NCBI RefSeq assembly: GCF_016907275.1
Contig: NZ_JAFBBP010000001.1
Location: 930,001-994,000, forward strand
Reading direction: 5' to 3'
DNA from: Micromonospora luteifusca
Lineage (GTDB): Bacteria; Actinomycetota; Actinomycetes; Mycobacteriales; Micromonosporaceae
DNA: 64,000 nucleotides
Shown here: positions 1 through 64,000 of the stretch, one piece after another
Position numbering within the stretch: the stretch's first letter is position 1
How the letters are laid out: each line of letters begins with the position of its first letter
The notes under the pieces: generated by a model
The model's input: only the letters and a program-made list of their open reading frames with translations
What the model was told of the DNA's origin: nothing
Databases searched by the model: none
Position numbers and translations under genes: made by a program

Positions 1-968
1 TTGACGTAGCCGAGCTGCGCCTTGTCGACGATCTCCTGCCGGTTGAAGGCGGGCACCAGTGCCTTGCGGAAGGCGGTGTCGTTGAACGGCGCCTTGGTCA
101 GGTTCATGTAGACGCTGATCGAGCCGCCGGAGGGGAACCAGTATTTGTTGTTCTCGGGGTCCCGGTCGACGTACGCCTTCTTGATGTCCGGCACGAACAT
201 CGCGTTGGTGTCGTACTCGCCGCGGCTGAGCTTGAGCTGGTCGATCTGACCGCCACCGTCGGCCTTGTGGAACCGCAGCTCGTCGACCTTGACCTTGTCG
301 GCCTGCCAGTAGTCGGCGTTGCGGCCGAGCGTGAGCTGCTGGGGATTGAAGGCCTTGACGGTGAAGGGTCCGGTGCCGACCGGCTTCTCCGGGTTGGGGA
401 AGGTCACCGGGTCACCCACGGCGGACCAGACGTGCTTGGGCACGATCTTGATCTCGCCGAACAGCGTGAACGCCGCCGCGCCGGGCTGGGCGAACCGCAT
501 CGTGACGGTCTGCGGGTCGGTCGCCTCGACCGCGCTCAGGTACCGCCAGATCCCCTTGGTGTCGAGCGCCTTGTGCTGCTTGAGCATGTCGTAGGTGAAG
601 GCGACGTCGTCGGCCGAGAACGGCTTGCCGTCGTTCCATTTCACGCCCTGGCGCAGCTTCCAGACCAGCGTCTGCGGGTCGGTCCACGTCCATTCCGTGG
701 CCAGCCAGGGCTTGGCCTGGCAGCCGTAGTTGTCGTACGTGATCAACTGCTCGAAGACGTACTCCGTGGCGCCGAGCCGGCTGGCGTCCAGGTACGGGTT
801 GTAGTTGGCCTGCGGATTGCTGCCGCCGCCGAAGTCGCCGTAGTCGAGGTACGCGATCCGGCCGTCGGTACCGGGGCCGGACTTCTGCTCCGTGCCGGTG
901 CAGCCGCTGGCTGCCAAGGCGACGGCCGCAGCCACCGCGGCGATCCGGGCTAGTCTCGATCGTTTCAT
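1..968 (-). CDS. ABC transporter substrate-binding lipoprotein, SBP family 5 (partial, 3' end outside window)
   Basis: Extracellular solute receptor of a Dpp/Opp-type ABC importer; family 5 members bind peptides or oligosaccharides. The N-terminus has Lys/Arg, a hydrophobic stretch and a lipobox ending ALAASGC near residue 23, so it should be a membrane-anchored lipoprotein. The family signature (WKLRQGVKWNDGKPFSADDV) lies near residue 100 and GTGPF follows near residue 200. About 322 codons are present; the family usually has 500-600, so the rest lies beyond base 1. Its ATG overlaps the stop of the LacI gene (ATGA), which implies translational coupling. Next to a GH35 enzyme and a LacI regulator, a galactoside or other oligosaccharide is a more likely ligand than a peptide (inference). 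Confidence 0.9.
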   Translation of the reverse strand, partial: MKRSRLARIAAVAAAVALAASGCTGTEQKSGPGTDGRIAYLDYGDFGGGSNPQANYNPYLDASRLGATEYVFEQLITYDNYGCQAKPWLATEWTWTDPQTLVWKLRQGVKWNDGKPFSADDVAFTYDMLKQHKALDTKGIWRYLSAVEATDPQTVTMRFAQPGAAAFTLFGEIKIVPKHVWSAVGDPVTFPNPEKPVGTGPFTVKAFNPQQLTLGRNADYWQADKVKVDELRFHKADGGGQIDQLKLSRGEYDTNAMFVPDIKKAYVDRDPENNKYWFPSGGSISVYMNLTKAPFNDTAFRKALVPAFNRQEIVDKAQLGYV

Positions 969-1996
969 TTGCCGGTACCTCCAGTGGGGGATTCCGCCGG
1001 GCAGCCGCAGCTGCGGCGCACGACGAACTCGGTGGGGAGGACGATGGTCTCGGGTGTCGCCGCGCGGGGGTCGGCGGCGGCGTTGAGGATCTGACGGGCG
1101 GCCTCGGCGGCCAGGTCCCGGATCGGTTGACGCACGGTTGTCAGCGACGGCGAGACGAGCGCGGCCATGGGCGCGTCGTCGAAGCCGGTGATGACGAGGT
1201 CGTCGGGTACGCGCAGCCCTCGGCCGAGGGCCCCGACGAGGACGCCGATGGCGATCTCGTCGTTGGCGCAGACCACCGCCTGCGGGGCGGTGCGGCCGAC
1301 GAGCAGTCGCTCGGCGGCGAGTACGCCGTCCGGCTGCTGCATGGCGACCCGTACCGGCTCAGCGGGTGGGGTGAGGTCCAGCTCCTGGTAGGCCTCCCGG
1401 AAGCCGGCCCACCGCTCGCTGACGTCGGGCGACCCGTCCGGGTTGCCGACGAAGGCCAGGTGGCGCAGGCCGTGGTCGACCAGCAGGTGTCGGGTCAGCC
1501 GGGTCATGGCCGGAGCGTTGTCGACGCTGACCGAGGAGACCGCGTCCGGACCCCGGCCGGCCAGGACGACGACCGGGACCATCGTGGCGAGCCGGAGCAG
1601 CGCAGATTCGGAGATGGTGCCGCCGATGACGGCGATGCCGTCGACTCGGCGGGCCATCTCCAGCACCTGGTCGTCGGAGTCCTCGCGCAGATGCGTGCAG
1701 AGGATGTGCACGCTGGCCCGGGCCGGCACGGCCTCCGACTCGAAGCCCTGGATCAGTTCGGTGAAGTACGGGCCGGACAGGCCGGGGAAGACCAGGCCGA
1801 GCGCGCCGTGCCGGCCGGCGGCGAGCGCTCGACCGAGGTGGTCCGGCCGGTAGCCATGCTCCTCGATGGCCTCCAGAACGCGGCGGCGCATCTCCTCCGA
1901 CACCTGACCGGTGCCGTTGGAGACCCGGGACACCGTGGCGACCGAAACTCCGGCCAGCCGGGCGATCTCCCGAACCGTGACCCGACTGTTGCCCAT
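965..1996 (-). CDS. LacI family transcriptional regulator
   Basis: 343-aa sugar-responsive DNA-binding protein of normal family length. Residues 5-50 form the LacI helix-turn-helix plus hinge (VREIARLAGVSVATVSRV), followed by a periplasmic-binding-protein-like effector domain to about residue 332. The tail PTEFVVRRSCGC is typical of actinobacterial members that regulate glycosidase loci. The ATG has a good Shine-Dalgarno (AGAGGAAG) about 4 nt upstream. The gene is divergent from the GH35 gene, and a perfect palindrome lies between them, so it probably represses both directions. The effector sugar cannot be read from sequence. Confidence 0.95.
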   Translation of the reverse strand: MGNSRVTVREIARLAGVSVATVSRVSNGTGQVSEEMRRRVLEAIEEHGYRPDHLGRALAAGRHGALGLVFPGLSGPYFTELIQGFESEAVPARASVHILCTHLREDSDDQVLEMARRVDGIAVIGGTISESALLRLATMVPVVVLAGRGPDAVSSVSVDNAPAMTRLTRHLLVDHGLRHLAFVGNPDGSPDVSERWAGFREAYQELDLTPPAEPVRVAMQQPDGVLAAERLLVGRTAPQAVVCANDEIAIGVLVGALGRGLRVPDDLVITGFDDAPMAALVSPSLTTVRQPIRDLAAEAARQILNAAADPRAATPETIVLPTEFVVRRSCGCPAESPTGGTGK

Positions 1997-2025
1997 GACT
2001 TCCTCTATCCGTAACGTGCATGACA

Positions 2026-2037
2026 GAAACCGGTTTC
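2026..2037. promoter_or_regulatory. Probable LacI-family operator
   Basis: Perfect 12-bp palindrome GAAACCGGTTTC in the gap between the divergent LacI and GH35 genes, 30 bp from the LacI start and about 80 bp from the GH35 start. The central CG step inside an A/T-flanked inverted repeat is the usual form of LacI-family operators. No other palindrome of this quality is seen in the gap. Confidence 0.7.
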
Positions 2038-2115
2038 AGGGCACCATAAGCAGGCGTTCGCCAGATTCACAAGAGGGACCGCCTGAAGATCCGCCGAGAG
2101 GAAGAGTCACACCGC

Positions 2116-4524
2116 ATGTCGCGAGTTCTTCTCCACGACCGCAGGATCGTCATCGACGGTCGTCCCCGGCTGCTGCTCGCCGGGGAGGTGCACTATTTCC
2201 GACTGCCCCGGGCGGAGTGGGCGGACCGTCTCGACCGGCTGCGCGAGTGCGGCGGCGACACCGTGGCGACCTACGTGCCCTGGCTCTGGCACGAGTTGCC
2301 CGATGGCGCCGTGGACCTGACCGGTCGTACCCACGAGCAGCGCGACCTCGCCGGCTTCCTGGACCTTGCCCACGAGCGGGGCCTGTACGCGCTGGTCCGG
2401 CCCGGCCCGTTCATCATGGCCGAGATCAAGAACGAGGGCATCCCCTACCGGTTGTACGACGAGCACCCGCACCTGCTGCCGACCACCTGGGACGGCCGAA
2501 CCGTCGAGACCCGGACCATCGACTACCTGGCTCCGGAGTTCCTGGCCGCGGCCGAGGGCTGGTACGCCGAAGTGATGCCGGTGATCGCCGAGCGGCTCGC
2601 CGATCGCGGCGGGCCCGTGATCGGCGTCCAGCTGGACAACGAGATCGGGATGCTGTCCTGGGTGACCAACTCCCCCGACCTCACCGACGTCGTCTGCGAG
2701 GACGTGCGGCGCTGGGCCGTCGACCGGTACGGCAAGGACATCGCCGCCGAGCGCATCGGTGCCGACCCGGGCGACCCCGACGCCTGGGCCGCGGCGGTGC
2801 GTACCCCGACTGAGGCGCGGTCGTTGACGGTCCACGACGATCTGGGCCGCTACATGCGCGACCGGTACCGGCGGTACGTGGTCGCGCTGCGCGAGTCCGC
2901 CGAACGGCACGGGGTGACCGGCGTGCCGTTCCTGATCAACGTGCACGGCACCGGGGGCGGGCGGGGCCGGACCTTCCCGATCGGCATCAGCCAGCTCTTC
3001 GAGGCGTACCGGGGTCAGCCGCAGCTCACCTCCGGCTCGGACTACTACCTCGGCGATCTCACCGTCACGAACGTCGCCGACCTGTACGTCAGCAACGCCT
3101 TCCTGGCTGCCGTGCACGACGCCCACCAGCCGCCGATGTCGCTGGAGTTCGAGGCAGGCAACGGCGACTACGGCCAGGACCTGTCCACGCTCTACCCGCC
3201 GGAGGCGATCGAGCTGAAGACTCGGCTCTGCGTGGCGCAGGGCAACCGGCTGCTCAACCTCTACCTGTTCGCGGGCGGATACAACCCGCCTCTGGCCGAG
3301 CCGGTGGGCGATGGCAACGACCGGATCGCGTTTACCGGCGAGCGGCACGGATTCGCCGCGCCCGTCGACCCGGAGGGGCGGCTCAACCCGACGTACGCCG
3401 CGGCCCGACGGGCCCTGCACGCCGTACGCGGCGTCGCCGACCTGCTCGCCGATTCCGACGAGGAGAACGACGGCCTGGCGCTCGGCTTCGTGCCCGACCA
3501 CTACCTGACCGAATACCACCACCCTGCCTCGGCGTCGCGGGCCGCGCAGGTCGCCGACCTTGAACGATTCCGCGGCATGGGTCCGCGCGACGTGCTCGCC
3601 CGGGCGCTGCTGCTCGCCGGCTACTCGTTCCCGGCCGTCGACCTCCAGTCGCCGCTGCCGGCGGACACGCCGCCGGTGATCGCGCTGGCCAGCGCCGTCA
3701 CGCTCGGGCGGGAGGTGCAGCAGCGGCTGGTCGAGCACCTGCACGGCGGCGGTCGGCTGCTGCTGCACGGCGTCCTGCCGCAGCGGGACCACGACGGCAC
3801 CCGGTGCACGCTGCTCGCCGACGCGCTCGGGCTGACCGTCACCGGCCGCGTCGACGACGGGCCACAGTCCTTCCCGTCAGTGGTGGGGCAGGGCTGGGCG
3901 GCGGGCCGGGCCGAGGTCCGGGTCGGCTACGCGCAGCGGTTGGCCGGCATCGCCGCCGAGCCCGTGCTCGTCGAGGTCAGCTCCGGCGAGCCGTGCGCGG
4001 TGGAGGTCGCCGTGGGCACCGGACGGGCGCTGGTGATCACCGCCGACGTGCCCTGCGACCTGGACTTCTGGCGAGCGGCGGTGGCGCGGCTCGGGGTACG
4101 CCAGCGGCTCGCCGCGAACGCCGACGGGCCCGGTCTCGTGCTCACCTCCACCGTGGACCCGGCTGGGCAGCGGCTGCTGCACCTGGTCAACGTGGCGCCG
4201 TCCGCGGTGACCCTCGCGCTCGGCTGGCAGGGCGTCCCGGTGCTGGCCGGCCGGCGGCTGCGGGTGCCCGCCCGCGCCGGGCTGATCCTGCCGTACGGGA
4301 TCCGGTTCGGCGCCGCCACGCTGGTGGAGACAACCTGCGAACTGGTTTCCCGCGATGGGAACACGGTGCTGCTGCGCCCCACCCAGGGCGACGACGAGGT
4401 GGTGCTGGCTACCGACCGGCCGATCACCGCGAGCCGCGGCAGCGTGCACAGCACGCAGGGGCGGGTGACCGTGCGGCTTCCCGGCGGGCCCGACGACGAC
4501 CCGGTCCAGATCAGCGTGGCCTGA
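2116..4524 (+). CDS. Glycoside hydrolase family 35 beta-galactosidase-like protein
   Basis: 802-aa retaining glycosidase. The GH35 barrel occupies roughly residues 5-390: GEVHYFRLPRAEW near residue 24, RPGPFIMAEIKNEG near residue 95, the proton donor Glu176 in VQLDNEIG and the probable nucleophile Glu344 in LEFEAGN. The last ~250 residues look like beta-sandwich domains. No signal peptide, so it should act in the cytoplasm on imported oligosaccharide. The ATG is preceded by a GAGAGGAAG-type ribosome site. The catalytic motifs deviate from textbook GH35 (EIKNEG for EWDNGG, EFEAGN for EFWDGW), so the substrate may not be a simple lactose-type galactoside. It forms a unit with the downstream dioxygenase. 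Confidence 0.88.
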   Translation: MSRVLLHDRRIVIDGRPRLLLAGEVHYFRLPRAEWADRLDRLRECGGDTVATYVPWLWHELPDGAVDLTGRTHEQRDLAGFLDLAHERGLYALVRPGPFIMAEIKNEGIPYRLYDEHPHLLPTTWDGRTVETRTIDYLAPEFLAAAEGWYAEVMPVIAERLADRGGPVIGVQLDNEIGMLSWVTNSPDLTDVVCEDVRRWAVDRYGKDIAAERIGADPGDPDAWAAAVRTPTEARSLTVHDDLGRYMRDRYRRYVVALRESAERHGVTGVPFLINVHGTGGGRGRTFPIGISQLFEAYRGQPQLTSGSDYYLGDLTVTNVADLYVSNAFLAAVHDAHQPPMSLEFEAGNGDYGQDLSTLYPPEAIELKTRLCVAQGNRLLNLYLFAGGYNPPLAEPVGDGNDRIAFTGERHGFAAPVDPEGRLNPTYAAARRALHAVRGVADLLADSDEENDGLALGFVPDHYLTEYHHPASASRAAQVADLERFRGMGPRDVLARALLLAGYSFPAVDLQSPLPADTPPVIALASAVTLGREVQQRLVEHLHGGGRLLLHGVLPQRDHDGTRCTLLADALGLTVTGRVDDGPQSFPSVVGQGWAAGRAEVRVGYAQRLAGIAAEPVLVEVSSGEPCAVEVAVGTGRALVITADVPCDLDFWRAAVARLGVRQRLAANADGPGLVLTSTVDPAGQRLLHLVNVAPSAVTLALGWQGVPVLAGRRLRVPARAGLILPYGIRFGAATLVETTCELVSRDGNTVLLRPTQGDDEVVLATDRPITASRGSVHSTQGRVTVRLPGGPDDDPVQISVA

Positions 4525-4682
4525 GGGGGGCCGTTGGCACGATCGAAGCAGGCTCGAGCAGTGCAAACCCCGACGTACCCCTCCTGCCAGTTCGTTCCGG
4601 GAGTGGCCATCAGCCGTCTGGTGGGCTGTTGGCACCGCACGGCACGGCGAAACAGCATCACCGAACGAAGGGGAACCGCCCC

Positions 4683-5507
4683 ATGACCATCACCCACCTG
4701 CCGCCGTTGACCAGCCCGTACCCGGTGTCCGCCGCGGACCTGGCGTCGTACCGGCGCGACGGTCACGTCCGGCTGCGCGGCGTCGCGAACGCCGGCGAAA
4801 TCTCTGCCTTCCGTAACGTGATTGCGGCCGGCGTACGACGGCTGAGCACGGAGGACAAGCCGATGAACGAGCGCGACACCTACCGTCGCGCGTTCCTGCA
4901 GGTCGAGAATCTGTGGCGGCACGACCCGGCGGCGGCCCAGTTCAGCCTGGCCAGCCGATTCGCGGGCGTGGCCGCCGCGCTACTGGGCGTCGAGCGGGTT
5001 CGGCTCTACCACGACCAAGCGCTGTTCAAGGAGCCGCAGGGCGGTCACACGCCCTGGCACCAGGACGCCATGTACTGGCCGCTGGACGGGCATCGGTGCA
5101 TCACCATGTGGATGCCGCTGGTCGACGTCAGTCCCGAGGCGGGCGGCATGTGCTTCGCCAGTGGAAGTCACACCGCAGGTCCGCTCAGTGACGTCGTCAT
5201 CTCCGACGCGTCCGAGGAGCACTTCGAACGGCTCGTCTCCGACCGGCGGTTCCCGATCGCGGAGCCGATCCCGATGGCGGCCGGAGACGCCACCTTCCAC
5301 TCGGGCTGGACGGTGCACAAGGCGTTGCCCAACGCGTCGACGGGCATGCGGGAGGTGATGACCGTGATCTGGTACGCCGACGGCCTGACCGTCACCCCGC
5401 CGGCCAACCCGGCGCAAGTCAATGACCTGGCCATCTGGCTGCCCGGCGCGGCGCCCGGTGACGTGGCCGCCACCGAACTGAACCCCCTCCTGCCGAAGGC
5501 CGGCTAA
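4683..5507 (+). CDS. Phytanoyl-CoA dioxygenase (PhyH) family Fe(II)/2-oxoglutarate oxygenase
   Basis: 274-aa non-haem iron oxygenase. The iron facial triad is visible: His126-x-Asp128 (WHQDAMYW) and distal His212 in VHKALPNAS, followed by the Arg expected to bind 2-oxoglutarate. Family members hydroxylate unactivated C-H bonds of lipids, amino acids or natural products; the substrate is not predictable. ATG 4683 is chosen because GAAGGGGAA lies 5-8 nt upstream and the PhyH fold begins soon after; the same frame runs open further upstream over GH35 without coding character. The 158-bp gap after GH35 could hold its own promoter, but co-expression under LacI is plausible. PhyH proteins do turn up in actinobacterial sugar loci. 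Confidence 0.88.
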   Translation: MTITHLPPLTSPYPVSAADLASYRRDGHVRLRGVANAGEISAFRNVIAAGVRRLSTEDKPMNERDTYRRAFLQVENLWRHDPAAAQFSLASRFAGVAAALLGVERVRLYHDQALFKEPQGGHTPWHQDAMYWPLDGHRCITMWMPLVDVSPEAGGMCFASGSHTAGPLSDVVISDASEEHFERLVSDRRFPIAEPIPMAAGDATFHSGWTVHKALPNASTGMREVMTVIWYADGLTVTPPANPAQVNDLAIWLPGAAPGDVAATELNPLLPKAG

Positions 5508-5557
5508 GCACCCGGTTGCTCCCAGTCTGCTCCTCCGAGCCGAAGGTGCCGGTTCGC

Positions 5558-5611
5558 GAACGCCAATCAGTGGCCACCGCGGGAGACCGTCGTGGCCACT
5601 GATTGGCGTTC
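5558..5611. terminator. Strong inverted repeat between convergent genes (bidirectional terminator)
   Basis: Two perfect 20-bp arms (5558-5577 and 5592-5611) separated by 14 nt. It lies 50 bp after the PhyH stop and about 190 bp after the end of the mce operon on the other strand, so it can stop transcription from both sides. There is no T-run, as is common in high-GC actinobacteria. The remaining bases 5612-5799 show no gene. Confidence 0.75.
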
Positions 5612-5799
5612 ACCGGAGCAACGCCTTCTCAGCGCAGCTCGTCGATTCCGGCGTGCACCGGGCACCCTCCCGGACCGCATCGGTCAGCCCCGTCGGCGTC
5701 GGTGACCGCCTCGATACGACGAAGCCGCTCGTCGCTCCCGCTGCCCCGCACGTCAATCACGTGCAGGAGCCTAACTGTCCCCGGGTAGGAACAGCCGAG

Positions 5800-6327
5800 T
5801 CAGATGGCAGCTGCCCGGGACACCTTCCACTCTCCGTTCACCGGGACCAGGGTGAGCACCACCCGGTTCTGGTCGACCTTCTCGCCTGCGGTGTTCACGT
5901 TGCGCCGGTACTGGTTGAGGTAGACGAGCAACTCGACCCGTTCGGCGGTCGCGGTCACCACGCCCGTCGCGGACACCTCGGCCGCCACGATCGCCTGCTG
6001 GGTGGCTGCGGTCTGCTTCAACGCCGCCGTGGTCTGCTCGTACTCCTTGCCGAACTGCCCGGTGGCGAAGGTGCGGCCGTTGGCGACGCTCTCGTCGAAC
6101 GTCCGGTAGTCGTAGGAGAAGATCGCCTTGGCGGCGGCGGGCGCGGTGGCCAGTGCCTGGCGTACGGCGCTGTCCCGCTGCCCGGCGCGGTGATCGCCCC
6201 ACCAGCCGGCGCCGGCGACGGCGGCCGCGAGGACGATCGCGACGACCAGGGCCGGGACGAGCCGGATCCGGGCGGAACGCAGCCGGGGAACGCGCGGCCG
6301 CCGCGGGAATCGGACCAGGGTACGCAC
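5800..6327 (-). CDS. Mce-associated membrane protein (distal)
   Basis: About 175 aa: short basic cytoplasmic N-terminus, one membrane helix (VPALVVAIVLAAAVAGAGWW) and an extracytoplasmic alpha+beta domain, the layout of Mas/VirB8-like proteins at the end of mce operons, which are thought to stabilise Mce complexes. Last gene of the operon. The GTG at 6327 is chosen because GAGGGAGG lies 4 nt upstream; an in-frame ATG at 6345 overlaps the stop of the preceding gene (ATGA) and would add six residues. Sequence similarity to the upstream Mas gene suggests an ancient duplication. Confidence 0.8.
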   Translation of the reverse strand: MRTLVRFPRRPRVPRLRSARIRLVPALVVAIVLAAAVAGAGWWGDHRAGQRDSAVRQALATAPAAAKAIFSYDYRTFDESVANGRTFATGQFGKEYEQTTAALKQTAATQQAIVAAEVSATGVVTATAERVELLVYLNQYRRNVNTAGEKVDQNRVVLTLVPVNGEWKVSRAAAI

Positions 6328-6341
6328 GTGTCCTCCCTCTC

Positions 6342-7124
6342 TCATCCGACGAACTGCAGCCGTGCCACGAGCCACCGCCCGGATGCCTTGTCGTGGACGA
6401 TGTCCAGCTGAATCCGGTAGTGCGACGGCCGCCCCTCGGGTGCCTTGACGTTCTTGACGGTGGCGTCGACGGCGACCAGTACAAGCGCTCGGCGGCGATC
6501 TCCGGAGACCAGCCCGGCCCGTAGCACCGTTCCGCGCGAGTCGACCTTGTTCTCCACGACCGCGGCGCGGACCTGCGACTGGCCCCGGGTGAACTCGTCC
6601 TTGAAGTCGCCGGTGGCTCCGGCGGTGATCCGCTGGACGTCCCGGTCGACGCTGGCCGCGCTGACCGAGACGAAGTTGACGCTGGCCTGTTTGGCGGCGG
6701 CGAGGGCCTGCTGCCGGGCCTGGTCCGTCGCCCGGTCGACGTACCAGCGGTGCCCGGTCACCCCGCCGGCGGCGACCGTGGCGGCGAGCACGGCCACGAG
6801 CAAGACGACCAGCGACCGTCGCCGGGTGGTCGACGTGGCGCGCTCGCTCCTGCGGCGGGCATCCGAGGCGTCCTCCGGCGAGCTGTCCGCGCTCGCGGGA
6901 TCGTCTCCGCTCGCCGGGTCCGCGGCATCCGCCGGGTCCTCGACCGGCTCCTGGTCGAGCCGCCTCAGCAGGTCCTCGATCGGTTCGACCGGTCGGGGGA
7001 GCTGGCGTGGCACGATCCGGCGCTGCGACGCGCGGCCGGGCACCCCAGGCTTCGCCCCCTTGATGACTTTCAGCGTGTGGTCCCTCCGAGCCCGCATCTG
7101 CGCCTCCTTCTTCGCGTCGCTCAC
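6342..7124 (-). CDS. Mce-associated membrane protein (proximal)
   Basis: 260 aa. The first ~100 residues are a hydrophilic tail rich in Pro, Asp and Ser, followed by one membrane helix (LVVLLVAVLAATVAAGGV) and a ~150-aa outer domain like that of the next gene. The GTG at 7124 overlaps the TGA of mceF (GTGA), the dominant junction type in this operon. Open frame continues further upstream inside mceF but lacks family similarity. Probable role: accessory subunit of the Mce lipid importer. Confidence 0.8.
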   Translation of the reverse strand: MSDAKKEAQMRARRDHTLKVIKGAKPGVPGRASQRRIVPRQLPRPVEPIEDLLRRLDQEPVEDPADAADPASGDDPASADSSPEDASDARRRSERATSTTRRRSLVVLLVAVLAATVAAGGVTGHRWYVDRATDQARQQALAAAKQASVNFVSVSAASVDRDVQRITAGATGDFKDEFTRGQSQVRAAVVENKVDSRGTVLRAGLVSGDRRRALVLVAVDATVKNVKAPEGRPSHYRIQLDIVHDKASGRWLVARLQFVG

Positions 7125-8377
7125 GGCGTCACCCCGGCCAGCAGCAACTGCTTCCACGACTGGTCTCCGGCTGTCCGGGACTGGCCACCGGTCCCGCCGA
7201 ACTGCAACGGCCGGCCGTCCGCGCCGAGTACCAGGCCGGTCACCGGGTCGTACCCGCCGGGCTCGGCCCCACCGGTCGGGGCGCCGCCGGGCGACCCCGC
7301 GTCGGGAGCCGGTTTCCGACCACCCGGTCGGGGGGCGTTGCCGGCGCCGCGCACGCTGGCGCCGGCCGCCCGCTCCCCCGCGTCGCAGGTCGTTCGGCCG
7401 CCCCCGTACACGCAGGACGGCGGATCGTCGACGTTGAGGACCAGGCCGAGGTGGGCGGTGCCGTCGCCCGGGGTGACAGTGAAACCGCCGGCGACGGCGA
7501 TCGGGTACACCACCAGCAGTTGCTCGATGCCGGGCAGCCGCCGGGCGGCGATGCCGTTGACGGCCACCAGGTTGCCGAGCAGGGTGCCGACCGTCGGTTC
7601 CAGCCCCCGCAGCAACACGACCAGTTCCCGACCGGCGGGAGGCCCCGCGGCGAGCAACCGCCGCAGGTCGGGGTCGGCGTCGCGGACGGTGGCCGCCAGC
7701 TGGGCCAGGCCCACCGCCCACCGGCGCAGCGCCTGCACCGACTCGGCCTGGGTGGTGAGCACGGTTCGCCCGTCGTTGATCAGCGCGAGTGTCTCCGGCA
7801 GGCGGGTGGTCGCATCGGTCAAAAACGCGTCCCCGTCGTTCAGGATCCGGGCCAGGGCCAGCTCGTTGCCCTCGAACGCGGCGCCGAGTTCGGTGATCAG
7901 GACGGTGAGGTCCTCCGGCCCGACGGAGCGCACCAGGGCGTCGAGGTTACTGAGCAGGACCTCCGGCGCGAGCGGGACACCAGTCCGCTCGACCGGGATC
8001 ACCGCGCCGTCGGTGAGGTAGGGACCGCTGTCGCGCTCCGGACGCAGGTCCACGTACTGCTCGCCGACAGCGGAGCGGTGCGCCACCACGGCCCGCAGGT
8101 CGTCGGGCACCCGGACGTCGCGCTGCAACCGCAGGTCGGCCCGGACCCCGTCACCGCGCAGGGCAACCGCGGCGACCCGGCCGACGGGCACGCCGCGGTA
8201 GGTGACCGGGGCGTTCGGGAAGATGCCGCCGGCCCGGGCAAGGTCCAGGTGGACGACGTAGCTTCCGCCGAGCAGCCGGTCGCCCAGCCCGACGTAGCGG
8301 ACGCCGACGTAGCTGACGCCGAGCACGCTCACCACCAGGAACGCCAGAACCTGAACCTTCGCGGTACGTCCGATCAT
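7121..8377 (-). CDS. mceF: Mce family protein, MceF position
   Basis: 418-aa substrate-handling subunit of a Mce lipid transporter. One N-terminal membrane anchor (VQVLAFLVVSVLGVSYVGVRYV), then an MCE/MlaD domain (about residues 35-115, with NAPVTYRGVPVGRV and VGEQYVDL), a long helical domain and a Gly/Pro-rich C-terminal tail of ~120 residues. In characterised systems six such proteins form a hexameric lipid tunnel. The ATG overlaps the stop of mceE by ATGA. The letter is by operon order only. Confidence 0.88.
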   Translation of the reverse strand: MIGRTAKVQVLAFLVVSVLGVSYVGVRYVGLGDRLLGGSYVVHLDLARAGGIFPNAPVTYRGVPVGRVAAVALRGDGVRADLRLQRDVRVPDDLRAVVAHRSAVGEQYVDLRPERDSGPYLTDGAVIPVERTGVPLAPEVLLSNLDALVRSVGPEDLTVLITELGAAFEGNELALARILNDGDAFLTDATTRLPETLALINDGRTVLTTQAESVQALRRWAVGLAQLAATVRDADPDLRRLLAAGPPAGRELVVLLRGLEPTVGTLLGNLVAVNGIAARRLPGIEQLLVVYPIAVAGGFTVTPGDGTAHLGLVLNVDDPPSCVYGGGRTTCDAGERAAGASVRGAGNAPRPGGRKPAPDAGSPGGAPTGGAEPGGYDPVTGLVLGADGRPLQFGGTGGQSRTAGDQSWKQLLLAGVTP

Positions 8378-9792
8378 GGCTTCAACCCCCCGGACAGCAG
8401 GTCCGGCAGGGTGCCGACCTGTCCGATCACCGCGCCGGTCAGCGGCAGGACGCACTGTGCCGTCAGGACCGTGCCGGAGGGCAGTTCGGTTCCGACGGGA
8501 AAGACCGTGCCCGGTGGCACGAGGCCCTTCGGCAGGATCAGCCCGCCGATGGGCACCTTCGAGCCGGGCTTGAGCAGGACGCAGCCCTCCGGCAGCAGAC
8601 AGTCCTTCGGCGGCGTCCAGGTGGCGGGGAAGTGGAGCGGGTCGGGCAGGCACTTCAGGATCGGCAGGTCGGGCAGCGGACGGGACCCGCCGCCGGGCCG
8701 CGGCACGGTCGGTGTGCCGCCACCGGCCGCCGGCGCCCCGCCGGGCGTGGCGCCCTTTGCCGGCGTGCGTGGACGGGCCGGCGCGGCGGGGGCAGCGGCG
8801 ACCAGGTTCGCCAGGATGGACGCCGAGTCGAGGTCGGCGGTGATGGAGAGGTTGACGAAGTCGCCGACGATCGCGCCGGTGACATTCGGCGGGAACGGGA
8901 ACGACAGCATGAATTCCAGCGACTTGGGCAGGTCGTCCCCGGCACGTGTGAGCTGCTCCAGGATCGGTTGCAGCGCCCGCACGTCGGCCAGCGTGTCGTC
9001 GCGGCTGCTGTTGACCACCCGGGTGCCGACGTCACCCAACCGGTCCAGTGCGGTCAGCGCCTGGGTCAGTTGGGCGCGCTGCCCGGCCAGCACGGTCAGG
9101 CCCGGGGCAAGGGAGTCCACGGCCTCGCCGAGCACCTGCTTCTGGCGATCGAGCCGGCCGCTGAGCCGGTCCAGGGCGTCGAGGGCGCGGACCAGGTCGG
9201 CCTTCTGCTCGTCGAGACCGCCAATGAACGTGTCCAGCTGGTCCAGCGTGTCCCGGACGGCGGGCTCCCGCCCCTCGAGTGCGGCGCCGAGCTCCTGGTT
9301 GATGGTCCTCAGCTGCGCCAGACCACCGCCGTTGAGCAGCAGCCCCAGCGCGGCGAGGACCTCCTCCACCTCGGCGCCGCGAGCGGTCCGCGACAGCGGG
9401 ATGAGGTCACCGTCGGCGAGTCGACCGGAGGAGGCGCCGGTGGGTGGCGACGCGACCGTCACGTACTTCTCGCCCAGCAGGCTGCTCTGCCGTACCGCGG
9501 CCGTCGCGTTGGACGGCAGGCGTACGTCCGCGCCGAGGCGCAGGGTGACCCGGGCGGTCCAGCCAGCCAGGGAGATCTTCTCCACGCTGCCGACCGTCAC
9601 GTCGTCGACCTTCACGGCAGCCTGCGGCACCAGGTCGAGCACGTCACTGAACTCGGCGGTGACGGCGTACCCGTCGCCCTTTGGGGCGCCGCCGGGCAGC
9701 GGCAGGTCGGCGAGGTCGGGCAGGCCGCACCCGGCCGGCAGCATCACCACCACGATCGCGTACGCCAGGGTCCGTAGGGTGCGGGTGCTCAC
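8374..9792 (-). CDS. mceE: Mce family lipoprotein, MceE (LprK) position
   Basis: 472 aa. Signal sequence with lipobox (VVVMLPAGC), as in the MceE/LprK subunit, the one lipidated member of an Mce hexamer. MCE domain at roughly residues 40-125 (QAAVKVDDVTVGSVEKI, LLGEKYVTV), a helical region rich in Leu/Asp heptads, then a Pro-rich C-terminal domain with several Cys. The GTG at 9792 overlaps the mceD stop (GTGA). An upstream extension of the frame would destroy the signal peptide and is not accepted. Confidence 0.9.
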   Translation of the reverse strand: MSTRTLRTLAYAIVVVMLPAGCGLPDLADLPLPGGAPKGDGYAVTAEFSDVLDLVPQAAVKVDDVTVGSVEKISLAGWTARVTLRLGADVRLPSNATAAVRQSSLLGEKYVTVASPPTGASSGRLADGDLIPLSRTARGAEVEEVLAALGLLLNGGGLAQLRTINQELGAALEGREPAVRDTLDQLDTFIGGLDEQKADLVRALDALDRLSGRLDRQKQVLGEAVDSLAPGLTVLAGQRAQLTQALTALDRLGDVGTRVVNSSRDDTLADVRALQPILEQLTRAGDDLPKSLEFMLSFPFPPNVTGAIVGDFVNLSITADLDSASILANLVAAAPAAPARPRTPAKGATPGGAPAAGGGTPTVPRPGGGSRPLPDLPILKCLPDPLHFPATWTPPKDCLLPEGCVLLKPGSKVPIGGLILPKGLVPPGTVFPVGTELPSGTVLTAQCVLPLTGAVIGQVGTLPDLLSGGLKP

Positions 9793-11039
9793 GACACACC
9801 CCGCAGGATGCCGCCGAGGGTGGGGTCGCTGGTGATGCCGGGGCCGCCTGGCGCCTGGGCGGGGATCGGCGCACCGGGGGAACTGAGGGGAGGCTTCCCC
9901 GGTGAGGACCCGCCGGTCGCCGGGGCGCCGGGCGGCAGCTTGAGGAGTTTGCGGAGCTGGTCGGTCATGGGCAGCCCACGGGAGTGCAGGGTCTGCGCGA
10001 GTGCCCGGCACTTGGCGGGCACCTGCGACGTGGGGAGCTGGTCGGCGATCAGTGAGCAGGCGAAACCGGCGGGGTCATAGGGACCCATCACGTTGTCCCG
10101 GGTGTCCAGGGTGCCCGACCGGGGGTTGTAGGCCAGGTTGAGGTTGCCCAGGGCGAGCGGGGCGACGTCGAGGATGTCGATGACGGCCTGTTGCTGGCGG
10201 ACGAGGATTCCGGTGATGTCCGCCAGCGCGGCGACATTGGAGGTCAACGCGTCGCGGTTCTGCCGCACGAACGTGGTCACGTCGGCCAGCGCGGTGGAGA
10301 GGTTGCGCAGCGCGGCGGCCAGTTCGTCGCGCTCCCCGGCCAGTTGCTGGGCGACGTCGGCCAACTGCTGGTTGAAGGCGCGCACCTCCCGGTCGCTGCG
10401 GGCGAGCGCGGTGGTGAAGCGCTGGAGGTTGACGACCGACCCGAAGAGGTCCTGCCGCCCGTCGGAGAGGGTGGCCAGTGCCCGGGACAGTCCGTCGAGG
10501 GTGTCGTGCAGGTGCTGGCCGTTGCCCTCCAGGTTGGCGCGGCCGGTGGCGACGAGGTCGGACAGTGCGCCGTCGCGGTTGGCGCCCTGCGGGCCGAGGG
10601 TGCGGTTGAAGTCGTTGAGCGCCTGGTAGATGTCGTCGATCTCCATCGGGGCGGCGGTCCGCTCCAGCGGTATCTCGGCCCCGTCGGCGAGCACGGCACC
10701 ACCGGCGTAGGCGGGAGTGAGCTGGACGTAGCGGTCGCTGACGACGCTGGGCGGCACGATGAGCGCCTGGGCGTCGGCGGGGACGGCGATCCCCGGGTCG
10801 TAGGACATGGTCACCTGGACGGTGCGGCCCTGCGGGGTCACCGCGACCACCTCACCGACGCGGACGCCCAGCATTCGGACGTCCGATCCGGGGTACACGC
10901 CGACCGCGCGGGAGAAGTGGGCGACGACCCGCCGTGGGGGTGTGCCGTCGCGGAGAAGGATCACGCTGGCGGCGACGGCTACCAACAGGACGGTGGTGAC
11001 GGCGACCGGCCGGCGCCACCGCTGGATGGGAGCGGGCAT
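9789..11039 (-). CDS. mceD: Mce family protein, MceD position
   Basis: 416 aa: membrane anchor (VAVTTVLLVAVAASVILL), MCE domain (GSDVRMLGVRVGEVVAV; VSDRYVQLTPAY), long helical segment and a Pro/Gly-rich tail. Several Cys near residues 330-345 could form disulfides outside the cell. The ATG shares one base with the TGA of mceC. The fourth of the six Mce subunits by order. Confidence 0.88.
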   Translation of the reverse strand: MPAPIQRWRRPVAVTTVLLVAVAASVILLRDGTPPRRVVAHFSRAVGVYPGSDVRMLGVRVGEVVAVTPQGRTVQVTMSYDPGIAVPADAQALIVPPSVVSDRYVQLTPAYAGGAVLADGAEIPLERTAAPMEIDDIYQALNDFNRTLGPQGANRDGALSDLVATGRANLEGNGQHLHDTLDGLSRALATLSDGRQDLFGSVVNLQRFTTALARSDREVRAFNQQLADVAQQLAGERDELAAALRNLSTALADVTTFVRQNRDALTSNVAALADITGILVRQQQAVIDILDVAPLALGNLNLAYNPRSGTLDTRDNVMGPYDPAGFACSLIADQLPTSQVPAKCRALAQTLHSRGLPMTDQLRKLLKLPPGAPATGGSSPGKPPLSSPGAPIPAQAPGGPGITSDPTLGGILRGVS

Positions 11040-12019
11040 CAGCGGCCTCCCGTGGGCTGGTACGGCTGGAGCAGACCGGAGACGTACGAGTCGAACCAGC
11101 GGCCGTTGCCCACCACGTTGGCGAACGCGGTGACGAACGGCCCCATCCGCTGGATGGTCTTCTCCAGGTCGTCCCGGTTGCGTTGCAGGATGGCGACGAC
11201 CTCCCGCAGCTTGTGCAGCGCGGGAGCGAGCTGGGCGCGGTTGTCGCTGACCAGGCCGGACAGCTCAGTGGCGAGGTCGTCGGTGCCGACGAGCAGCTTG
11301 TGGATGGCGTCCCGACGCCGGCTCACCTCGCCGAGCAGCGCCTCACCGTCGGTGACCAGTGCGCGGAACTCCTCGTCCCGGGTGGCGAGCACGGCGGTCA
11401 CCTGACGGGCGCGGTCGAGCAGCGTCCGCAGTTCGGCGTCGCGTCCGGCCACGGTCCGGGAGAGCCGGGAGAGGCCGACCAGGGAGGCATCGACACTCGC
11501 GGGGGTGCCGGCGAAGGTCTCGGACAGGGTAGTGAAGGCGGCGACGAGCTGATCGGTGTCGACCTTGTCGAGGGTTTCGGCGAGCCCGGTGACCGCCTGC
11601 ACCACGTCGAACGGCGCGGCGGTGCGGGCGAGGGGGATCTGCCCGCCCTCGGGCAGCCGGCCCGGCCCGGCCGGTGAGAGGGCCAGGTACTTCTGGCCGA
11701 GCACCGTCTTGATCCTGATCGTGGCGCCGGTGTCGGTGCCGAGCCGGACGCTGTCGTCGTCCACGCGGAACCCGACCCGCACGTACGGCGCGCCGCCGCG
11801 GGCGAGTTCCACGGTGGTCACCTTGCCGACCCGCACCCCAGCGACCCGCACCTCGTTGCCGGTGACGAGGCCGCTGGCGTCGTGGAAGGCCGCCTCGTAG
11901 CCGCGTCCGGTGAGGTCGGCTAGCCGGTCGAGCTGGAAGGCGCCCAGCAGCACGGCGACGATCAGCGCCAGGCCGAGCGTGCCGACGACCACCGGATTGC
12001 GTTCCCGAAACGGTGTCAC
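11039..12019 (-). CDS. mceC: Mce family protein, MceC position
   Basis: 326 aa, the shortest Mce subunit here. Anchor helix (VVVGTLGLALIVAVLLGAF), MCE domain (GNEVRVAGVRVGKVTTV; LGQKYLALSP), helical bundle, then an aromatic C-terminus (GRWFDSYVSGLLQPYQP) that is a common ending in MceB/MceC proteins. GTG at 12019 overlaps the mceB stop (GTGA). There is no long low-complexity tail, unlike MceD-F. Confidence 0.88.
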   Translation of the reverse strand: MTPFRERNPVVVGTLGLALIVAVLLGAFQLDRLADLTGRGYEAAFHDASGLVTGNEVRVAGVRVGKVTTVELARGGAPYVRVGFRVDDDSVRLGTDTGATIRIKTVLGQKYLALSPAGPGRLPEGGQIPLARTAAPFDVVQAVTGLAETLDKVDTDQLVAAFTTLSETFAGTPASVDASLVGLSRLSRTVAGRDAELRTLLDRARQVTAVLATRDEEFRALVTDGEALLGEVSRRRDAIHKLLVGTDDLATELSGLVSDNRAQLAPALHKLREVVAILQRNRDDLEKTIQRMGPFVTAFANVVGNGRWFDSYVSGLLQPYQPTGGR

Positions 12020-13047
12020 TGGCTGCCTCCGGCGCATCGGGCGGCCGGGGCGCTGAAGGTGGGCAGGTCGATCGGTGCCCGGCCCGACACCGCTACGTTG
12101 CCGTCGAAGTCGCACAGGTAGAAGTTGAACCACGAGCCGTAGGATGCGACGCGGGTCAGGGACTCGTACCGCTGCGGCAGCCGCCCGAGGGTGCCGTCGA
12201 TGACGGCCGCGTTGCGGTTGAGGGTGCCGGAGAGCTCGTCCAGGGCGCGGACGTCCGCGGCGAGCGGTGGTCGTACCTCGCGCAGCAGCGACGACGTGGC
12301 GGTGGTGAGCTCGCCGATGCTGACCAGTGACTCGCCGATGGCCGCGCGGTCGGCCGACAGCCCGGAGACGAACTGCTGGAGCTGGCTGATGCTCTGGTCC
12401 AGGTTCTGGTCGCGGTCGGCCAGCGTGCCGAGGACGCCGTTGAGGTTGGTGATGACCCGCCCGATGACGGCGTCCCGGTCGGCGAGGGTGTTGGTCAGCG
12501 ACGCGGTGCGTTGCAGCAGGCTGCTGATGGTGCCGCCCTCGCCCTGAAGCACCTGGATGATCTCGTAGGCGAGTTTGTTGACGTCCTCGGGCCTGAGCGC
12601 CGTGAACAGGGGCCGGAACCCGTTGAACAACACCGTGAGGTCCAGGGCCGGTGTCGTCTGGCCGAGCGGGATGAGGCCGTCGGGCCGCAGTGGACGCCCC
12701 TCCCCCGGCCCCTCGCTCAGCGCCACGTACCGCTGGCCCACGAGGTTGCGGTAGCGGATCTTGGCGCGGACGCTGGTGGCCACCGGGATGTCGGCGGTGA
12801 CCGTGAAGGCCACCTCGGCGAGTGTGTCGTCGACGACCCTGATGTCGCGGACCCGGCCGACCTGCACCCCGGCCACGCGGACGTCGTCGCCGGGCAGCAG
12901 GCCGGTGACGTCGGTGAACCGGGCTCGGTAGGTGACCCCACCCGGTGGGAAGGCACCGAGAGTCTGCGCGAGCAGCGCCGTCAGCAGCAGGGTCACCGCG
13001 GCGAAGGCCATCAGCTTCAGCAGGGGCGCCATCGCTCTGTTGCTCAT
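12016..13047 (-). CDS. mceB: Mce family protein, MceB position
   Basis: 343 aa: anchor (LMAFAAVTLLLTALLAQTL), MCE domain (GDDVRVAGVQVGRVRDI; LVGQRYVALSEG), helical domain, and an ending with SYGSWFNFYLCDF, the motif typical of MceB/C C-termini, plus two Cys likely to pair outside the cell. ATG at 13047 overlaps the mceA stop (ATGA). Confidence 0.9.
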   Translation of the reverse strand: MSNRAMAPLLKLMAFAAVTLLLTALLAQTLGAFPPGGVTYRARFTDVTGLLPGDDVRVAGVQVGRVRDIRVVDDTLAEVAFTVTADIPVATSVRAKIRYRNLVGQRYVALSEGPGEGRPLRPDGLIPLGQTTPALDLTVLFNGFRPLFTALRPEDVNKLAYEIIQVLQGEGGTISSLLQRTASLTNTLADRDAVIGRVITNLNGVLGTLADRDQNLDQSISQLQQFVSGLSADRAAIGESLVSIGELTTATSSLLREVRPPLAADVRALDELSGTLNRNAAVIDGTLGRLPQRYESLTRVASYGSWFNFYLCDFDGNVAVSGRAPIDLPTFSAPAARCAGGSQ

Positions 13048-14330
13048 CGCGCGTTCACCACCCCTCCTCTCAGCAACGGCCCCCAGAGCAGGACGGCGAT
13101 GTCGGGGACCTCCGCCGGAAGGACGCCGGTGACGGCGCCGACTAGCGGCTTGACCAGCGCCCGTTCCTCGCCGGTGGCGGCCCGGCCCATCGCCGGGGAA
13201 CCGGCGGCGGGCACGGCCGCCGCCTGGCCGACCGGCAAGGGGGTGTGCGGGCGAGCGCCGCCGTGGTCGTAACCGTCGGCGACCGGCACGGTCGGCGCCG
13301 GCCGCCCCGGTTGGGGCAGGCCCCGGCACTGCGGGCCGTCGTGCGCGCCGTAGGCGGGCTCGTCGCGGCCCTTCTCGTACTTGCCCCCGTCGCGGGTGAC
13401 CTCCAGGGTGACGTGCATCCGCCCGCCGGCGAAGACCCGCTCGACCTGGGGTTGCAGGGCGACCAGGCCGTTCATCAGGCACGGGTACTCGGGGGCGTAT
13501 GTGGCGAGCAGTTCCAGCACCGGGCGGCTTACCTGGCCGAGCTCGATGATCTGGTCGCCGTGCCGGTCGAGGAAGCCGCGGGTGGCGTTGGCGGTGTCGG
13601 TGGTGTCGGCGAGGAACGCGGCCAGCTGTGCGCGTTGGTCGGTGACGGTGCGGGCGGTGACGGTGACATCCCGCAGCAGGGCGAGCAGGTCGGGCAGGAC
13701 GGCGTCGTAGCTGTCCAGCACGACGGCGAGCTTGCGGACGTCGTCGGCGATGGCCGGCATCGCCGGGTTCAGCTGCCGCAGGTACGCACCGAGCCGCTCG
13801 ATGTTCGCGCCGAGCTGTTCGCCGCGTCCGTCGAGGGCGGTGGCGATCGCCCCCAGCGTCGCGGCGAGCTGCTCGGGCCGCACCGCCTGGAGCAGTGGCA
13901 GCGCCTCGTCGAGGACGCGTTCCAGCTCGACGGCGGTGTGGCTGCGGTCCTGGGGGATGACCGCGCCGTCACGGATCGGTTCGCCGCTGCCGCCGGCCGG
14001 CACGAGCTCGACGTACCGCTCGCCGAAGAGCGTCTTGGGCAGCAGCCGCGCGCTGACGTCGGCGGGGATCCGCGGCGTCGTGGCCGGGTCCAGGGCCAGC
14101 CGGATGGTCGCGCCCGCTCCGGTGCTGTCGACCGAGCGCACGTCGCCGACGACGACCCCGCGGACCTTGACGTCGGCACCCGCACTGAGCTGCAGGCCGG
14201 ACCGGCCGGCCTTCAGGGTGACCCAGGTGACCGGCGTGAACGCCTTGCGGTATTCGAGCACCGAGGCGGTCAACGCCGCGGTCAGCACGGCGATGAACAC
14301 GATGCCGAGGATGCGATGTCTCATGGTCAC
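13044..14330 (-). CDS. mceA: Mce family protein, MceA position
   Basis: 428 aa: anchor (ILGIVFIAVLTAALTASVL), MCE domain about residues 38-120 (GADVKVRGVVVGDVRSV; LFGERYVELVPAG), helical domain, then a His/Gly/Pro-rich tail. MceA is the first subunit after the permeases in known operons and this order holds here. GTG at 14330 overlaps the YrbE stop (GTGA); an ATG two codons later is an alternative start. Confidence 0.9.
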   Translation of the reverse strand: MTMRHRILGIVFIAVLTAALTASVLEYRKAFTPVTWVTLKAGRSGLQLSAGADVKVRGVVVGDVRSVDSTGAGATIRLALDPATTPRIPADVSARLLPKTLFGERYVELVPAGGSGEPIRDGAVIPQDRSHTAVELERVLDEALPLLQAVRPEQLAATLGAIATALDGRGEQLGANIERLGAYLRQLNPAMPAIADDVRKLAVVLDSYDAVLPDLLALLRDVTVTARTVTDQRAQLAAFLADTTDTANATRGFLDRHGDQIIELGQVSRPVLELLATYAPEYPCLMNGLVALQPQVERVFAGGRMHVTLEVTRDGGKYEKGRDEPAYGAHDGPQCRGLPQPGRPAPTVPVADGYDHGGARPHTPLPVGQAAAVPAAGSPAMGRAATGEERALVKPLVGAVTGVLPAEVPDIAVLLWGPLLRGGVVNAR

Positions 14331-15130
14331 CCCGCGATCCGGACGGTGGTGGTGGCGCCCCAGATGGCCAGCGACAGGAAGAAGTCGACGATGTTGACCG
14401 CGACGATGGCGAGCCGCACAGCCCGGCCGACCGCGACGCCGACGCCGGCAGGCCCGCCGCTGGCGGTGTAGCCGTAGTAGCAGTGCACCAGCACCACGAT
14501 CACGCTGAACACCAGCACCTTGCCAAAGGACCAGAGCACGTCCTCCGGCGGCAGGAACAGGTGGAAGTAGTAGTCGTACGTGCCGGCGGACTGTCCGAAG
14601 TAGAAGACGGCGATGGTGCGGGTGGCCAGGTAGCTGGCGAGCAGCCCCACCACGTACAGCGGGATGACGGCGACGAACCCGGCGATCATGCGGGTGGTGA
14701 CCAGGAACGGCAGCGAGGGGATCCCCATAACCTCGAGGGCGTCCACCTCCTCGGAGATCCGCATCGCCCCGAGCTGGGCGGTGAACCCGCAGCCCACGGT
14801 GGCCGACAGGGCCAGCGCCGCGACCAGCGGGGAGATCTCCCGGGTGTTGAAGTACGCCGAGACGAAACCGGTGAACGCGCTGCTGCCGAGCTGGTTGAGC
14901 GCCTGGTATCCCTGGAGGCCGACCTCGGTGCCGGTGAAGAAGGTCAGGAAGCAGATGACACCGACGGTGCCGCCGAGCACGGCGAGCGCACCGGAGCCGA
15001 AGCTCACCTCGGCCAGCAGCCGGATCACCTCGCGCTTGTAGCGGCGCACGGTGCGCGGCGCCCAGGCGAACGCCCGCAGGTAGAAGGCGAGCTGTCCGCC
15101 CAGGTTGTCGAGGTGGCGCAGCGCTGACAC
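14327..15130 (-). CDS. yrbEB: MlaE/YrbE family ABC permease (YrbEB)
   Basis: 267-aa inner-membrane permease of the Mce importer. Five or six hydrophobic segments and the MlaE family core (FTAQLGAMRISEEVDALEVMGI), whose coupling helix contacts the ATPase. Second of the two permeases. The start at 15130 is GTG, one base after the stop of YrbEA. Works as a heterodimer with YrbEA and the ATPase encoded just upstream. Confidence 0.92.
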   Translation of the reverse strand: MSALRHLDNLGGQLAFYLRAFAWAPRTVRRYKREVIRLLAEVSFGSGALAVLGGTVGVICFLTFFTGTEVGLQGYQALNQLGSSAFTGFVSAYFNTREISPLVAALALSATVGCGFTAQLGAMRISEEVDALEVMGIPSLPFLVTTRMIAGFVAVIPLYVVGLLASYLATRTIAVFYFGQSAGTYDYYFHLFLPPEDVLWSFGKVLVFSVIVVLVHCYYGYTASGGPAGVGVAVGRAVRLAIVAVNIVDFFLSLAIWGATTTVRIAG

Positions 15131-15131
15131 G

Positions 15132-15911
15132 TCAGCTTCCCTTCTGCGGTACGACCTGGAAGTACACGGCCGTGACGATGAAGTTCAGCGCGAACAGCAG
15201 CATGAAGGTGATCACCACGCTCTGGTTGACCGCGTCGCCGACGCCTTTCGGGCCGCCCTTGGCGGTCATCCCCTTGTAGGAGGCGACCAGCGCGGCGGCG
15301 GCGCCGAAGAGCAGCGCTTTGACCTCGCCGACCAGCAGGTCCGGCAGTTGCCCCAGGGCCTGGAAGCTGGCCAGGTACGCGCCGGGTGTGCCGCCCTGCA
15401 GGACCACGTTGAACAGGTAGCCACCGGTCACCCCGACCACGCTGACCAGGCCGTTGAGCAGCACGGCGACCAGCATCGAGGCGAGCACGCGGGGCACCAC
15501 GAGGCGGTGGATGGGGTCGATGCCCAGCACCTGGATCGCGTCGAGTTCCTCGCGGATCTTCCGGGAGCCGAGATCGGCGCAGATCGCCGAGCCACCCGCG
15601 CCGGCGATGATCAGCGCGGTGACGATCGGCCCCGCCTCGCGGACCACCGCGAGCACCGACGCCGCGCCGGTGAACGACTGCGCGCCCAGCTGGCGGACCA
15701 GCGAGCCGAGCTGCAACGCGATGACCGCGCCGAAGGGAATGGAGACGAGCGCGGCGGGCAGGATCGACACCGAGCTGATGAACCAGGCCTGCTGGACGAA
15801 CTCGCGGACCTGCACCGGTCGCCGGCCGAGGCCGCGCAGGGTGTCCAGGCAGAACGCGAAGAACTCGCCGGTGTGGCGTACGACGGTGACCGGTCCGCTC
15901 ATCGGTATCAC
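15132..15911 (-). CDS. yrbEA: MlaE/YrbE family ABC permease (YrbEA)
   Basis: About 259 aa. MlaE core GSRKIREELDAIQVLGIDP with the conserved Glu-Glu-Asp-Ala coupling motif, plus hydrophobic helices before and after. GTG at 15911 forms a GTGA overlap with the ATPase stop, matching the rest of the operon; ATG 15902 three codons later is also possible. Partner of YrbEB. Confidence 0.9.
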   Translation of the reverse strand: MIPMSGPVTVVRHTGEFFAFCLDTLRGLGRRPVQVREFVQQAWFISSVSILPAALVSIPFGAVIALQLGSLVRQLGAQSFTGAASVLAVVREAGPIVTALIIAGAGGSAICADLGSRKIREELDAIQVLGIDPIHRLVVPRVLASMLVAVLLNGLVSVVGVTGGYLFNVVLQGGTPGAYLASFQALGQLPDLLVGEVKALLFGAAAALVASYKGMTAKGGPKGVGDAVNQSVVITFMLLFALNFIVTAVYFQVVPQKGS

Positions 15912-16879
15912 CGCCGCCCGTTCCCGGCCGGCACCCCGTCCGCCAGCCCGGCGAACGAGCCGGGAGGCGGCGTGACACCGTGCTCCCGGCACCACTGCCC
16001 CGGGGGCCGCTCGGCGGCGCGGGGCAGTCCGTCCGACGGCGGCAGTTGCAGCGGAATGGGCGGCAACGGTGGCAGCTCCACACCGGCGTCCGCCTCGGCC
16101 TGCAACTCCTCGGCGTCCTTCTCCTCGGCCATGCCAATCGGTCCGATGCGCTGGGCGTTGAGGAACTGCCGCACCACCGGCTCCGTACTGGACAACAGCA
16201 ACTCCCGCGACCCGAACATGGCGAGGTGCCCGTGGTAGATCAGGCCAATGTTGTCCGGCACCGTGCGCGCGGTGTTGATGTCGTGCGTGACGATCAGGAA
16301 GGTCGCCCCGGTCCGCTGGTTGAGGTCGACGATCAGCTGGTTCAGGTACGCGGTGCGCACCGGGTCCAGCCCGGAGTCCGGCTCGTCGAAGAGGACGATG
16401 CGGGGGTCGAGCACGAGCGCGCGGGCCAAACCGGCTCGTTTGCGCATCCCACCGGAGATCTCCCCCGGCAGTTTCCGTTCGGCGCCGATCAGGCCGACCA
16501 TGTCGAGCTTCTCGCTGACGACCTCGCGGATCTGGGACTCCGACTTGCGGGTGTGCTCCCGGAGCGGGAAGGCGACGTTGTCGTAGATGGTCATCGAGCC
16601 GAACAGCGCGCCGTCCTGGAACAGCACCCCGAACAGCTTGCGCACCTCGTACAACTCCCGCTCGGAGAGCCGGGGCAGGTCCCTGCCCTCGATCCAGATC
16701 GACCCGGCGTCCGGGCGGAGCAGCCCCACCAGTGTCTTGAGGAACACCGACTTGCCGGTGCCGGACGGACCCAGCAGCACGGATATCTCGCCGGCCGGCA
16801 GGGTCAGGCTGACGTCCGACCAGACTGGCTGGCCACCGAAGGACTTGGTCAGCCCCTGCACCGCCACCTCGACGCCCAT
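15908..16879 (-). CDS. Mce transporter ATP-binding protein (MlaF/Mkl type)
   Basis: 323-aa ATPase, first gene of the operon. Walker A GPSGTGKS (residues 37-44), signature ISGGM (141-145), Walker B ending in Asp165-Glu166, switch His199. GMRKRAGLARAL is characteristic of the MlaF/Mkl subgroup. A Pro-rich C-terminal extension of ~80 residues follows the nucleotide-binding domain. ATG at 16879 has a G-rich ribosome site. Having the ATPase inside the operon is unlike Mycobacterium, where mkl is unlinked, but usual in other actinomycetes. The 162-bp gap to the divergent sigma gene must hold the operon promoter. Confidence 0.93.
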   Translation of the reverse strand: MGVEVAVQGLTKSFGGQPVWSDVSLTLPAGEISVLLGPSGTGKSVFLKTLVGLLRPDAGSIWIEGRDLPRLSERELYEVRKLFGVLFQDGALFGSMTIYDNVAFPLREHTRKSESQIREVVSEKLDMVGLIGAERKLPGEISGGMRKRAGLARALVLDPRIVLFDEPDSGLDPVRTAYLNQLIVDLNQRTGATFLIVTHDINTARTVPDNIGLIYHGHLAMFGSRELLLSSTEPVVRQFLNAQRIGPIGMAEEKDAEELQAEADAGVELPPLPPIPLQLPPSDGLPRAAERPPGQWCREHGVTPPPGSFAGLADGVPAGNGRR

Positions 16880-17041
16880 CTACCCCCCTCTCGGCTCCTA
16901 CCTGTGACATCGCGGTGATCCCGGCGGGCGTAACAACTTCTTTCGGCTACCGCGTCAGCACACGCCGTGAACTAGGCAAAGTGGCGCGCGTCTCGATAGC
17001 GTGCGGTTAACCCGCCGGTAACGAAGGTGCCTCGCGTCCCC

Positions 17042-17614
17042 ATGACCACAGCGATCGAGCCAGAGCTCGTTCACCTGGCCGCCAACGGCGACCGGGCGGC
17101 GGTCGCTGCCCTGCTCACCGGTGTGCGGCCGGGGCTGGTCCGCTACTGCCGGGCCCGGCTGGGTCGCGTCGGCGGGGCGTACACCACCGCCGACGACGTC
17201 GCCCAAGAGGTCTGTCTGGCGGTGTTGAAGGCCCTTCCCGGCTACCGCGACCAGGGCCGGCCGTTCTCCGCGTTCGTCTTCGCCATCGCGGCGAACAAGG
17301 TGGCCGACGCCCAGCGCGCGGCGGTCCGCGCCGCCGCCGTCACCGACGCCGACCTGGAGCAGGAGGACACCACACCCGGGCCGGAGCAGCAGGCCGTCGC
17401 CACTGATCTGGCGCGACGGCTCTCGGTGCTGCTGCACCGCCTCCCCGACCTCCAGAGGGAGATCATCACCCTCCGCGTGGCGGTCGGTCTCACCGCTGAG
17501 GAGGTGGGCTCGATCCTCGGCATGTCGGCGCCGGCCGTACGGGTGGCCCAGTCCCGTGCCCTGGCCCGGCTCCGTACGCTTGCTGGCGACGGACTTGACG
17601 AGGTGGCGGCATGA
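17042..17614 (+). CDS. ECF/SigD-like RNA polymerase sigma factor
   Basis: 190 aa. Region 2 spans residues ~25-90 (DDVAQEVCLAVLKALPGYRD, FSAFVFAIAANKVADAQR) and region 4 ~130-180 with helix-turn-helix TAEEVGSILGMSAPAVRV. The pattern and the partner gene resemble mycobacterial SigD and its actinomycete homologues (including ShbA). ATG 17042 is chosen, with GAAGG upstream; a GTG five codons earlier is in frame. Overlaps the anti-sigma gene by ATGA. Divergent from the mce operon. Confidence 0.9.
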   Translation: MTTAIEPELVHLAANGDRAAVAALLTGVRPGLVRYCRARLGRVGGAYTTADDVAQEVCLAVLKALPGYRDQGRPFSAFVFAIAANKVADAQRAAVRAAAVTDADLEQEDTTPGPEQQAVATDLARRLSVLLHRLPDLQREIITLRVAVGLTAEEVGSILGMSAPAVRVAQSRALARLRTLAGDGLDEVAA

Positions 17615-18498
17615 GCGAGTCCCGGCCGGACGGCGGCGAGGCCGTGGACCTCGCCGCGATCCACCGCGACGACCTGCTCCTCGACGCGCTCGGCCGCGGC
17701 GAGCAGGAGGACGACGCCGACGGCCTCACGGCCATGCTGGCCGCCTGGCGTGCCGACCTCACCACCGACCAGCCGGCCACCGTGGTCGACGGCCCGGTCC
17801 AGGTCGTCGCGCCGGCTTCCGCCAGTCGGGCCCGCACGCTCCGGGCCGGCGCCCCCGCCGCCCCCGTTCCCGGCCCGACCCGGTGGCGGCCGTCCGGGCG
17901 GCGCGCCCTGGAGTTGGCCGCCGCCGTGCTCGCCGTGCTCATGCTGGCAACGGGGCTGGGAGTCGCCAGCCACGACGCCGGGCCGACCAGTCCTTTGTGG
18001 TCGCTGACCAGGGTGCTGCATCCCGAGCGGGCGGAGGTGCTCGGCGTCGAACACACCACCGCCCGTGCCCGCGAGGCCGTCGCGGACGGCCGGTACGACG
18101 ACGCCTGGGAGCTGGTCGACCAGGCCCAACGGGACCTGGGCCGGGTCGCCGATCCGGCCGACGTCACCCGCTTGCGTGCCGACATCGATGCCGTCCTGCG
18201 GGATCTGACCACGCACCTCTGTCTCGGCTGGCCCCGCTGCGCCACCGGCCCAGTCATCCCGACGCCATCGCCCGCGGTGTCGACCGGCGCCGCCCCCGAG
18301 CCCTCCGGCGTCCCGGCGCCGGGCGGGACACCACCACGGCCACAGCGCCCGGCGCCGACGCACCCGTCGACCTCCACCGCCAACCCGTTGCTGCCTCGAC
18401 CTCCGTTGCCGTCGGTGCCGCTCCCGTCGGTGCCGCTCCCGTCGGTGTTGCCGTCACTACCCTTGCTGCCCCTGCCGACCGGCGGCCTGCTCGGATGA
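17611..18498 (+). CDS. Membrane anti-sigma factor, RsdA-like
   Basis: 295 aa. The N-terminal ~60 residues (VDLAAIHRDDLLLDALGRG) match the layout of the RsdA sigma-D-binding region. One membrane helix at about residues 99-119, then an outer ~100-aa domain and a Pro/Ser/Thr-rich tail with short PLPSV repeats. Known RsdA sequesters SigD until membrane-linked proteolysis frees it; a similar role is inferred from the overlap with the sigma gene. The repeat tail may reach through the cell wall. Confidence 0.82.
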   Translation: MSESRPDGGEAVDLAAIHRDDLLLDALGRGEQEDDADGLTAMLAAWRADLTTDQPATVVDGPVQVVAPASASRARTLRAGAPAAPVPGPTRWRPSGRRALELAAAVLAVLMLATGLGVASHDAGPTSPLWSLTRVLHPERAEVLGVEHTTARAREAVADGRYDDAWELVDQAQRDLGRVADPADVTRLRADIDAVLRDLTTHLCLGWPRCATGPVIPTPSPAVSTGAAPEPSGVPAPGGTPPRPQRPAPTHPSTSTANPLLPRPPLPSVPLPSVPLPSVLPSLPLLPLPTGGLLG

Positions 18499-18534
18499 CC
18501 GGCGACCTGCTCGGCGGCCTGTCCGCGCTGGCGT

Positions 18535-18622
18535 GTCACGCCAACCTCGATCGGGGTAACGGCTGCGGGCCAGGTAAAGGGCGTAGAGGTTGCTTTCGCT
18601 GCCGCCGCTGGTGATGTAACCC
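18535..18622 (-). pseudogene. Fragment of a PLP-dependent histidine/group II decarboxylase-like gene
   Basis: On the minus strand one frame reads [20 protein letters not shown], which matches the conserved GYxTxGGTEGNLYGLYLAR block of histidine-decarboxylase-like enzymes. Neither the start nor the PLP lysine region is nearby, so it is a short relic next to the anti-sigma gene. Confidence 0.5.
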
Positions 18623-18721
18623 AATCAGCGCTCGGCTGCGCGGAACAGGCCGGCGGGAAGGGAGTCTGTCAATCGAACGGTGCAACTCGGGTTGTTGACG
18701 GCTACTTGCGGCCTGCGGACA

Positions 18722-18785
18722 GGCGTCCTTCCAAGGCGATGTCGAAGGCGTTCAGGGCGGGTTTCCAGCGCATGGTCCACCGCCG
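18722..18785 (-). mobile_element. IS256-type transposase 3'-end remnant
   Basis: About 60 bp encode, on the minus strand, the C-terminus [20 protein letters not shown]. This is nearly the same as the C-terminus of the IS256 transposase at 61.5 kb ([20 protein letters not shown]). No other part of the element is present. It directly precedes a broken aldo/keto reductase. Confidence 0.65.
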
Positions 18786-18787
18786 GC

Positions 18788-19180
18788 GGCCCCTGACCGC
18801 GCTGCAGTCGGAATACTCGCTGTGGACCCGCGACCAAGAGAGGATCTGCCCCCGTGCTGCGCGAGTTCGGCATCGGCCTGGTCGCTTACTCCCCGCTCGG
18901 CCGGGGCTTCCTCACCGACGCCCTGCGCACCCCCGGCCGACGTCGAGAAGCTCGACGACAGCGACTTCCGCAAGAACAACGCCGATTCACCGGCGAGAAC
19001 TTCCAGCGCAAGGTCCGCCTCGCCGACCAGGTGCAGGCGGTCGCCGAGCAGGCTGGCGCCACCTCGGGACAGGTCGGCTGGCATGGCTGCTCGCCAAGGG
19101 CAACGACATAGTGCCCATCCCCGGCACCAAGCGGGTCAGCAGGGTGGAGGAGAACGCCGCCTCGGACGCCGCCGCGGGAT
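18788..19180 (+). pseudogene. Aldo/keto reductase pseudogene (C-terminal half, several frameshifts)
   Basis: Aldo/keto reductase blocks appear in order but in different frames: [14 protein letters not shown], then [20 protein letters not shown], then [12 protein letters not shown], then [10 protein letters not shown], then [20 protein letters not shown] and EENAASD. At least three frame changes are needed. The N-terminal half with the catalytic Asp/Tyr/Lys/His is missing, apparently replaced by the IS256 remnant. Confidence 0.75.
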
Positions 19181-19213
19181 GTCACAGCCTGCTGCGCCGC
19201 CTTCACACGAGTG

Positions 19214-19303
19214 TCAGGACATCAGGCCGAGCTGCGCCATGATGCCCGCCAGGTCGGGGTGGATACTGAGTTCCACGAACCGCCCATCCTTCACCCGAGC
19301 GAG
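19214..19303 (-). pseudogene. C-terminal fragment of a SnoaL-like/NTF2-fold protein
   Basis: The minus strand reads LARVKDGRFVELSIHPDLAG then IMAQLGLMS and a stop. This resembles the last strand and tail of SnoaL-like proteins (KDGRIVE...DxxGxxxQLG). An in-frame stop lies directly upstream, so only the tail survives. Function is lost. Confidence 0.45.
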
Positions 19304-19396
19304 TTACGCTACCAGCCGTATGCTGACGTATCCGCGGAGCGACTCAGCCCCCGGTCAGCCTGATGCCGCGCTCAGGGTGGCAGACCTGCGCAGGGG

Positions 19397-19430
19397 GACA
19401 GCGCCGCATCCATGCGGATACGGCGCTGTC
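19397..19430. terminator. Hairpin terminator after the ABC export operon
   Basis: Arms 19397-19406 and 19421-19430 are perfectly complementary (GACAGCGCCG/CGGCGCTGTC); four more pairs form inside across one mismatch. It sits 14 nt after the permease stop. On the plus strand it is followed by TTCTT. Confidence 0.65.
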
Positions 19431-19443
19431 TTCTTGCGATCGG

Positions 19444-20208
19444 CTAGCTGATCTTCTTGCGGTAGATCGCCGTCGCGGCGGCGTAGGCGACCACGAGCAG
19501 GCCGGCGCACCAGACGAGGGCGGTCCAGATGTCGTTGCCGACGGGTTGCTGCGCGAACAGCGCACGGAGAGTATTCACGATGGACGTTACCGGCTGGTTC
19601 TCGGCGAACCACGCGACCGGGCCAGGCATCGAGTCGGTGGGGACGAACGCCGAGCTGATGAAGGGCAGAAAGATCAGCGGGTAGCTGAAGGCGCTCGCGC
19701 CGTCGATGGTCTTGGCGGACAGGCCCGCTATCACGGCGATCCAGGTGAGGGCGAGGGTGAACAGGATCAGGATGCCGGCGACGGCGAGCCAGTCGGCCAC
19801 GGATGAGCCGGTGCGGAACCCCATGATCAGCGCGACGCCTGTGACGATCACAATCGAGGCCAGGTTGGCGACGAGTGAGGTCAGGACATGCGCCCACAGC
19901 ACGGACGGTCGTGGGATCGGCATCGACTGGAAGCGTTCGAAGATGCCGCCCTGCATGTCGAGGAACAGGCGGTACGCCGTATAGGCGATGCCGCTTGCGA
20001 TAGTGATGAGCAGGATGCCGGGGAGCATGTAGTTGATGTACGACTCGTCGGTTCCGGTGTTGATGGCTCCGCCCAGCACGTACACGAAGAGCAGCATCAG
20101 CGCGATCGGGGTGACCGCCGTGGTGATGATGGTGTCCGGGCTGCGGAGGATGTGACGCAGCGAGCGGCCGGTGAGGGTTGCGGTGTCGCTGAGGACGTGG
20201 GCGGTCAT
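19444..20208 (-). CDS. ABC-2 type permease, DrrB-like drug exporter
   Basis: 254-aa membrane protein with six hydrophobic segments and the ABC-2 family block near residues 80-105 (YRLFLDMQGGIFERFQSMPI). DrrB-type proteins export hydrophobic compounds such as antibiotics with a DrrA ATPase. ATG overlaps the ATPase stop (ATGA). Part of a PadR-DUF1048-ATPase-permease operon, an arrangement often seen for inducible export systems. Confidence 0.9.
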   Translation of the reverse strand: MTAHVLSDTATLTGRSLRHILRSPDTIITTAVTPIALMLLFVYVLGGAINTGTDESYINYMLPGILLITIASGIAYTAYRLFLDMQGGIFERFQSMPIPRPSVLWAHVLTSLVANLASIVIVTGVALIMGFRTGSSVADWLAVAGILILFTLALTWIAVIAGLSAKTIDGASAFSYPLIFLPFISSAFVPTDSMPGPVAWFAENQPVTSIVNTLRALFAQQPVGNDIWTALVWCAGLLVVAYAAATAIYRKKIS

Positions 20209-21017
20209 CGGGATTCCCTTCCTGCGGGCACGGCTGCCCCGTCGGCGGTGTCACCGGTGTCGGCGACGAGGGCGAGGAAGACGTCCTCGAGGGTCGGCTG
20301 CTTCTCGACGTACTCGACCTTGGAGGACGGGATGAGTTGTTTCAGCTCGGCGAGAGTGCCGTTCTGAATGATCGTGCCCTTGTGCAGGATCGCGATCCGG
20401 TCGGCGAGCTGCTCTGCCTCGTCGAGGTACTGGGTGGTCAGCAGGATGGTTGTGCCCTCCTTGGCGAGCTGCCTTACCGCCTGCCAGACCTCGATGCGGG
20501 CCTGCGGGTCGAGGCCGGTGGTCGGCTCGTCGAGGAACACGATCGGCGGGTTCCCGACAAGACTCATCGCGATGTCCAGCCGCCGGCGCATGCCGCCCGA
20601 GTACGTCGCCGCCCGGCGATTCCCAGCATCAGTGAGCGAGAAACGGGCGAGCATGTCGTCGGCGATCGCACCCGGATTCTCCAGATGGCGGAGCTTCGCG
20701 ACCAAGACCAGATTCTCCCGGCCGGTGAGCACTTCGTCGACCGCGGCGAACTGGCCGGTAAGGCTGATCGACTTCCGTACGTCGCCCGGGGCCGAGGAGA
20801 CGTCGAAGCCGTGGACTGTCGCGGTGCCGGTGTTCGCCTTCAGCAACGTCGACAGGATCCGCACCAGCGTGGTCTTTCCGGCGCCGTTCGAGCCCAGCAG
20901 AGCGAAGATGCTCCCGGCTGCAACGTCGAAGTCGACGCCCCGCAACACGTGCAGGTCCTTGTAGGACTTCGTGATGGCCTGCACCCTGATCGCGGGTTCG
21001 CGCGTGTTGGTGGTCAT
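20205..21017 (-). CDS. ABC transporter ATP-binding protein, DrrA-like
   Basis: 270 aa. Walker A GSNGAGKT (residues 42-49), signature YSGGMRRRLD, Walker B IVFLDEP, and LTTQYLDEAEQLADRIAIL, which is typical of the DrrA/drug-export subgroup. C-terminal LEDVFLAL motif also fits. ATG at 21017 overlaps the DUF1048 stop (ATGA). It powers the permease encoded next. Confidence 0.93.
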   Translation of the reverse strand: MTTNTREPAIRVQAITKSYKDLHVLRGVDFDVAAGSIFALLGSNGAGKTTLVRILSTLLKANTGTATVHGFDVSSAPGDVRKSISLTGQFAAVDEVLTGRENLVLVAKLRHLENPGAIADDMLARFSLTDAGNRRAATYSGGMRRRLDIAMSLVGNPPIVFLDEPTTGLDPQARIEVWQAVRQLAKEGTTILLTTQYLDEAEQLADRIAILHKGTIIQNGTLAELKQLIPSSKVEYVEKQPTLEDVFLALVADTGDTADGAAVPAGRESR

Positions 21018-21394
21018 GCGCTCTTCTCCTCGCCGTTGTCGCCAGCGGCGGCGTCGATCGCTTTCCGGAGGCGCACGCGTTCCTTGTCTATCCACTGCTT
21101 GCCGGAGTACGCCTGCAGGAACGTTTCGGCGAACTCGACCGGGTCGTCGCCGACAATCGCGCGGACCGGCGTTCCGTCGGCGACCGCACGCTCCCAGAGC
21201 TCGACGAAGTCGCCGAGCATCGTGATGAGCGTGTCGCCGTCGAGGATCCCTCCTTGGTACATGAAGTACCGCTGAAGAGCCTCGGCCGCGTTGCGATAGG
21301 GCTGCGGCAGGGCCTCGATCCGGGCCATGTGGTGCTTGTACTGCCTCTTTTGATCAAGTGACCCGACGAGCGTCTCGATCCACTTCGCGGCCAT
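21014..21394 (-). CDS. DUF1048 domain-containing protein
   Basis: 126 aa, mostly helical (MAAKWIETLVGSLDQKRQYK; YQGGILDGDTLITMLGDFVE; AYSGKQWIDKERVRLRKAI). DUF1048 proteins are small cytosolic proteins commonly found beside PadR regulators; function unknown. ATG 21394 is preferred because AGGAG lies 7 nt upstream; the ATG two codons earlier overlaps the padR stop but sits on top of the ribosome site. Confidence 0.82.
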   Translation of the reverse strand: MAAKWIETLVGSLDQKRQYKHHMARIEALPQPYRNAAEALQRYFMYQGGILDGDTLITMLGDFVELWERAVADGTPVRAIVGDDPVEFAETFLQAYSGKQWIDKERVRLRKAIDAAAGDNGEEKSA

Positions 21395-21396
21395 GC

Positions 21397-21744
21397 TCAT
21401 GCTCCTTCGTTGTGTTGGTTGTCGTTGTGGTGGAGTTGCTCGATGCGTTCCGCGAGGACGCTCCACGTCCTCCAGAACTCGGCGAGTTGCTCTCGCCCCT
21501 TCGCGTTGAGCGAATACACCTTCCGCGGAGGCCCTTTCGCGGAGGGGACCTTCTCCACGTCCACGAATCCGCGCTGCTCGACGCGGACGAGCAGCGCGTA
21601 GATAGTGCCTTCCGCGATGTCCGAAAATCCGCGGTCGCGCAGCCACGCGGTGATCTCATAGCCGTATGCGGACCTGCGGGCCAGGATCGCCAGGACGATG
21701 CCTTCGAGAGTGCCCTTCAGCATCTCTGTCATCTGGTTGCCCAT
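21397..21744 (-). CDS. PadR family transcriptional regulator
   Basis: 115 aa. Winged-helix PadR domain: LKGTLEGIVLAILARRSAYG, GTIYALLVRVEQRGFVDVEK, then a dimerisation helix (EQLAEFWRTWSVLAERIEQL). PadR proteins repress linked exporters and are released by small hydrophobic ligands. First gene of the operon, with palindromic sites just upstream, which points to autoregulation. A later start (MTEML) is possible. Confidence 0.93.
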   Translation of the reverse strand: MGNQMTEMLKGTLEGIVLAILARRSAYGYEITAWLRDRGFSDIAEGTIYALLVRVEQRGFVDVEKVPSAKGPPRKVYSLNAKGREQLAEFWRTWSVLAERIEQLHHNDNQHNEGA

Positions 21745-21773
21745 GCCATCATCCCCTCGCTACCAAGCGACGC

Positions 21774-21815
21774 TACTACCGGTAGACCGTAACACTAGGT
21801 ACCGGTAGATAGCAA
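21774..21815. promoter_or_regulatory. Probable PadR operator: two copies of TACCGGTA
   Basis: CTACCGGTAG (21776-21785) is a perfect palindrome and TACCGGTA recurs at 21800-21807, with centres 23 bp apart, 30-70 bp upstream of the PadR start. Two sites about two helical turns apart would suit a PadR dimer pair. No similar motif is seen nearby. Confidence 0.6.
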
Positions 21816-21998
21816 CGCTGAATACCGAGGTGCGCCCGGACCACCTGAACGACGGTGCGGGTTCGGGGGCGAAGGCCCACTGTGATCAGACAGAGCGCGA
21901 GCAGAGCAAGTGCACTTTTCTGACCGTTTCATGACAAACCTCTCTTCGATAGTGCGCAGCGGCTTCGGTCCCACCTGGTTCTGGGGTTGCGGACGCGA

Positions 21999-22805
21999 CT
22001 ACGGCAGGGCGAGCTCATAGCGGCGCGTTCGACCGGAAGGGCGGAAACCGAGGTGCTCGCGGACCGCGAGCAGGTGGGTGTCGCCCTCGTCGGTGAAGGT
22101 CTCGATCTCGTCAACGTGCGGATGGACCTCACGCAGTCGTTGGATGAGGGCGGCGTTGACCCAGACGCCCAGCCGCCGTCCGCGATGGTCGGGGAGCACC
22201 GCCGGCCCGTACTGACGCGCGCGGTTCGGGGAGAGCGCGCCGACGACCGCTACCGCGTAGGCCGCCAGGTCGCCGTCCGTCTCGGCGGCGGTCAAGACAG
22301 TGTCACCGGTGCGGCTCGGACTTTGGCGCAATTCCTCGACACGGCGCATGGCCGGAAGAATCCCGGTCCGGTGTATTAGTCGGTATCCGGAAGGCTCTGC
22401 GTCGACCATCTCGCCCAGCCAGGCCCAGTGAACATCGCAGTAGGTGAGGAGGTCGAGGCGCTTGGATCTGGCGTGCCGGAACCCGTGCCGCAGACAGAAC
22501 GCCTCCCCCGGCGCGCCCGCGGCCACGTCCGCGAACAGGCGAGGCTCGGCGGTGTGCGCCCGGACTGTGGCCAGGAGCCGTGAGCCGATGCCACGACGCC
22601 GCCACTCCGGTTCCACGTACAAGGTCAGCTCGGGGACACCCGGCCGGGTGGCGGCAGTCGGAGGCGGCAGGAGGTCGTGCCAGAACGGGATGATCGACCG
22701 CAGGGCGGCCAACCCGGCCACGGAGCCGCCTGGCACCACAGCCTGCCACCGCGAGACCCCGGGGCGATCCGGCACCGCCACGATGTCGCTTAACGTTTCG
22801 CTCAC
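21999..22805 (-). CDS. Tandem GNAT-domain acetyltransferase
   Basis: About 268 aa with two GNAT folds. Domain 1 has LTLYVEPEWRRRGIGSRLLA (acetyl-CoA loop RRRGIG) near residue 65; domain 2 has PAVLPDHRGRRLGVWVNAAL near residue 195. The second half ends with EHLGFRPSGRTRRYEL. Tandem GNATs include mycothiol synthase, but this protein is not clearly that enzyme. GTG 22805 is chosen; a TTG 14 codons upstream is the only longer option and lies outside the fold. Substrate unknown. Bases 21816-21998 show no gene. Confidence 0.82.
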   Translation of the reverse strand: MSETLSDIVAVPDRPGVSRWQAVVPGGSVAGLAALRSIIPFWHDLLPPPTAATRPGVPELTLYVEPEWRRRGIGSRLLATVRAHTAEPRLFADVAAGAPGEAFCLRHGFRHARSKRLDLLTYCDVHWAWLGEMVDAEPSGYRLIHRTGILPAMRRVEELRQSPSRTGDTVLTAAETDGDLAAYAVAVVGALSPNRARQYGPAVLPDHRGRRLGVWVNAALIQRLREVHPHVDEIETFTDEGDTHLLAVREHLGFRPSGRTRRYELALP

Positions 22806-23021
22806 GGAACCTACGATCGCCGCACCCGAGGTGCGCAACAACGCCAAAGATCGAACCGCCGGTTAAGTCGCGGGTTATCGATCGACGCCCTGCCCTGCCT
22901 GCACCTCGACCGTGGCCCGGATCACGGTCGGGAGACGCGCCTTCGTCACCGCCTTACACTTCGGTGTTGCGCGGGCCTGCGACGGGATTCGGACGCCCTG
23001 CAACCGGAGGGAGCTGGCTCG

Positions 23022-23909
23022 GTGGAGCTGCGTGACATCGAGATCTTCCTGACCCTGGCCGGGGAGCTCCACTTCGGACGGACGGCCGAGCGACTCCGAG
23101 TGTCTCAGGCGCGAGTCAGTCAGTCGATCAAACAGCAGGAACGCAGGATCGGCGCAGCCCTGTTCGAGCGGACCAGCCGCACCGTGCGGCTCACCCCGCT
23201 CGGCGAGCGGCTTCGCGACCGACTCGACGCGGGCTACCGCGAGATCATGGCCGGCATCGAGGAGGCTACCGCCGCCGCGCGCGGGCAGATCGGCACGCTG
23301 ACCATTGGCACGATGGGTCCCCATCACCAGGAAATGCAGGCCGTCCTTGACCTGTTCCGACAGCGACATCCGCAGTGCACGTTGCGTACCCGTGAGATCC
23401 TTCCCACCGACCCGCTCGGTCCACTGCGCGCCGGCCGGGTCGACGTCGGGATACTCTGGCTACCGGTCCGCGAACCCGACCTCACCGTCGGGCCGCATCT
23501 GTACAGCGAGCGCCTGGTGCTGGCCGTCGGCTCCGATCATCCGCTGGCCGATCGGGACCGGGTCGCGATGGAGGAGCTCGGCGACCACCCGGTAGTGGGT
23601 CCCGAGGGGCCGATTCCGGGCTACGTGTGGGAGGCGCACACGCCATCCGTGACACCCGCCGGCCGGCCCATCCGATGTGGAATCACCGTGGACACCCTCG
23701 AAGAGGCATTCACGGCGATCAGTGCCGGCCTGATCATCTCCCCCATCGGGCCCCATGTGGCCGCCTCCCGGGTGCGCCCGGACATCACGTTCGTGCCCGT
23801 TGTCGACGGACCGGTCCTGCGGTATGCGCCAGTGTGGCGCAGCGCCAGCGAAACCGGGCTGATCCGCGCCTTCGTCGAAGCCGCCAGGGACGCGCAGAAC
23901 ACCCCGTAG
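23022..23909 (+). CDS. LysR family transcriptional regulator
   Basis: 295 aa. HTH in residues 1-60 (MELRDIEIFLTLAGELHFGR, RLRVSQARVSQSIKQQER), then the substrate-binding-like effector domain. Start is GTG. Divergent from the GNAT gene, with a 216-bp gap, so control of that acetyltransferase is possible but not shown. Confidence 0.93.
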   Translation: MELRDIEIFLTLAGELHFGRTAERLRVSQARVSQSIKQQERRIGAALFERTSRTVRLTPLGERLRDRLDAGYREIMAGIEEATAAARGQIGTLTIGTMGPHHQEMQAVLDLFRQRHPQCTLRTREILPTDPLGPLRAGRVDVGILWLPVREPDLTVGPHLYSERLVLAVGSDHPLADRDRVAMEELGDHPVVGPEGPIPGYVWEAHTPSVTPAGRPIRCGITVDTLEEAFTAISAGLIISPIGPHVAASRVRPDITFVPVVDGPVLRYAPVWRSASETGLIRAFVEAARDAQNTP

Positions 23910-24363
23910 CAAGAGCAGGAGACGGTTAACACCCCACCGCGGAGCACTCCGCGGGAACCAGGACGCCGCACCCACTCTGACCTGCGGCAACGTGGAGCCG
24001 CAGACAGAGGTGGGTGCAGTTGAGCGCCGTTCGACGCCGTTGGGCGCAGTTCAAGGCCGTTCAGGGCACCCCGCTGCTCCCAACCTGCTCCCCCTAAACC
24101 GGGCTAACACTGGGCCGCCGACCGCCGACCGATCGTGAGCTGCCGGCCCAGTGCCTGGGTTGGCACCAGCGCTGGTCCCCGCAGCCGAATCAGTCGATCG
24201 GGGAGCACGCCCACGATCAGCCGCCGCTTTGCCAGCGACAGATCAGGATGTCGGCGACGACAAGCCCAGAGTCGCGTCGGCACATGTACGGCTGGGATGA
24301 TCGTGGCCAGGCGGTGGGAGTCGCAGTGACGGCTACGTCGCATCGTGGAGTAGCGCCGGTTCG
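23910..24363. other. Intergenic stretch without a recognisable gene
   Basis: No frame has coding character or a family motif. Bases 24000-24065 hold a short degenerate repeat of GCCGTT/GCAGTT units (four to five imperfect copies). An 80-codon minus-strand frame at 24104-24343 has unlikely composition and no ribosome site. Confidence 0.5.
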
Positions 24364-24840
24364 TTGGCGGTCTATCCCGGTACGTTCGATCCGTCCACCC
24401 CAGGGCACCGCGACCTGGTGGACCGTGCTCGGGTGATGTTCGACCGGGTCATCGTGTTGCTGGCGGTGAACGCCGACAAACAATCGACCACCGAGGCCAC
24501 GACCACGGCCGCACTCGTGCGCGACGCCGTACCGGCGGCCTGGGGCAATATCGAGGTGGCAACCTGGACCTGCCTGATCACTGCCTACTGCTCGCGCCGC
24601 GGTGCCACGGTCATCGTCCGCGGCGTGCGCACGGCCGCGGACCTTCGCTACGAGCACCAGCTCGCCGCGATGAACGAGCAACTCGGCATGCAGACCGTCT
24701 GGTTCCCGCCCCGTCCGGACCTGGCTGCCATCTCGTCCACGGCCGCAGGCGCATACCGCTCGGCGCAGTCGGCCCATTCAACGCCACAGACCCCACAGGA
24801 AGGTCCCGAAGCCGAGGATGTTCGACGGAGCGCGCGTTGA
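24364..24840 (+). CDS. CoaD-like nucleotidyltransferase with abnormal C-terminus (paralogue or decaying gene)
   Basis: 158 aa. The first ~125 residues follow phosphopantetheine adenylyltransferase: MAVYPGTFDPSTPGHRDLVD with the HxGH-type TxGH motif, NADK with the pantetheine-binding Lys, VIVRGVRTAADLRYEHQLA, and ISSTA in place of SSSxVRE. After this the family's last two helices are replaced by a Ser/Gln-rich sequence of no similarity. The start is TTG. The normal coaD sits elsewhere in actinobacterial genomes, so this is probably a diverged second copy. An active enzyme is uncertain. Confidence 0.65.
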   Translation: MAVYPGTFDPSTPGHRDLVDRARVMFDRVIVLLAVNADKQSTTEATTTAALVRDAVPAAWGNIEVATWTCLITAYCSRRGATVIVRGVRTAADLRYEHQLAAMNEQLGMQTVWFPPRPDLAAISSTAAGAYRSAQSAHSTPQTPQEGPEAEDVRRSAR

Positions 24841-24975
24841 AGGCGTTGTCGCGGCCGGGGTCGCGGCGCCGAGGCTCCAGCGGGGTGCTGGGGCCTCGGC
24901 GCCCTTCGCCTTGCTCGACATAGCGGGGGACGCTACAGCCTGCGGGTGTTCGGCCGCTGGAGCGATCTCGGCCGA

Positions 24976-25737
24976 TCAGGCCTGCAGGCGTACACGGCGG
25001 CGCCGTGCGACGAGCACCAGCGCGATGCCGACCGCGACGGCGACCGCAGCCGCGCCGACGAACAGCATGGTGTTGTCGCCGGTGACCGGCAGGCCCGGGC
25101 CGGCGCTCGACGACGCGGACGCAGACGGCGACGCCGACGGCGACGCTGATGCTGACGGTGACGCCGATGCCGACGGCGACGCCGACGGCGAGGCCGACGC
25201 CGACGGCGATGCCGACGGCGAGACGCTCGGCGAGCTCACGGCGACCTTCTTCGCCGGCACGAAGACGCGCGGCTCGTCACTGTCGTCGGCGCGCACCTGC
25301 GCCAGAGTGTGGTCGTCCTCGCCGTTCTCGCCGGCCAGGATCTTCCAGCCCGCCGGGGCGGTGAAGGTCAGCAGGACGTCGCCGGCTGGGAGGTGGGCGA
25401 AACGGAACAGGCCCTTGGCGTCCGTGATGGCCTCGGCGTACTTCGTCTTGCCGCCGGCACTGGTGGCGACGACCTTGACACCCGAGACGCCAGACGTCCG
25501 GGGCGTCCACTCGGCGCCATAGGACTCACCCTGGAAGACGTAGCCGCCGAGATCGTCGAAGACGCCCGCCACCAGCAGCCGCACGCTGGTGATGTTGTCG
25601 GCGTCGTTGGCCTCTCCGTTGTCGGCGGCAAGCGAGAAGGCAACGAATCCGTAGCCGGACTGCCACGCCACGTGGTTGGTCTTGCCGGTGATCCGAACGG
25701 TCTTGGTGGCGCCGGCGGCGAGCCTGCCCTGGCCCGG
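24976..25737 (-). pseudogene. LPXTG cell-wall-anchored surface protein, 5' truncated
   Basis: Only the C-terminal ~250 residues remain: a beta-sandwich/Cna-B-like segment (GVKVVATSAGGKTKYAEAIT, KGLFRFAHLPAGDVLLTFTA), then a Ser-Pro/Ser-Ala repeat stalk, the sorting signal LPVTG, a membrane helix and a basic tail (ARRRRVRLQ). The reading frame meets the IS701-type transposase fragment head-on at about 25737, where similarity to surface protein stops and no signal peptide is found. The remnant cannot be secreted on its own. Confidence 0.8.
25100..25235. repeat. Low-complexity Ser/Pro/Ala stalk repeat
   Basis: Imperfect tandem array of GACGGCGACGCC-like 6- and 12-bp units that encodes (Ser-Ala/Pro-Ser) repeats of the wall-spanning stalk of the LPXTG remnant. 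It is coding low complexity, not a CRISPR array: there are no spacers. Confidence 0.8.
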
Positions 25738-26165
25738 CAGATGATCGCAACCGCACCACCGGCGAGCTGGCTTTCTACCTGTGCTGGTCACCGCGTCCGA
25801 TGCCACTGCACACCCTGGTCCGGGTGGCTGGCTCCCGCTGGAGCATCGAGGAGTTGTTCCAGACCGGCAAAGGCCAGGTCGGCCTGGACCACTACCAGGT
25901 CCGCAGCTGGACCGGCTGGCACCGGTTCGTCACCCTGGCCATGCTCGCCCCGGCCGTCCTGACCATTCTCGCCGCCACCGCGCAGCAGCCCGACGCTGCC
26001 CCGACGATCATCGCGTTGACCGTCGCCGAGATCCGCCGCCTCCTCAACGCCTTCGTCCTCGCCGCGTCGCTACCGCCAGAGCACACGCTGCGCTGGTCGA
26101 TCTGGCGTCGAACATCCCAAGCCCGAGCCCGACGGTCCAACTACCAGCGCAGACAGGCGATCTGA
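25738..26165 (+). mobile_element. IS701-family transposase, 3' fragment
   Basis: A frame starting without an initiation codon reads NRTTGELAFYLCWSP, then RVAGSRWSIEELFQTGKGQV and SWTGWHRFVTLAMLA, and ends QARARRSNYQRRQAI. This is the C-terminal part of IS701-family DDE transposases, with the catalytic Glu in WSIEE. About two thirds of the usual ~400-aa protein is missing. Its 5' edge is the same point where the LPXTG gene is cut. Confidence 0.82.
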
Positions 26166-26253
26166 CGTTGGAGTACTAAAAGCCATAGTCGAACCCTGCG
26201 GCTACATTTTGGACCAGCACAGGGATGGCACCTGGCACCGTGTCGGCGAAGGG

Positions 26254-26982
26254 CTACTTCGCGCCGGTGAGTGCCTGCCGCATCCGGTTGATCTCTGCGC
26301 CCTGCTCGACGACGACGCTGCTGGCCGTCTCGTTGACGATGACGTCGACACCGAGCGCCAGCACCTCGCCCGCCATGTCGATCGCGCCCTGATGGTGCTC
26401 GACCATCATGTCGACGAACATCCGGTCGAACTCGTCGGCTCGGGCGGCGGTGAGGAGTTCCAGCGCCTCCGCCGTCTGCATGCCGGCCATGCTGTGCTGG
26501 TGGCCGCCGCCGGAGTTCCGGTCCAAGCCCCGGTCCGTCAACCAGGTCTCCAGCGTCTTGATCTCCGGTTCCTGCGCCGCCAGGATCCGGTCGGCAATGA
26601 TCTTGAGTTGCGGGTTCGCTGCCCGGTCCGCCGCCAGTCGGGCCATCACGAGCGCCTGCTCGTGATGCGGAATCATCATCGTGACGAACCGGATGTCGGC
26701 GTTGTTGTACGTCGGACGCGGCGCGGGGGACTTCTCGTTCGCCCGGACGGTCTTCGCCGGCTCGCCGGGCGCCGCGGGCATCAGCACCGGCGCGGTCGCG
26801 TCCGGCAGACCGGGCAGGTCGAGAGATGCCTGGGGGCTGGCCGTCGCGGCCGATTCCGGGCGGCCCTCGGGCCACCAGACGACCACCGCCGCCCCGACGG
26901 TCAGCACGGCGAGCACCGCCAGCTCGACGAGGACAATCGCCCGCGAGCGTCCCAAAAGCGCTCGGATCCGTACACTTAGCAC
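26254..26982 (-). CDS. DUF305 domain-containing membrane-anchored protein
   Basis: 242 aa. Signal anchor at residues ~16-36 (IVLVELAVLAVLTVGAAVVV), then an extracytoplasmic helical bundle with two His-Met-rich repeats: FVTMMIPHHEQALVMARLA and FVDMMVEHHQGAIDMAGEV, plus GHQHSMAGM. DUF305 proteins are ferritin-like bundles linked to metal (often copper) handling in several bacteria; binding by His/Met is inferred. Starts with GTG. Its promoter is likely in 26983-27200. Confidence 0.9.
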   Translation of the reverse strand: MLSVRIRALLGRSRAIVLVELAVLAVLTVGAAVVVWWPEGRPESAATASPQASLDLPGLPDATAPVLMPAAPGEPAKTVRANEKSPAPRPTYNNADIRFVTMMIPHHEQALVMARLAADRAANPQLKIIADRILAAQEPEIKTLETWLTDRGLDRNSGGGHQHSMAGMQTAEALELLTAARADEFDRMFVDMMVEHHQGAIDMAGEVLALGVDVIVNETASSVVVEQGAEINRMRQALTGAK

Positions 26983-27233
26983 AAATCGACTCCCGCCATC
27001 TGACCGAGGTTGGCCGGGATGTTAGCGCGAGCCTGACCTGCACGGGAAGATCACGGCAGCGAAAAGGTTCTACTAGCCCCACCTGCGGTTATTCGTGCCG
27101 CCTCATGCCCACCAGTTTAACGCAACCGTGATCAGAGGCCCGTGCAATTTGTGAGCTGGGTCACAATCTTGGCGCCGGACACCGGGTTATCGTCCCGTTA
27201 CTGTGCCGACCCGATGAACGAGGGGTGTCCACA

Positions 27234-29003
27234 ATGCTAAGACGAACTCCACAAGAGAGCCGGTGGCTGGCCATCGGTCTGGCCGCCACGGGCGCCCTTC
27301 TCCTCACGGCCGTCGTGGCCGCGGCGCCGGCGAGCGGCGCCGCCGATTCCAGCGGCAGCACAGACATCTGCGAATCGTTTGAGGCCGCCGGCGACAACTT
27401 CGCCGAGTACTGCATCACCGAGGAGGCGGCCAACGACGTGGCTGCCGCGAACACCACTCCGGGCGTCGACGAGATCGCCAGCAGCCCCAACATCCGGCAG
27501 ATCGCCAACATCCCCAAGTTCGGCGGGTTCGCCAGCGAGGGGGCGTATAACTCGGACCTGGCCTTCCAGGGCAACTACGTCTTCGCCGGCAACTACGAGG
27601 GCTTCAACGTTCTCGACGTCAGCAACCCCAGCTCGCCTCAGGTGGTTAGCCAGGTAGTCTGCTCCGGCTCGCAGGGCGACCCGTCGGTCATGGGCAACCT
27701 GCTGTTCCTCGCGGTGGACGCGCCCCGCAGCAACGACTCGTGCAACAGCACGAGCGGCTCCTCCGCACAGCAGAGCTCGTGGGAGGGCGTCCGGATCTTC
27801 GACATCAGCGACAAGGCGAATCCGCGGTACGTCAAGTCGGTCCGGACCGACTGCGGTTCGCACACCCAGACGCTGGTGCCGAGCAAGGACGGAAAGAGCG
27901 TCTACGTCTACGTCCAGTCGTATGGCCCGTCGAGCGGCGCCTTCTACTGCAAGCCGCCGCACGACAAGATCTCGATCATCAAGGTGCCGGTGGACAACCC
28001 GGCCAGCGCTTCAGTGGTCGCCACCCCGATTCTCTTCCCGGGAACCAACGGCGCCGGCTCCACCAGCGGCTGCCACGACATCACCGCCTACCCGGAGCTG
28101 GACCTGGCCGCCGGCGCCTGTATGGGTGACGGCGTCTTGTTCGACATCTCCGACCGGGAGAACCCGGTGATCCTCAGCCAGGTCCGGGACACGAACTTCG
28201 CGTTCTGGCACTCGGCCACCTTCAACAACGCCGGCACCAAGGTCGTCTTCACCGACGAGCTCGGCGGTGGCAGCAGCGCGATCTGCACCAGCACCTACCG
28301 GGCCAACCAGGGCGCGGACGCGATCTACGACATCGTGGGTTCCGGTGCCGACCGCGAGCTGGTCTTCAAGAGCTACTTCAAGATCCCACGGTTGAACACG
28401 ACCCTGGAGAACTGCGTCGCGCACAACGGCTCGCTGATCCCCGCCATGGGCCGCGACGTCATGGTCCAGGCCTGGTACCAGGGCGGCATTTCGGTAATCG
28501 ACTTCACCGACTCGGCCAACCCGGTCGAGATCGCCTACTGGGAGCGGGGCCCGCTCTCCGACACCCGCCGCATCCTCGGTGGGGCGTGGTCGGCGTACTA
28601 CCACAACGGCTACATCTACTCGAACGATATCCAGAAGGGCTTCGACGTCCTCAAGTTGGACGACCCGCGAACGAACAACGCCCGGGCGGTCGCCTTCGTC
28701 GAGCTGAACGTGCAGACGCAGCCCAGCTACCCGGCCTGCACCAGCGTCCTGCGCAACCGCCAGAACGGCGGACTCACCGTCACGTCCGGCATCACCTGCC
28801 TGGACGGTGCGACCGTCAACGGCAGGATCAAGGTCGCTCCGGGCGCCGGGCTAATCGCCTTCAACTCGACCCTCAACGGCTCGGTCACCGCAACCGACGC
28901 CTCGGTAGTGTCGATCGTGGAAAGCCGTGTGAACGGCTCGGTGCACGCCCTTGGTGGCACCGTGCGGGACAGCAAGGTCAACGGTTCCGTGACGACGAGC
29001 TAA
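27234..29003 (+). CDS. Secreted LVIVD-repeat beta-propeller protein with C-terminal beta-helix-like repeats
   Basis: 589 aa. Signal peptide in the first ~37 residues (LAATGALLLTAVVAAAPASGA). The central ~400 residues hold LVIVD-type propeller repeats (FNVLDVSNPSSPQVVSQV; VRIFDISDKANPRYVKSV; VLFDISDRENPVILSQV; ISVIDFTDSANPVEIAYW). The last ~80 residues have a short repeat ending in NGS/RV about every 20 residues, like a bactofilin or beta-helix. ATG 27234 is chosen because AGGGG lies 8 nt upstream; GTG 27225 is an alternative. Function of such proteins is unknown; surface binding is plausible. Confidence 0.87.
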   Translation: MLRRTPQESRWLAIGLAATGALLLTAVVAAAPASGAADSSGSTDICESFEAAGDNFAEYCITEEAANDVAAANTTPGVDEIASSPNIRQIANIPKFGGFASEGAYNSDLAFQGNYVFAGNYEGFNVLDVSNPSSPQVVSQVVCSGSQGDPSVMGNLLFLAVDAPRSNDSCNSTSGSSAQQSSWEGVRIFDISDKANPRYVKSVRTDCGSHTQTLVPSKDGKSVYVYVQSYGPSSGAFYCKPPHDKISIIKVPVDNPASASVVATPILFPGTNGAGSTSGCHDITAYPELDLAAGACMGDGVLFDISDRENPVILSQVRDTNFAFWHSATFNNAGTKVVFTDELGGGSSAICTSTYRANQGADAIYDIVGSGADRELVFKSYFKIPRLNTTLENCVAHNGSLIPAMGRDVMVQAWYQGGISVIDFTDSANPVEIAYWERGPLSDTRRILGGAWSAYYHNGYIYSNDIQKGFDVLKLDDPRTNNARAVAFVELNVQTQPSYPACTSVLRNRQNGGLTVTSGITCLDGATVNGRIKVAPGAGLIAFNSTLNGSVTATDASVVSIVESRVNGSVHALGGTVRDSKVNGSVTTS

Positions 29004-29027
29004 AGCACGGCCCGTCAACAGCATGAC

Positions 29028-29063
29028 GGCTCCGGCCCGGCGGATCTCCGCCGGGCCGGAGCC
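29028..29063 (+). terminator. Strong intrinsic-type terminator after the LVIVD gene
   Basis: A perfect 17-bp GC-rich inverted repeat (29028-29044 with 29047-29063) with almost no loop starts 25 bp after the stop codon. There is no clear T-run. Confidence 0.8.
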
Positions 29064-29097
29064 CGTCTCCGAGGCGACGCCGTCACCGCCGTTACCC

Positions 29098-29255
29098 GGC
29101 CTGCGTCAGCGTTCTCGAGGGCGGTGAGCCCACCGTCATCGCCAACGCGGGCGCGGCGGGCGGGCCGCGATGTCCTGCACCGCGCAGCCCATGTACCCGC
29201 GTCGTCTTGGTCGGTGCCGAACTCGGCGTCCGCCAGGCGGGGCCCGACCGACGTG
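29098..29255 (+). pseudogene. DnaK (Hsp70) N-terminal fragment
   Basis: The frame reads VSVLEGGEPTVIANA, identical in pattern to the first nucleotide-binding loop region of DnaK. After that the sequence drifts (VVLVGAELGVRQA against EVLVGEVAKRQA), which suggests frameshifts and decay. No start codon block (GIDLGTTN) is upstream and nothing follows. Confidence 0.5.
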
Positions 29256-29451
29256 ACGTAGCCGACGACCACCGCGCCGCGCACCGGCGTACTGGCAAAT
29301 CCGCCGACCGACTCCAACCATCCACATCCGCCGCCTCACCAGACCAGCCATCCGACAACAGACCGTGACCGGGTCCGCGTTCGCAACCGGGCACTCGCAC
29401 CAACCGAATACGCGATTCCCGCCAGCCGTTCCGAACACCGAGTAGCAACGG

Positions 29452-29784
29452 ATGAACGGGCCCCTGGCCGACGAACTCGTCGGCGACCTCGAACTCGTGC
29501 ACACCTTCACCGGGCCGATGCCCACCGGCCGGATCTTCGTGAACTTCCCCAAGTGGGGCGACGAGGTGCCCGCCACGGTGGCGGAGCTACGCGACGGCCG
29601 CGAGGTGCCCTTCCCGGACCAGGCATGGAACCAGCCCGCCCGGGACGACGACGCCGGCGCCTTCGTCTCGGTGCAGAGCATCGTGGTGGATAGCCCCGAC
29701 GAGTACGAGACCGCCTGGCACATCCGCCAGAAAAAACCAGCCGAACCAACTATCGCTGCCCCTTCGCCATCCGGCGGCGGGTAA
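29452..29784 (+). pseudogene. N-terminal fragment of a royal-jelly/Yellow-related (gluconolactonase-like) protein
   Basis: 110 aa: LELVHTFTGPMPTGRIFVNF, PKWGDEVPATVAELRDG, FVSVQSIVVDSPDEYETAWH. These match the first propeller blade of bacterial proteins annotated as L-dopachrome tautomerase-related or gluconolactonase, usually ~350 aa. The usual MPTGVTVSxxGRIFVNFP is shortened to MPTGRIFVNFP, an internal loss of about six codons. The frame ends early in unrelated sequence, so it is most likely inactive. Confidence 0.6.
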
Positions 29785-30478
29785 CCACCGCTCCATCAAA
29801 GCGGGGGAACTCACTGCTACATTCTAACCCACAGCTGGACGCTAAGGTCCAGGCATGAGTTCCGGAAGCGTTGATGGAGCATGCCGGATGATCGGTGCAC
29901 CAGCAAGCCAGGCCATCGAGCATCCCCCTGACCTCCTCATGATCGAAGCAAGCCGCAGACCCGGCAGGGTCAGAGCCAGGGGTGCACACGTTTGCGAGCG
30001 ATGCCGCGACGTCTTGGACTGGACTATATCGTCCATGTAGCGTCATGGTCGAACGGAGCGACCGAACTCATCGGGCCAACCACCTGCCGCTACTCGAGGA
30101 CCGAGCATGCGGGAGTCATCAGCCGCGGAACCGACTGCGGTGGGCGGGCGTCGAGGCCCGACCGAGATTGCGACGTAGTCGACAAAAACCGCGCGACGAA
30201 TCTGACACCAACTAGACGGGACGACCGCTCACACCAGCACCGCATATGCGGCACGGAACGACAACCCGGCTTCGGCGAAAGGCGGACTTCACCGAGAAGG
30301 GAGCAAGAAATGAACTGAAGGCTTAACACCGCCACGCAACCGGGCAGCCGCCCACTGGTCTCAAGCGGCTAGATCGCAACGTGAGTTGTCTTGACTGCCC
30401 GCGTGACTCGCGCGGAACACCCTCGGGTGCTTAAAAAGCCGAGCCCTTCCAGGAGCATGCGATGAGTGAGGAGAACTC
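29785..30478. other. Gene-free stretch of lower GC
   Basis: About 690 bp with no convincing frame; base composition is clearly lower in GC than the neighbours. The only functional signals are the ribosome site GAGGAG at 30469-30474 for the MFS gene and probably its promoter. May be decayed or acquired DNA. Confidence 0.5.
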
Positions 30479-31765
30479 ATGATCGAATCCGAACTGGCGA
30501 CGCCGGCACACCACGCATCGCAGGTGCGCGTGGTCACGACATCGTCGTGCAGCGCGGCCGTCCCGATCGAGCCTGCAGCTGTCCGCGCTGCTGCGGAGCC
30601 CGGTAGCAGGCGGGGCTGGGCGTCCGTCAGTGCGCTCGCGCTCGGCGCGTTCGTCATCGTCATGACGGAGACGCTTCCGGTGGGGCTGCTGCCGCAGATT
30701 GCCGACGGACTGGATGTCTCGCTCGGCCTCGCAGGGCTGATGGTGCTCGTGCCGGGTTTCAGCGCCGCGGTGTCAGCGCCGCTGTTCTTCCTCGGTTCCG
30801 CCCGCTTCGACCGGCGCTCGGTCATCCTTGTCCTGGGTCTGACGGTGCTTGTGTCGAACGCGGTCGTCGCGGTGGCGCCGAACTTCGTCCTGGTGCTGAT
30901 CGCCCGCATGCTCTTCGGCGCCACCCTCGGAGCCTTCTGGACCGTGGTCTCACCGGTCGGACCCAAGCTGGTGGGCCGGGCCGGCGGCACTCGCGCCATC
31001 ACCATCATCGCGGCGGGTATTTCGGGTGGGACGGTGGTGGGGCTGCCTGCGGGACAGTTCCTTGGCAACCTCGTCGGCTGGCGTCTCGCTTTCGCCATTG
31101 CGGCGGCGGCGACACTGCTTGTCGTGGTTGCGCAGACGGTCGTGCTGCCGGGTATTCCCCCGGACGGGCGTACGCACCTGCGTGATCTCGTGGGAGTCGT
31201 GACGCGTCGGGCCGCCCGGTTTGGGATGGCAGCGGGCGCGGTGGTGTTCATCGGACAGTTCACCGCCTGGACGTACATCACCCCGTTCCTGATGGACCAC
31301 ACACAACTGTCCAGCGGCGTGATCTCCCTGCTCTACGTCATCTACGGCTGCGGTGGCATCGTCGGCTCAATCGTCGCCGGATCGCTGTTCAAGCGCGGAG
31401 TGATCGGCAGCTTCGCCGGGGCAGCGACGGTGGTGGCCGCATTACTCATCGGGCTGGCGTGCGCGAGCTCCTTACCCTGGCTGGCTGGCCTGTTGCTCGT
31501 GCTGTGGGGCCTGCTCTGGGGAATCGTGAATCCAGGAACGCTGGTCTGGATACTCGACGCCGCCCCGGAAACCCCGGAGGCCGCATCGGCGGTGAATGTG
31601 ACGAACCTTCAGATAGCCCTGGCGGCAGGGTCTGGCCTCGGCGCGATCCTTGTTTCGTCGACAACCTTGCAGATGGTGTTCCTCACGGCGGGCTTCATTG
31701 TCCTTACCGGCGCCGTGCTCGCCGCGGTGGCGGCGCGGTTCGTGACACTCGCCCGGAGGGAATGA
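30479..31765 (+). CDS. MFS transporter, DHA1 family exporter
   Basis: 428 aa, 12 predicted membrane helices after a ~50-residue hydrophilic N-terminus. Motif A-like FLGSARFDRRSVIL between helices 2 and 3, and ARMLFGATLGAFWTVVSPVG in helix 4 as in AraJ/YdeA/CmlA-like exporters of sugars, drugs or purine nucleosides. ATG has GAGGAG 5 nt upstream. It stands alone between a gene-free stretch and IS remnants. Substrate unknown. Confidence 0.92.
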   Translation: MIESELATPAHHASQVRVVTTSSCSAAVPIEPAAVRAAAEPGSRRGWASVSALALGAFVIVMTETLPVGLLPQIADGLDVSLGLAGLMVLVPGFSAAVSAPLFFLGSARFDRRSVILVLGLTVLVSNAVVAVAPNFVLVLIARMLFGATLGAFWTVVSPVGPKLVGRAGGTRAITIIAAGISGGTVVGLPAGQFLGNLVGWRLAFAIAAAATLLVVVAQTVVLPGIPPDGRTHLRDLVGVVTRRAARFGMAAGAVVFIGQFTAWTYITPFLMDHTQLSSGVISLLYVIYGCGGIVGSIVAGSLFKRGVIGSFAGAATVVAALLIGLACASSLPWLAGLLLVLWGLLWGIVNPGTLVWILDAAPETPEAASAVNVTNLQIALAAGSGLGAILVSSTTLQMVFLTAGFIVLTGAVLAAVAARFVTLARRE

Positions 31766-31930
31766 GGAGACCGAAACGAGGCGAGGGGTGGCCTGGCACG
31801 TAGACGTGCGCACCCCGAAACCTCCAGAAGCGCCGGCATGGTTCAGAAAAGTGAAAGACGGCTCGATGCAACTCGTGACGTCAGCGACTAACCTGGGCCC
31901 GCCAACTCCGCGTATATAGCTGGCCGACAG

Positions 31931-32020
31931 CTATTGAGGATCGGTGGCTTCGCAGACGTAGCGCCAGGCGGTGGCGACGCCGATGCCGAACCCGGCGGCG
32001 AGTTGGGCGTAGGTGTGGCA
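31931..32020 (-). mobile_element. IS5-type transposase helix-turn-helix fragment
   Basis: Minus-strand frame: CHTYAQLAAGFGIGVATAWR then YVCEATDPQ and a stop. This is the HTH of IS5-family Tnp_4-type transposases (TYAQLAAGFGIGxSTxxRY). Only about 30 codons survive. Confidence 0.6.
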
Positions 32021-32300
32021 GATGAGCGATGGTGAGCAGGGCTTGGCGGCCGGGTCCAGACGCCGCCACCGGGATCGACGCTGCTGGCGGTGGTTGCGGA
32101 GGCGCTCGGCGAGGTGGTTCAGGTCCGGCTGGACAGCGGGACCGTGCCGGGGTACGCGGCCCGGCGGTTTCTTCCGACGGGCGCTTTCGACGTTGAAGGC
32201 GACACCCGGCAGAGGTGGTCACCGACGCCGCCGCGATCTACCCCGGCGTCCTCGACAAGCTGATCCGCGGGGCGTTCACTGAACTCGCTCAGGCGATCTG
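32021..32300 (+). other. Unassigned, possibly frameshifted coding remnant
   Basis: Two plus-strand frames each carry plausible stretches: STLLAVVAEALGEVVQVRLD and LPTGAFDVEGDTRQRW, then, in the next frame, IYPGVLDKLIRGAFTELAQA and a stop at 32299-32301. One frame change near 32215 would join them. I do not recognise the family. Confidence 0.25.
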
Positions 32301-32362
32301 ACCTCGGACCGAGATGGGTTCAACACGTCCGCCGATCCCTCAACGCAACGGCCCCGCCGGGC

Positions 32363-32770
32363 CTACGTGCCAATCCGGCGGGGTTCGAGCCGGGTGGCCG
32401 CCGGCCCCGTCAGCTGCCAGAACTCCTTCGGCAACTGGGCGATGGAGTCCTCGTACTCCTTCGCGCTGACCGCGTCCCGCAGCGTGTCCAGCACGGCGCG
32501 CACCCCGTCAGTCGCCGTCTGGAACTCCACCGCGGCGCGTTGCTGCACCCGCTCGAAGAACTCGGGAAGCTCGAACGGTTCGGCCTCCTCGTCGGGCTTG
32601 CGTAGGTCTCCCCGCAGCCCCTCGGGGAGCTGCACGGCGAGATCCCGTGCCTGGCCACCGCTGAGCCGCTCCGCCAACGTCGCGAGCGTGGCACGGGTGA
32701 TCGGCTCGGCCAACGTCGGTGACATCTTCGGTCGCGTCGCCACCGACTGGATGAACTCCGCGTACTGCAC
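32363..32770 (-). CDS. DUF2267 domain-containing protein
   Basis: 135 aa, all-helical. FIQSVATR...LAEPITRATLATLAERLSGGQ, RDLAVQLPEGLRGDL and EFFERVQQRA follow the DUF2267 pattern. Family members are small cytosolic proteins of unknown function, often stress-induced in actinobacteria. Start is GTG. Only intact gene in this IS-rich stretch. Confidence 0.85.
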   Translation of the reverse strand: MQYAEFIQSVATRPKMSPTLAEPITRATLATLAERLSGGQARDLAVQLPEGLRGDLRKPDEEAEPFELPEFFERVQQRAAVEFQTATDGVRAVLDTLRDAVSAKEYEDSIAQLPKEFWQLTGPAATRLEPRRIGT

Positions 32771-32864
32771 CTCGAACCCCCTCCTGCCGCGAATGCTGCG
32801 TCTACCCGCGCGTCCAAGGGTGAAACGGCGCCCGCCGCGTCAGTGGCCGGAAGCCTCCGCGGCG

Positions 32865-32960
32865 CATGCCGCCGTGACCACGCCGAGCTGCTCGACCAGA
32901 TCCGGGCGGTGCACGACCGGTCGGGCGGCACCTACGGCAGCCCGCGGGTGCACGCGAGTT
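32865..32960 (+). mobile_element. IS3 orfB internal fragment in inverted orientation
   Basis: Plus-strand frame: DHAELLDQIRAVHDRSGGTY then GSPRVHAS and stop, the conserved linker before the integrase core of IS3-family OrfB. It directly abuts the 5' part of an IS3 element that lies on the minus strand. Catalytic DDE residues are absent. Confidence 0.65.
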
Positions 32961-33345
32961 GACGTGGCCACGCCGATCACCCGGAGGACGGGCTCGACCC
33001 CGAGGCGGTCACGCAGCTCGTCCACGAGCCTCATGACCATCGCCAGGTCGGGCCGAGTTCCAGGGCGAGAAAAGCGTTCGCTGCCTTCAAGATTTCGTTT
33101 GCTCGCTTGAGCTCGGCGTTCTCCTTGTGCAGGCGCCGCAACTCCTCCAGCTTCCAGGTGGTGGGGCGGTCGCCGCGCTCGCCGCGGTCGGCCTCGTCCT
33201 GGCGGATCCAGTTGCGCAGCGCCTCGTGATGCGCGCCATGCTTGGCGGCCAACTTCCGGATCACCGGCCTGGGATCAGACTCCCGGTACAACCGCACCGC
33301 ACGAGCCCGCAGCTCGTCGGGGTACTTCTTCTGGGCGACCTCGGA
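32961..33345 (-). mobile_element. IS3-family orfA and start of orfB, broken
   Basis: orfA: KKYPDELRARAVRLYRESDP, HGAHHEALRNWIRQDE, then a leucine-rich helix KENAELKRANEILKAANAFL, ending at 33031. orfB starts at 33040 with MVMRLVDELRDRLGVEPVLR then VIGVATST and is lost. No standard start codon precedes KKYPDEL, so orfA is also damaged at its 5' end. A 9-bp inverted repeat (33340-33348 and 33381-33389, CTCGGAGGA) flanks the region where it should begin. Bases 33390-33650 show no gene. Confidence 0.75.
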
Positions 33346-33651
33346 GGACTCCCTTCCGCTTTATCAGAACAGGATCGAAATCCTCCGAGCTACCGGGGGA
33401 ACCTCACCTGCACCGTCCCCCGGGACAGGCCGAGTTCGACGTCCAGCTTGCGGGTGGCGGGCATCCGGGTGTGCGGGGCGAGCCGCCCGGTACGGATGGC
33501 ACCCGGAGTGCCTGTTCGAGCCCGGACCGGCGGCCGCTCGCCGGGGGGCCGGGTCCAGATGGAGATCCACGCCCAGGGCTACCGAAGTGGACCAGGATTT
33601 CGTCATGGTATTGGGCCTTAAGCATTCCAAGCCGTGCGTAACATCGCTGCC

Positions 33652-34278
33652 ATGACAGGTGAAGCATCCACGCCGCAGACCCGAGTCGACTTCTACTTCG
33701 ACCCCGCCTGCCCTTTTTCCTGGATCACCTCGCGGTGGATCCTCGAGGTGGAGCCGCTGCGCGACCTTGACGTCCGATTTCACGTCATGAGCCTGTATCT
33801 GCACAACGAGGGCAACGAGCTGCCCGGCTGGTATCGCGATCTTGTCGATCGCTCCCTCGGCCTGGTCCGCGTCGCCACGGCCGCGGCCGAGCACCACTCC
33901 GAGGACGTACTCCGCGGCCTCTACACCGCCTTCGGCACCCGCATTCACGATAAGGGAATGGAGGACTTCGACGCGGTCGCTGTCGAGTCCCTGGCCGAGC
34001 TCGGGCTCCCCGCGAGCCTCGCGGAGGCGGCGCGTTCGGCCGCGTACGACGCCGCCCTCCAGCGCAGCCACGACGCGGGCAAGGATCCTGCGGCGGGCGG
34101 TTATGTGGGCACGCCCACGATGCACATCGACGGAACGGTCTTCTTCGGCCCAGTGATGAACAGCATCCCGCGGGGCGAGGAGGCGGCGCGGTTCTTCGAC
34201 GCAGTGCGGACCCTCTCGGCACACCCGGACTTCTTCGAGCTGAAGCGGGAACGGACGGGCAGCCTGCGCTTCGACTAA
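33652..34278 (+). CDS. Mycothiol-dependent nitroreductase Rv2466c-like (DsbA-family) protein
   Basis: 208 aa thioredoxin-fold protein: [20 protein letters not shown] at the N-terminus, helical insertion in the middle, cis-Pro loop GTPTMHI near residue 162 and [15 protein letters not shown]. The active site is CPFS; Rv2466c carries CPWC and reduces mycothiol-linked substrates. Loss of the second Cys suggests a monothiol mechanism. ATG 33652 is used; GTG 33634 is in frame. The stop TAA is the first triplet of the inserted IS5-type element. Confidence 0.83.
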
Positions 34279-34578
34279 GAGTTCCTAACAAAGTCGTAGG
34301 ACGTGTCGGTACGTGATGATGCAGGTGGCGAGGCCGAGGGAAGGCTTCATGCATGTCATCGCGGCGTTCCCGCCGGATGCGTAGCCGTCGCCGCCAGCAG
34401 GTCATCCCCGAGCCGAACCCCAGCTGCTGGGGCAGGAGCTCCCACTGGATGCCGATGTGCAACACGAACAAGATCTCGCACAGCACCTGCCGGTCCGGGA
34501 CGCCGCACGGCCCGACATCGTAGATCAACCTCTACAAGGGACAGCATGCCCAGAGATCATTTTGTCAGGAACTCTTAG
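34275..34578. mobile_element. 304-bp IS5-derived mini-element (internally deleted, MITE-like)
   Basis: 18-bp terminal inverted repeats (34275-34292 CTAAGAGTTCCTAACAAA; 34561-34578) match at 17 of 18 positions. Inside, the minus strand encodes the start of an IS5-family transposase: VPDRQVLCEILFVLHIGIQW then LLPQQLGFGSGMTCWRR; the rest, including the catalytic core, is deleted. A TA/TAA target duplication fits the ends. It could be mobilised only by a full-length relative in trans. Confidence 0.8.
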
Positions 34579-35077
34579 CCGTCTCGAAGCTTCGCGCGGT
34601 GGCCGTCTCTCATCTACGCAACACGCCCATCACGGGCAAGTCGTACTCCGCTTTCGTGGACGCAACCATCACCGGCGCACCCTGGTGAGGTGCTCGTGAC
34701 CGCGCCTGAGGCGGGCGACTAAGATCCGGAGGTGGGGCTCGATCCGTCGAGCAGACGGGTCGTCCGGAATGCCCGGCCATGCCAGTCCGTCCCGATCCGG
34801 GTACTCGGCACCGATCCGGCATCCGTTGGCGAAGAGGCGTACGAGCAGGAAGCGAACAGCACCATGCAGCCGGGCTGGTTGTCTCTGGACCAACACAGCG
34901 AGGATGTGCGCGACCAGGCGCGGGCTTTGATCGACGCGCTTCAGCCCTGCCCCTGCCCCTGCCGAAAACCTCATCCGGCCTGGTGGGAGTCGGTGTACGG
35001 GGTGTCGGGGGTCTTGACCCAGTTGCTTGCGCTGGGATCTCGCGCGGCTGGTGATCGCTGCGGCATGATGGTCCGCC
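34579..35077. other. Gene-free stretch between IS remnants
   Basis: Frames of up to 170 codons exist but none shows a family motif or ribosome site. A plus-strand stretch LRNTPITGKSYSAFVDATIT near 34610-34670 may be a relic of an unknown gene. The left end of the next transposase unit should lie close to 35000-35077 but I cannot define an inverted repeat. Confidence 0.4.
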
Positions 35078-36070
35078 GTGCTGCTGCGACTGGCTTACAT
35101 GGGTGTGACGAACGCGTTCGCGGTGCTGCGCCTGCTACCGATGAGCAATCGGGACAAGGATGTGGAGATCCTTGCCCTGCGCCATCAGATCACCGTGCTG
35201 GAAAGCCAGCTCGGCAAGGAGAAGGTGCGGTTCGACGCGAGTGATCGGGCGTTCCTGGCGGCGCTGCTGCACCGGCTGCCGCGCGATGTGCTACGCAGAG
35301 TGCGGCTGCTGGTCCGCCCCGACACGGTGCTGCGCTGGCACCGCGACCTGGTCGCCCGCCGCCACGCGCACATGTCCCGGCCGAAGCGCCCGGGCCGGCC
35401 GCGGACCCTGCGTTCCGTCCGCGCCCTGGTGCTCCGCCTGGCCCGGGAAAATCCCAGCTGGGGCTACCGACGCCTGCACGGCGAACTGCTGGTTCTGGGG
35501 GTGCAGGTGGCCGCCTCCACCGTGTGGGAGATCCTGAAGGAGGCAGGCATCGATTCGGCACCCGACCGGGCTTCCAGCACCTGGGCCGACTTCCTGCGCT
35601 CCCAGGCCGACGCCCTGCTGGCATGCGACTTCCTGGAGACCGTCACCCTGACCGGGGCGAGGATGTACGTATTCGCGGTGATCGAGCACGGCAGTCGCCG
35701 GATCCGGATCCTGGGCGCCACCACGCACCCGACAGCGTCCTGGGTGGTGCAGGCCGCGAAGAACCTCGTCATGGACCTTGAAGACGCCGGTTACCGGGCG
35801 CGGTTCATGATCCGGGACCGGGACGGCAAGTTCCCCGAGCTGTTCGACGCCGTCCTCGCGGACGCGGGCATCGAAATCGTGCTGAGCGGCATCCGGATGC
35901 CGAGAAAACAGTTCTACAACGGGCACCGGCCTCACCAGGGCATAGCCAACGCCCGCCCGCTGCACCCGTTGCCCGCGCAGGTCACCGATCCGGACAAGTT
36001 GGCCTACCTCAACATACGAAGACGCGAGCGCCTCGGCGGCATCCTCCACGAATACGAGCATGCCGCGTGA
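35078..36070 (+). pseudogene. Integrase-core transposase (IS481/IS3-like) with catalytic Glu deleted
   Basis: 330 aa, GTG start. HTH part: MSNRDKDVEILALRHQITVL; core with first Asp in LACDFLETVTLTGARMYVFA and second Asp in FMIRDRDGKF. Relatives then read GIRMPRMNxIMERW...FYNEHRPHQ, where the E of MERW is the third catalytic residue. Here GIRMPRK jumps straight to QFYNGHRPHQGI, an in-frame loss of about 33 codons at ~35905-35910. The frame stays open to a normal C-terminus, so the protein could still be made but should not catalyse transposition. Confidence 0.82.
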
Positions 36071-36136
36071 CCTGCGCGGACGATATCTTCGGCAGGGGCA
36101 GCGTCAAGGCGTTTGCCCAGCGGAATGTGGGCGATA

Positions 36137-36172
36137 CCGCGGCCCGGTCGACTAGAGTCGACCGGGCCGCGG
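36137..36172. terminator. Perfect hairpin between convergent genes
   Basis: 16-bp perfect arms (36137-36152, 36157-36172; CCGCGGCCCGGTCGAC) with a 4-nt loop, followed on the plus strand by CCTTT. It lies 37 bp after the GH127 stop and 67 bp after the transposase stop, so it serves both. Confidence 0.82.
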
Positions 36173-36208
36173 CCTTTGGTGGGCGGATTCGACGACGGCC
36201 GGTGTCTC

Positions 36209-39200
36209 CTATGGAGCGAGTTCCTTGTTCGACCGGGCCGCGTGGGAGACGATGAGGTCATTCTCAGCGGCGGTGAAGACGCCCGCATCGAGGAACTCCT
36301 CGGCGATGCGGGTGACGGTGCTAACGAACTGGCCGTGATTCTTGAAGGGCGCCTCATCCCAGACCAGGTCGAGGAAGGTCGGGCCGTCGGTGCCGGGTGA
36401 GGTAATTCCCTGCACGGGTACGTCGTAGTTCGGCAGGCCGTCGTTGCGCTTGTGGTTCGGTACGCCGGTGTCGACCGACCCGAACACGATCGTCGGCTCG
36501 ACTCGCCGGAAGTACGACGAGGCGGCCTGGGCATCGCCGATGTAGTACGGCCGCAGGTTGAAGCCGTGGGTGGTGAAGAGCAGGTCACCCCCCGCCGTGG
36601 TGCCGGCCTGGGTGATCGCCGCGCGGGAGTAGTCTCCGTCCCGCTTCAGGTGCCGGTAGAGGGACAGTTCGCGGTAGTTGCCGCTGCCGGGGTTGCCGAG
36701 GATCTGCATGAGGAGGGGGCCCCAGAAGATCGACTGCGTGTCGGGGCGGTCGATCGCCCGTTCGATCCGGATGCTGAACGGCATCCGGATCTCGATGGTG
36801 TCGCCCGGCGCCCAGGTACGGCTCAACGTCAGGTAGCTTGCGGGTTTCGCGTCGACGTCCTGGCTGACGCCGTTGATGCTGACGTGGAAGCCCTTCTCCA
36901 CCCAGCCCGGCACCCGCAGCTTGATGTCGAGCGGCCCGCTGCCGTTGACGGTCAGCTTGGTGTGGTCCTCCCGCGGGTAGCTCGTCTCCTGAGTGACGAC
37001 GAAGCCCTTCTCGGCCCAGGTGAGCGTCGACGGTACGTACAGGTTGACCCACAGGGTCGTGCCGTCGGCCGACTTGAAGTACACCGTCTCCTGGTACTTG
37101 GTGTGGTTCTCCAGGCCCGTCCCGCCGCAGCAGGTCCCGGTGTTGCCGTAGCTGCGGGTGATGCCCGGGGTCAACGGTTGGAAGTAGGTGACCTGTGGGT
37201 TGCTGACGCTCGTCGTGTCGGCCCGCGAGCCGGCGATCTGGTTGAACAGCCCCCGCTCGTAGTGGTCCATGTACGCCGGGTCGTGCTCGTGCAGGAACAG
37301 ATTGCGGGCCAGCTTGAGCAGGTTGTACGCGCTGCAGGTTTCCGCACCGCCCTGGGCGATCGAGTTCGCGATGTTGTCCCGGTTCTGGAACAACTCGGTG
37401 TTGTTGTTGGACCCGGGGTAGTTGCCGCCCAAACCACCGTGTGCGTACCTGCGGTGCGGGACGAGCATGCCGAAGAAGTTCTTCGCGGCCTGGAAGTACT
37501 CGGGGTCCCCGCTGTGCTCGTAGACACGCATGTATCCGACGAACTGCGGCATGTGCATGTTGACGTGCAGCCGATCCGGGCGGCGACGACCGGGCCGGGT
37601 CTGTGGCGTCGTGACGAGGATGTCGCGGTTCTCGACGCAGGCGTCGAAGAGCGACTCCCGGTTGTCGAAGCGCTTGGCGGTGTCCAGGTGCTTCGCGTCG
37701 CCGGTGAGCGCGTAGATCTCAGGGAACACCTCGTTCGCGCCGCCGGACTCGCCGGCGATGTAGAGGTCCCACATGTAGTTCAGGTTGTCCCGGGTGATCG
37801 GGCCCGCGTACTGCGGGTGGTTCTTGTCCCCGATGGTCAGCGCGAGGTGCGCCCAGTCGGCCATCTTGACCACGACGTCGAGGGCCTTGTGGTTGTCGGT
37901 GTGGTAATACGCGTCGAGCAGACCGCGCATGATCTTGTGCTGCGTGTACCACGGCGCCCACGTGTTGGTGCCCGCGTTGCCGCCGTAGACGGCCCACCGC
38001 GGCGGACCGAGCCGCAGCACCGTGTCCTCCGGCAGCGCGCCCAGATAACCCGGGTGGGTCGGCACCCAGTCGGCGGCCCCGCTGCTCTGGGCCACGACGA
38101 TGCCGCCGTCCCGGCCGTTGGGCGAGGCGTCCTTGATCGCGGTACCGCCCTCCTCCTCGAACCGGTACCAGGCGATCGACCCGCCGGCAGTACTCCCGGT
38201 CGGCGAGTCCAGCATCGACCGGACCTCCGCCTGGCTCAGGGCCCGGTCAAAGATGTGGAACTCGTCGATGCTCGCGTCCAGGAACGCATCGCCGTACTGC
38301 GACCGCCCGATCCACCGGTTGCCGGGGTTCCCGAGGTTGGCCGGGCTGAGCGTCATGGCCGTGTTTTGGCCGGCCTGCTGACCGTTCACGTACAGCGTGC
38401 CGGTGTTCTGGGTGAGCGTGACGGCCAGGTGCACCCACTGGTTGGTCGGCAACGCCGCGTTGCCGTCGATCCGTTGCTCCCCACCGCCACCGCTGACCGT
38501 GATCGCGAACCTCGGCACGTTGCCGGTGACACCGGCGCGCGGGGTCAGGAACATGTTGACCGTAGTGTTCTGACCGAAGTCGAACAGCCGGCTCCAGCTC
38601 TGAGTGGCCGCGAGGTTCACCCAGGTGGCGATGGTGAAGTCGGCGAGCTGGCTGATCGCCTCCTGGGGCAGGGTCACGTGCTGCGCCCGGCTGGGGCCGT
38701 TCAGGCGCAGGCCGCTGCCGAATCGGCCCGGCACCCGACCGATCTGCGGCTCCTGCGGCTCCTCACCGCCCGGGCCGCCCCCGCCCATCCGCGCGGTGAT
38801 CGCCGCCTGGCACGCCGCGAGCTCATTGACCATCCAGTCGAGCTTGCTCTTGAAAATCGGCTCACCAAGGTCGGCGTAGCCCTGCGCCAGGGCCGTCATG
38901 AAGTGGCCGGCCCAGTGGCCGCTCAGCAGTCCACCGTCCTCCCAGCCGCCAGGGACGGAGACGCCCGCCGGGTTCGGCCGACCGGCCTGGTTGTTGAACA
39001 GCACGAGGAACCGGCGCTCGTCGAACTGCCGGAGCCAGGCCTTCATGCGGTCGCGCTTCTCCTGGAGCAATCCGTTGCCCAGCTTTACGTCACGCAGCTG
39101 GAACGGCCTGACTGGGGCGGTAGCGCCGGGGCCGAGATCGGCCGGGGTCGCGGCGAGCGTGCTCAGGCCTGCTGTCGCCTCGAGGGCTGGTGCCGCCTCG

Positions 39201-39307
39201 GCGGCTGTCGCCGGCAACGCGCCTGCGGTGGCCGCCGCGGCCACACCGATGGCTGATGCCTGAAGAACTTTGCGCCGACTGATGGGGCGCTTGTCGGGTT
39301 GGGTCAC
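36209..39307 (-). CDS. Tat-exported GH127 (beta-L-arabinofuranosidase-like) hydrolase with embedded LamG-like domain
   Basis: 1032 aa. Tat signal (SRRKVLQASAIGVAAAATAG). The GH127 fold starts near residue 70 (LGNGLLQEKRDRMKAWLR), is interrupted at ~185-375 by a concanavalin-like/LamG domain (FTIATWVNLAATQSWSRLFD; IDEFHIFDRALSQAEV), then resumes. Zinc/catalytic residues match HypBA1: Glu656-Thr-Cys658 in GGAETCSAYN and Cys726-Cys727 in TCCGGTG, one of which is the nucleophile. It should release L-arabinofuranose or a related sugar outside the cell. Starts with GTG. LacI-type sites lie 470-570 bp upstream. Confidence 0.9.
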   Translation of the reverse strand: MTQPDKRPISRRKVLQASAIGVAAAATAGALPATAAEAAPALEATAGLSTLAATPADLGPGATAPVRPFQLRDVKLGNGLLQEKRDRMKAWLRQFDERRFLVLFNNQAGRPNPAGVSVPGGWEDGGLLSGHWAGHFMTALAQGYADLGEPIFKSKLDWMVNELAACQAAITARMGGGGPGGEEPQEPQIGRVPGRFGSGLRLNGPSRAQHVTLPQEAISQLADFTIATWVNLAATQSWSRLFDFGQNTTVNMFLTPRAGVTGNVPRFAITVSGGGGEQRIDGNAALPTNQWVHLAVTLTQNTGTLYVNGQQAGQNTAMTLSPANLGNPGNRWIGRSQYGDAFLDASIDEFHIFDRALSQAEVRSMLDSPTGSTAGGSIAWYRFEEEGGTAIKDASPNGRDGGIVVAQSSGAADWVPTHPGYLGALPEDTVLRLGPPRWAVYGGNAGTNTWAPWYTQHKIMRGLLDAYYHTDNHKALDVVVKMADWAHLALTIGDKNHPQYAGPITRDNLNYMWDLYIAGESGGANEVFPEIYALTGDAKHLDTAKRFDNRESLFDACVENRDILVTTPQTRPGRRRPDRLHVNMHMPQFVGYMRVYEHSGDPEYFQAAKNFFGMLVPHRRYAHGGLGGNYPGSNNNTELFQNRDNIANSIAQGGAETCSAYNLLKLARNLFLHEHDPAYMDHYERGLFNQIAGSRADTTSVSNPQVTYFQPLTPGITRSYGNTGTCCGGTGLENHTKYQETVYFKSADGTTLWVNLYVPSTLTWAEKGFVVTQETSYPREDHTKLTVNGSGPLDIKLRVPGWVEKGFHVSINGVSQDVDAKPASYLTLSRTWAPGDTIEIRMPFSIRIERAIDRPDTQSIFWGPLLMQILGNPGSGNYRELSLYRHLKRDGDYSRAAITQAGTTAGGDLLFTTHGFNLRPYYIGDAQAASSYFRRVEPTIVFGSVDTGVPNHKRNDGLPNYDVPVQGITSPGTDGPTFLDLVWDEAPFKNHGQFVSTVTRIAEEFLDAGVFTAAENDLIVSHAARSNKELAP

Positions 39308-39780
39308 TTGGAATCGTCCTCACATGTCGGTCCGTACTGACCGCTCGGCCAGCCTCTTGCTCGCGGTCGATCCGCTTGATGGATTGGCCTCGGCCGGGGT
39401 GGTCAGCTGTCATGCCGGACGGAGGTAGCGATGACCGAGCGAATGATGGGCCCGGATGACAGCGGTCGGCCAGTAGCGGGCGGGATGCCGCTGGGCGTGT
39501 TGGGGTAGTCGCTCAGGGAGTTGTCGACGGTTGGCCCCCGTGGCGGTCCGTCTCGTGTGCAGGTGTCATGCGTGCGGCGCGAGCCCCGCGACTGCAAGGA
39601 GGGACGCCGCGGTGCTCGGCGCGTTCCGCTCTCCAAGCCGTGACAAGGCTCGTCGATGGGTTGGCGCTATCTCATCGACGCTCCTCCACTAAACCGTTGT
39701 GCTGGCCCACAGACGCCGGTGCCCGCGGCGGCCCACGGAAGGCGCTGAGTCAGCGGCGGGGGGCCTTGATCACCAACCAA
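39308..39780. other. Upstream region of GH127 without a gene
   Basis: About 470 bp with no frame that shows family motifs. It must contain the GH127 promoter. I see no clear -35/-10 pair on the minus strand. Confidence 0.5.
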
Positions 39781-39793
39781 TGTGAGCGCTAAC
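39781..39793. promoter_or_regulatory. LacI-type operator 1
   Basis: TGTGAGCGCTAAC is built around the palindrome AGCGCT, typical of LacI/GalR repressors. A second copy in inverse orientation lies 79 bp away. Confidence 0.6.
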
Positions 39794-39834
39794 TCTAAGG
39801 TCGACAGTGCCGGCGGGCAAGCAATAACTCTCGA

Positions 39835-39863
39835 TTGACACGTGCCGGAAACATCTCTATGTT
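39835..39863 (+). promoter_or_regulatory. Sigma-70-type promoter with overlapping operator
   Basis: TTGACA (39835-39840), 17-bp spacer, TATGTT (39858-39863), the best housekeeping-type promoter seen in the window. The -10 box overlaps LacI-type operator 2, so a bound repressor would block it. It points at the P450 gene, 143 bp downstream. Confidence 0.7.
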
Positions 39864-39874
39864 AGCGCTCAACA
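39860..39874. promoter_or_regulatory. LacI-type operator 2
   Basis: TGTTAGCGCTCAACA, near-palindromic around AGCGCT; its core GTTAGCGCTCA is the inverse complement of TGAGCGCTAAC in operator 1. Placement on the -10 box indicates repression. Confidence 0.65.
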
Positions 39875-40005
39875 GGCCTGGCTGGTCGGCCGTCAGCCGT
39901 CCGCTCCGAAGCCAGACGCACGACGTGGTGACCAGGCGCGCGCCATCCGACAGGATGCGCAAGGCGACCGGAGCACACAGTGCACTTCCCGCTCATGGAG
40001 GCGAC

Positions 40006-41196
40006 GTGGCCACCGAGTTCGGCGTCTCAGAGTTGTGGGATCCGGTGGTGCGCCGTGACCCGCACAGGTTCTACGACCGGGTGCGAGCCACTGGCAGGCC
40101 GGTCCTTCAGATCGATCCCGCAGGCAACCGGTTCTGGGTGATCGCCGGACATGCCGATGTGCTGGAAGGGCTGCGTCACCCGGCGATCGGACACGAGGTT
40201 CACCGGCGTTGCCCCGGCGGTAGGCAGCCCGCCCGGCACGAACTGTCGGAGGTAGCGAGGATCGAGGCCCGCCAGCTCATCAGCCTTGATCCGCCCGACC
40301 ACACCCGCCTGCGAGGGCTGGTCAGCGGCGGCTTCACGGCACGGGCAGTGGCCCGGTTGGAGCCGTGGATCAGCCAACTCGCCGACCGGCTGGTCGCGCG
40401 GGCGCGCCAGCAGGGACGGATCGACGGGATCGCCGACCTTGCCGACCCGGTGCCGGTCAACGTCATCGCCGAGCTGGTCGGCATTCCGGAACCGGACCGG
40501 CCACAGTTCCGCGCCTGGTCGGCGGCGATCGTGTCGGCCAGCATCGACAGCTCGGCCGCCACGCTGGCATTCGCGGCATACCTCGACGAGCTGGCGGCCC
40601 GGCGGCGGGCCGTCCCCGCCGATGACCTGATATCGCAACTGGTGGCCCACGAGGAACAGGGCGACCGACTCGACCGGGACGAACTGGTGGCGCTGGTGCA
40701 GCTGCTGCTCATCGCCGGCCAGGAGACAACCGTCGACCTGATCAGCAACGGCATTCGACTCCTGCTCACCCATCCCGACCAATGGCAGGCACTGCGGGAC
40801 GATCCGCTGCTGGCGGCAGCGGTGGTCGAGGAGACACTCCGGTTCCGGGGCCCGGTCGAGATCGTGCCACCGCGATTTTCCCTTGAGGACGTCGAGATAG
40901 CTGGTGGTCGGATCCCTGCGTTCGACCGCGTGGGATTGTCGTTGTGGGGAGCCAACCGTGACCCCACAGTGTTCGACCGGCCGCACGTGTTCGACATCCA
41001 CCGCACCGACGTTCGCAAGCACATCGCCTTCGGGCACGGGATCCACTTCTGCCTCGGCGCCCACCTGGCCCGGCTGGAGAGCCGGATCATGTTCGAACGA
41101 ATCGCGCAACAGCTTCCTAACCTGCGTCTCGCGGTCGAGCCCGATGTTCTCGACGGCTTTCGTCTACATCACGACGGACTGCCGCTGGAGGTTTGA
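40006..41196 (+). CDS. Cytochrome P450
   Basis: 396-aa soluble haem monooxygenase. I-helix A237-G-Q-E-T241 (AGQETTVDLI), ExxR E276-T-L-R279, haem loop FGHGIHFCLGAHLAR with ligand Cys349. GTG 40006 is chosen because GGAGG lies 4-5 nt upstream and the length then fits the family; the frame is open further upstream over the promoter. The I-helix has Gln-Glu instead of the usual acidic-Thr pair (GxE/DT is kept). No ferredoxin or reductase gene is linked. Substrate unknown. Confidence 0.93.
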   Translation: MATEFGVSELWDPVVRRDPHRFYDRVRATGRPVLQIDPAGNRFWVIAGHADVLEGLRHPAIGHEVHRRCPGGRQPARHELSEVARIEARQLISLDPPDHTRLRGLVSGGFTARAVARLEPWISQLADRLVARARQQGRIDGIADLADPVPVNVIAELVGIPEPDRPQFRAWSAAIVSASIDSSAATLAFAAYLDELAARRRAVPADDLISQLVAHEEQGDRLDRDELVALVQLLLIAGQETTVDLISNGIRLLLTHPDQWQALRDDPLLAAAVVEETLRFRGPVEIVPPRFSLEDVEIAGGRIPAFDRVGLSLWGANRDPTVFDRPHVFDIHRTDVRKHIAFGHGIHFCLGAHLARLESRIMFERIAQQLPNLRLAVEPDVLDGFRLHHDGLPLEV

Positions 41197-41197
41197 A

Positions 41198-41224
41198 GCG
41201 GGACGCTCGGTCACGCCGTCCCGC
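41198..41224 (+). terminator. Weak hairpin after P450
   Basis: 8-bp perfect stem GCGGGACG/CGTCCCGC (41198-41205, 41217-41224) with an 11-nt loop, two bases after the stop codon. Confidence 0.5.
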
Positions 41225-41296
41225 GCACGAGGTAAATGGTCTCCCGGCAACCGTGCACGAGGTCGTTAGGCAGCCCCCGGAAGCTGGCCAGCCGCT

Positions 41297-41400
41297 GCTC
41301 CCTTCGCCCCACCTGTAGGCGGCTTTGCTGTTGTCGACGTCGAGACCACCGGCTTGGTGGCGCCGGGTGGTCGGTGACTGATCGACATCGCATTCCCTCC
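41297..41400 (+). pseudogene. DEDDh exonuclease (DnaQ-like) N-terminal fragment
   Basis: The plus strand reads GGFAVVDVETTGLVAPGGR, stop, LIDIAF. This is the first exonuclease motif (VDVETTGL with Asp and Glu metal ligands) followed by the usual I-I-E/D-I-A strand. A stop codon interrupts it and nothing downstream continues. Bases 41401-41636 show no gene. Confidence 0.5.
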
Positions 41401-41636
41401 GCCACCACTGTCATCCGCCTCACCCTGCAACCGAACGGCAATTATTGCCAACCATTCGCGGTGGTCTCGTTACGACGCCGAAAGGTATCCGATTCGGCGT
41501 AGACAGACGCCTTACCTGTGGGGGCTCACCATCTCGCGAGCGACAGAAATTCCGTCCCTGCCGAAAGTGGCGCGACCGCGAACAACCGAGCGCCCGGCCG
41601 AGGAACGCTGGTTCCTCAGCCGGGCGGGGTGAAGGG

Positions 41637-42329
41637 TCAGGACTGGGTGTTTCCCCGGAACACGGGGTCGGGGTCGGGGTCGGGGTCGGCAGAGTCGTAG
41701 AAGCGCAGCCGAACGTCGCGAGCCGCCGCGAAGTGGACGTTGGCACGTTCGCCCGCTACTTCGACATCGCGAGCCAGGATCGCCTCCAACAGCGCCTCGT
41801 GCTCGCCGCGGGAGTCCTGGTATCTCCCGGCGTAGTGAAGCGCCGTCGCCGGATAACGGCGGAGGTAGAGGTCGAGGCGCTTCAGGAAGTCGATCAGTGC
41901 GCTGTTGTGTGTGGCCGCCCAGATGGCTTCGTGAAACTTCCGGTTCGCGGCGTTCAGCGCGGCCACGTCGTCGGGCGGGACCTCTCGCAGGATCTCGTGC
42001 AGTCGGATGAGCTGCATCCGGTCGAAGCTGGTGTGCCGCTCCGCGGCCCCACGGGCGGCCGCGGCCTCCAGCGGAATACGTACCTCGTAGATGTCGAAGA
42101 GTGCCTGGGCACTGCGGCCAGCAACGCGAAGTTGCCGCTCTGATGACTCGACGAGGCCGTCACGGGTAAGCAGGCGCAGTGCCTCCCGAACTGGTGTCCG
42201 GCTGACGCCCATGCGCGTCGCGACCGTCGTCACGACCAGCGGCGCCCCGGCTTCGAGTTCGCCGCTGATGATGTCGTCCCGCAGCCTCGCGTAGACGTCG
42301 GCGGCCAACTCTCTCGAACCGTTGGTCAC
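41637..42329 (-). CDS. GntR family regulator, FadR/FCD subfamily
   Basis: 230 aa. Winged helix residues ~8-76 ([40 protein letters not shown]), then the all-helical FCD ligand domain ([40 protein letters not shown]). FCD regulators bind small organic acids. GTG start with GAAGG just upstream. Same strand as and 104 bp after the ABC ATPase gene, so it may end the catabolic operon. The C-terminus carries a Asp-Pro repeat from a DNA hexamer array. Confidence 0.92.
41664..41687. repeat. Tandem hexamer (GGGGTC)x4 inside the GntR gene
   Basis: Four exact 6-bp units encode (Asp-Pro)4 near the regulator's C-terminus. Copy-number change by slippage keeps the frame, adding or removing one Asp-Pro dipeptide per unit. 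Confidence 0.9.
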
Positions 42330-42433
42330 CCCTTCGTCCCTCTCACATGCCTGCCTTCATTGCTCGACGGGAGCCATAAATCCAGCTCTGCAGGAGAGCC
42401 GATCTCCATCACGATGCGCGATACCATCCCCGT

Positions 42434-43237
42434 TTATAGCACCTTTGAAAGGAACGACTGCGTGCGGCCATTTTGCGGTCGGGCCAGAACTTGCTGCGGG
42501 TCGCCGTACTCGACAACGACTCCGTCGTCCATGAACACGACCGTGTCGGCGACCTCCCGGGCAAAGCCCATCTCGTGGGTGACGACGACCATGGTCATGC
42601 CCTCTGCCGCCAGCGACTTCATCACGTCCAGGACCTCGCCGACGAGTTCCGGGTCCAGCGCACTGGTCGGTTCGTCGAAGAGCATCAGCTTGGGCTCCAT
42701 CATCAGGGCGCGGGCGATGGCAACGCGCTGCTGCTGGCCGCCCGAGAGTTGGCTCGGGTAGCTGTCCGCCTTGTGGGCGAGACCAACCCGCTCCAACAGC
42801 CGCTGAGCCCGCTCGGTCGCCAACTGCCGGGAGTCCTTCTTGACCCGTACGGCGGCCTCCAGGCAGTTGCCGAGAACGGTCAGGTGGGGGAAGAGGTTCC
42901 ATTGCTGGAAGACCATCCCCACCTCGGCACGCTGCCGGCACACCTCCCGGTCACGCAGTTCGTGGAGCTTCTCGCCGACCTGGCGGTAGCCGATGAGATC
43001 GCCGTCGATCCAGATGCGGCCGGCCTGGATCTTCTCCAGGTGGTTGATGCAGCGCAGGAACGTGGACTTCCCCGAGCCGGACGGTCCGATCACGCACGTG
43101 ACCTCGCCTCGGGCTACCTCGAGGGAGATCCCCTTCAGAACCTCGACCCGGCCGAAGGACTTGCGTACGCCCTCGGCGCGGACCATCGGGCCCGACAGGC
43201 TCGACGATGCGATTTCGGTCGTCAATGTCGTCTCCAC
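42434..43237 (-). CDS. Polar amino-acid ABC importer ATPase (GlnQ-like)
   Basis: 267 aa. Walker [10 protein letters not shown] (51-59), signature [15 protein letters not shown], Walker [14 protein letters not shown], switch [13 protein letters not shown]: the standard HisP/GlnQ pattern. A ~20-residue extension precedes the domain. Starts with GTG 3 nt after the permease stop. Bases 42330-42433 separate it from the regulator gene. Confidence 0.95.
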
Positions 43238-43240
43238 TGT

Positions 43241-44116
43241 TCAGGCACCGGCCACCGCAGCCGGCGCGGGTTCGTCCCGCCGTGGCTTGGTCGAATGCGC
43301 CGAAGACCGCCCGATGTGCCGTTCCAGGCGGCCCTGCAGGAATGAGGTGATCGAGACCAGCAGGAGATACCACAGGCTGGCGACGATGAGCAGAGCGATG
43401 ATCTCGAAGTTCCCGGAGTAGATATTCTGCGCGGTCGAGAGCAGGTCTCCCCCGGCGATGAACGCCACGAGCGAGGTGTTCTTGAGTAAGGAGATGAACT
43501 GGTTGCCGGCGGGCGGCACGATTACTCGAAGTGCCTGGGGAAGCACCACCCGGCGTAGCAGGAGCGCTCGGTTCATACCGAGGGCCTGCGCGGCCTCCAC
43601 CTGGCCCCGGTCGACAGCCGCGATGCCGCCGCGGACGATTTCGGCGTTGTAGGCCGCCTCGTGCAGCGTCAGGCCCAGGATCGCGGCGACGAATCCGGTG
43701 ATGATGTCGTTGGTCTCGACGACGAACGACGTACCTGAGATGCCGATGTGTGGGAACAGCAGCCCGAGGTTGAACCAGAGGACGAGCTGCACGAGCAGGG
43801 GGACGCTGCGAAAGACCCAGACGTAGATTCCACTCAGCCAGGACAGCACCCGGCTGCTCGACAGCCGCATCACGGCGAGTCCGATTCCAAGCAGCAGACC
43901 GGTGATCTCGCAGATCACCGCCAGCTTCAGCGTCACCAGCAGGCCCTGCAGGATGGCGTCGGCGAACTGGTAATTCGCGATGACGTCCCAGTGCACGTTG
44001 GGACTGGAAGCGAACGTCCAGGCGAGGAACGCCGCGACCAGCACTGCGACCACCGTCAGCGCCCACAGTCCGGGCCGCGGGACCGGTTTCGCGCGGATCT
44101 CATTCTGGGCAGCCAT
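43241..44116 (-). CDS. Polar amino-acid ABC importer permease (HisM/GlnP type)
   Basis: 291 aa, about five to six membrane helices. Family motif HEAAYNAEIVRGGIAAVDRG QVEAAQALGMN is the EAA loop that docks on the ATPase. The first helix (LWALTVVAVLVAAFLAWTFA) precedes the transport domain. ATG 44116 lies 2 nt after the binding-protein stop. A single permease gene implies a homodimer. Confidence 0.95.
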   Translation of the reverse strand: MAAQNEIRAKPVPRPGLWALTVVAVLVAAFLAWTFASSPNVHWDVIANYQFADAILQGLLVTLKLAVICEITGLLLGIGLAVMRLSSSRVLSWLSGIYVWVFRSVPLLVQLVLWFNLGLLFPHIGISGTSFVVETNDIITGFVAAILGLTLHEAAYNAEIVRGGIAAVDRGQVEAAQALGMNRALLLRRVVLPQALRVIVPPAGNQFISLLKNTSLVAFIAGGDLLSTAQNIYSGNFEIIALLIVASLWYLLLVSITSFLQGRLERHIGRSSAHSTKPRRDEPAPAAVAGA

Positions 44117-44118
44117 GG

Positions 44119-45045
44119 TCAGCTGGTGCTCCCCTCCAGCGAGTCGCCGCCGTTGACGACGACCTTGTCCACGGCGCTGTCCTGGACGTCCCACTTCTCC
44201 AGGATCTTCTGGTAGGTGCCGTCCTTAATGATCTGTTCGAAGCCGTACTGCAGCGCGGCGATCATCTCTTTGTCGCCCTTCTTCACCGCGACCGCGTCGT
44301 ATGAGGTCGCGAACGGCTTCCCGGCGACTTCGAGCTTCCCGCCGGACTCCTTCGACTGGTAGGCGGCCTTCCCGAGGTTGGCGATGTTGGCGTCAGCCCG
44401 TCCGTTCGTCAGCTGCAGAAGGGCGTCGGCAACCGTCGGGAACTTCAGGATCGTGACCTGCCCCTGGCCCGCCTGGACGCACTTGGCCGACTGGGCCTCG
44501 GCGAGGTCCACGGAGATGGTGCCGGTGACCAGGCTGAGGGTCTTTCCGCACATGGCGTCCTGGGAGTCGACCTTGCCGGGGTTTCCCTTCGGGACGATGA
44601 AGACCTGACCCGACTCGATGAAGTCGACGAAGTCGACCTGCTTCTGCCGTTCGGCGGTGTCGGTGACGCCGGATATCGCGATGTCGTAGCGGCCGGCCTG
44701 CAGGCCCGTGATCAGGGAGGCGAACTTCGTGTTGACGAACTTCGCCTTCACGCCGAGCGCCTTGGCGACTGCGTTGCCCATGTCGACGCTCACGCCGATG
44801 ATGGTCTTGCCGTCCGGGCCGACGAAGTTGTTGGGCGGAAGTTGGGCGTCCGTGGCGATGGTCAGGATTCCCGCCTCCTGAACGCTCTCGGGCAGCAGGG
44901 TGCTCACTGGACCGGGGGTACCGGTGGAACTTGCGTCGGTCGTTTGGTCGGTCGATCCGCAGGCAGCCGCTCCGAGGAGCAGGGCCGCGCTGGCCAGGGT
45001 CGCGGCGGCGACGGAGTACATACGTTTAGGAGATTGGTTGGGCAT
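44119..45045 (-). CDS. Amino-acid ABC transporter substrate-binding lipoprotein (SBP family 3)
   Basis: 308 aa. Lipobox LLLGAAAC near residue 29. Family 3 fold: GILTIATDAQLPPNNFVGPD, GRYDIAISGVTDTAERQKQV and C-terminal LQYGFEQIIKDGTYQKILEK. These receptors bind amino acids, opines or related zwitterions. It starts one base into the stop of the PrpD-like gene (TGATG-type junction), so it is in the same operon. Confidence 0.94.
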   Translation of the reverse strand: MPNQSPKRMYSVAAATLASAALLLGAAACGSTDQTTDASSTGTPGPVSTLLPESVQEAGILTIATDAQLPPNNFVGPDGKTIIGVSVDMGNAVAKALGVKAKFVNTKFASLITGLQAGRYDIAISGVTDTAERQKQVDFVDFIESGQVFIVPKGNPGKVDSQDAMCGKTLSLVTGTISVDLAEAQSAKCVQAGQGQVTILKFPTVADALLQLTNGRADANIANLGKAAYQSKESGGKLEVAGKPFATSYDAVAVKKGDKEMIAALQYGFEQIIKDGTYQKILEKWDVQDSAVDKVVVNGGDSLEGSTS

Positions 45046-46496
45046 CAGTAGCCTTTTCTGTCCGGTGACCCGTGACTGGGGGAAAGCTCGCGAAGGCCCG
45101 ACATGAGGTCGGTCATCGACGTCTGTGGGAGCCGCTGGAGCGCCTTTTCGAGCGCCTCCACCTGCGGCGCCGGCAGTGCGGTCGAGGCGTTGGAGCGGAA
45201 CTTCATGAGGTGCTCGTCGGCGGTGAGCGTGCGAGCGCCGAAACCGCGGTTGACTGGGATTGCGATCTCCCCCTCCTGGCCCTGCTGCGTGCCGTAGCGC
45301 AGGACGCAGGAGATCCTTCGGGGGAAGGCGGCGGTGGCGGTGTCCGATTCGACCATGCGTACACGTCCCGCGAGCGCCCGCCGCTGTGGCTCAACCGCGG
45401 CGGCGTCGGTAAAGTCCTGCAGGCCCACCCCGAGCCCACCGCCCCCGAGCATCGCGGCTGCGAAGGCGTAGGGCCCGCTGAACTGGGCCTCGTAGCCGGT
45501 GGTCGGACTGGCCTTCTTCTCCGGCGGTTCGGCGATGGTCCGCAACGTGGGCTTGGCGACTCCGGCCTCGACCCAGTCGAGTTGGTCGGCGGTGATGCCT
45601 CGCTCGCGGAGCATGAGCGCGGCATCGATCACCGGGTGCGTGTAGATATTGCAGGGGTACGGCTTGAAGCCGACATCGCCCAGCGTCCAGCCGGTCCCCA
45701 GGTCGTCGGTCAGGGCGGCGAGGTCGACCCGGTCACCGCAGTGAGCCTGCAGGAAACCGAACCGTCCCTCGAGCACGGTGGGCGGGCCAGTGAGCCCGGC
45801 AACGGCCAGTTCGGCCGCCACCGTGCCTGCGTGGGCAGCCCATCCGCAGTGGACCTTTTTCACCGTGCCGCCGGTGCGGTTGGCCTCCAGCAGGCCGGCG
45901 CCCATGCTCGCCGCGATCCCGATCGCGTGCCCGATGACGTCCTGGTCGCCTCCGAGCAGCATCGCCACCGCGACGGCGGATCCGAGGGTGCCGCAGATCG
46001 AGGTCGCGTGCAGGCCGCGTTCGAAGAAGACGGAGTTGCCGAGTGCCTCGTCGTAGCCTGCCATGCCGAGCCGGTTGGTGATCTCGATCCCGACCGCCGC
46101 GGCCGCCACGAGGGCGTCGTAAGAGGCGTCCACGGCTTCGGCGGTGGCAATCACCGCCGGAATGACCGAGGCGCTGGGGTGTAGGACCGACGGCAGGTGG
46201 GTGTCGTCGAAGTCGAGGGCGTGGGCGAGGGTTCCGTTGTGGAAAGTCGCGGAGGCGGTCGGCACACGCTGGTTGAGCCCGATCGCGGTGGCGTGTGGGG
46301 CGCCGCCCCAGGTGCGCACGACGGTCGAGGTCACCGGGAACACGGCTGTGGTAGTGGCCGCGAGGGAGTTACCGAGAACGTCGACGATCCGGCCGTGGAT
46401 GTCTTCGCCGAACCGCTCCACCAGCATGGGGTTGGCGCGCTGGTCCGCGGCAAATCGGGCGAGAAGGTGCGCGATCGGTTTGTCGTGGGAGGTCAT
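45045..46496 (-). CDS. MmgE/PrpD family protein
   Basis: 483 aa. MmgE/PrpD fold: ATFHNGTLAHALDFDDTHLP SVLHPSASVIPA near residues 83-113 (active-site region of the family, with Asp and His), GWAAHAGTVAAELA and KPYPCNIYTHPVIDAA. Known members are 2-methylcitrate dehydratase, cis-aconitate decarboxylase and iminodisuccinate epimerase, so the fold is no guide to one reaction. ATG overlaps the cyclase stop (ATGA). Expected to dehydrate, epimerise or decarboxylate an acid intermediate of this pathway. Confidence 0.9.
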   Translation of the reverse strand: MTSHDKPIAHLLARFAADQRANPMLVERFGEDIHGRIVDVLGNSLAATTTAVFPVTSTVVRTWGGAPHATAIGLNQRVPTASATFHNGTLAHALDFDDTHLPSVLHPSASVIPAVIATAEAVDASYDALVAAAAVGIEITNRLGMAGYDEALGNSVFFERGLHATSICGTLGSAVAVAMLLGGDQDVIGHAIGIAASMGAGLLEANRTGGTVKKVHCGWAAHAGTVAAELAVAGLTGPPTVLEGRFGFLQAHCGDRVDLAALTDDLGTGWTLGDVGFKPYPCNIYTHPVIDAALMLRERGITADQLDWVEAGVAKPTLRTIAEPPEKKASPTTGYEAQFSGPYAFAAAMLGGGGLGVGLQDFTDAAAVEPQRRALAGRVRMVESDTATAAFPRRISCVLRYGTQQGQEGEIAIPVNRGFGARTLTADEHLMKFRSNASTALPAPQVEALEKALQRLPQTSMTDLMSGLRELSPSHGSPDRKGY

Positions 46497-47317
46497 TGTG
46501 CCGTCACCGCCAGCGGACGCAGGGGCGATCCCGTGCCGCCGAAGATCTTCAGCGGAATCGCGACGAACAGGAACTCCGCGACGTTGTCGGCCGCGAGCTT
46601 TTCGAGGTCGAGCATCTCGATGAGGTAGATGCCGCGTTCGACGAGGAGCAACCGGTGCACAGGCAACAGCGAATGCCCCTGCCCGGCGGGGATCTGTTCA
46701 ACCGATGTGGTGTCGCCGCCAACGGCCACCACACCGGTGTCGGCGAGCCAGGCGGCCGCGTCGGTCGTGATGCCGGGTACGCCGTCGTGGAGGCCGAGGA
46801 ACCGTTGCGGGTCGGCGAAGTAACGGGACCAGCCGGTGCGGACAAGCACGACGTCGCCGGCGCGTACCTCGACGCCGGCAGCGGCGGCCGTGGTCTGCAA
46901 AGTGGCGGCGTCGACCGATACTCCGGGGGCGAGGACTTCGACGCCGGCAGTTGCCGCGACGTCCAGCAACACACCTCGGCGCAGGAACGGTGGGATGGTT
47001 TCGGCGCCGTGCTTGGTGAACCGACCGGTCTGCTGGGCGGCTGCCGCATCAACTCCTCCGTGCAGGCATCCCGCGTCGGAGAAGTGGGAGAGCGCGTCGA
47101 TGTGGGTGCCGACGTGCCCACCGGTAACGATGAGTTCGCTGGCCGAGGAGGTGCCGTCGGCGCGGTTCTGGTCACCGTGGCGGCGTTGCAGCGCCATCCG
47201 GAAGCCGGGGTGGTTGGGTGAGCAGGCCATCCCGGTCTGCAGAGTCTGGGCGAGGTCGTAGACCTTGCCGGCGGACAGGCTTGCCAGGACAGACGCTAGG
47301 GCGGGACTCGCGGTCAC
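46493..47317 (-). CDS. Cyclase family / kynurenine-formamidase-like metal hydrolase
   Basis: 274 aa. Metal motif His68-x-G-T-His72-x-Asp74-x3-His78 in GGHVGTHIDALSHF, then DVVLVRTGW and VVAVGGDTTSVEQ typical of the family. Members hydrolyse amide or lactone/lactam bonds with Zn or Mn. GTG overlaps the RraA stop (GTGA). In this operon it may open a ring or remove a formyl group. Confidence 0.91.
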   Translation of the reverse strand: MTASPALASVLASLSAGKVYDLAQTLQTGMACSPNHPGFRMALQRRHGDQNRADGTSSASELIVTGGHVGTHIDALSHFSDAGCLHGGVDAAAAQQTGRFTKHGAETIPPFLRRGVLLDVAATAGVEVLAPGVSVDAATLQTTAAAAGVEVRAGDVVLVRTGWSRYFADPQRFLGLHDGVPGITTDAAAWLADTGVVAVGGDTTSVEQIPAGQGHSLLPVHRLLLVERGIYLIEMLDLEKLAADNVAEFLFVAIPLKIFGGTGSPLRPLAVTAQ

Positions 47318-48000
47318 GATGCCTTCCCGAGTACGCCGCGCCGGATCAGTTCCTCGTCGATGCCGGCTCGTCGGGGCGAGCCGCCCCGGATCTCCTGAAG
47401 GCGTTTGGCCTCCCGTTGCTGGATCGCCTGTGCTTCGGCGAGCACGGAGTCGACGTCCTGGTGGGGGACGATGACCACGCCGTCCGCGTCGGCCACGACG
47501 AGGTCGCCCGGAGCGCAGACCACGCCGCCGATGGCGACCGGTCGCCCAATCTCGCCAGGCCCCTGCTTGAAGGGACCGGCCGGGCTCACGCCGACGGCGA
47601 ACACGGGCAGCCGCAGCTCCGCCAGGGACGCGACGTCGCGGACGGCTCCGTCGAAGACCAGGCCACCCACGCCGAGCGCGGCGGCGCTGTGCGCCATCAG
47701 TTCTCCGAACAGGGCACGGGTGAGGTCTCCTTGGCCGTTGACGACGATCACGTCACCTGGCTCGGCCATGTCGATGGCCTTATGGATCATCAGGTTGTCG
47801 CCGGCCCGGGTCCAAACCGGCAGGGCCGACCCAGCGCATCGTGCACCTGGCCAGACGGCCTGGATGCGCGGATCGACCACGCCGAGCCGGTTCATGGCGT
47901 CGCCGATGTTGGGCGACGGCACGTCGGCGAAGGCGGCGACGGTGGTGGGGTTGGGTCGGGTCCACGCTGAGGTGATGCGAAATCCCGGCGTTCCGCTCAT
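47314..48000 (-). CDS. RraA-like protein / 4-hydroxy-4-methyl-2-oxoglutarate aldolase-type
   Basis: 228 aa. RraA fold: NIGDAMNRLGVVDPRIQAVW, NLMIHKAIDMAEPGDVIVVN, FGELMAHSAAALGVGGLVFD GAVRDV, then PGDLVVADADGVVIVP. The D-x-G-x-R-D region matches aldolases of this fold (class II, Mg/Mn), not only RNase E inhibitors. ATG overlaps the aminotransferase stop (ATGA). In a catabolic operon, aldol cleavage to pyruvate or glyoxylate is more likely than RNase control. Confidence 0.9.
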   Translation of the reverse strand: MSGTPGFRITSAWTRPNPTTVAAFADVPSPNIGDAMNRLGVVDPRIQAVWPGARCAGSALPVWTRAGDNLMIHKAIDMAEPGDVIVVNGQGDLTRALFGELMAHSAAALGVGGLVFDGAVRDVASLAELRLPVFAVGVSPAGPFKQGPGEIGRPVAIGGVVCAPGDLVVADADGVVIVPHQDVDSVLAEAQAIQQREAKRLQEIRGGSPRRAGIDEELIRRGVLGKAS

Positions 48001-49148
48001 GCTGCGACCTCCTCAAGCTCGCGCTCCGTGGCGGCGATGGCTGTGGCTACGTCCACCACGTGCCCCTGCTCCTGTACGGCGCCGGCGAGCTGCCAGACGT
48101 CCAGGCGGATGTCGTCGGGTCGGCAGTAGCCCATGGTCCCGACCCGGATGACGGTTCCGTCGAGCCGAGAACGGCGAGCGCCTGCGATCTGCGTGCCATA
48201 ACGGTCGCGCATCGTGGCGACGATCTTGGCGGCGTCGACTCCCTCTGGCACGCGGAGCACGCTGACGCAGGGCGACGCAACGTCGGCGTTGGGATACAGC
48301 GACAGCCCGAGTTCAGCGACGCCAGCCGCCAGTGCTCGGCCCAGGTGAGCCTGTCGCGCGAAGGTCTGGGTGAGCCCGGTCTCGTGCACCATCCTCAGCG
48401 CCTCGTGCAGGGCCCGGACGAGGTTGACGGCCGGGGTGAAGGTCGCCTGTCCCTGCGCCGCCATGTCACGCGCTCGGCGCAGGTCGAAGTACTCCCCGCG
48501 CGGATCTACCTTGTCGATGCGCCTCCAGGCCTTCTCCGAGGCAGTCACCAGGGCAAGCCCTGGCGGGCACATCAGACCCTTCTGCGAGGCAGAGACGACC
48601 AGGTCCAAACCCCAGGCGTCCACCTCGATCGGGAGGCAGCCGAGGCTGGACACGGCGTCAACGACCAGCAGGGCCGAGGTGTCCCGTACGACGTCGCTGA
48701 TCGCGGCCAGGTCCGTGACCGCCCCGGTGAAGGTGTCGTTGTGTGCCACCAGGACGGCGACGAACTCTCCACCATCCGGAGCGGACAGACGCCGACGCAG
48801 TGCCTCGGCATCGGCGCCACCGCCCCAGGAGGAGGACAGCGCTTCAACGGACGCGCCGAGCGAGGTGGCGAGGCGGCCGAAGCGTGCCCCCCAGTGACCG
48901 TTGTCGAGGGTGAGCACCCGGTCGCCAGGTCGCAGACTGTTGGCGAGCACGGCCTCCAGGGCGCCGGTCCCGGACGACGTGAGCACGATCGGGTTGGCCG
49001 TCCTGGTCCCGAAAAGCGGCTGCAACATGGCCGCCGTGTCGTGGAGGAGCTCCTTGAACTCCGAACTGCGGTGATAGATCACCTGCTGGCCCAGTGCCCG
49101 TAGCACCCGTGGTGGGACTGGAGTTGGTCCCGGAACCCGAAGTCGCAT
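47997..49148 (-). CDS. Class V aminotransferase, alanine/serine-glyoxylate type
   Basis: 383 aa PLP enzyme. RVPGPTPVPPRVLRALGQQV at the N-terminus, TSSGTGALEAVLAN phosphate-binding turn, VVDAVSSLGCLPIEVD with the PLP-ring Asp, and the Schiff-base Lys190 in SASQKGLMCPPGLAL. Best matches in pattern are alanine-, serine- or ureidoglycine-glyoxylate aminotransferases. First gene of the eight-gene operon; its upstream gap carries GntR-type sites. Could pass an amino group to glyoxylate released by the aldolase. Confidence 0.92.
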   Translation of the reverse strand: MRLRVPGPTPVPPRVLRALGQQVIYHRSSEFKELLHDTAAMLQPLFGTRTANPIVLTSSGTGALEAVLANSLRPGDRVLTLDNGHWGARFGRLATSLGASVEALSSSWGGGADAEALRRRLSAPDGGEFVAVLVAHNDTFTGAVTDLAAISDVVRDTSALLVVDAVSSLGCLPIEVDAWGLDLVVSASQKGLMCPPGLALVTASEKAWRRIDKVDPRGEYFDLRRARDMAAQGQATFTPAVNLVRALHEALRMVHETGLTQTFARQAHLGRALAAGVAELGLSLYPNADVASPCVSVLRVPEGVDAAKIVATMRDRYGTQIAGARRSRLDGTVIRVGTMGYCRPDDIRLDVWQLAGAVQEQGHVVDVATAIAATERELEEVAA

Positions 49149-49178
49149 GCGCTACCTCTCATCACTTTGCATCCCTGC

Positions 49179-49210
49179 CTGTATACAGCTGTGAACAGGT
49201 GTATGCAATA
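49179..49210. promoter_or_regulatory. Probable GntR operator upstream of the catabolic operon
   Basis: CTGTATACAG (49179-49188) is a perfect palindrome of the GntR/FCD type (TGTATACA core); a half-like GGTGTATGCAATA follows at 49199-49211 and GATGCAATACAG at 49218-49229. All lie within 85 bp of the aminotransferase start, as expected for control by the operon's own regulator. Confidence 0.6.
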
Positions 49211-49329
49211 GGCTGCCGATGCAATACAGCCACGTTCTGAGCAAGTCGTGGAGTTGCGCATCCCGTGTGTTCAGAGGGGATTGCACGGCACGCTGCGACT
49301 CCGCCGCCCCGGCCGGCCCTGGGCCGTGG

Positions 49330-50361
49330 GTCGCGATGAACTGCGTAGCCGCCGGCCTCATTGCCCAGGCCACCGCCAACCACGTGCCTTGCCCATCGGC
49401 ACACGACCGGGCCCGCAATCGGCACCGTAGCGGCATCGCCTGGTCCAAGAGCGCCGTCCGCGTCATCCTCACCAACCCCCGCTACACGGGACGGCAGGTG
49501 TGGAACAAGCAACGCACCGACGAGGTGCTACTCGACGTCGACGACGTGGCAATGGGCCACACCGGCGTCATGCGCTGGAACGCCCGCGACAAGTGGGTGG
49601 TTTCCAAGGACATCACCCATGAGCCACTCATCGACGACGCGACCTTCGAGCAGGCCCAAGCGATACTGCAACGACGCGGACGGGGAACCGGCGGACAACA
49701 CGTCCGGCAGCGCACCCGCGACCCGTACGTCTTCCGGGGCATGCTCTACTGCGCCGCCTGCGACCGACGCATGCAGGGCCAGTACAACCACGGCGACGCC
49801 TACTACCGCTGCCGCTTCCCGCAGGAATACGCCCTCGCCAACCAAGTTGAGCATCCCAGCAACGTGTACCTGCGCGAGGATGCCCTCACCGACCCGATCG
49901 ACACCTGGCTGGCCTCCGCCTTCGCACCCCACCACATCGAAACAACGATCACCGCGATGACCGAAGCCCAGCCCTTAGATCATTCGCCCACAGCGGGCAC
50001 AGCAGCTCAGACGATCATCACCGAGTGCGACGCCAAGTTGGAGCGCTACCGCGCCGCCCTCGACGCTGGAGCCGACCCGGCGGTGGTCACCGGCTGGATC
50101 GCGCAGACCCAGGCCGAACGCGCCCGTGCGGAGGCAGACCTCCGCGCGAACACGGGCACCGCCCCGCGCAGGATGAGCCGAGCAGAAATCACGACCCTGG
50201 TGAACGCGCTCGGCGACATCACCGCCGTGCTCCGCGGCGCCGACCCCGCCGACAAGGCCGAGGTCTACCGGCAACTCGGTCTCCGGCTGAACTACCAGCC
50301 CGAAACGCAAACGGTGCGCGCTGCGATCGACCTCAGCGCGCACCGTGGGGTTATGGTTCGT
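49330..50361 (+). pseudogene. Large serine recombinase, N-terminal catalytic domain missing
   Basis: The frame begins within the recombinase domain (IPCPSAHDxxRNRHRxGIAW pattern: HVPCPSAHDRARNRHRSGIA; WSKSAVRVILTNPRYTGRQV), continues with the zinc ribbon (MLYCAACDRRMQGQYNHGDA YYRCRF) and a coiled coil, and reaches the family's end near LRLNYQPETQTVRAAIDL. The resolvase domain with the catalytic Ser, normally ~150 residues, is absent upstream, where only the aminotransferase control region lies. The frame happens to stay open to 51243 but that part overlaps real minus-strand coding. Confidence 0.83.
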
Positions 50362-50389
50362 GTCCGAGGGGGGATTCGAACTCTTGCAC
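50362..50389 (-). other. tRNA 3'-end-like sequence (possible attachment site)
   Basis: On the minus strand GAGTTCGAATCCCCCCTCGGAC resembles a T-loop plus acceptor 3' strand. Only the 3' part fits: T-stem pairing is poor and no matching acceptor 5' strand (GTCCGAG) lies ~70 nt upstream, so it is not a tRNA gene. Placed exactly at the recombinase end, it may be a relic attachment site. Bases 50390-50817 hold no recognisable gene. Confidence 0.4.
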
Positions 50390-50817
50390 GCATCATTTGT
50401 GCACCATTGTGGGTGCGCATGCTGATAGGTTACGGCATGGCCAGGATTGGTCCAATCCCCAAAATCCACATCACTGTGCGTGAGCATGAATGGCAGCTCG
50501 GACACATTGGGCCACATGCCTTGCGCAGCGGCTCGCCCCGTCATCGACTGGCCAAGATGAATGTGCAGCTATCCCCTATGGCCGCTCAATCAGGCGTCGG
50601 CGAGCCGCCGCTAAGAATTTCTGCCTTTGGCGCGCTTCAGCCGGTCGACGTGCCGGCAGCCGTAGCGGTCGGATTCTTCGGCGCTCAGTGCACGAGGTTC
50701 ACCGCCCTCGTTCGATGTCTGCGCTGGTCAGCCGGCCGACGACGGCTGGGGCCCCCTGGCGCACGGGATCTCTTGAGGCATGTCGAGTACGTCAAGCGGC
50801 CAGCCGCAGCCTCGGTG

Positions 50818-51636
50818 TCATGTTGCGGTGGCCGCCAAGTCGTTAAGGGCTGCGTTGATCACGGGCCAACACATGCTGAGAGTATCGCGGTCTGGAGCAT
50901 GGCCGATCTTCACCTGGGCGTTGGGATGCACGAGGTTGCGGTATTCGCGGAGTTTTCCAGCGAAACCGCGGACGTCGGCTTGTATCCACTTTTCATGGTG
51001 GGCGGTCTCGATCAGCTCATGCAGGGTCCACTTGTCGAGAGGCTTTTGTGCGTTGGGCGTGCGGGCCTTGACGGCGTCGAGGAGAACGCCTTCCAGAAGG
51101 CTACCGAGCATGATGATCGCGCTGGCGTAGGCACCGTTGCGGTCGCAGATACGTGCCTCGTTGAGCCGACTTTCAAGGACGATCGCGAGGTCGGCGTCGC
51201 GGACGATGTCTGCCATGGCCACGTGGAGCATGACGTCTGGTGACTGTTGCTCTTGGTCCTCTGGCTGCTTGTAGGGCCGAATGACGGGTCGCCCCTGGCT
51301 GTGTGCGATCTCGAAGCCTTCGATGGCGAGGATGCTGTTGAATAGCTCGGTGACCTCGGCGGCGGCCAAGGGCTCGTTGCGATGAACGTACTCACGTCGG
51401 TCAGCAAGGCGGCAGACGAGCGCGTCGATGGCCCCGGGTGTGTCTCGACGTTGACGGAGCTGGTTGGTGAGCCAGCTTCGGCGCTGTTCGCCGTTGTAGG
51501 GCGCGACGTTCTCCCAGCCGGCTTGTTGGAGAAGCTTGGGCAGCTCGGCCCCACGTCGATACACGGGGTAGTCGTCGCCACCGCAGGCGATTCGGGCGAT
51601 CTCATCGAGGGTGTTGTCGTCGATACTCTCGAGCAC
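50818..51636 (-). CDS. Helicase-associated protein with AbiJ/HEPN-like layout (candidate toxin or sensor)
   Basis: 272 aa. Residues 1-~125: YPVYRRGAELPKLLQQAGWE, SWLTNQLRQRRDTPGAIDAL, LADRREYVHR, a layout reminiscent of AbiJ N-terminal domains. Residues ~130-270 are helical: AYASAIIMLGSLLEGVLLDA, then LREYRNLVHPNAQ, resembling HEPN/DUF4145-like helices with an R-x3-6-H motif (R-N-L-V-H). GTG start 9 nt after the helicase stop, so both are co-transcribed. Family membership is inferred from motif shape only. No signal peptide or membrane helix. The tail ends near the recombinase relic. Confidence 0.72.
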   Translation of the reverse strand: MLESIDDNTLDEIARIACGGDDYPVYRRGAELPKLLQQAGWENVAPYNGEQRRSWLTNQLRQRRDTPGAIDALVCRLADRREYVHRNEPLAAAEVTELFNSILAIEGFEIAHSQGRPVIRPYKQPEDQEQQSPDVMLHVAMADIVRDADLAIVLESRLNEARICDRNGAYASAIIMLGSLLEGVLLDAVKARTPNAQKPLDKWTLHELIETAHHEKWIQADVRGFAGKLREYRNLVHPNAQVKIGHAPDRDTLSMCWPVINAALNDLAATAT

Positions 51637-51645
51637 GCGGGTCTC

Positions 51646-54600
51646 CTAGAGGTCGTCTTCGTCGTCGGACAGCGTTGTGGGTCTCCAACGTGGCTGCTGG
51701 CGTGGTGCTGCGGGCAGTGAACGGGGTTCGATGCCTCGTTGCTGTAGTTGCTGCCAGAGTGGTTCGAGGGCGGCAGCGGGGTCATGCAGGTATTCGCTGT
51801 CCCGGATGCGAATGAACTGCCAACCGGCTCGGCGTAATTCTCGCTCGCGGTGTAGTTCCTGCTGGACCTGCTCGGGTTGTCGGTACCGCGACGGTGTGTC
51901 GCACTCGACGGCCAGCCGGCCGTTGTCGCCGACGACGACAAGATCGATGGCTCGGTGGTCGACGGGGTAGTGCGGGACTACGGCGTAGCCGCGCCGCCGC
52001 AGCTCCAGGAAGACGCGTTGCTGCAGCAGGCAGGCGAAGGGTTCGGTGCGGGTGTCGGGGGTGACGTCATCGAGCTCGGGATCGACCGCGAAGGTCGCCG
52101 GAGGGTGGAGCATGTAGGTCAGCAGGGAGTGGCGAAGGTCGGTGGGATTCAGGCTGTTAGGGGGCACCGAGGTGAACAGCCAGAGTTGGTCGCGGGCGCG
52201 ACTGGCGGCGACGTTGTACCGACGCTGCTCAGTGCGGCCGGTGAGAGCCGTTCTGGCCTTCGTTACGACCATGGACAGCAGGATGATGTCGCGTTCGTCG
52301 CCCTGAAAGTCGGGTGGCTGGCCAACTCGAATCTGTCGGTGGCGTATGTCGGCCGGGTCGATGCGCTCGTAGAGCAGCTTCTCAAGAATCTGAGTCTGCT
52401 TGCCGCTCTGCAGCGCGATGATGCCGATGGTCTTGTTGCGGCACATCGGGTCGTCGATGATCTTCTGAACTTGATCGATGATCGCGCTGGCTTCGACCTG
52501 ATTGCGCAGGGTTGCCCGTTGTCCCTCTTCCATGGCGTCGTTGACCTGTACGACTCTGAGGGGGTCGAGGCGGTCAGCCCCGAACTGGCGGAGCGGGATG
52601 AGCCTGCTGTCGTAGAACTGCGCAGAGGACCATCCGATGATTTCGGGCATGCATCGGAAGTGTTCGGAAAGTCGAACGACATCGGAGAAGCGGGTGGCTA
52701 GGAGTTCGTAGAGATTCGAGGTGGGAAGGAAACCGTTGCGCAGGTTCAAGGCCATGTCGGCTAGGTGCCGGTCTAGGCTCTCTTGCACGGCCTCGGAGTC
52801 GTTGTTTCGGTAGTTGGCACCGGGTGCGCACTGCTTTTCGTCGCCGACGACGATGACTCGTGGTGCCAACCACAGAAGGAAGAGGTTGTCCACGCTGGCT
52901 TGGCTGGCTTCATCGACAATGACGACGTCAAAGGCGTTGGGTTGTGGCGTGATGGTGTCGATCACGGCTGATAGGGGCATGACCCAGGCCGGGACGGCCT
53001 GCTGGGCGTTCTTCATCGCCTCGAACGCTGCGGTGAGATACCGGTCCTTGTTCTTGCCCTGCCCTCGGCCGTAGGCGCCCATGTTGGTCTTGTAGGACTG
53101 GAGAGCTTGACGCTGTTCTTCCGTTATATGTTCCAGGCAGTGTTGCAGAGCCTGTTTGCCAGCTAGCTCGGCGGTCACACGGTTGAGTTCTAGTTCAACA
53201 TCGCCGATTCGCTGCTCATGGATCTGCTCGGTATCTGCCGGCCGGATCATCTGGTGGTAGGCCGCTGCTGCGCCCCAGGCCCACGACGCTTCGAGGTCGT
53301 TGAGGCGGTGTCCCCAGGTTGGATCGTCGAGGTTCTCGCTGATCTGGGTGACGAGTGCCGGGTGGGCGGCGGAAAGTCTCTGGAGCAGCTGGTCGCAGCG
53401 CTGTTGTGAGTCCTTGTCACTCCTGGCCAGATCAAGCTGTCGGCGGGCTGCGGCGTAACGGTCGATGTCGCTGCAGCCGAGAGCGACGCTGAGATCGGCG
53501 GCTTCGGGGGCGACATCTGGGTTCCGGCACCATGTCTGCACGGTGTTGGTGAGCTCAGTCAGGGCCTCGGACGCCTGCCGTGCCCCGGCAACAGTCGTTC
53601 GGTTGTGGCCAATGCGGACGAGGAGGTCCCAGTTTTCTGGACTGCGGACTGCGAAGCGGATCCCGTGGCTGCGTAGCAGACGCTCCACTGTGTCCCGGGC
53701 TGCGGCGAGCGTACGCAAGGCCGAGGCGTTGTGTGAGATGTCGTGGAGATGTGCCACTCGACGGCGGAGCGGCCCGTGGAACGTCGGAACTCCGACCTGG
53801 GCCCATGCCTCCAGAGCTGTGGTGACAGCTGTTTCGGCCTGAAGGAAGGTGGACAGCGCGGTCAGCTCCGAGGCGGTGGCGGGCGGCGCGCCGTCAACCG
53901 TGCAGCTTTGCAGCAGGTCGGTGGCGTCGAGCTGGGCGCGTGGGGGCAGGTAGCGGCGTAGGCGTCGGCCATTGGCCAGGTGCCTACGCAGGCGCTTGGC
54001 CTGGCCCGAGAGGCGGCTGAGGTGGGCTGCGGTCAGGGGTGTGATGCCCAGATCGATGTCGCAGTCGTTGAGCGCGGTCAGGGCGCGTACGTGGGGCTCC
54101 ACCTCTCGCAGTTCGGCGAATAGGGCCTCCCAGTAGGCGGGGCTTTGCCGGGTCAGGAGCGCTTCGGCGGCTCTGCGTCGCCAGTCTGCGGCGTCCCAGT
54201 CAGTGATCGTGTCGGGTAGGCCGCAGGATGCCAGGGCGTCGGTGGCAACCGCGACGTGGCGCTGAATTTCAGCAAGGCTGGCGTCGTCGAGGGTGGTGAG
54301 TGACCAGGCGGCGGCGGTGTGGTCGGAGCCGAGGAGCCGCTCAGCGTGAGCGATGGTGGCGATCATGGCGGCGACGTCCGCGGCGTGTGGAACCTGGTCG
54401 GAGGCGGGAATGAATTGCTGGGCTCGTGCGGCGCGTTGTGGTGTGGCGGAGGTGAGAAGCTGCCACAGCTGTTGGGCCTGGTCGTTCGACAGGGGCGCAT
54501 CCCCGCAGGCGCCGGTGGGTAGGGGTTCGATCCAGCCGTGCTGATCGCGGCCGGCGTTGAGTTGTTCGACGATCTGCGCGAGAGTGCCGCCGTAGCCGTC

Positions 54601-56100
54601 GGCGATCAGCGGGTGGGTCGTGTACTCCTGTTCGCGGATCACGCCCAGATCACGGATCGTTTGCTCAAGCCGAGCGCTCAGGCTGGCGCGTTGGTACCGA
54701 AGTTGGGTGATGTCGTTACGTAGCTCGTCGACGGTGATCGTGGAGGACAGCTCCGACAGCGCCGTGATGCTGCGGTCAAGTTCGTCGGTGCCTGTCCGTT
54801 GCATGCCTGTCATGAGTACACACAGTTGCCGCACCGACTCGGGTAACTTCTCGCGGAGCACGCGCAGCGCTTGGTCCTTCTGGCTCGTGATGAGCAGCCT
54901 CTGGCCGTCGGCGAGCAGCGCGCAGATGAGGTTGGCGATGGTGTGTGTCTTGCCCGTGCCCGGTGGGCCCTGCACGACGACGGTCGTGTCGTCGCTGAGC
55001 TTGGCTAGCACCCTGCGCTGCTCTCGGTTACTGGCGAGAGGAAACAGCGGGTCGTCGCTGTTGACCGGGCGATCCCGGCCTGCGCCCGTGAGCCAATTGC
55101 AGCGCTGCGTTGCCTCGATCGGGGTCACGAGTTGCGCCAGCCCGAGGGGGGTAGGAGAGTCCGTGTCCTCAAGGCTGTCAGCGATGGTGCGGTAGACCCG
55201 CTCCAGTCCCTTGCGGTCACGGCGGCGGAGGAACAGGGCTGGGGCGAGGGTCAGCCGTGTCGTGTCGGCCTCGTCGAGGAGCGGAGGTTCCCACCAGTCG
55301 TCAGCAAGGTGGATAGCACGTTCCCAGCAACGGCGCCGCCAGAGTTGCAGTAGGCGCACCACCTCCGGCGAGAATGGGTGCAGCTGCGCTCCCGTATCGA
55401 ACCAAGGAGATTCGAAGGGTTTGGCGCGGTATCCGTCTTGAGACGTGAGAAAGTCCTGGTCCTCGATCTTCATCTGCTGGTCGAGGGACAAGGCGACCTG
55501 CAGGCTGTCGGTCGCCGGGTCCTCAACGATGGCGGCGTTCCAGACCAGCAGGTGCCGCCGAATGGCCCAACGGCCAGCGGCGCTGGAGGTGAGGAGACCG
55601 ACACCGAGCACAAGCTCCTCTGCATCGCCACGTTGTTGTGCCAGGCGCTGAAGTCGCTCCAGGTGGGTGTAGGTTGCGCGCTGCTGCCTCATGCCGCGCT
55701 CGTGCTCGGCCCACTTCGTCCACACGGCGAGCCATGCCTCGTACTCCCGCCGAAGGGAATCGGAGATTGCCGGGCCTGTGGCTGCACGCCCACTGTCGTT
55801 CGTCTCGAGCTGGAGTGGCGGGCCCTCGGCATTGCCGTACTCCGTACCGTCCAGTAGGTCACGCAGCGCTGTTGGAGGTACAGGTGGTTCAGGTGGCGGA
55901 GGGTAGGCGACCTGCATGATGACCGGTTTGCGGGAACGCGCGTTGTCTTGCGGCGGCCTACGAAACCAGTAGGTGTTGGCCTCGTCGATCGCGTCGCGAT
56001 CCGGCCGCTCGCTGCTCTTGACCTGCGCGAGCAGGTGCGCTACTAGACCTTGGGTCAGACGTCTGACGGTAGGACTTGTCGGGGACACGGGGTCCGGCAC
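51646..56100 (-). CDS. UPF1-like SF1 helicase with C-terminal REase-like (MTES_1575/Vsr-type) nuclease domain
   Basis: 1484 aa. N-terminal ~365 residues unknown. Walker A QGPPGTGKTHT with Lys384; a ~600-aa insertion with helices between motifs I and II; Walker B VVIVDEASQAS with Asp1063-Glu1064; VIVVGDEKQCAP; FQGDERDIILLSMV; RYNVAASRARDQLWLF. The C-terminal ~110 residues carry a PD-(D/E)xK-like core: Asp1386 in AIDLVV, Glu1399-Cys-Asp in LAVECD, then RRAGWQFIRIRDSEYLHDP. GTG 56100 is chosen for GAGGAGG 5 nt upstream; a TTG 14 codons earlier is less likely. Helicase-nuclease architecture and island context suggest defence. Confidence 0.88.
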   Translation of the reverse strand: MPDPVSPTSPTVRRLTQGLVAHLLAQVKSSERPDRDAIDEANTYWFRRPPQDNARSRKPVIMQVAYPPPPEPPVPPTALRDLLDGTEYGNAEGPPLQLETNDSGRAATGPAISDSLRREYEAWLAVWTKWAEHERGMRQQRATYTHLERLQRLAQQRGDAEELVLGVGLLTSSAAGRWAIRRHLLVWNAAIVEDPATDSLQVALSLDQQMKIEDQDFLTSQDGYRAKPFESPWFDTGAQLHPFSPEVVRLLQLWRRRCWERAIHLADDWWEPPLLDEADTTRLTLAPALFLRRRDRKGLERVYRTIADSLEDTDSPTPLGLAQLVTPIEATQRCNWLTGAGRDRPVNSDDPLFPLASNREQRRVLAKLSDDTTVVVQGPPGTGKTHTIANLICALLADGQRLLITSQKDQALRVLREKLPESVRQLCVLMTGMQRTGTDELDRSITALSELSSTITVDELRNDITQLRYQRASLSARLEQTIRDLGVIREQEYTTHPLIADGYGGTLAQIVEQLNAGRDQHGWIEPLPTGACGDAPLSNDQAQQLWQLLTSATPQRAARAQQFIPASDQVPHAADVAAMIATIAHAERLLGSDHTAAAWSLTTLDDASLAEIQRHVAVATDALASCGLPDTITDWDAADWRRRAAEALLTRQSPAYWEALFAELREVEPHVRALTALNDCDIDLGITPLTAAHLSRLSGQAKRLRRHLANGRRLRRYLPPRAQLDATDLLQSCTVDGAPPATASELTALSTFLQAETAVTTALEAWAQVGVPTFHGPLRRRVAHLHDISHNASALRTLAAARDTVERLLRSHGIRFAVRSPENWDLLVRIGHNRTTVAGARQASEALTELTNTVQTWCRNPDVAPEAADLSVALGCSDIDRYAAARRQLDLARSDKDSQQRCDQLLQRLSAAHPALVTQISENLDDPTWGHRLNDLEASWAWGAAAAYHQMIRPADTEQIHEQRIGDVELELNRVTAELAGKQALQHCLEHITEEQRQALQSYKTNMGAYGRGQGKNKDRYLTAAFEAMKNAQQAVPAWVMPLSAVIDTITPQPNAFDVVIVDEASQASVDNLFLLWLAPRVIVVGDEKQCAPGANYRNNDSEAVQESLDRHLADMALNLRNGFLPTSNLYELLATRFSDVVRLSEHFRCMPEIIGWSSAQFYDSRLIPLRQFGADRLDPLRVVQVNDAMEEGQRATLRNQVEASAIIDQVQKIIDDPMCRNKTIGIIALQSGKQTQILEKLLYERIDPADIRHRQIRVGQPPDFQGDERDIILLSMVVTKARTALTGRTEQRRYNVAASRARDQLWLFTSVPPNSLNPTDLRHSLLTYMLHPPATFAVDPELDDVTPDTRTEPFACLLQQRVFLELRRRGYAVVPHYPVDHRAIDLVVVGDNGRLAVECDTPSRYRQPEQVQQELHRERELRRAGWQFIRIRDSEYLHDPAAALEPLWQQLQQRGIEPRSLPAAPRQQPRWRPTTLSDDEDDL

Positions 56101-56305
56101 AGTGCCTCCTCGGGCTCGCCCAGCCCAACAGGATGCACGCAATCATTTACTGAAGGCAACCATCTGCCGGAAGGGCGACATCTAGCGACTCCACCAGTGG
56201 ACAGGGCGCAAGTCGTCGATGGCTGTGCCGCACTTTGCCCCGGGAGGCCGGCCGGGACCCGACGGGTACGGCGCCGCCCTCATGCGGACTGCGGTGGTAA
56301 CGAGG

Positions 56306-56890
56306 TCAGATTGCCCGACTTCCTTCGTGCGGTTCCGTCACGGTCCACCCCGAGGCAGTGCAGTAGAGCAGCGCGCTAGTGGCTTCGGTGCCGATGTACG
56401 CGGCGCGGGTCAACCCGTACGCGAGGAAGAACGGCGCGGTCAAAGGCCCCACCGAACCGAGCAGCGCCGAGCCGAGCCCGGAGCCCGCGCCCACGCCGGC
56501 GAACGCCGGGTCGGACGGCCGACGCGGGTGCGGCTTGCGTCGTCGCCAGACGACCACCGCGATGAGGAAAACCCCCAACAGCCACTTGAGCGGCCCCAGC
56601 GGGGCACGGACCAGTAGCAGCCCTCCAAGGACAGCCGTGGGCACGGCCCCCAGGGCGAACCAATGCACCAACCGCCAGTTCACCTCCCGCCGGTTGAACC
56701 ACGCCCGCGAACCGTTGCTCCACAGCTGGGTCACGGTCAGCATCGGCACCGCCATCCGCAGCCCGAACAGCCCGGTGAACACGGGCAGCAGCAACACGCC
56801 ACCGCCGAAGCCGGCCACCGCCGACAGCCAGGCCAGCGCGAACGCGGCCGACGACGCCACGGCGAGGGCGCCGACCAGATCCATCGCCAT
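56306..56890 (-). pseudogene. TauE/SafE-type sulfite exporter, 3' truncated
   Basis: 194 aa, with the first five or so helices: LVGALAVASSAAFALAWLSA VAGFGGGVLLLPVF, MLTVTQLWSNGSRAWFNRRE, PLGPLKWLLGVFLIAVVVWR. The family continues for another 60-80 residues after YIGTEATSALL, but here the frame turns into unrelated sequence near 56360 and stops. The breakpoint faces the helicase gene and marks an island edge. Bases 56101-56305 hold no gene. Confidence 0.78.
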
Positions 56891-56984
56891 GCCTCACCTG
56901 TTCCAGACCACCAGCTACGGAAGAGCCCATCCTCGCCGACACCACGACGGCCGCGCCATCGAGCGCGTCCCCGTAGCCGCTGGG

Positions 56985-58160
56985 CTACCTCGCTCGAAGG
57001 GTGAGCAGGGTGATCTCGCTCGGCGCGAAGATCCGGAATGGCGGACCCCAGAAACCGGTCCCCCGGCTCGTGTAGAGCTGGGTCTGGCCATGCCGGCTGA
57101 GGCCCTGCACGACCGGCTGGTCGAGCCGGACCAGGTAGTGGAACGGCCACATCTGGCCGCCGTGGGTGTGCCCGGACAGTTGCAGATCCACGCCGGCCGC
57201 GACCGCGTCGTCGATCTGCTTGGGCTGGTGCGCCAGCAGCAGCACGGGCAGCCGCGGGTCGGTGCCGGCGAGCGCCGCGGCGTGGTCGGCGCGGTGACCG
57301 GCGACGCCGGACGAGGCGGCGGTCACGTCGTCGACCCCGGCGACGACGAGCCGGGCGCCGCCCCGCTCCACCACAAGGTGCCGGTTGTGCAGCGGCTCCC
57401 AGCCGAGGGTCCGCATGTGCTCGACCCAGCCCTGCGCCTCGCCGTAGTACTCGTGGTTGCCCGTCACATACACCCGGGCCAGCCGGGCTCGGACGGCGCC
57501 CAGCGGCGCGGCCTGCGCCCGGCGCTGGTCGACCGTACCGTCGGCGATGTCGCCAGTGTGGCAGACGATGTCGGCAGCCAACCCGTTCACCACCTCGGTG
57601 GTCCGCGCGGACCAGCGGGCACGGTCGATCGGTCCGTAGTGGGTATCCGTCAACAGCACCACCCGGACCCCGTCGAGACCCGCACCCAGCCGATCCACGG
57701 TGACGTCCACCCGCCGGACCCGGGGCACTCGCATCGCCTCGGCGTACCCCCAGACAGCCAGGACGACCGAGACGACCGCCGCACCGACCGCCACAGCCCG
57801 GGACCGCACCGGATCGGCGACCCCCGCGGCGACCAGCGGGAGCCGGGCCACGTTGCCGAGCAGCGCCCAGACGAACAGGATCCAGACCAGCCCAAGCAGG
57901 GTGTCCCCCGCGCGGGCCGCCGCGTCCAGCCGCCGCCGGCCGTGCCCGAAATACATCAGAACGGGGAACGCGACCAGCGCGACGACGAACACGCTCGTGC
58001 CGGCAGCCACCACCGGCGCCGGCCACCGCGCCGCCACCGTCAACGTCCACCACGGCAGCCCGAACAGCAACGCCAGGACCGCGACCAGCGTCGCCCCGGA
58101 CACCAGCGATCGCAGCGACCCTCGCGCCGGCCGCACCTGTACCGCATCGCCAGCAGCCAT
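56985..58160 (-). CDS. Membrane metallophosphoesterase
   Basis: 391 aa. Four hydrophobic helices in the first ~150 residues, then a calcineurin-like phosphoesterase domain: LLTDTHYGPI (D-x-H), HTGDIADG (G-D-x2-D), VYVTGNHEYY (G-N-H-E), LLAHQP and LSGHTHGGQMW. Binds two metal ions; substrates in this YkuE/YaeI-like group are unclear. ATG 58160 has GGAGG 6 nt upstream; a further ATG 10 codons upstream is less well placed. Confidence 0.92.
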   Translation of the reverse strand: MAAGDAVQVRPARGSLRSLVSGATLVAVLALLFGLPWWTLTVAARWPAPVVAAGTSVFVVALVAFPVLMYFGHGRRRLDAAARAGDTLLGLVWILFVWALLGNVARLPLVAAGVADPVRSRAVAVGAAVVSVVLAVWGYAEAMRVPRVRRVDVTVDRLGAGLDGVRVVLLTDTHYGPIDRARWSARTTEVVNGLAADIVCHTGDIADGTVDQRRAQAAPLGAVRARLARVYVTGNHEYYGEAQGWVEHMRTLGWEPLHNRHLVVERGGARLVVAGVDDVTAASSGVAGHRADHAAALAGTDPRLPVLLLAHQPKQIDDAVAAGVDLQLSGHTHGGQMWPFHYLVRLDQPVVQGLSRHGQTQLYTSRGTGFWGPPFRIFAPSEITLLTLRAR

Positions 58161-58358
58161 CGTCGTCCTCCGTTCGGGTCTGTGCAGCATGACACGGTCC
58201 GGGCCGGATCGACCACGCCCGGAACCCGGGACGGATCCGGCCCGTAGGGGATCGACTCGCGACCCGGAGGCGCCTCGGTTCGCCTACGGTCAGCGGGTGG
58301 CGGGCGACGCCCCGGCCGAGAGCCTGCGCCTAATTATTTCAGGGTTTCCGGACGGCCC

Positions 58359-58598
58359 GTGCGGTTGAGTCGGCGCTGTCGTTTCGCGGCGGTCGCGATC
58401 GACGTGGGCGGCGACATCGCCGCCACACGGTTCCTACGCCGAGGCTTTGGCTGCTACTGGGACGAGACGCACCTGCTGGCCGTCGACAACCACGGAGCCC
58501 GGCGAACGCTTGGCGGCGGATCGTCGGACGACGAAGACCCGACTGCGGAGAGTTCGAACGGGCCCGCGACGACCTCGCGCCCTATCAGGTGGCGCTGA
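58359..58598 (+). CDS. Small hypothetical protein
   Basis: 79 aa: VGGDIAATRFLRRGFGCYWD ETHLLAVDNHGARRTLGGGS then an acidic tail. I do not recognise a family. No clear ribosome site; composition is not strongly typical. Could be a relic. Confidence 0.25.
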   Translation: MRLSRRCRFAAVAIDVGGDIAATRFLRRGFGCYWDETHLLAVDNHGARRTLGGGSSDDEDPTAESSNGPATTSRPIRWR

Positions 58599-58641
58599 GT
58601 GGGAGCCCGCGTGGTCGGTTTTGGCCATTTCGCTGGCACCT

Positions 58642-59109
58642 TTATGGGCACCGGATGTCCGCACCCGGCGATGCGGTTGTCCGTGCTTCGTCGCGACGAG
58701 GCAGCCGGTCAGGCTCAGGCAGGGAACCAAGCAATGCCGGCAGGGCGCCAAACACGAGGGGAAGGCCGCCCAGCTCGCTGATCCCGACACATGCGATGTC
58801 GTCATGCTCATCAGGTGCGCGGTTGGTGGGAGAGCCGACCCAGTCTCTGATTTGCCAGACGCCCACGTGAACGGCGTCCTCGCCACTGCCAGCATGCCAG
58901 TCGCCCAACCGTGAAGCGGACTCCGCCAAAATGTGAACCCCTAGCTCCTCGCGCATCTCACGCGCGAGGGCCTGTAGTTCCGACTCACCCGCATCGACAT
59001 GCCCCCCGGGCAGATCCCAGAGATCCGGGTATGCCCGGCGGGTCGGACTGCGGTGTACCAGCAGGACCGCACTGTTCTCCACGAGCGCGCCGCAGACGAC
59101 GACATGCAT
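58642..59109 (-). CDS. NUDIX hydrolase
   Basis: 155 aa. NUDIX box GGHVDAGESELQALAREMRE ELGV matches Gx5Ex7REUxEExGU in full. N-terminus MHVVVCGALVENSAVLLVHR and DLWDLPGGH fit mutT-like enzymes that hydrolyse nucleoside diphosphate derivatives. ATG 59109 starts exactly at the fold; a longer open frame to 59298 has no coding character. Weak ribosome site. Stands alone. Confidence 0.9.
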   Translation of the reverse strand: MHVVVCGALVENSAVLLVHRSPTRRAYPDLWDLPGGHVDAGESELQALAREMREELGVHILAESASRLGDWHAGSGEDAVHVGVWQIRDWVGSPTNRAPDEHDDIACVGISELGGLPLVFGALPALLGSLPEPDRLPRRDEARTTASPGADIRCP

Positions 59110-59213
59110 GACGGGATTAGAGCACAGGGATAGGACAGGCTCGCTCCAGCCAGAGGGCACGCGCGTGCATCCGGCTCTGCCGCCGTTCGTAGGCCCGGCC
59201 TGTTCGCCGGCCG

Positions 59214-59657
59214 TCACTGTTGCGTGGATTGCTTGGATCGCCCGCCGTAGAGGGCTACGAAGACGCGGTCCCGCAAGATCTCGTACTGCTGGCGGCATCG
59301 CCTGGGTGGGCCCGGCGGGCGTTGCTGGACTTGACCACCGACAACGACTTCCGGTGGCTGGAACTGGTCAGCTGTCAGGTCGACCTCGCGGCCGTCGGCC
59401 AATCGATTCCAGTAGTGGTAGCCGACCTTGGCCTCTCCCGCGAGGACCTCGCCGAGGATCAGCTCTCCGCCGAGCAGGTCCTGAATGATCAAGGCAGTCA
59501 CCCCGCATTGACCACGGGCTGCGTTGCCGATGTGCCAATCCTGCACATCGTGCGGGTCGCAGATATCCGCTCCCCAGCCGCCGCGCAGTACCGGCCGCAG
59601 CATCTCCAGGTCAATCACGAGAGGGACTGATCGTTGGTCGCGCTCTTCAGACGTCAC
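59214..59657 (-). CDS. YunG-like protein
   Basis: 147 aa. GQCGVTALIIQDLLGGELIL GEV, HYWNRLADGREVDLTADQF follow the pattern of B. subtilis YunG relatives, a small papain-like fold with Cys-His (C in GQCGVTA, H in YHYWNR). Function unknown. GTG start. Confidence 0.72.
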   Translation of the reverse strand: MTSEERDQRSVPLVIDLEMLRPVLRGGWGADICDPHDVQDWHIGNAARGQCGVTALIIQDLLGGELILGEVLAGEAKVGYHYWNRLADGREVDLTADQFQPPEVVVGGQVQQRPPGPPRRCRQQYEILRDRVFVALYGGRSKQSTQQ

Positions 59658-59768
59658 CCAGGAAGGGTCAGCCCTCGACCGGGTCGAGAGTCAAGGGATA
59701 CCCCGCCTCGGGTCCTGGCCGACCGAATGGCACCACTAGCGGGCGCGCGCATCTGTCACCCCTCTGCG

Positions 59769-60190
59769 TCAAGGGGCGGCGAGTAGTGGTGTTCTAGGTA
59801 GTTGTTCGGCGGGTCCGGGAAGTGACTGTTCCGAAGTGTCGACCATGGGGATTGGGTCGGCCACGCTGGATTGAAGAGTCGTACCCACGTGTCGTCCCGG
59901 GCCCGTCCTCGCAAAGACGGCGTCTTTGATCATCTGCTTGTAGACGGCGTCGGACAGGCGTCGTTTCAGGCAGCGTATGGCTTCCATCGGGGTCTTGCCG
60001 GCGGCGAATTTGCGCCGGTAGTACGCGCGACCTTCGGTGTCGTGCCGCATCTGGACGATCGCCATGATGTGCAGGACCCGGTTGATGCGCCGGTTCCCGG
60101 CCCGGGACAGTCGGTGGCGTTTCTGGTCGCCGGACGAGGCGTCCAGCAGTGCGGTGCCGTTCCAGGAGGCGAAGTGGCCGCGGTTGGGGC
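59769..60190 (-). mobile_element. IS110-family transposase, 3' fragment
   Basis: HFASWNGTALLDASSGDQKR HRLSRAGNRRINRVLHIMAI VQ and GRAYYRRKFAAGKTPMEAIR CLKRRLSDAVYKQMI form the transposase_20 domain of IS110 elements, with the catalytic Ser of the S-x-G region (SSGDQ). The first two thirds, including the DEDD domain, are missing, and a frameshift is needed near 60187. Confidence 0.8.
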
Positions 60191-60233
60191 GTCAACGGGA
60201 TGTTGGTTCGGTGCTTGCCGACGTCCCGGTCAT

Positions 60234-60437
60234 CTAGTGGTTTGAGCACTCGCAGTCGGCGTTGAAGCACCTGTAACAACGAGGCTTGTCCCAGCAGTGC
60301 CAGCACGCGTCACAGGCGGCATCGTTGGTACGCAAAGTGTGGTGCGCCACGGCTTGCTCGTTCGCAAGATCAACTGGATCATGGCAGGTCTCGCAGGTTC
60401 CCACTTCGGCGATCTCACGTCCAGTCACAGTGTCCAC
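60234..60437 (-). CDS. Small Cys-rich protein
   Basis: 67 aa with nine Cys and several His: CETCHDPVD, ACDACWHCWDKPRCYRCFNA DCECSNH. The repeated C-x2-C spacing suggests one or two zinc-binding knuckles. GTG start. Not recognised as a named family. Located just upstream of the IS110 relic, so the C-terminus could be affected. Confidence 0.5.
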   Translation of the reverse strand: MDTVTGREIAEVGTCETCHDPVDLANEQAVAHHTLRTNDAACDACWHCWDKPRCYRCFNADCECSNH

Positions 60438-60503
60438 CCTGCCATCTCCGGCCTGCCAATTGCCATACGACTCGGAGGGGTAACTGGGGTGGAGACGATC
60501 GAC

Positions 60504-60740
60504 TCAACCCAGTGCTGACGCTGCCAAGTTGGTCATCAGACCTGCTTCGACAGACATAACAACGGTGATAAGCGTTGCTACCATCCGGCTCACCTTGCTC
60601 TCAGGACTCATTGCCGATATGGACACTGAGGCAAGGGTTGAGATGCAAGCCAAACTAAGGAAAATCAGCACCACGGCCCAGTGGGTCAACACCGGGTTCA
60701 ACCGACCGGCTCCGTGATCAAGGGTAGCCATGTCCGGCAC
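60504..60740 (-). CDS. Small membrane protein
   Basis: 78 aa with two hydrophobic stretches (HWAVVLIFLSLACISTLAS; RMVATLITVVMSVEAGLMTN). GTG 60740 has GGAGGAG 7 nt upstream, a strong start signal. Family unknown. Base composition is lower in GC than its neighbours. Confidence 0.5.
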   Translation of the reverse strand: MPDMATLDHGAGRLNPVLTHWAVVLIFLSLACISTLASVSISAMSPESKVSRMVATLITVVMSVEAGLMTNLAASALG

Positions 60741-61415
60741 ATGCCGTCTCCTCCGTTCGGCTCGTTAGACTTCGAGACGGCCTTGACGCTCGCACACACT
60801 GCCCTTGAGTCGATGACGGGTGCGGCAGCGTGCGCCCGGCGCGGGCAGGCTACCGGCCTGCCGCTTGACTCCTGACCGCATAGGGTCGCAGAGGCTCCGC
60901 TGCTCAAGGGCGACCGGTTTGTGGCCGTCGCCTGCAACGCGAAGCGCCTTTGACGGTGGAGGGGTGGCCGGACACCATGCGCGCCGCCGCACCCGGAGCT
61001 CGACGACCGTGACGCGCTCTGCGGCCGGACGCGGGCAGGTGGTGCACGTCGTCCAGGCCGTGCCGGTCGGCCGCTGGCCAAATCTTCCCACCCTCATAAC
61101 CCACAGCTTGTCTGTGGTCGGTGCGGCCCGACTCCGCTACTCCACGCCAGCCGACGGGCTGCCTGCGTGTCCGGGCCAAAGCGCCTGAGGTAACGCCGCC
61201 CGCTCGACCATGTCCGCTAACCTACGATCGCGACTGTGGTGGCAGCGAGCCGTCGACCTTGCCACGACGCGCACATCTAGCCGCGATTCGGACGACGCCC
61301 ACGTCCACCGATTACTCATCGTGAGCAACGAACGTGCGTCACCGGGGCGACCAGCGCCGCAAGGTCCCCCAGCGCCCCTCGCCCAGGCCTCCGCACATCT
61401 GGCGCTCCAGCAGCA
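60741..61415. other. Gene-free stretch before the IS256 element
   Basis: About 670 bp with only short, unconvincing frames. A small hairpin (GCAGGCTACCGGCCTGC around 60846-60862) is visible. I recognise no gene or relic. Confidence 0.45.
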
Positions 61416-61423
61416 GCCTCGGC
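61416..61423. repeat. IS256 target-site duplication, left copy
   Basis: GCCTCGGC; exact copy at 62817-62824 on the other side of the element. Confidence 0.85.
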
Positions 61424-62816
61424 GGGGCTGTCTCGCTAAGGGTGTTTCCGGCGATCTTGGTTAGTAGGTTTCAGCGGCTGGGAAACGGTCGCTGAAGGTG
61501 ATGGCGAAGGCGTTCAACGCGGGTTTCCAGCGCATCGTCCATCGGGTTCTGCCTGCTCCGGTGGGGTCCAGGGACCGGGTCACCAGGTACAGACACTTCA
61601 ACGCGGCCAGCTCGTTCGGGAAGTGGCCGCGGGCCTTGATCGCCCGCCGGTAGCGGGCGTTCAACGACTCGATCGCATTCGTCGAGCAGATCACCTTGCG
61701 GATCTCCACGTCGTAGTCGAGGAACGGGATGAACTCCGCCCACGCGTTGTCCCACAACCGGATCACCGCCGGATACCGCCCGCCCCACTTCTCCGCCAGG
61801 TCCTCGAACGCGGCCCTGGCCGCCTGGGCGTTCACCGCGGTGTAGATCGGCTTGATGTCGTGCTTCAACTCGTCCCAGTACTTCCGGGAGGTGAGCCGGA
61901 ACGTGTTGCGGATCAGATGGATGATGCAGGTCTGCACGATCGTGGCCGGCCACACGTTCGTCACGACCTCGGGCAGTCCTTCAGGCCGTCGCAGACGAGG
62001 AAGAACACGTCCTTCACACCCCGGTTACGCAGGTCGGTCAGCACGCTCATCCAGAACTTCGCGCCCTCACCACCGGTGCCGGCCCACAACCCGAGGATGT
62101 CTTTCTCCCCGTCAAGGGTGACCCCGATCGCGGCGTAGAACGGCCGGTTCGCGACCTGCCCATCGCGAACCTTAACCACGATCGCGTCGATGAACACCGC
62201 CGCGTAAATCTCGTCCAACGGGCGGTGCGACCAGTCAGTCATCTCCTCGATCACCTTGTCAGTGATCCGCGAAATGGTCTCCTTCGACACCGACGCCCCG
62301 TAGATCTCGGCGAAATGCGCCGAGATCTCCCCGGTCGTCAGGCCCTTGGCATACAGCGACAACACGACCTCGTCGACCCCGGACAACCGCCGCTGCCGCT
62401 TCTTGACGATCTGGGGCTCGAAGGTGCCGGCCCGGTCCCGGGGAACGTCAATCCGCACCGGCCCCGATGCGTCAGTCAGCACCGTCTTCGAACGGCTGCC
62501 GTTACGAATGTTGCCCGCGCCGACGCCGTCAGGTTCGTGTTTGGCATAGCCCAGGTGCTCGGTCATCTCCTCGTTCAACGCGGTTTCCAGGACGGTCTTG
62601 GTCAACTGCCGCAGCAGCCCATCCGGGCCGGTCAGCGACAGCCCCTGTTCCTTGGCCGCCCGGACCAACTCGACGGCGGCTTTCGCCTCCGCTGACGGCT
62701 CGGGCCGCTTCTTACGTCCGGTCTGATCGTTCTGTGTCGCGGTCATCACGGCACCCTCCTCACCAGGCACAACGCCCGGCAGGTCAGGCCGGAAACACCG
62801 TTAGATCCACAGTCCC
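61424..62816 (-). mobile_element. IS256-family insertion sequence, full length
   Basis: 1393-bp element. Terminal repeats: inner CTAAGGGTGTTTCCGGC (61436-61452) against CTAACGGTGTTTCCGGC on the other end, and outer GGGGCTGT/GGGACTGT. Flanked by the exact 8-bp target duplication GCCTCGGC. Encodes one frameshifted transposase. Clean duplication means no rearrangement since insertion. Confidence 0.9.
61461..62746 (-). pseudogene. IS256-type transposase with single-base frameshift
   Basis: Frame 1 (62746-61961): MTATQNDQTGRKKRPEPSAE, LNEEMTEHLGYAKHEP, first Asp in VFIDAIVVKVRDG, second Asp in FFLVCDGLK. Frame 2 (to 61461) resumes at VVTNVWPATIVQTCIIHLIR with the Glu in STNAIESLNARYRR. The expected GLKGLPEVVTNVW needs one extra G in the stretch at 61976-61982 (minus strand AAGGACTGCCC). 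All DDE residues are present across the two frames. ATG with GGAGGG upstream. Confidence 0.9.
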
Positions 62817-62824
62817 GCCTCGGC
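62817..62824. repeat. IS256 target-site duplication, right copy
   Basis: GCCTCGGC, identical to 61416-61423. Confidence 0.85.
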
Positions 62825-62885
62825 TGTAACAGGGGAATGGTGAACCTGGAGCCGATCGCATCGGCTGGATCGGTGACTCGACGGG

Positions 62886-63920
62886 CTACGTCGGTGACCG
62901 TGGAAGCCCTCGCTGTTCGACGGCCAGTGGGTGTGGCTGACCGGTGAGGGCTGCAAGCGCGGCGGCGACGGCGTGCAGGTCGGCTTTGATGTAGGTGGTG
63001 GTGGCGGGTCCGCGGCGGTCGGTGTGGCCGGCGTAGGCGCGGGCCACACCGTAGCCGAAGTGCCGCTCGACCCAGGTCAGGGTGGTGTGGCGCAGCCAGT
63101 GCGTGGTGACGCCCTGGGCGGCGACCCACGGCAACTGCCGGCCGATGCGTTTCCACATGAGGTCGTAGCGCCGATAGGTGGCGGGTTGGCCGTTGCGGTA
63201 GCGCAGCAACGCACCAGTCGGGACCACGGCGCCCCGGGCTCGGGCATGATCACCCAGTCGGCTGGCGAGCATCGGGGTTATGGGCTGTCAGCGTTGCGTG
63301 CCGCCCTTCTCGGACAGGCGGATGAGCGCGTGGTCGGTGTCGAGGTCGGTCAGGCGTAGCGCGAGGGCGCCGCCGCGTCGGCAGGCGGTTTCGGTGTGCA
63401 GGCGCAGGATCAGGGCGTCGAGCACGATGTCGTTGCCGCCGCTGCGGGCGGCGGCGTTGATGTCGGCCAGTTCGCCGGGGGTGAGGGCGCGGCGGGTGTT
63501 GGGCAGCCGGCGAGGTTTGCGGACCCGATGGGCCGGGCTGTCCGCGATGGTCAGGTAGCCGTCGGCGATGGCGCGGTTGTAGAAGGCGCGGGCGGCGGCG
63601 ATGAGGTGCTCGCCGGCGTGCCGGCCGTTTCGGGAGTTGCGGCGAGGGCGGGCGCCTGCGGCGGCCTGTCTCATGAGGGCTTCGATGTCGCTGGCGCGCA
63701 CCGCGTCGATGCGCAAATCGCCGAGGGCTGCGGCCATTCGTCTCCAAGAGCTGCCGTAGGTGCGTCGGGTGCCTGGGCTCGCCGCAGCGACCACAGCAGG
63801 CAGGTACTCGGCGACTGTCGGCACGGCAGGCCGGTTACTGCCGGTGAGGTCGGCGGCAGTAACGCCCAGGTGCGCGAGCAGTGCCCGGGCGGTGGCAACA
63901 CGATCGGGATCCATGGTCAT
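62886..63920 (-). pseudogene. Tyrosine-type site-specific integrase interrupted by an in-frame TGA
   Basis: 344 codons. SAM-like N-terminal core-binding domain (TVAEYLPAVVAAASPGTRRT), then the catalytic domain: TACRRGGALALRLTDLD (Arg I), EKGG (Lys), THWLRHTTLTW (His-x2-Arg), YAGHTD (second His) and nucleophile Tyr310 in TTTYIKADL. Codon 211 is TGA, in the place where relatives have Trp (EKGGTxRWQP). No frame change is needed on either side. ATG has GGAGAG 5 nt upstream and overlaps the preceding stop (ATGA). Confidence 0.85.
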
Positions 63921-64000
63921 GAGGGCTCTCCGAGGATGCGGGCGTGCAGGTCGGCCAGGACCGCCGTGATGGTGTTTGAGGGGTGCACGACAATGCGGCT
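63917..64000 (-). CDS. C-terminal end of an upstream gene (partial)
   Basis: 27 codons ending HPSNTITAVLADLHARILGE PS. The stop overlaps the integrase start (ATGA), so it is an operon partner. Product cannot be identified from this tail. Confidence 0.6.
   Translation of the reverse strand, partial: SRIVVHPSNTITAVLADLHARILGEPS

Follow-up and report, generated by a model that had tools for sequence, protein, structure and literature searches.

The question that this locus raises is whether two adjacent genes of Micromonospora luteifusca, one for a very large helicase and one for a small partner protein, form a defence system in their own right. The window, by which we mean the whole 64,000-nucleotide stretch analysed (from a genome of 7.16 Mb, G000), carries the helicase gene and then the partner gene on the minus strand with a 9-nt gap between them (Table 1). 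The helicase starts with GTG, preceded by GAGGAGG, and its stop overlaps the AGGAG site of the partner, so translation of the two is probably coupled. An earlier note had read the pair as a candidate undescribed defence system joining a helicase-nuclease to an AbiJ- and HEPN-like protein. We found that the pair is a real and conserved unit to which none of the libraries searched gives a name; the unit, the HEPN half and the lack of an exact named match all stand, and the AbiJ-type label may apply, although it drew no match to an AbiJ_NTD model of Pfam.

Table 1. Features of the gene pair and its surroundings, in window coordinates.
Feature	Position	Strand	Description
Helicase gene	51646..56100	-	SF1 helicase of UPF1/Dna2-like type, 1484 aa; MTES_1575 (Vsr-type) nuclease domain at the C-terminus
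Partner gene	50818..51636	-	272 aa; N-terminal mostly helical domain (about 1-130) and C-terminal HEPN (about 146-272; R233, H237)
Transferred cassette, extent	50360..56284		95% identical in Micromonospora endolithica
Probable stalk/1B region of UPF1-like core	55006..56100	-	residues 1-365; long helix 114-156, strands 161-204
Walker A GPPGTGKT	54946..54969	-	residues 378-385
Insertion between motifs I/Ia and II	52996..54813	-	nearly all-helical, about residues 430-1035
Motif II DEASQ	52900..52914	-	residues 1063-1067
MTES_1575 nuclease domain	51745..52023	-	residues 1360-1452 of the 1484-aa form; IDLVV (D1386) ... VECD (E1399)

The SF1 helicase with UPF1-type motifs that the letters had suggested is confirmed by a UPF1/Dna2-like core fold in which GPPGTGKT and DEASQ are both present, and the very large insertion between motifs I and II is indeed there and folds almost entirely into helices. 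A separate new domain at residues 1-365 was set aside because the core alignments already start at residue 8-13. The C-terminal nuclease-like core proved to be an MTES_1575 (Vsr-type) domain, with 82.7 bits against a Pfam cut-off of 38.2.

The C-terminal half of the partner has the four-helix HEPN fold, as had been proposed from its R-x3-H motif, and R233 and H237 of the RNxxH motif are present in 45 of 45 relatives (N234 in 44 of 45). The closest named relatives are from Micromonospora. The partner scores 18.2 bits against the Pfam model DUF4145, under the cut-off of 23.1, and one relative, P0019, is listed with PF13643. Its nearest solved folds include MNT-HEPN toxins, and these structural matches to the partner barely reach the N-terminal domain. 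The partner gave no match in PADLOC or NCBIfam up to E 1, no sequence relative in the PDB below E 0.7 and, for its N-terminal domain in a viral library, no E below 0.039. Viral contigs held no relative of the partner, and none of the 10 helicase relatives found there has a HEPN partner directly downstream. We infer that the partner is an RNA-cutting HEPN effector. Its N-terminal domain matched no AbiJ_NTD model of Pfam up to E 1; it may nevertheless be AbiJ-NTD1, known here from its description only, because it is homologous to the N-terminal domain of a Ymh-HEPN protein (see below) and AbiJ-NTD1 is described on Ymh HEPN proteins.

Linkage was examined by scanning 84,980 species genomes with an alignment of the partner and without any helicase query. 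This gave 111 confirmed loci, 80 of which were kept, and the helicase stands directly upstream on the same strand in 74 of the 80, with a spacing of -14 to 164 nt. It is the conserved linkage in other genomes that the earlier note had put forward for checking, and it shows the two-gene unit to be real. In some of the 74 loci (L012, L024, L046, L083) the helicase gene is truncated or frameshifted, and many linked loci are close kin, 32 HEPN-partner rows being left at 80% helicase identity, the window and four G loci included. The six unlinked loci are a decayed copy (L018), a locus in which the helicase is absent (L077) and four non-actinobacterial loci. Type I restriction-modification (R-M) genes adjoin the partner in three of these four: L084 has genes for the R, M and S subunits, L082 for an R-like and an S subunit, and L089 for an M subunit. 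The fourth, L087, has an ambiguous neighbourhood.

The reverse scan took the N-terminal part of the helicase as query in 300 Micromonosporaceae genomes and kept places above 200 bits. Among the 20 places so obtained, 14 have the HEPN partner (both genes being frameshifted in one, G096), two a Ymh-HEPN protein and one a DpnII-type nuclease, one is truncated (G061), and two are without a small effector (G097, and G086, in which a tryptophan-dioxygenase-like gene follows after 7 nt). Many relatives of the helicase have no partner at all, 31 of 69 rows in a wider helicase tree. Overlapping ORFs at nine helicases (L132, L150, L154, L155, L162, L163, L195, L196, L200) are, judged by eye, probable spurious frames, and the overlapping gene at L251, L252 and L257, considered as a small effector, is a real SF2 helicase instead. 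Where both genes are present their distance matrices correlate with r 0.915 (27 pairs; best of 1000 permutations, 0.302), which shared inheritance explains as well as contact between the proteins does.

We compared the pair with the systems that it most resembles and found it unmatched exactly to any named one in the PADLOC, NCBIfam and Pfam libraries. The best library matches of the helicase are the PADLOC candidate model PDC-S37 (171 bits) and ProA (NCBIfam NF058533), and both matches span its helicase and nuclease regions. The PDC-S37 match covers model positions 298-1341 of 1550 in a model that gives no cut-off, the 187.8 bits for ProA are far under its cut-off of 1500, no DUF4011 is among the best 25 of the 30 Pfam matches of the helicase, and neither library has a model for the HEPN partner. 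Hhe, which the earlier note had named as the closest concept, is matched at 100.6 bits against an equivalog cut-off of 2000, across the nuclease domain and the second half of the helicase, and NCBIfam describes it by a DUF4011 domain. Mokosh shares the SF1 core (128 and 118 bits to MkoA and MkoC) in a match confined to that core, with the partner unmatched in PADLOC; Mokosh carries other fused or partner domains. Hachiman (HamAB) is alike in its logic of a sensor helicase with a small effector protein, so far as the available part of its description goes. Yet HamB is matched only at E 0.043, PADLOC gives nothing for the partner at E up to 1, and the Hachiman effector is a DUF1837 nuclease, a domain absent from the partner's Pfam matches, in place of an SF1-nuclease with a HEPN protein. 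The Hachiman helicase, moreover, belongs to SF2. Titles and abstract beginnings in the open-access literature yielded no work on this pair. The nearest published arrangement is that of Anantharaman et al. 2013 (PMC3710099), who describe SF1 helicase, Vsr nuclease and HEPN fused in single giant proteins (MTES_1575). They also report that HEPN proteins of the AbiJ, DUF4145 and Ymh kinds share AbiJ-NTD1 with nucleases, with the Ymh family counted as HEPN; such proteins, likened to the partner by description, may have the same N-terminal domain, and in the part of PMC3710099 available to us their pairing with this helicase does not appear.

We favour, as the moderately probable reading, a mobile two-gene defence module in which a DNA-tracking helicase-nuclease controls an RNA-cutting abortive HEPN effector. 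In its favour we count the linkage and the correlated distances of the two genes, the HEPN fold with its invariant R and H, the second helicase lineage with this partner family, the partner relatives next to type I R-M genes and the cassette-like transfer. The helicase-nuclease, of SF1B type, would track or unwind DNA and would sense DNA in an abnormal state, for example a phage end, a gap or a replication intermediate. Until then it would keep the HEPN partner inactive via the N-terminal domain of the partner; on sensing it would release or activate it, and the HEPN dimer would cut RNA (tRNA or mRNA), stopping phage growth at the expense of the cell. We counted as precedents Hachiman, in which, in the text available, a sensor helicase restrains an effector (PMC12278908), the restraint of HEPN domains by R-M subunits that PMC3710099 proposes, and BxaP, which is associated with BREX, has a DUF4145-like domain and was tested against T4 (PMC10799925).

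The nuclease domain bears on whether the helicase would itself be the weapon. The motif ECDGxxxH reads ECDTPSRY in the window, with G and H replaced and D1386 and E1399 kept. The lost His we take to be an active-site residue by analogy with Vsr. Among helicases related to that of the window (clade A), the motif, read by text pattern with unreadable rows left out (five of the second lineage described below included), is kept in 21 of 21 readable rows that have the HEPN partner and lie outside the window's subclade. In that nine-row Micromonosporaceae subclade G and H are gone in eight, the window included; the full motif is found in L126, E is present in all nine, and D of IDLVV in all except L013. 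The loss was considered as a hallmark of the subclade in which partners are exchanged and was rejected as such, for it is not exclusive: H is likewise missing from L154, L157, L168 and L174, all of them solitary relatives, and L251 is without both G and H. Because the subclade lost G and H, DNA cleavage by the window's copy is doubtful, so the effector role would likely shift to the partner. This weighs against direct restriction, in which the helicase-nuclease would destroy foreign DNA and the HEPN protein would be a guard that kills only if a phage disables the nuclease, much as in PrrC-like guards of R-M systems. Those guards too couple a HEPN effector to a DNA translocase-nuclease, and the neighbourhood of partner homologues and type I R-M genes fits such a role, as does the retention of the motif outside the subclade. 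PMC3710099, in the part available, reports DUF4145 in operons with R-M genes and proposes that R-M subunits hold HEPN domains in check and release them once the R-M system is neutralised. The window differs by its SF1 helicase-nuclease and by the absence of a methylase among the ten ORFs scanned around the pair, and we regard direct restriction as unlikely.

The defence module that we favour gains detail from the partner position, which is taken by another protein in three Micromonosporaceae genomes. Two of these (L121 in G257 and L122 in G241, their proteins 92% alike) have an N-terminal domain joined to Hypoth_Ymh (PF09509), a HEPN family other than that of the window's partner, in a gene that overlaps the helicase stop by 4 nt; in PADLOC the Ymh-type protein is hit by the model PD-Lambda-3_B with E 6.7e-55. 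Its N-terminal domain and that of the window's partner are, on profile comparison, homologous (hhalign score 37.1, probability 81%, with 100 column shuffles at or below 18.6), and the two kinds of protein can hold the same operon position. Four Ymh-type relatives (L242, L243, L245, L246) stand away from this helicase, so the Ymh gene was probably recruited to the operon. In the third genome (L126 in G266) a DpnII/MboI-type nuclease protein, which matches Aga_Helical-REase models, follows a split helicase gene; here the exchange is positional only, because homology of its N-terminal part to that of the HEPN partner is not supported (single sequence, hhalign E 0.44). The partnered clade (27 HEPN, 2 Ymh, 1 DpnII) has an SH-like support of 95 in the tree of 69 helicase rows, a single quick FastTree of rows that we picked and that carries a long-branch warning, and both kinds of exchange fall within its Micromonosporaceae branch. 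On this tree 5 changes of partner label suffice, against a shuffled mean of 27.3, and none of 200 shuffles is as low. For a swappable N-terminal domain PMC3710099 offers a precedent among fusion proteins; operon exchange beside one helicase is new here. The matches of the exchanged partners to PD-Lambda-3_B and Aga_Helical-REase were counted for the defence model.

The exchange also touches a rival in which the helicase keeps a HEPN toxin in check and the main trigger is damage to the host's DNA, not phage, as in a toxin-antitoxin-like or genome-integrity stress module. The swap to a DpnII-type nuclease better suits a set of defence effectors, the helicase greatly exceeds the common antitoxins in size, and its relatives occur without a toxin. 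We consider such a module improbable, even with the tight spacing and co-inheritance of the pair, the MNT-HEPN toxins among the nearest folds and the Hachiman response to DNA damage without phage (reported in the accessible part of PMC12278908) on its side.

The partner family, for its part, is found with a second helicase. In nine tree rows it accompanies another type of helicase, about 1350-1400 aa long. The two members tested, L138 and L085, contain DUF4011 together with MTES_1575 and score 898 and 892 bits against PDC-S37; L138 keeps its nuclease motif as ETDGxxYH. Across the 300 genomes the partner follows about 4 kb further along the same strand in 10 of 10 full-length members of at least 57% identity and is absent from all 32 more distant ones; one extra match is a 148-aa fragment. 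One HEPN effector family thus accompanies two SF1 helicase lineages and adjoins type I R-M genes in other phyla. This second lineage, the partner exchange and the partner relatives beside restriction genes are additions to what the earlier note had described. We offer, tentatively and as something short of an even chance, an extended reading: an adaptor-like N-terminal domain would bear a killer domain that can be exchanged (DUF4145-HEPN, Ymh-HEPN, perhaps a DpnII/MboI nuclease) and would dock on unrelated translocase-nucleases, whether UPF1-type, DUF4011-type or the motors of type I restriction. In the window's subclade the translocase's own nuclease would have decayed, leaving the plug-in as the sole effector.

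The pair, judged by alignment, is mobile and was transferred as a small 5.9-kb cassette, because the identity to M. endolithica ends on both sides of it except for one 91-bp piece at 80%. A tRNA attachment site was sought, and the window contains no tRNA genes. Partner-family matches are patchy, in 28 of the 300 Micromonosporaceae genomes and some of them partial. Mobility, patchiness and partner exchange all speak against a housekeeping pair for DNA repair or RNA processing without a defence role, which we hold to be very unlikely. The UPF1/Dna2-like core would suit that role, and DUF4011 genes can be core genes at the edges of hotspots, for example P. aeruginosa cDHS1 (PMC10250203, as far as available). 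It would also agree with the flanks, in which a crude comparison of 75 with 75 proteins (ORFs called by GC3) gave no defence-island enrichment and lent no support to the putative anti-phage function. From 86 flank ORFs, 11 that are, overlap or abut the pair were dropped, and 75 of 77 control ORFs were used; 10 PADLOC models were matched by flank proteins, one protein each, and 35 by control proteins, up to two each, with PD-T4-6 models making up 22 of the 25 listed for the controls.

If the defence module is real, a widespread actinobacterial pair would be a two-gene system with a replaceable effector whose small partner has no model in the libraries searched, and it would join helicase-sensor defence of the Hachiman logic to HEPN abortive effectors. 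Under the plug-in reading, motor and warhead would evolve as separately replaceable parts. The natural exchanges, seen in three genomes, would be test material for the control of an RNase by a DNA motor, and the pair would suggest that PDC-S37-like calls in actinobacteria can lack a subunit.

The helicase–HEPN partner pair lies between a recombinase gene, in which the N-terminal catalytic domain was not detected, and a short TauE/SafE gene, and these two neighbours are likely island scars. The window also holds a Mutator-family transposase ORF that, at 269 aa, is shorter than the 379-position Transposase_mut model. In two other genomes the helicase gene is broken at about the same place (codon 662–666), the 3′ part standing alone in one and the 5′ part alone in the other, and the 3′ part adjoins an ORF similar to the recombinase remnant of the window. 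This suggests a target for site-specific insertion within the helicase gene.

The genome of the window (G000) encodes a second helicase-nuclease of this superfamily (1761 aa, 32% identity) without the HEPN partner. Among the Micromonosporaceae, solitary relatives of the helicase are extended at the C terminus by a segment that appears arginase/ureohydrolase-like by eye. Homologues of the HEPN partner adjoin type I restriction genes in WOR-3, Thermosulfurimonas and Omnitrophota. In G061, a genome with a truncated helicase, an AbiJ_NTD3 protein directly adjoins a Ymh-HEPN-type protein, about 58 kb away from that helicase.

In two genomes of family f8, an SF2 helicase gene overlaps the related helicase-nuclease, and two of the three overlapping copies have a C-terminal Sigma70_r4 domain. 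The SF2 helicase gene and the helicase-nuclease are a further two-gene arrangement.

Coordinates of features in the window and in collected loci (L numbers)
Feature	Position
Recombinase	window 49219-51243
TauE/SafE gene	window 56306-56890
Transposase_mut ORF	window 61961-62770
Breaks in helicase genes	L012:5440-5560, L125:9975-10095
Second helicase-nuclease	L127:8140-13425 = G000:C1 about 388139-393424
Arginase/ureohydrolase-like extension	C-terminal 246-261 aa of helicase ORF; L158, L161, L163, L165, L167, L175, L176
Partner homologues beside restriction genes	L082:8001-8858, L084:8004-8849, L089:6373-7230
AbiJ_NTD3/Ymh-HEPN-type neighbours	L246:6232-8379
Overlapping SF2 helicase genes	L251:9739-11454, L252:10762-12456, L257:9703-11919
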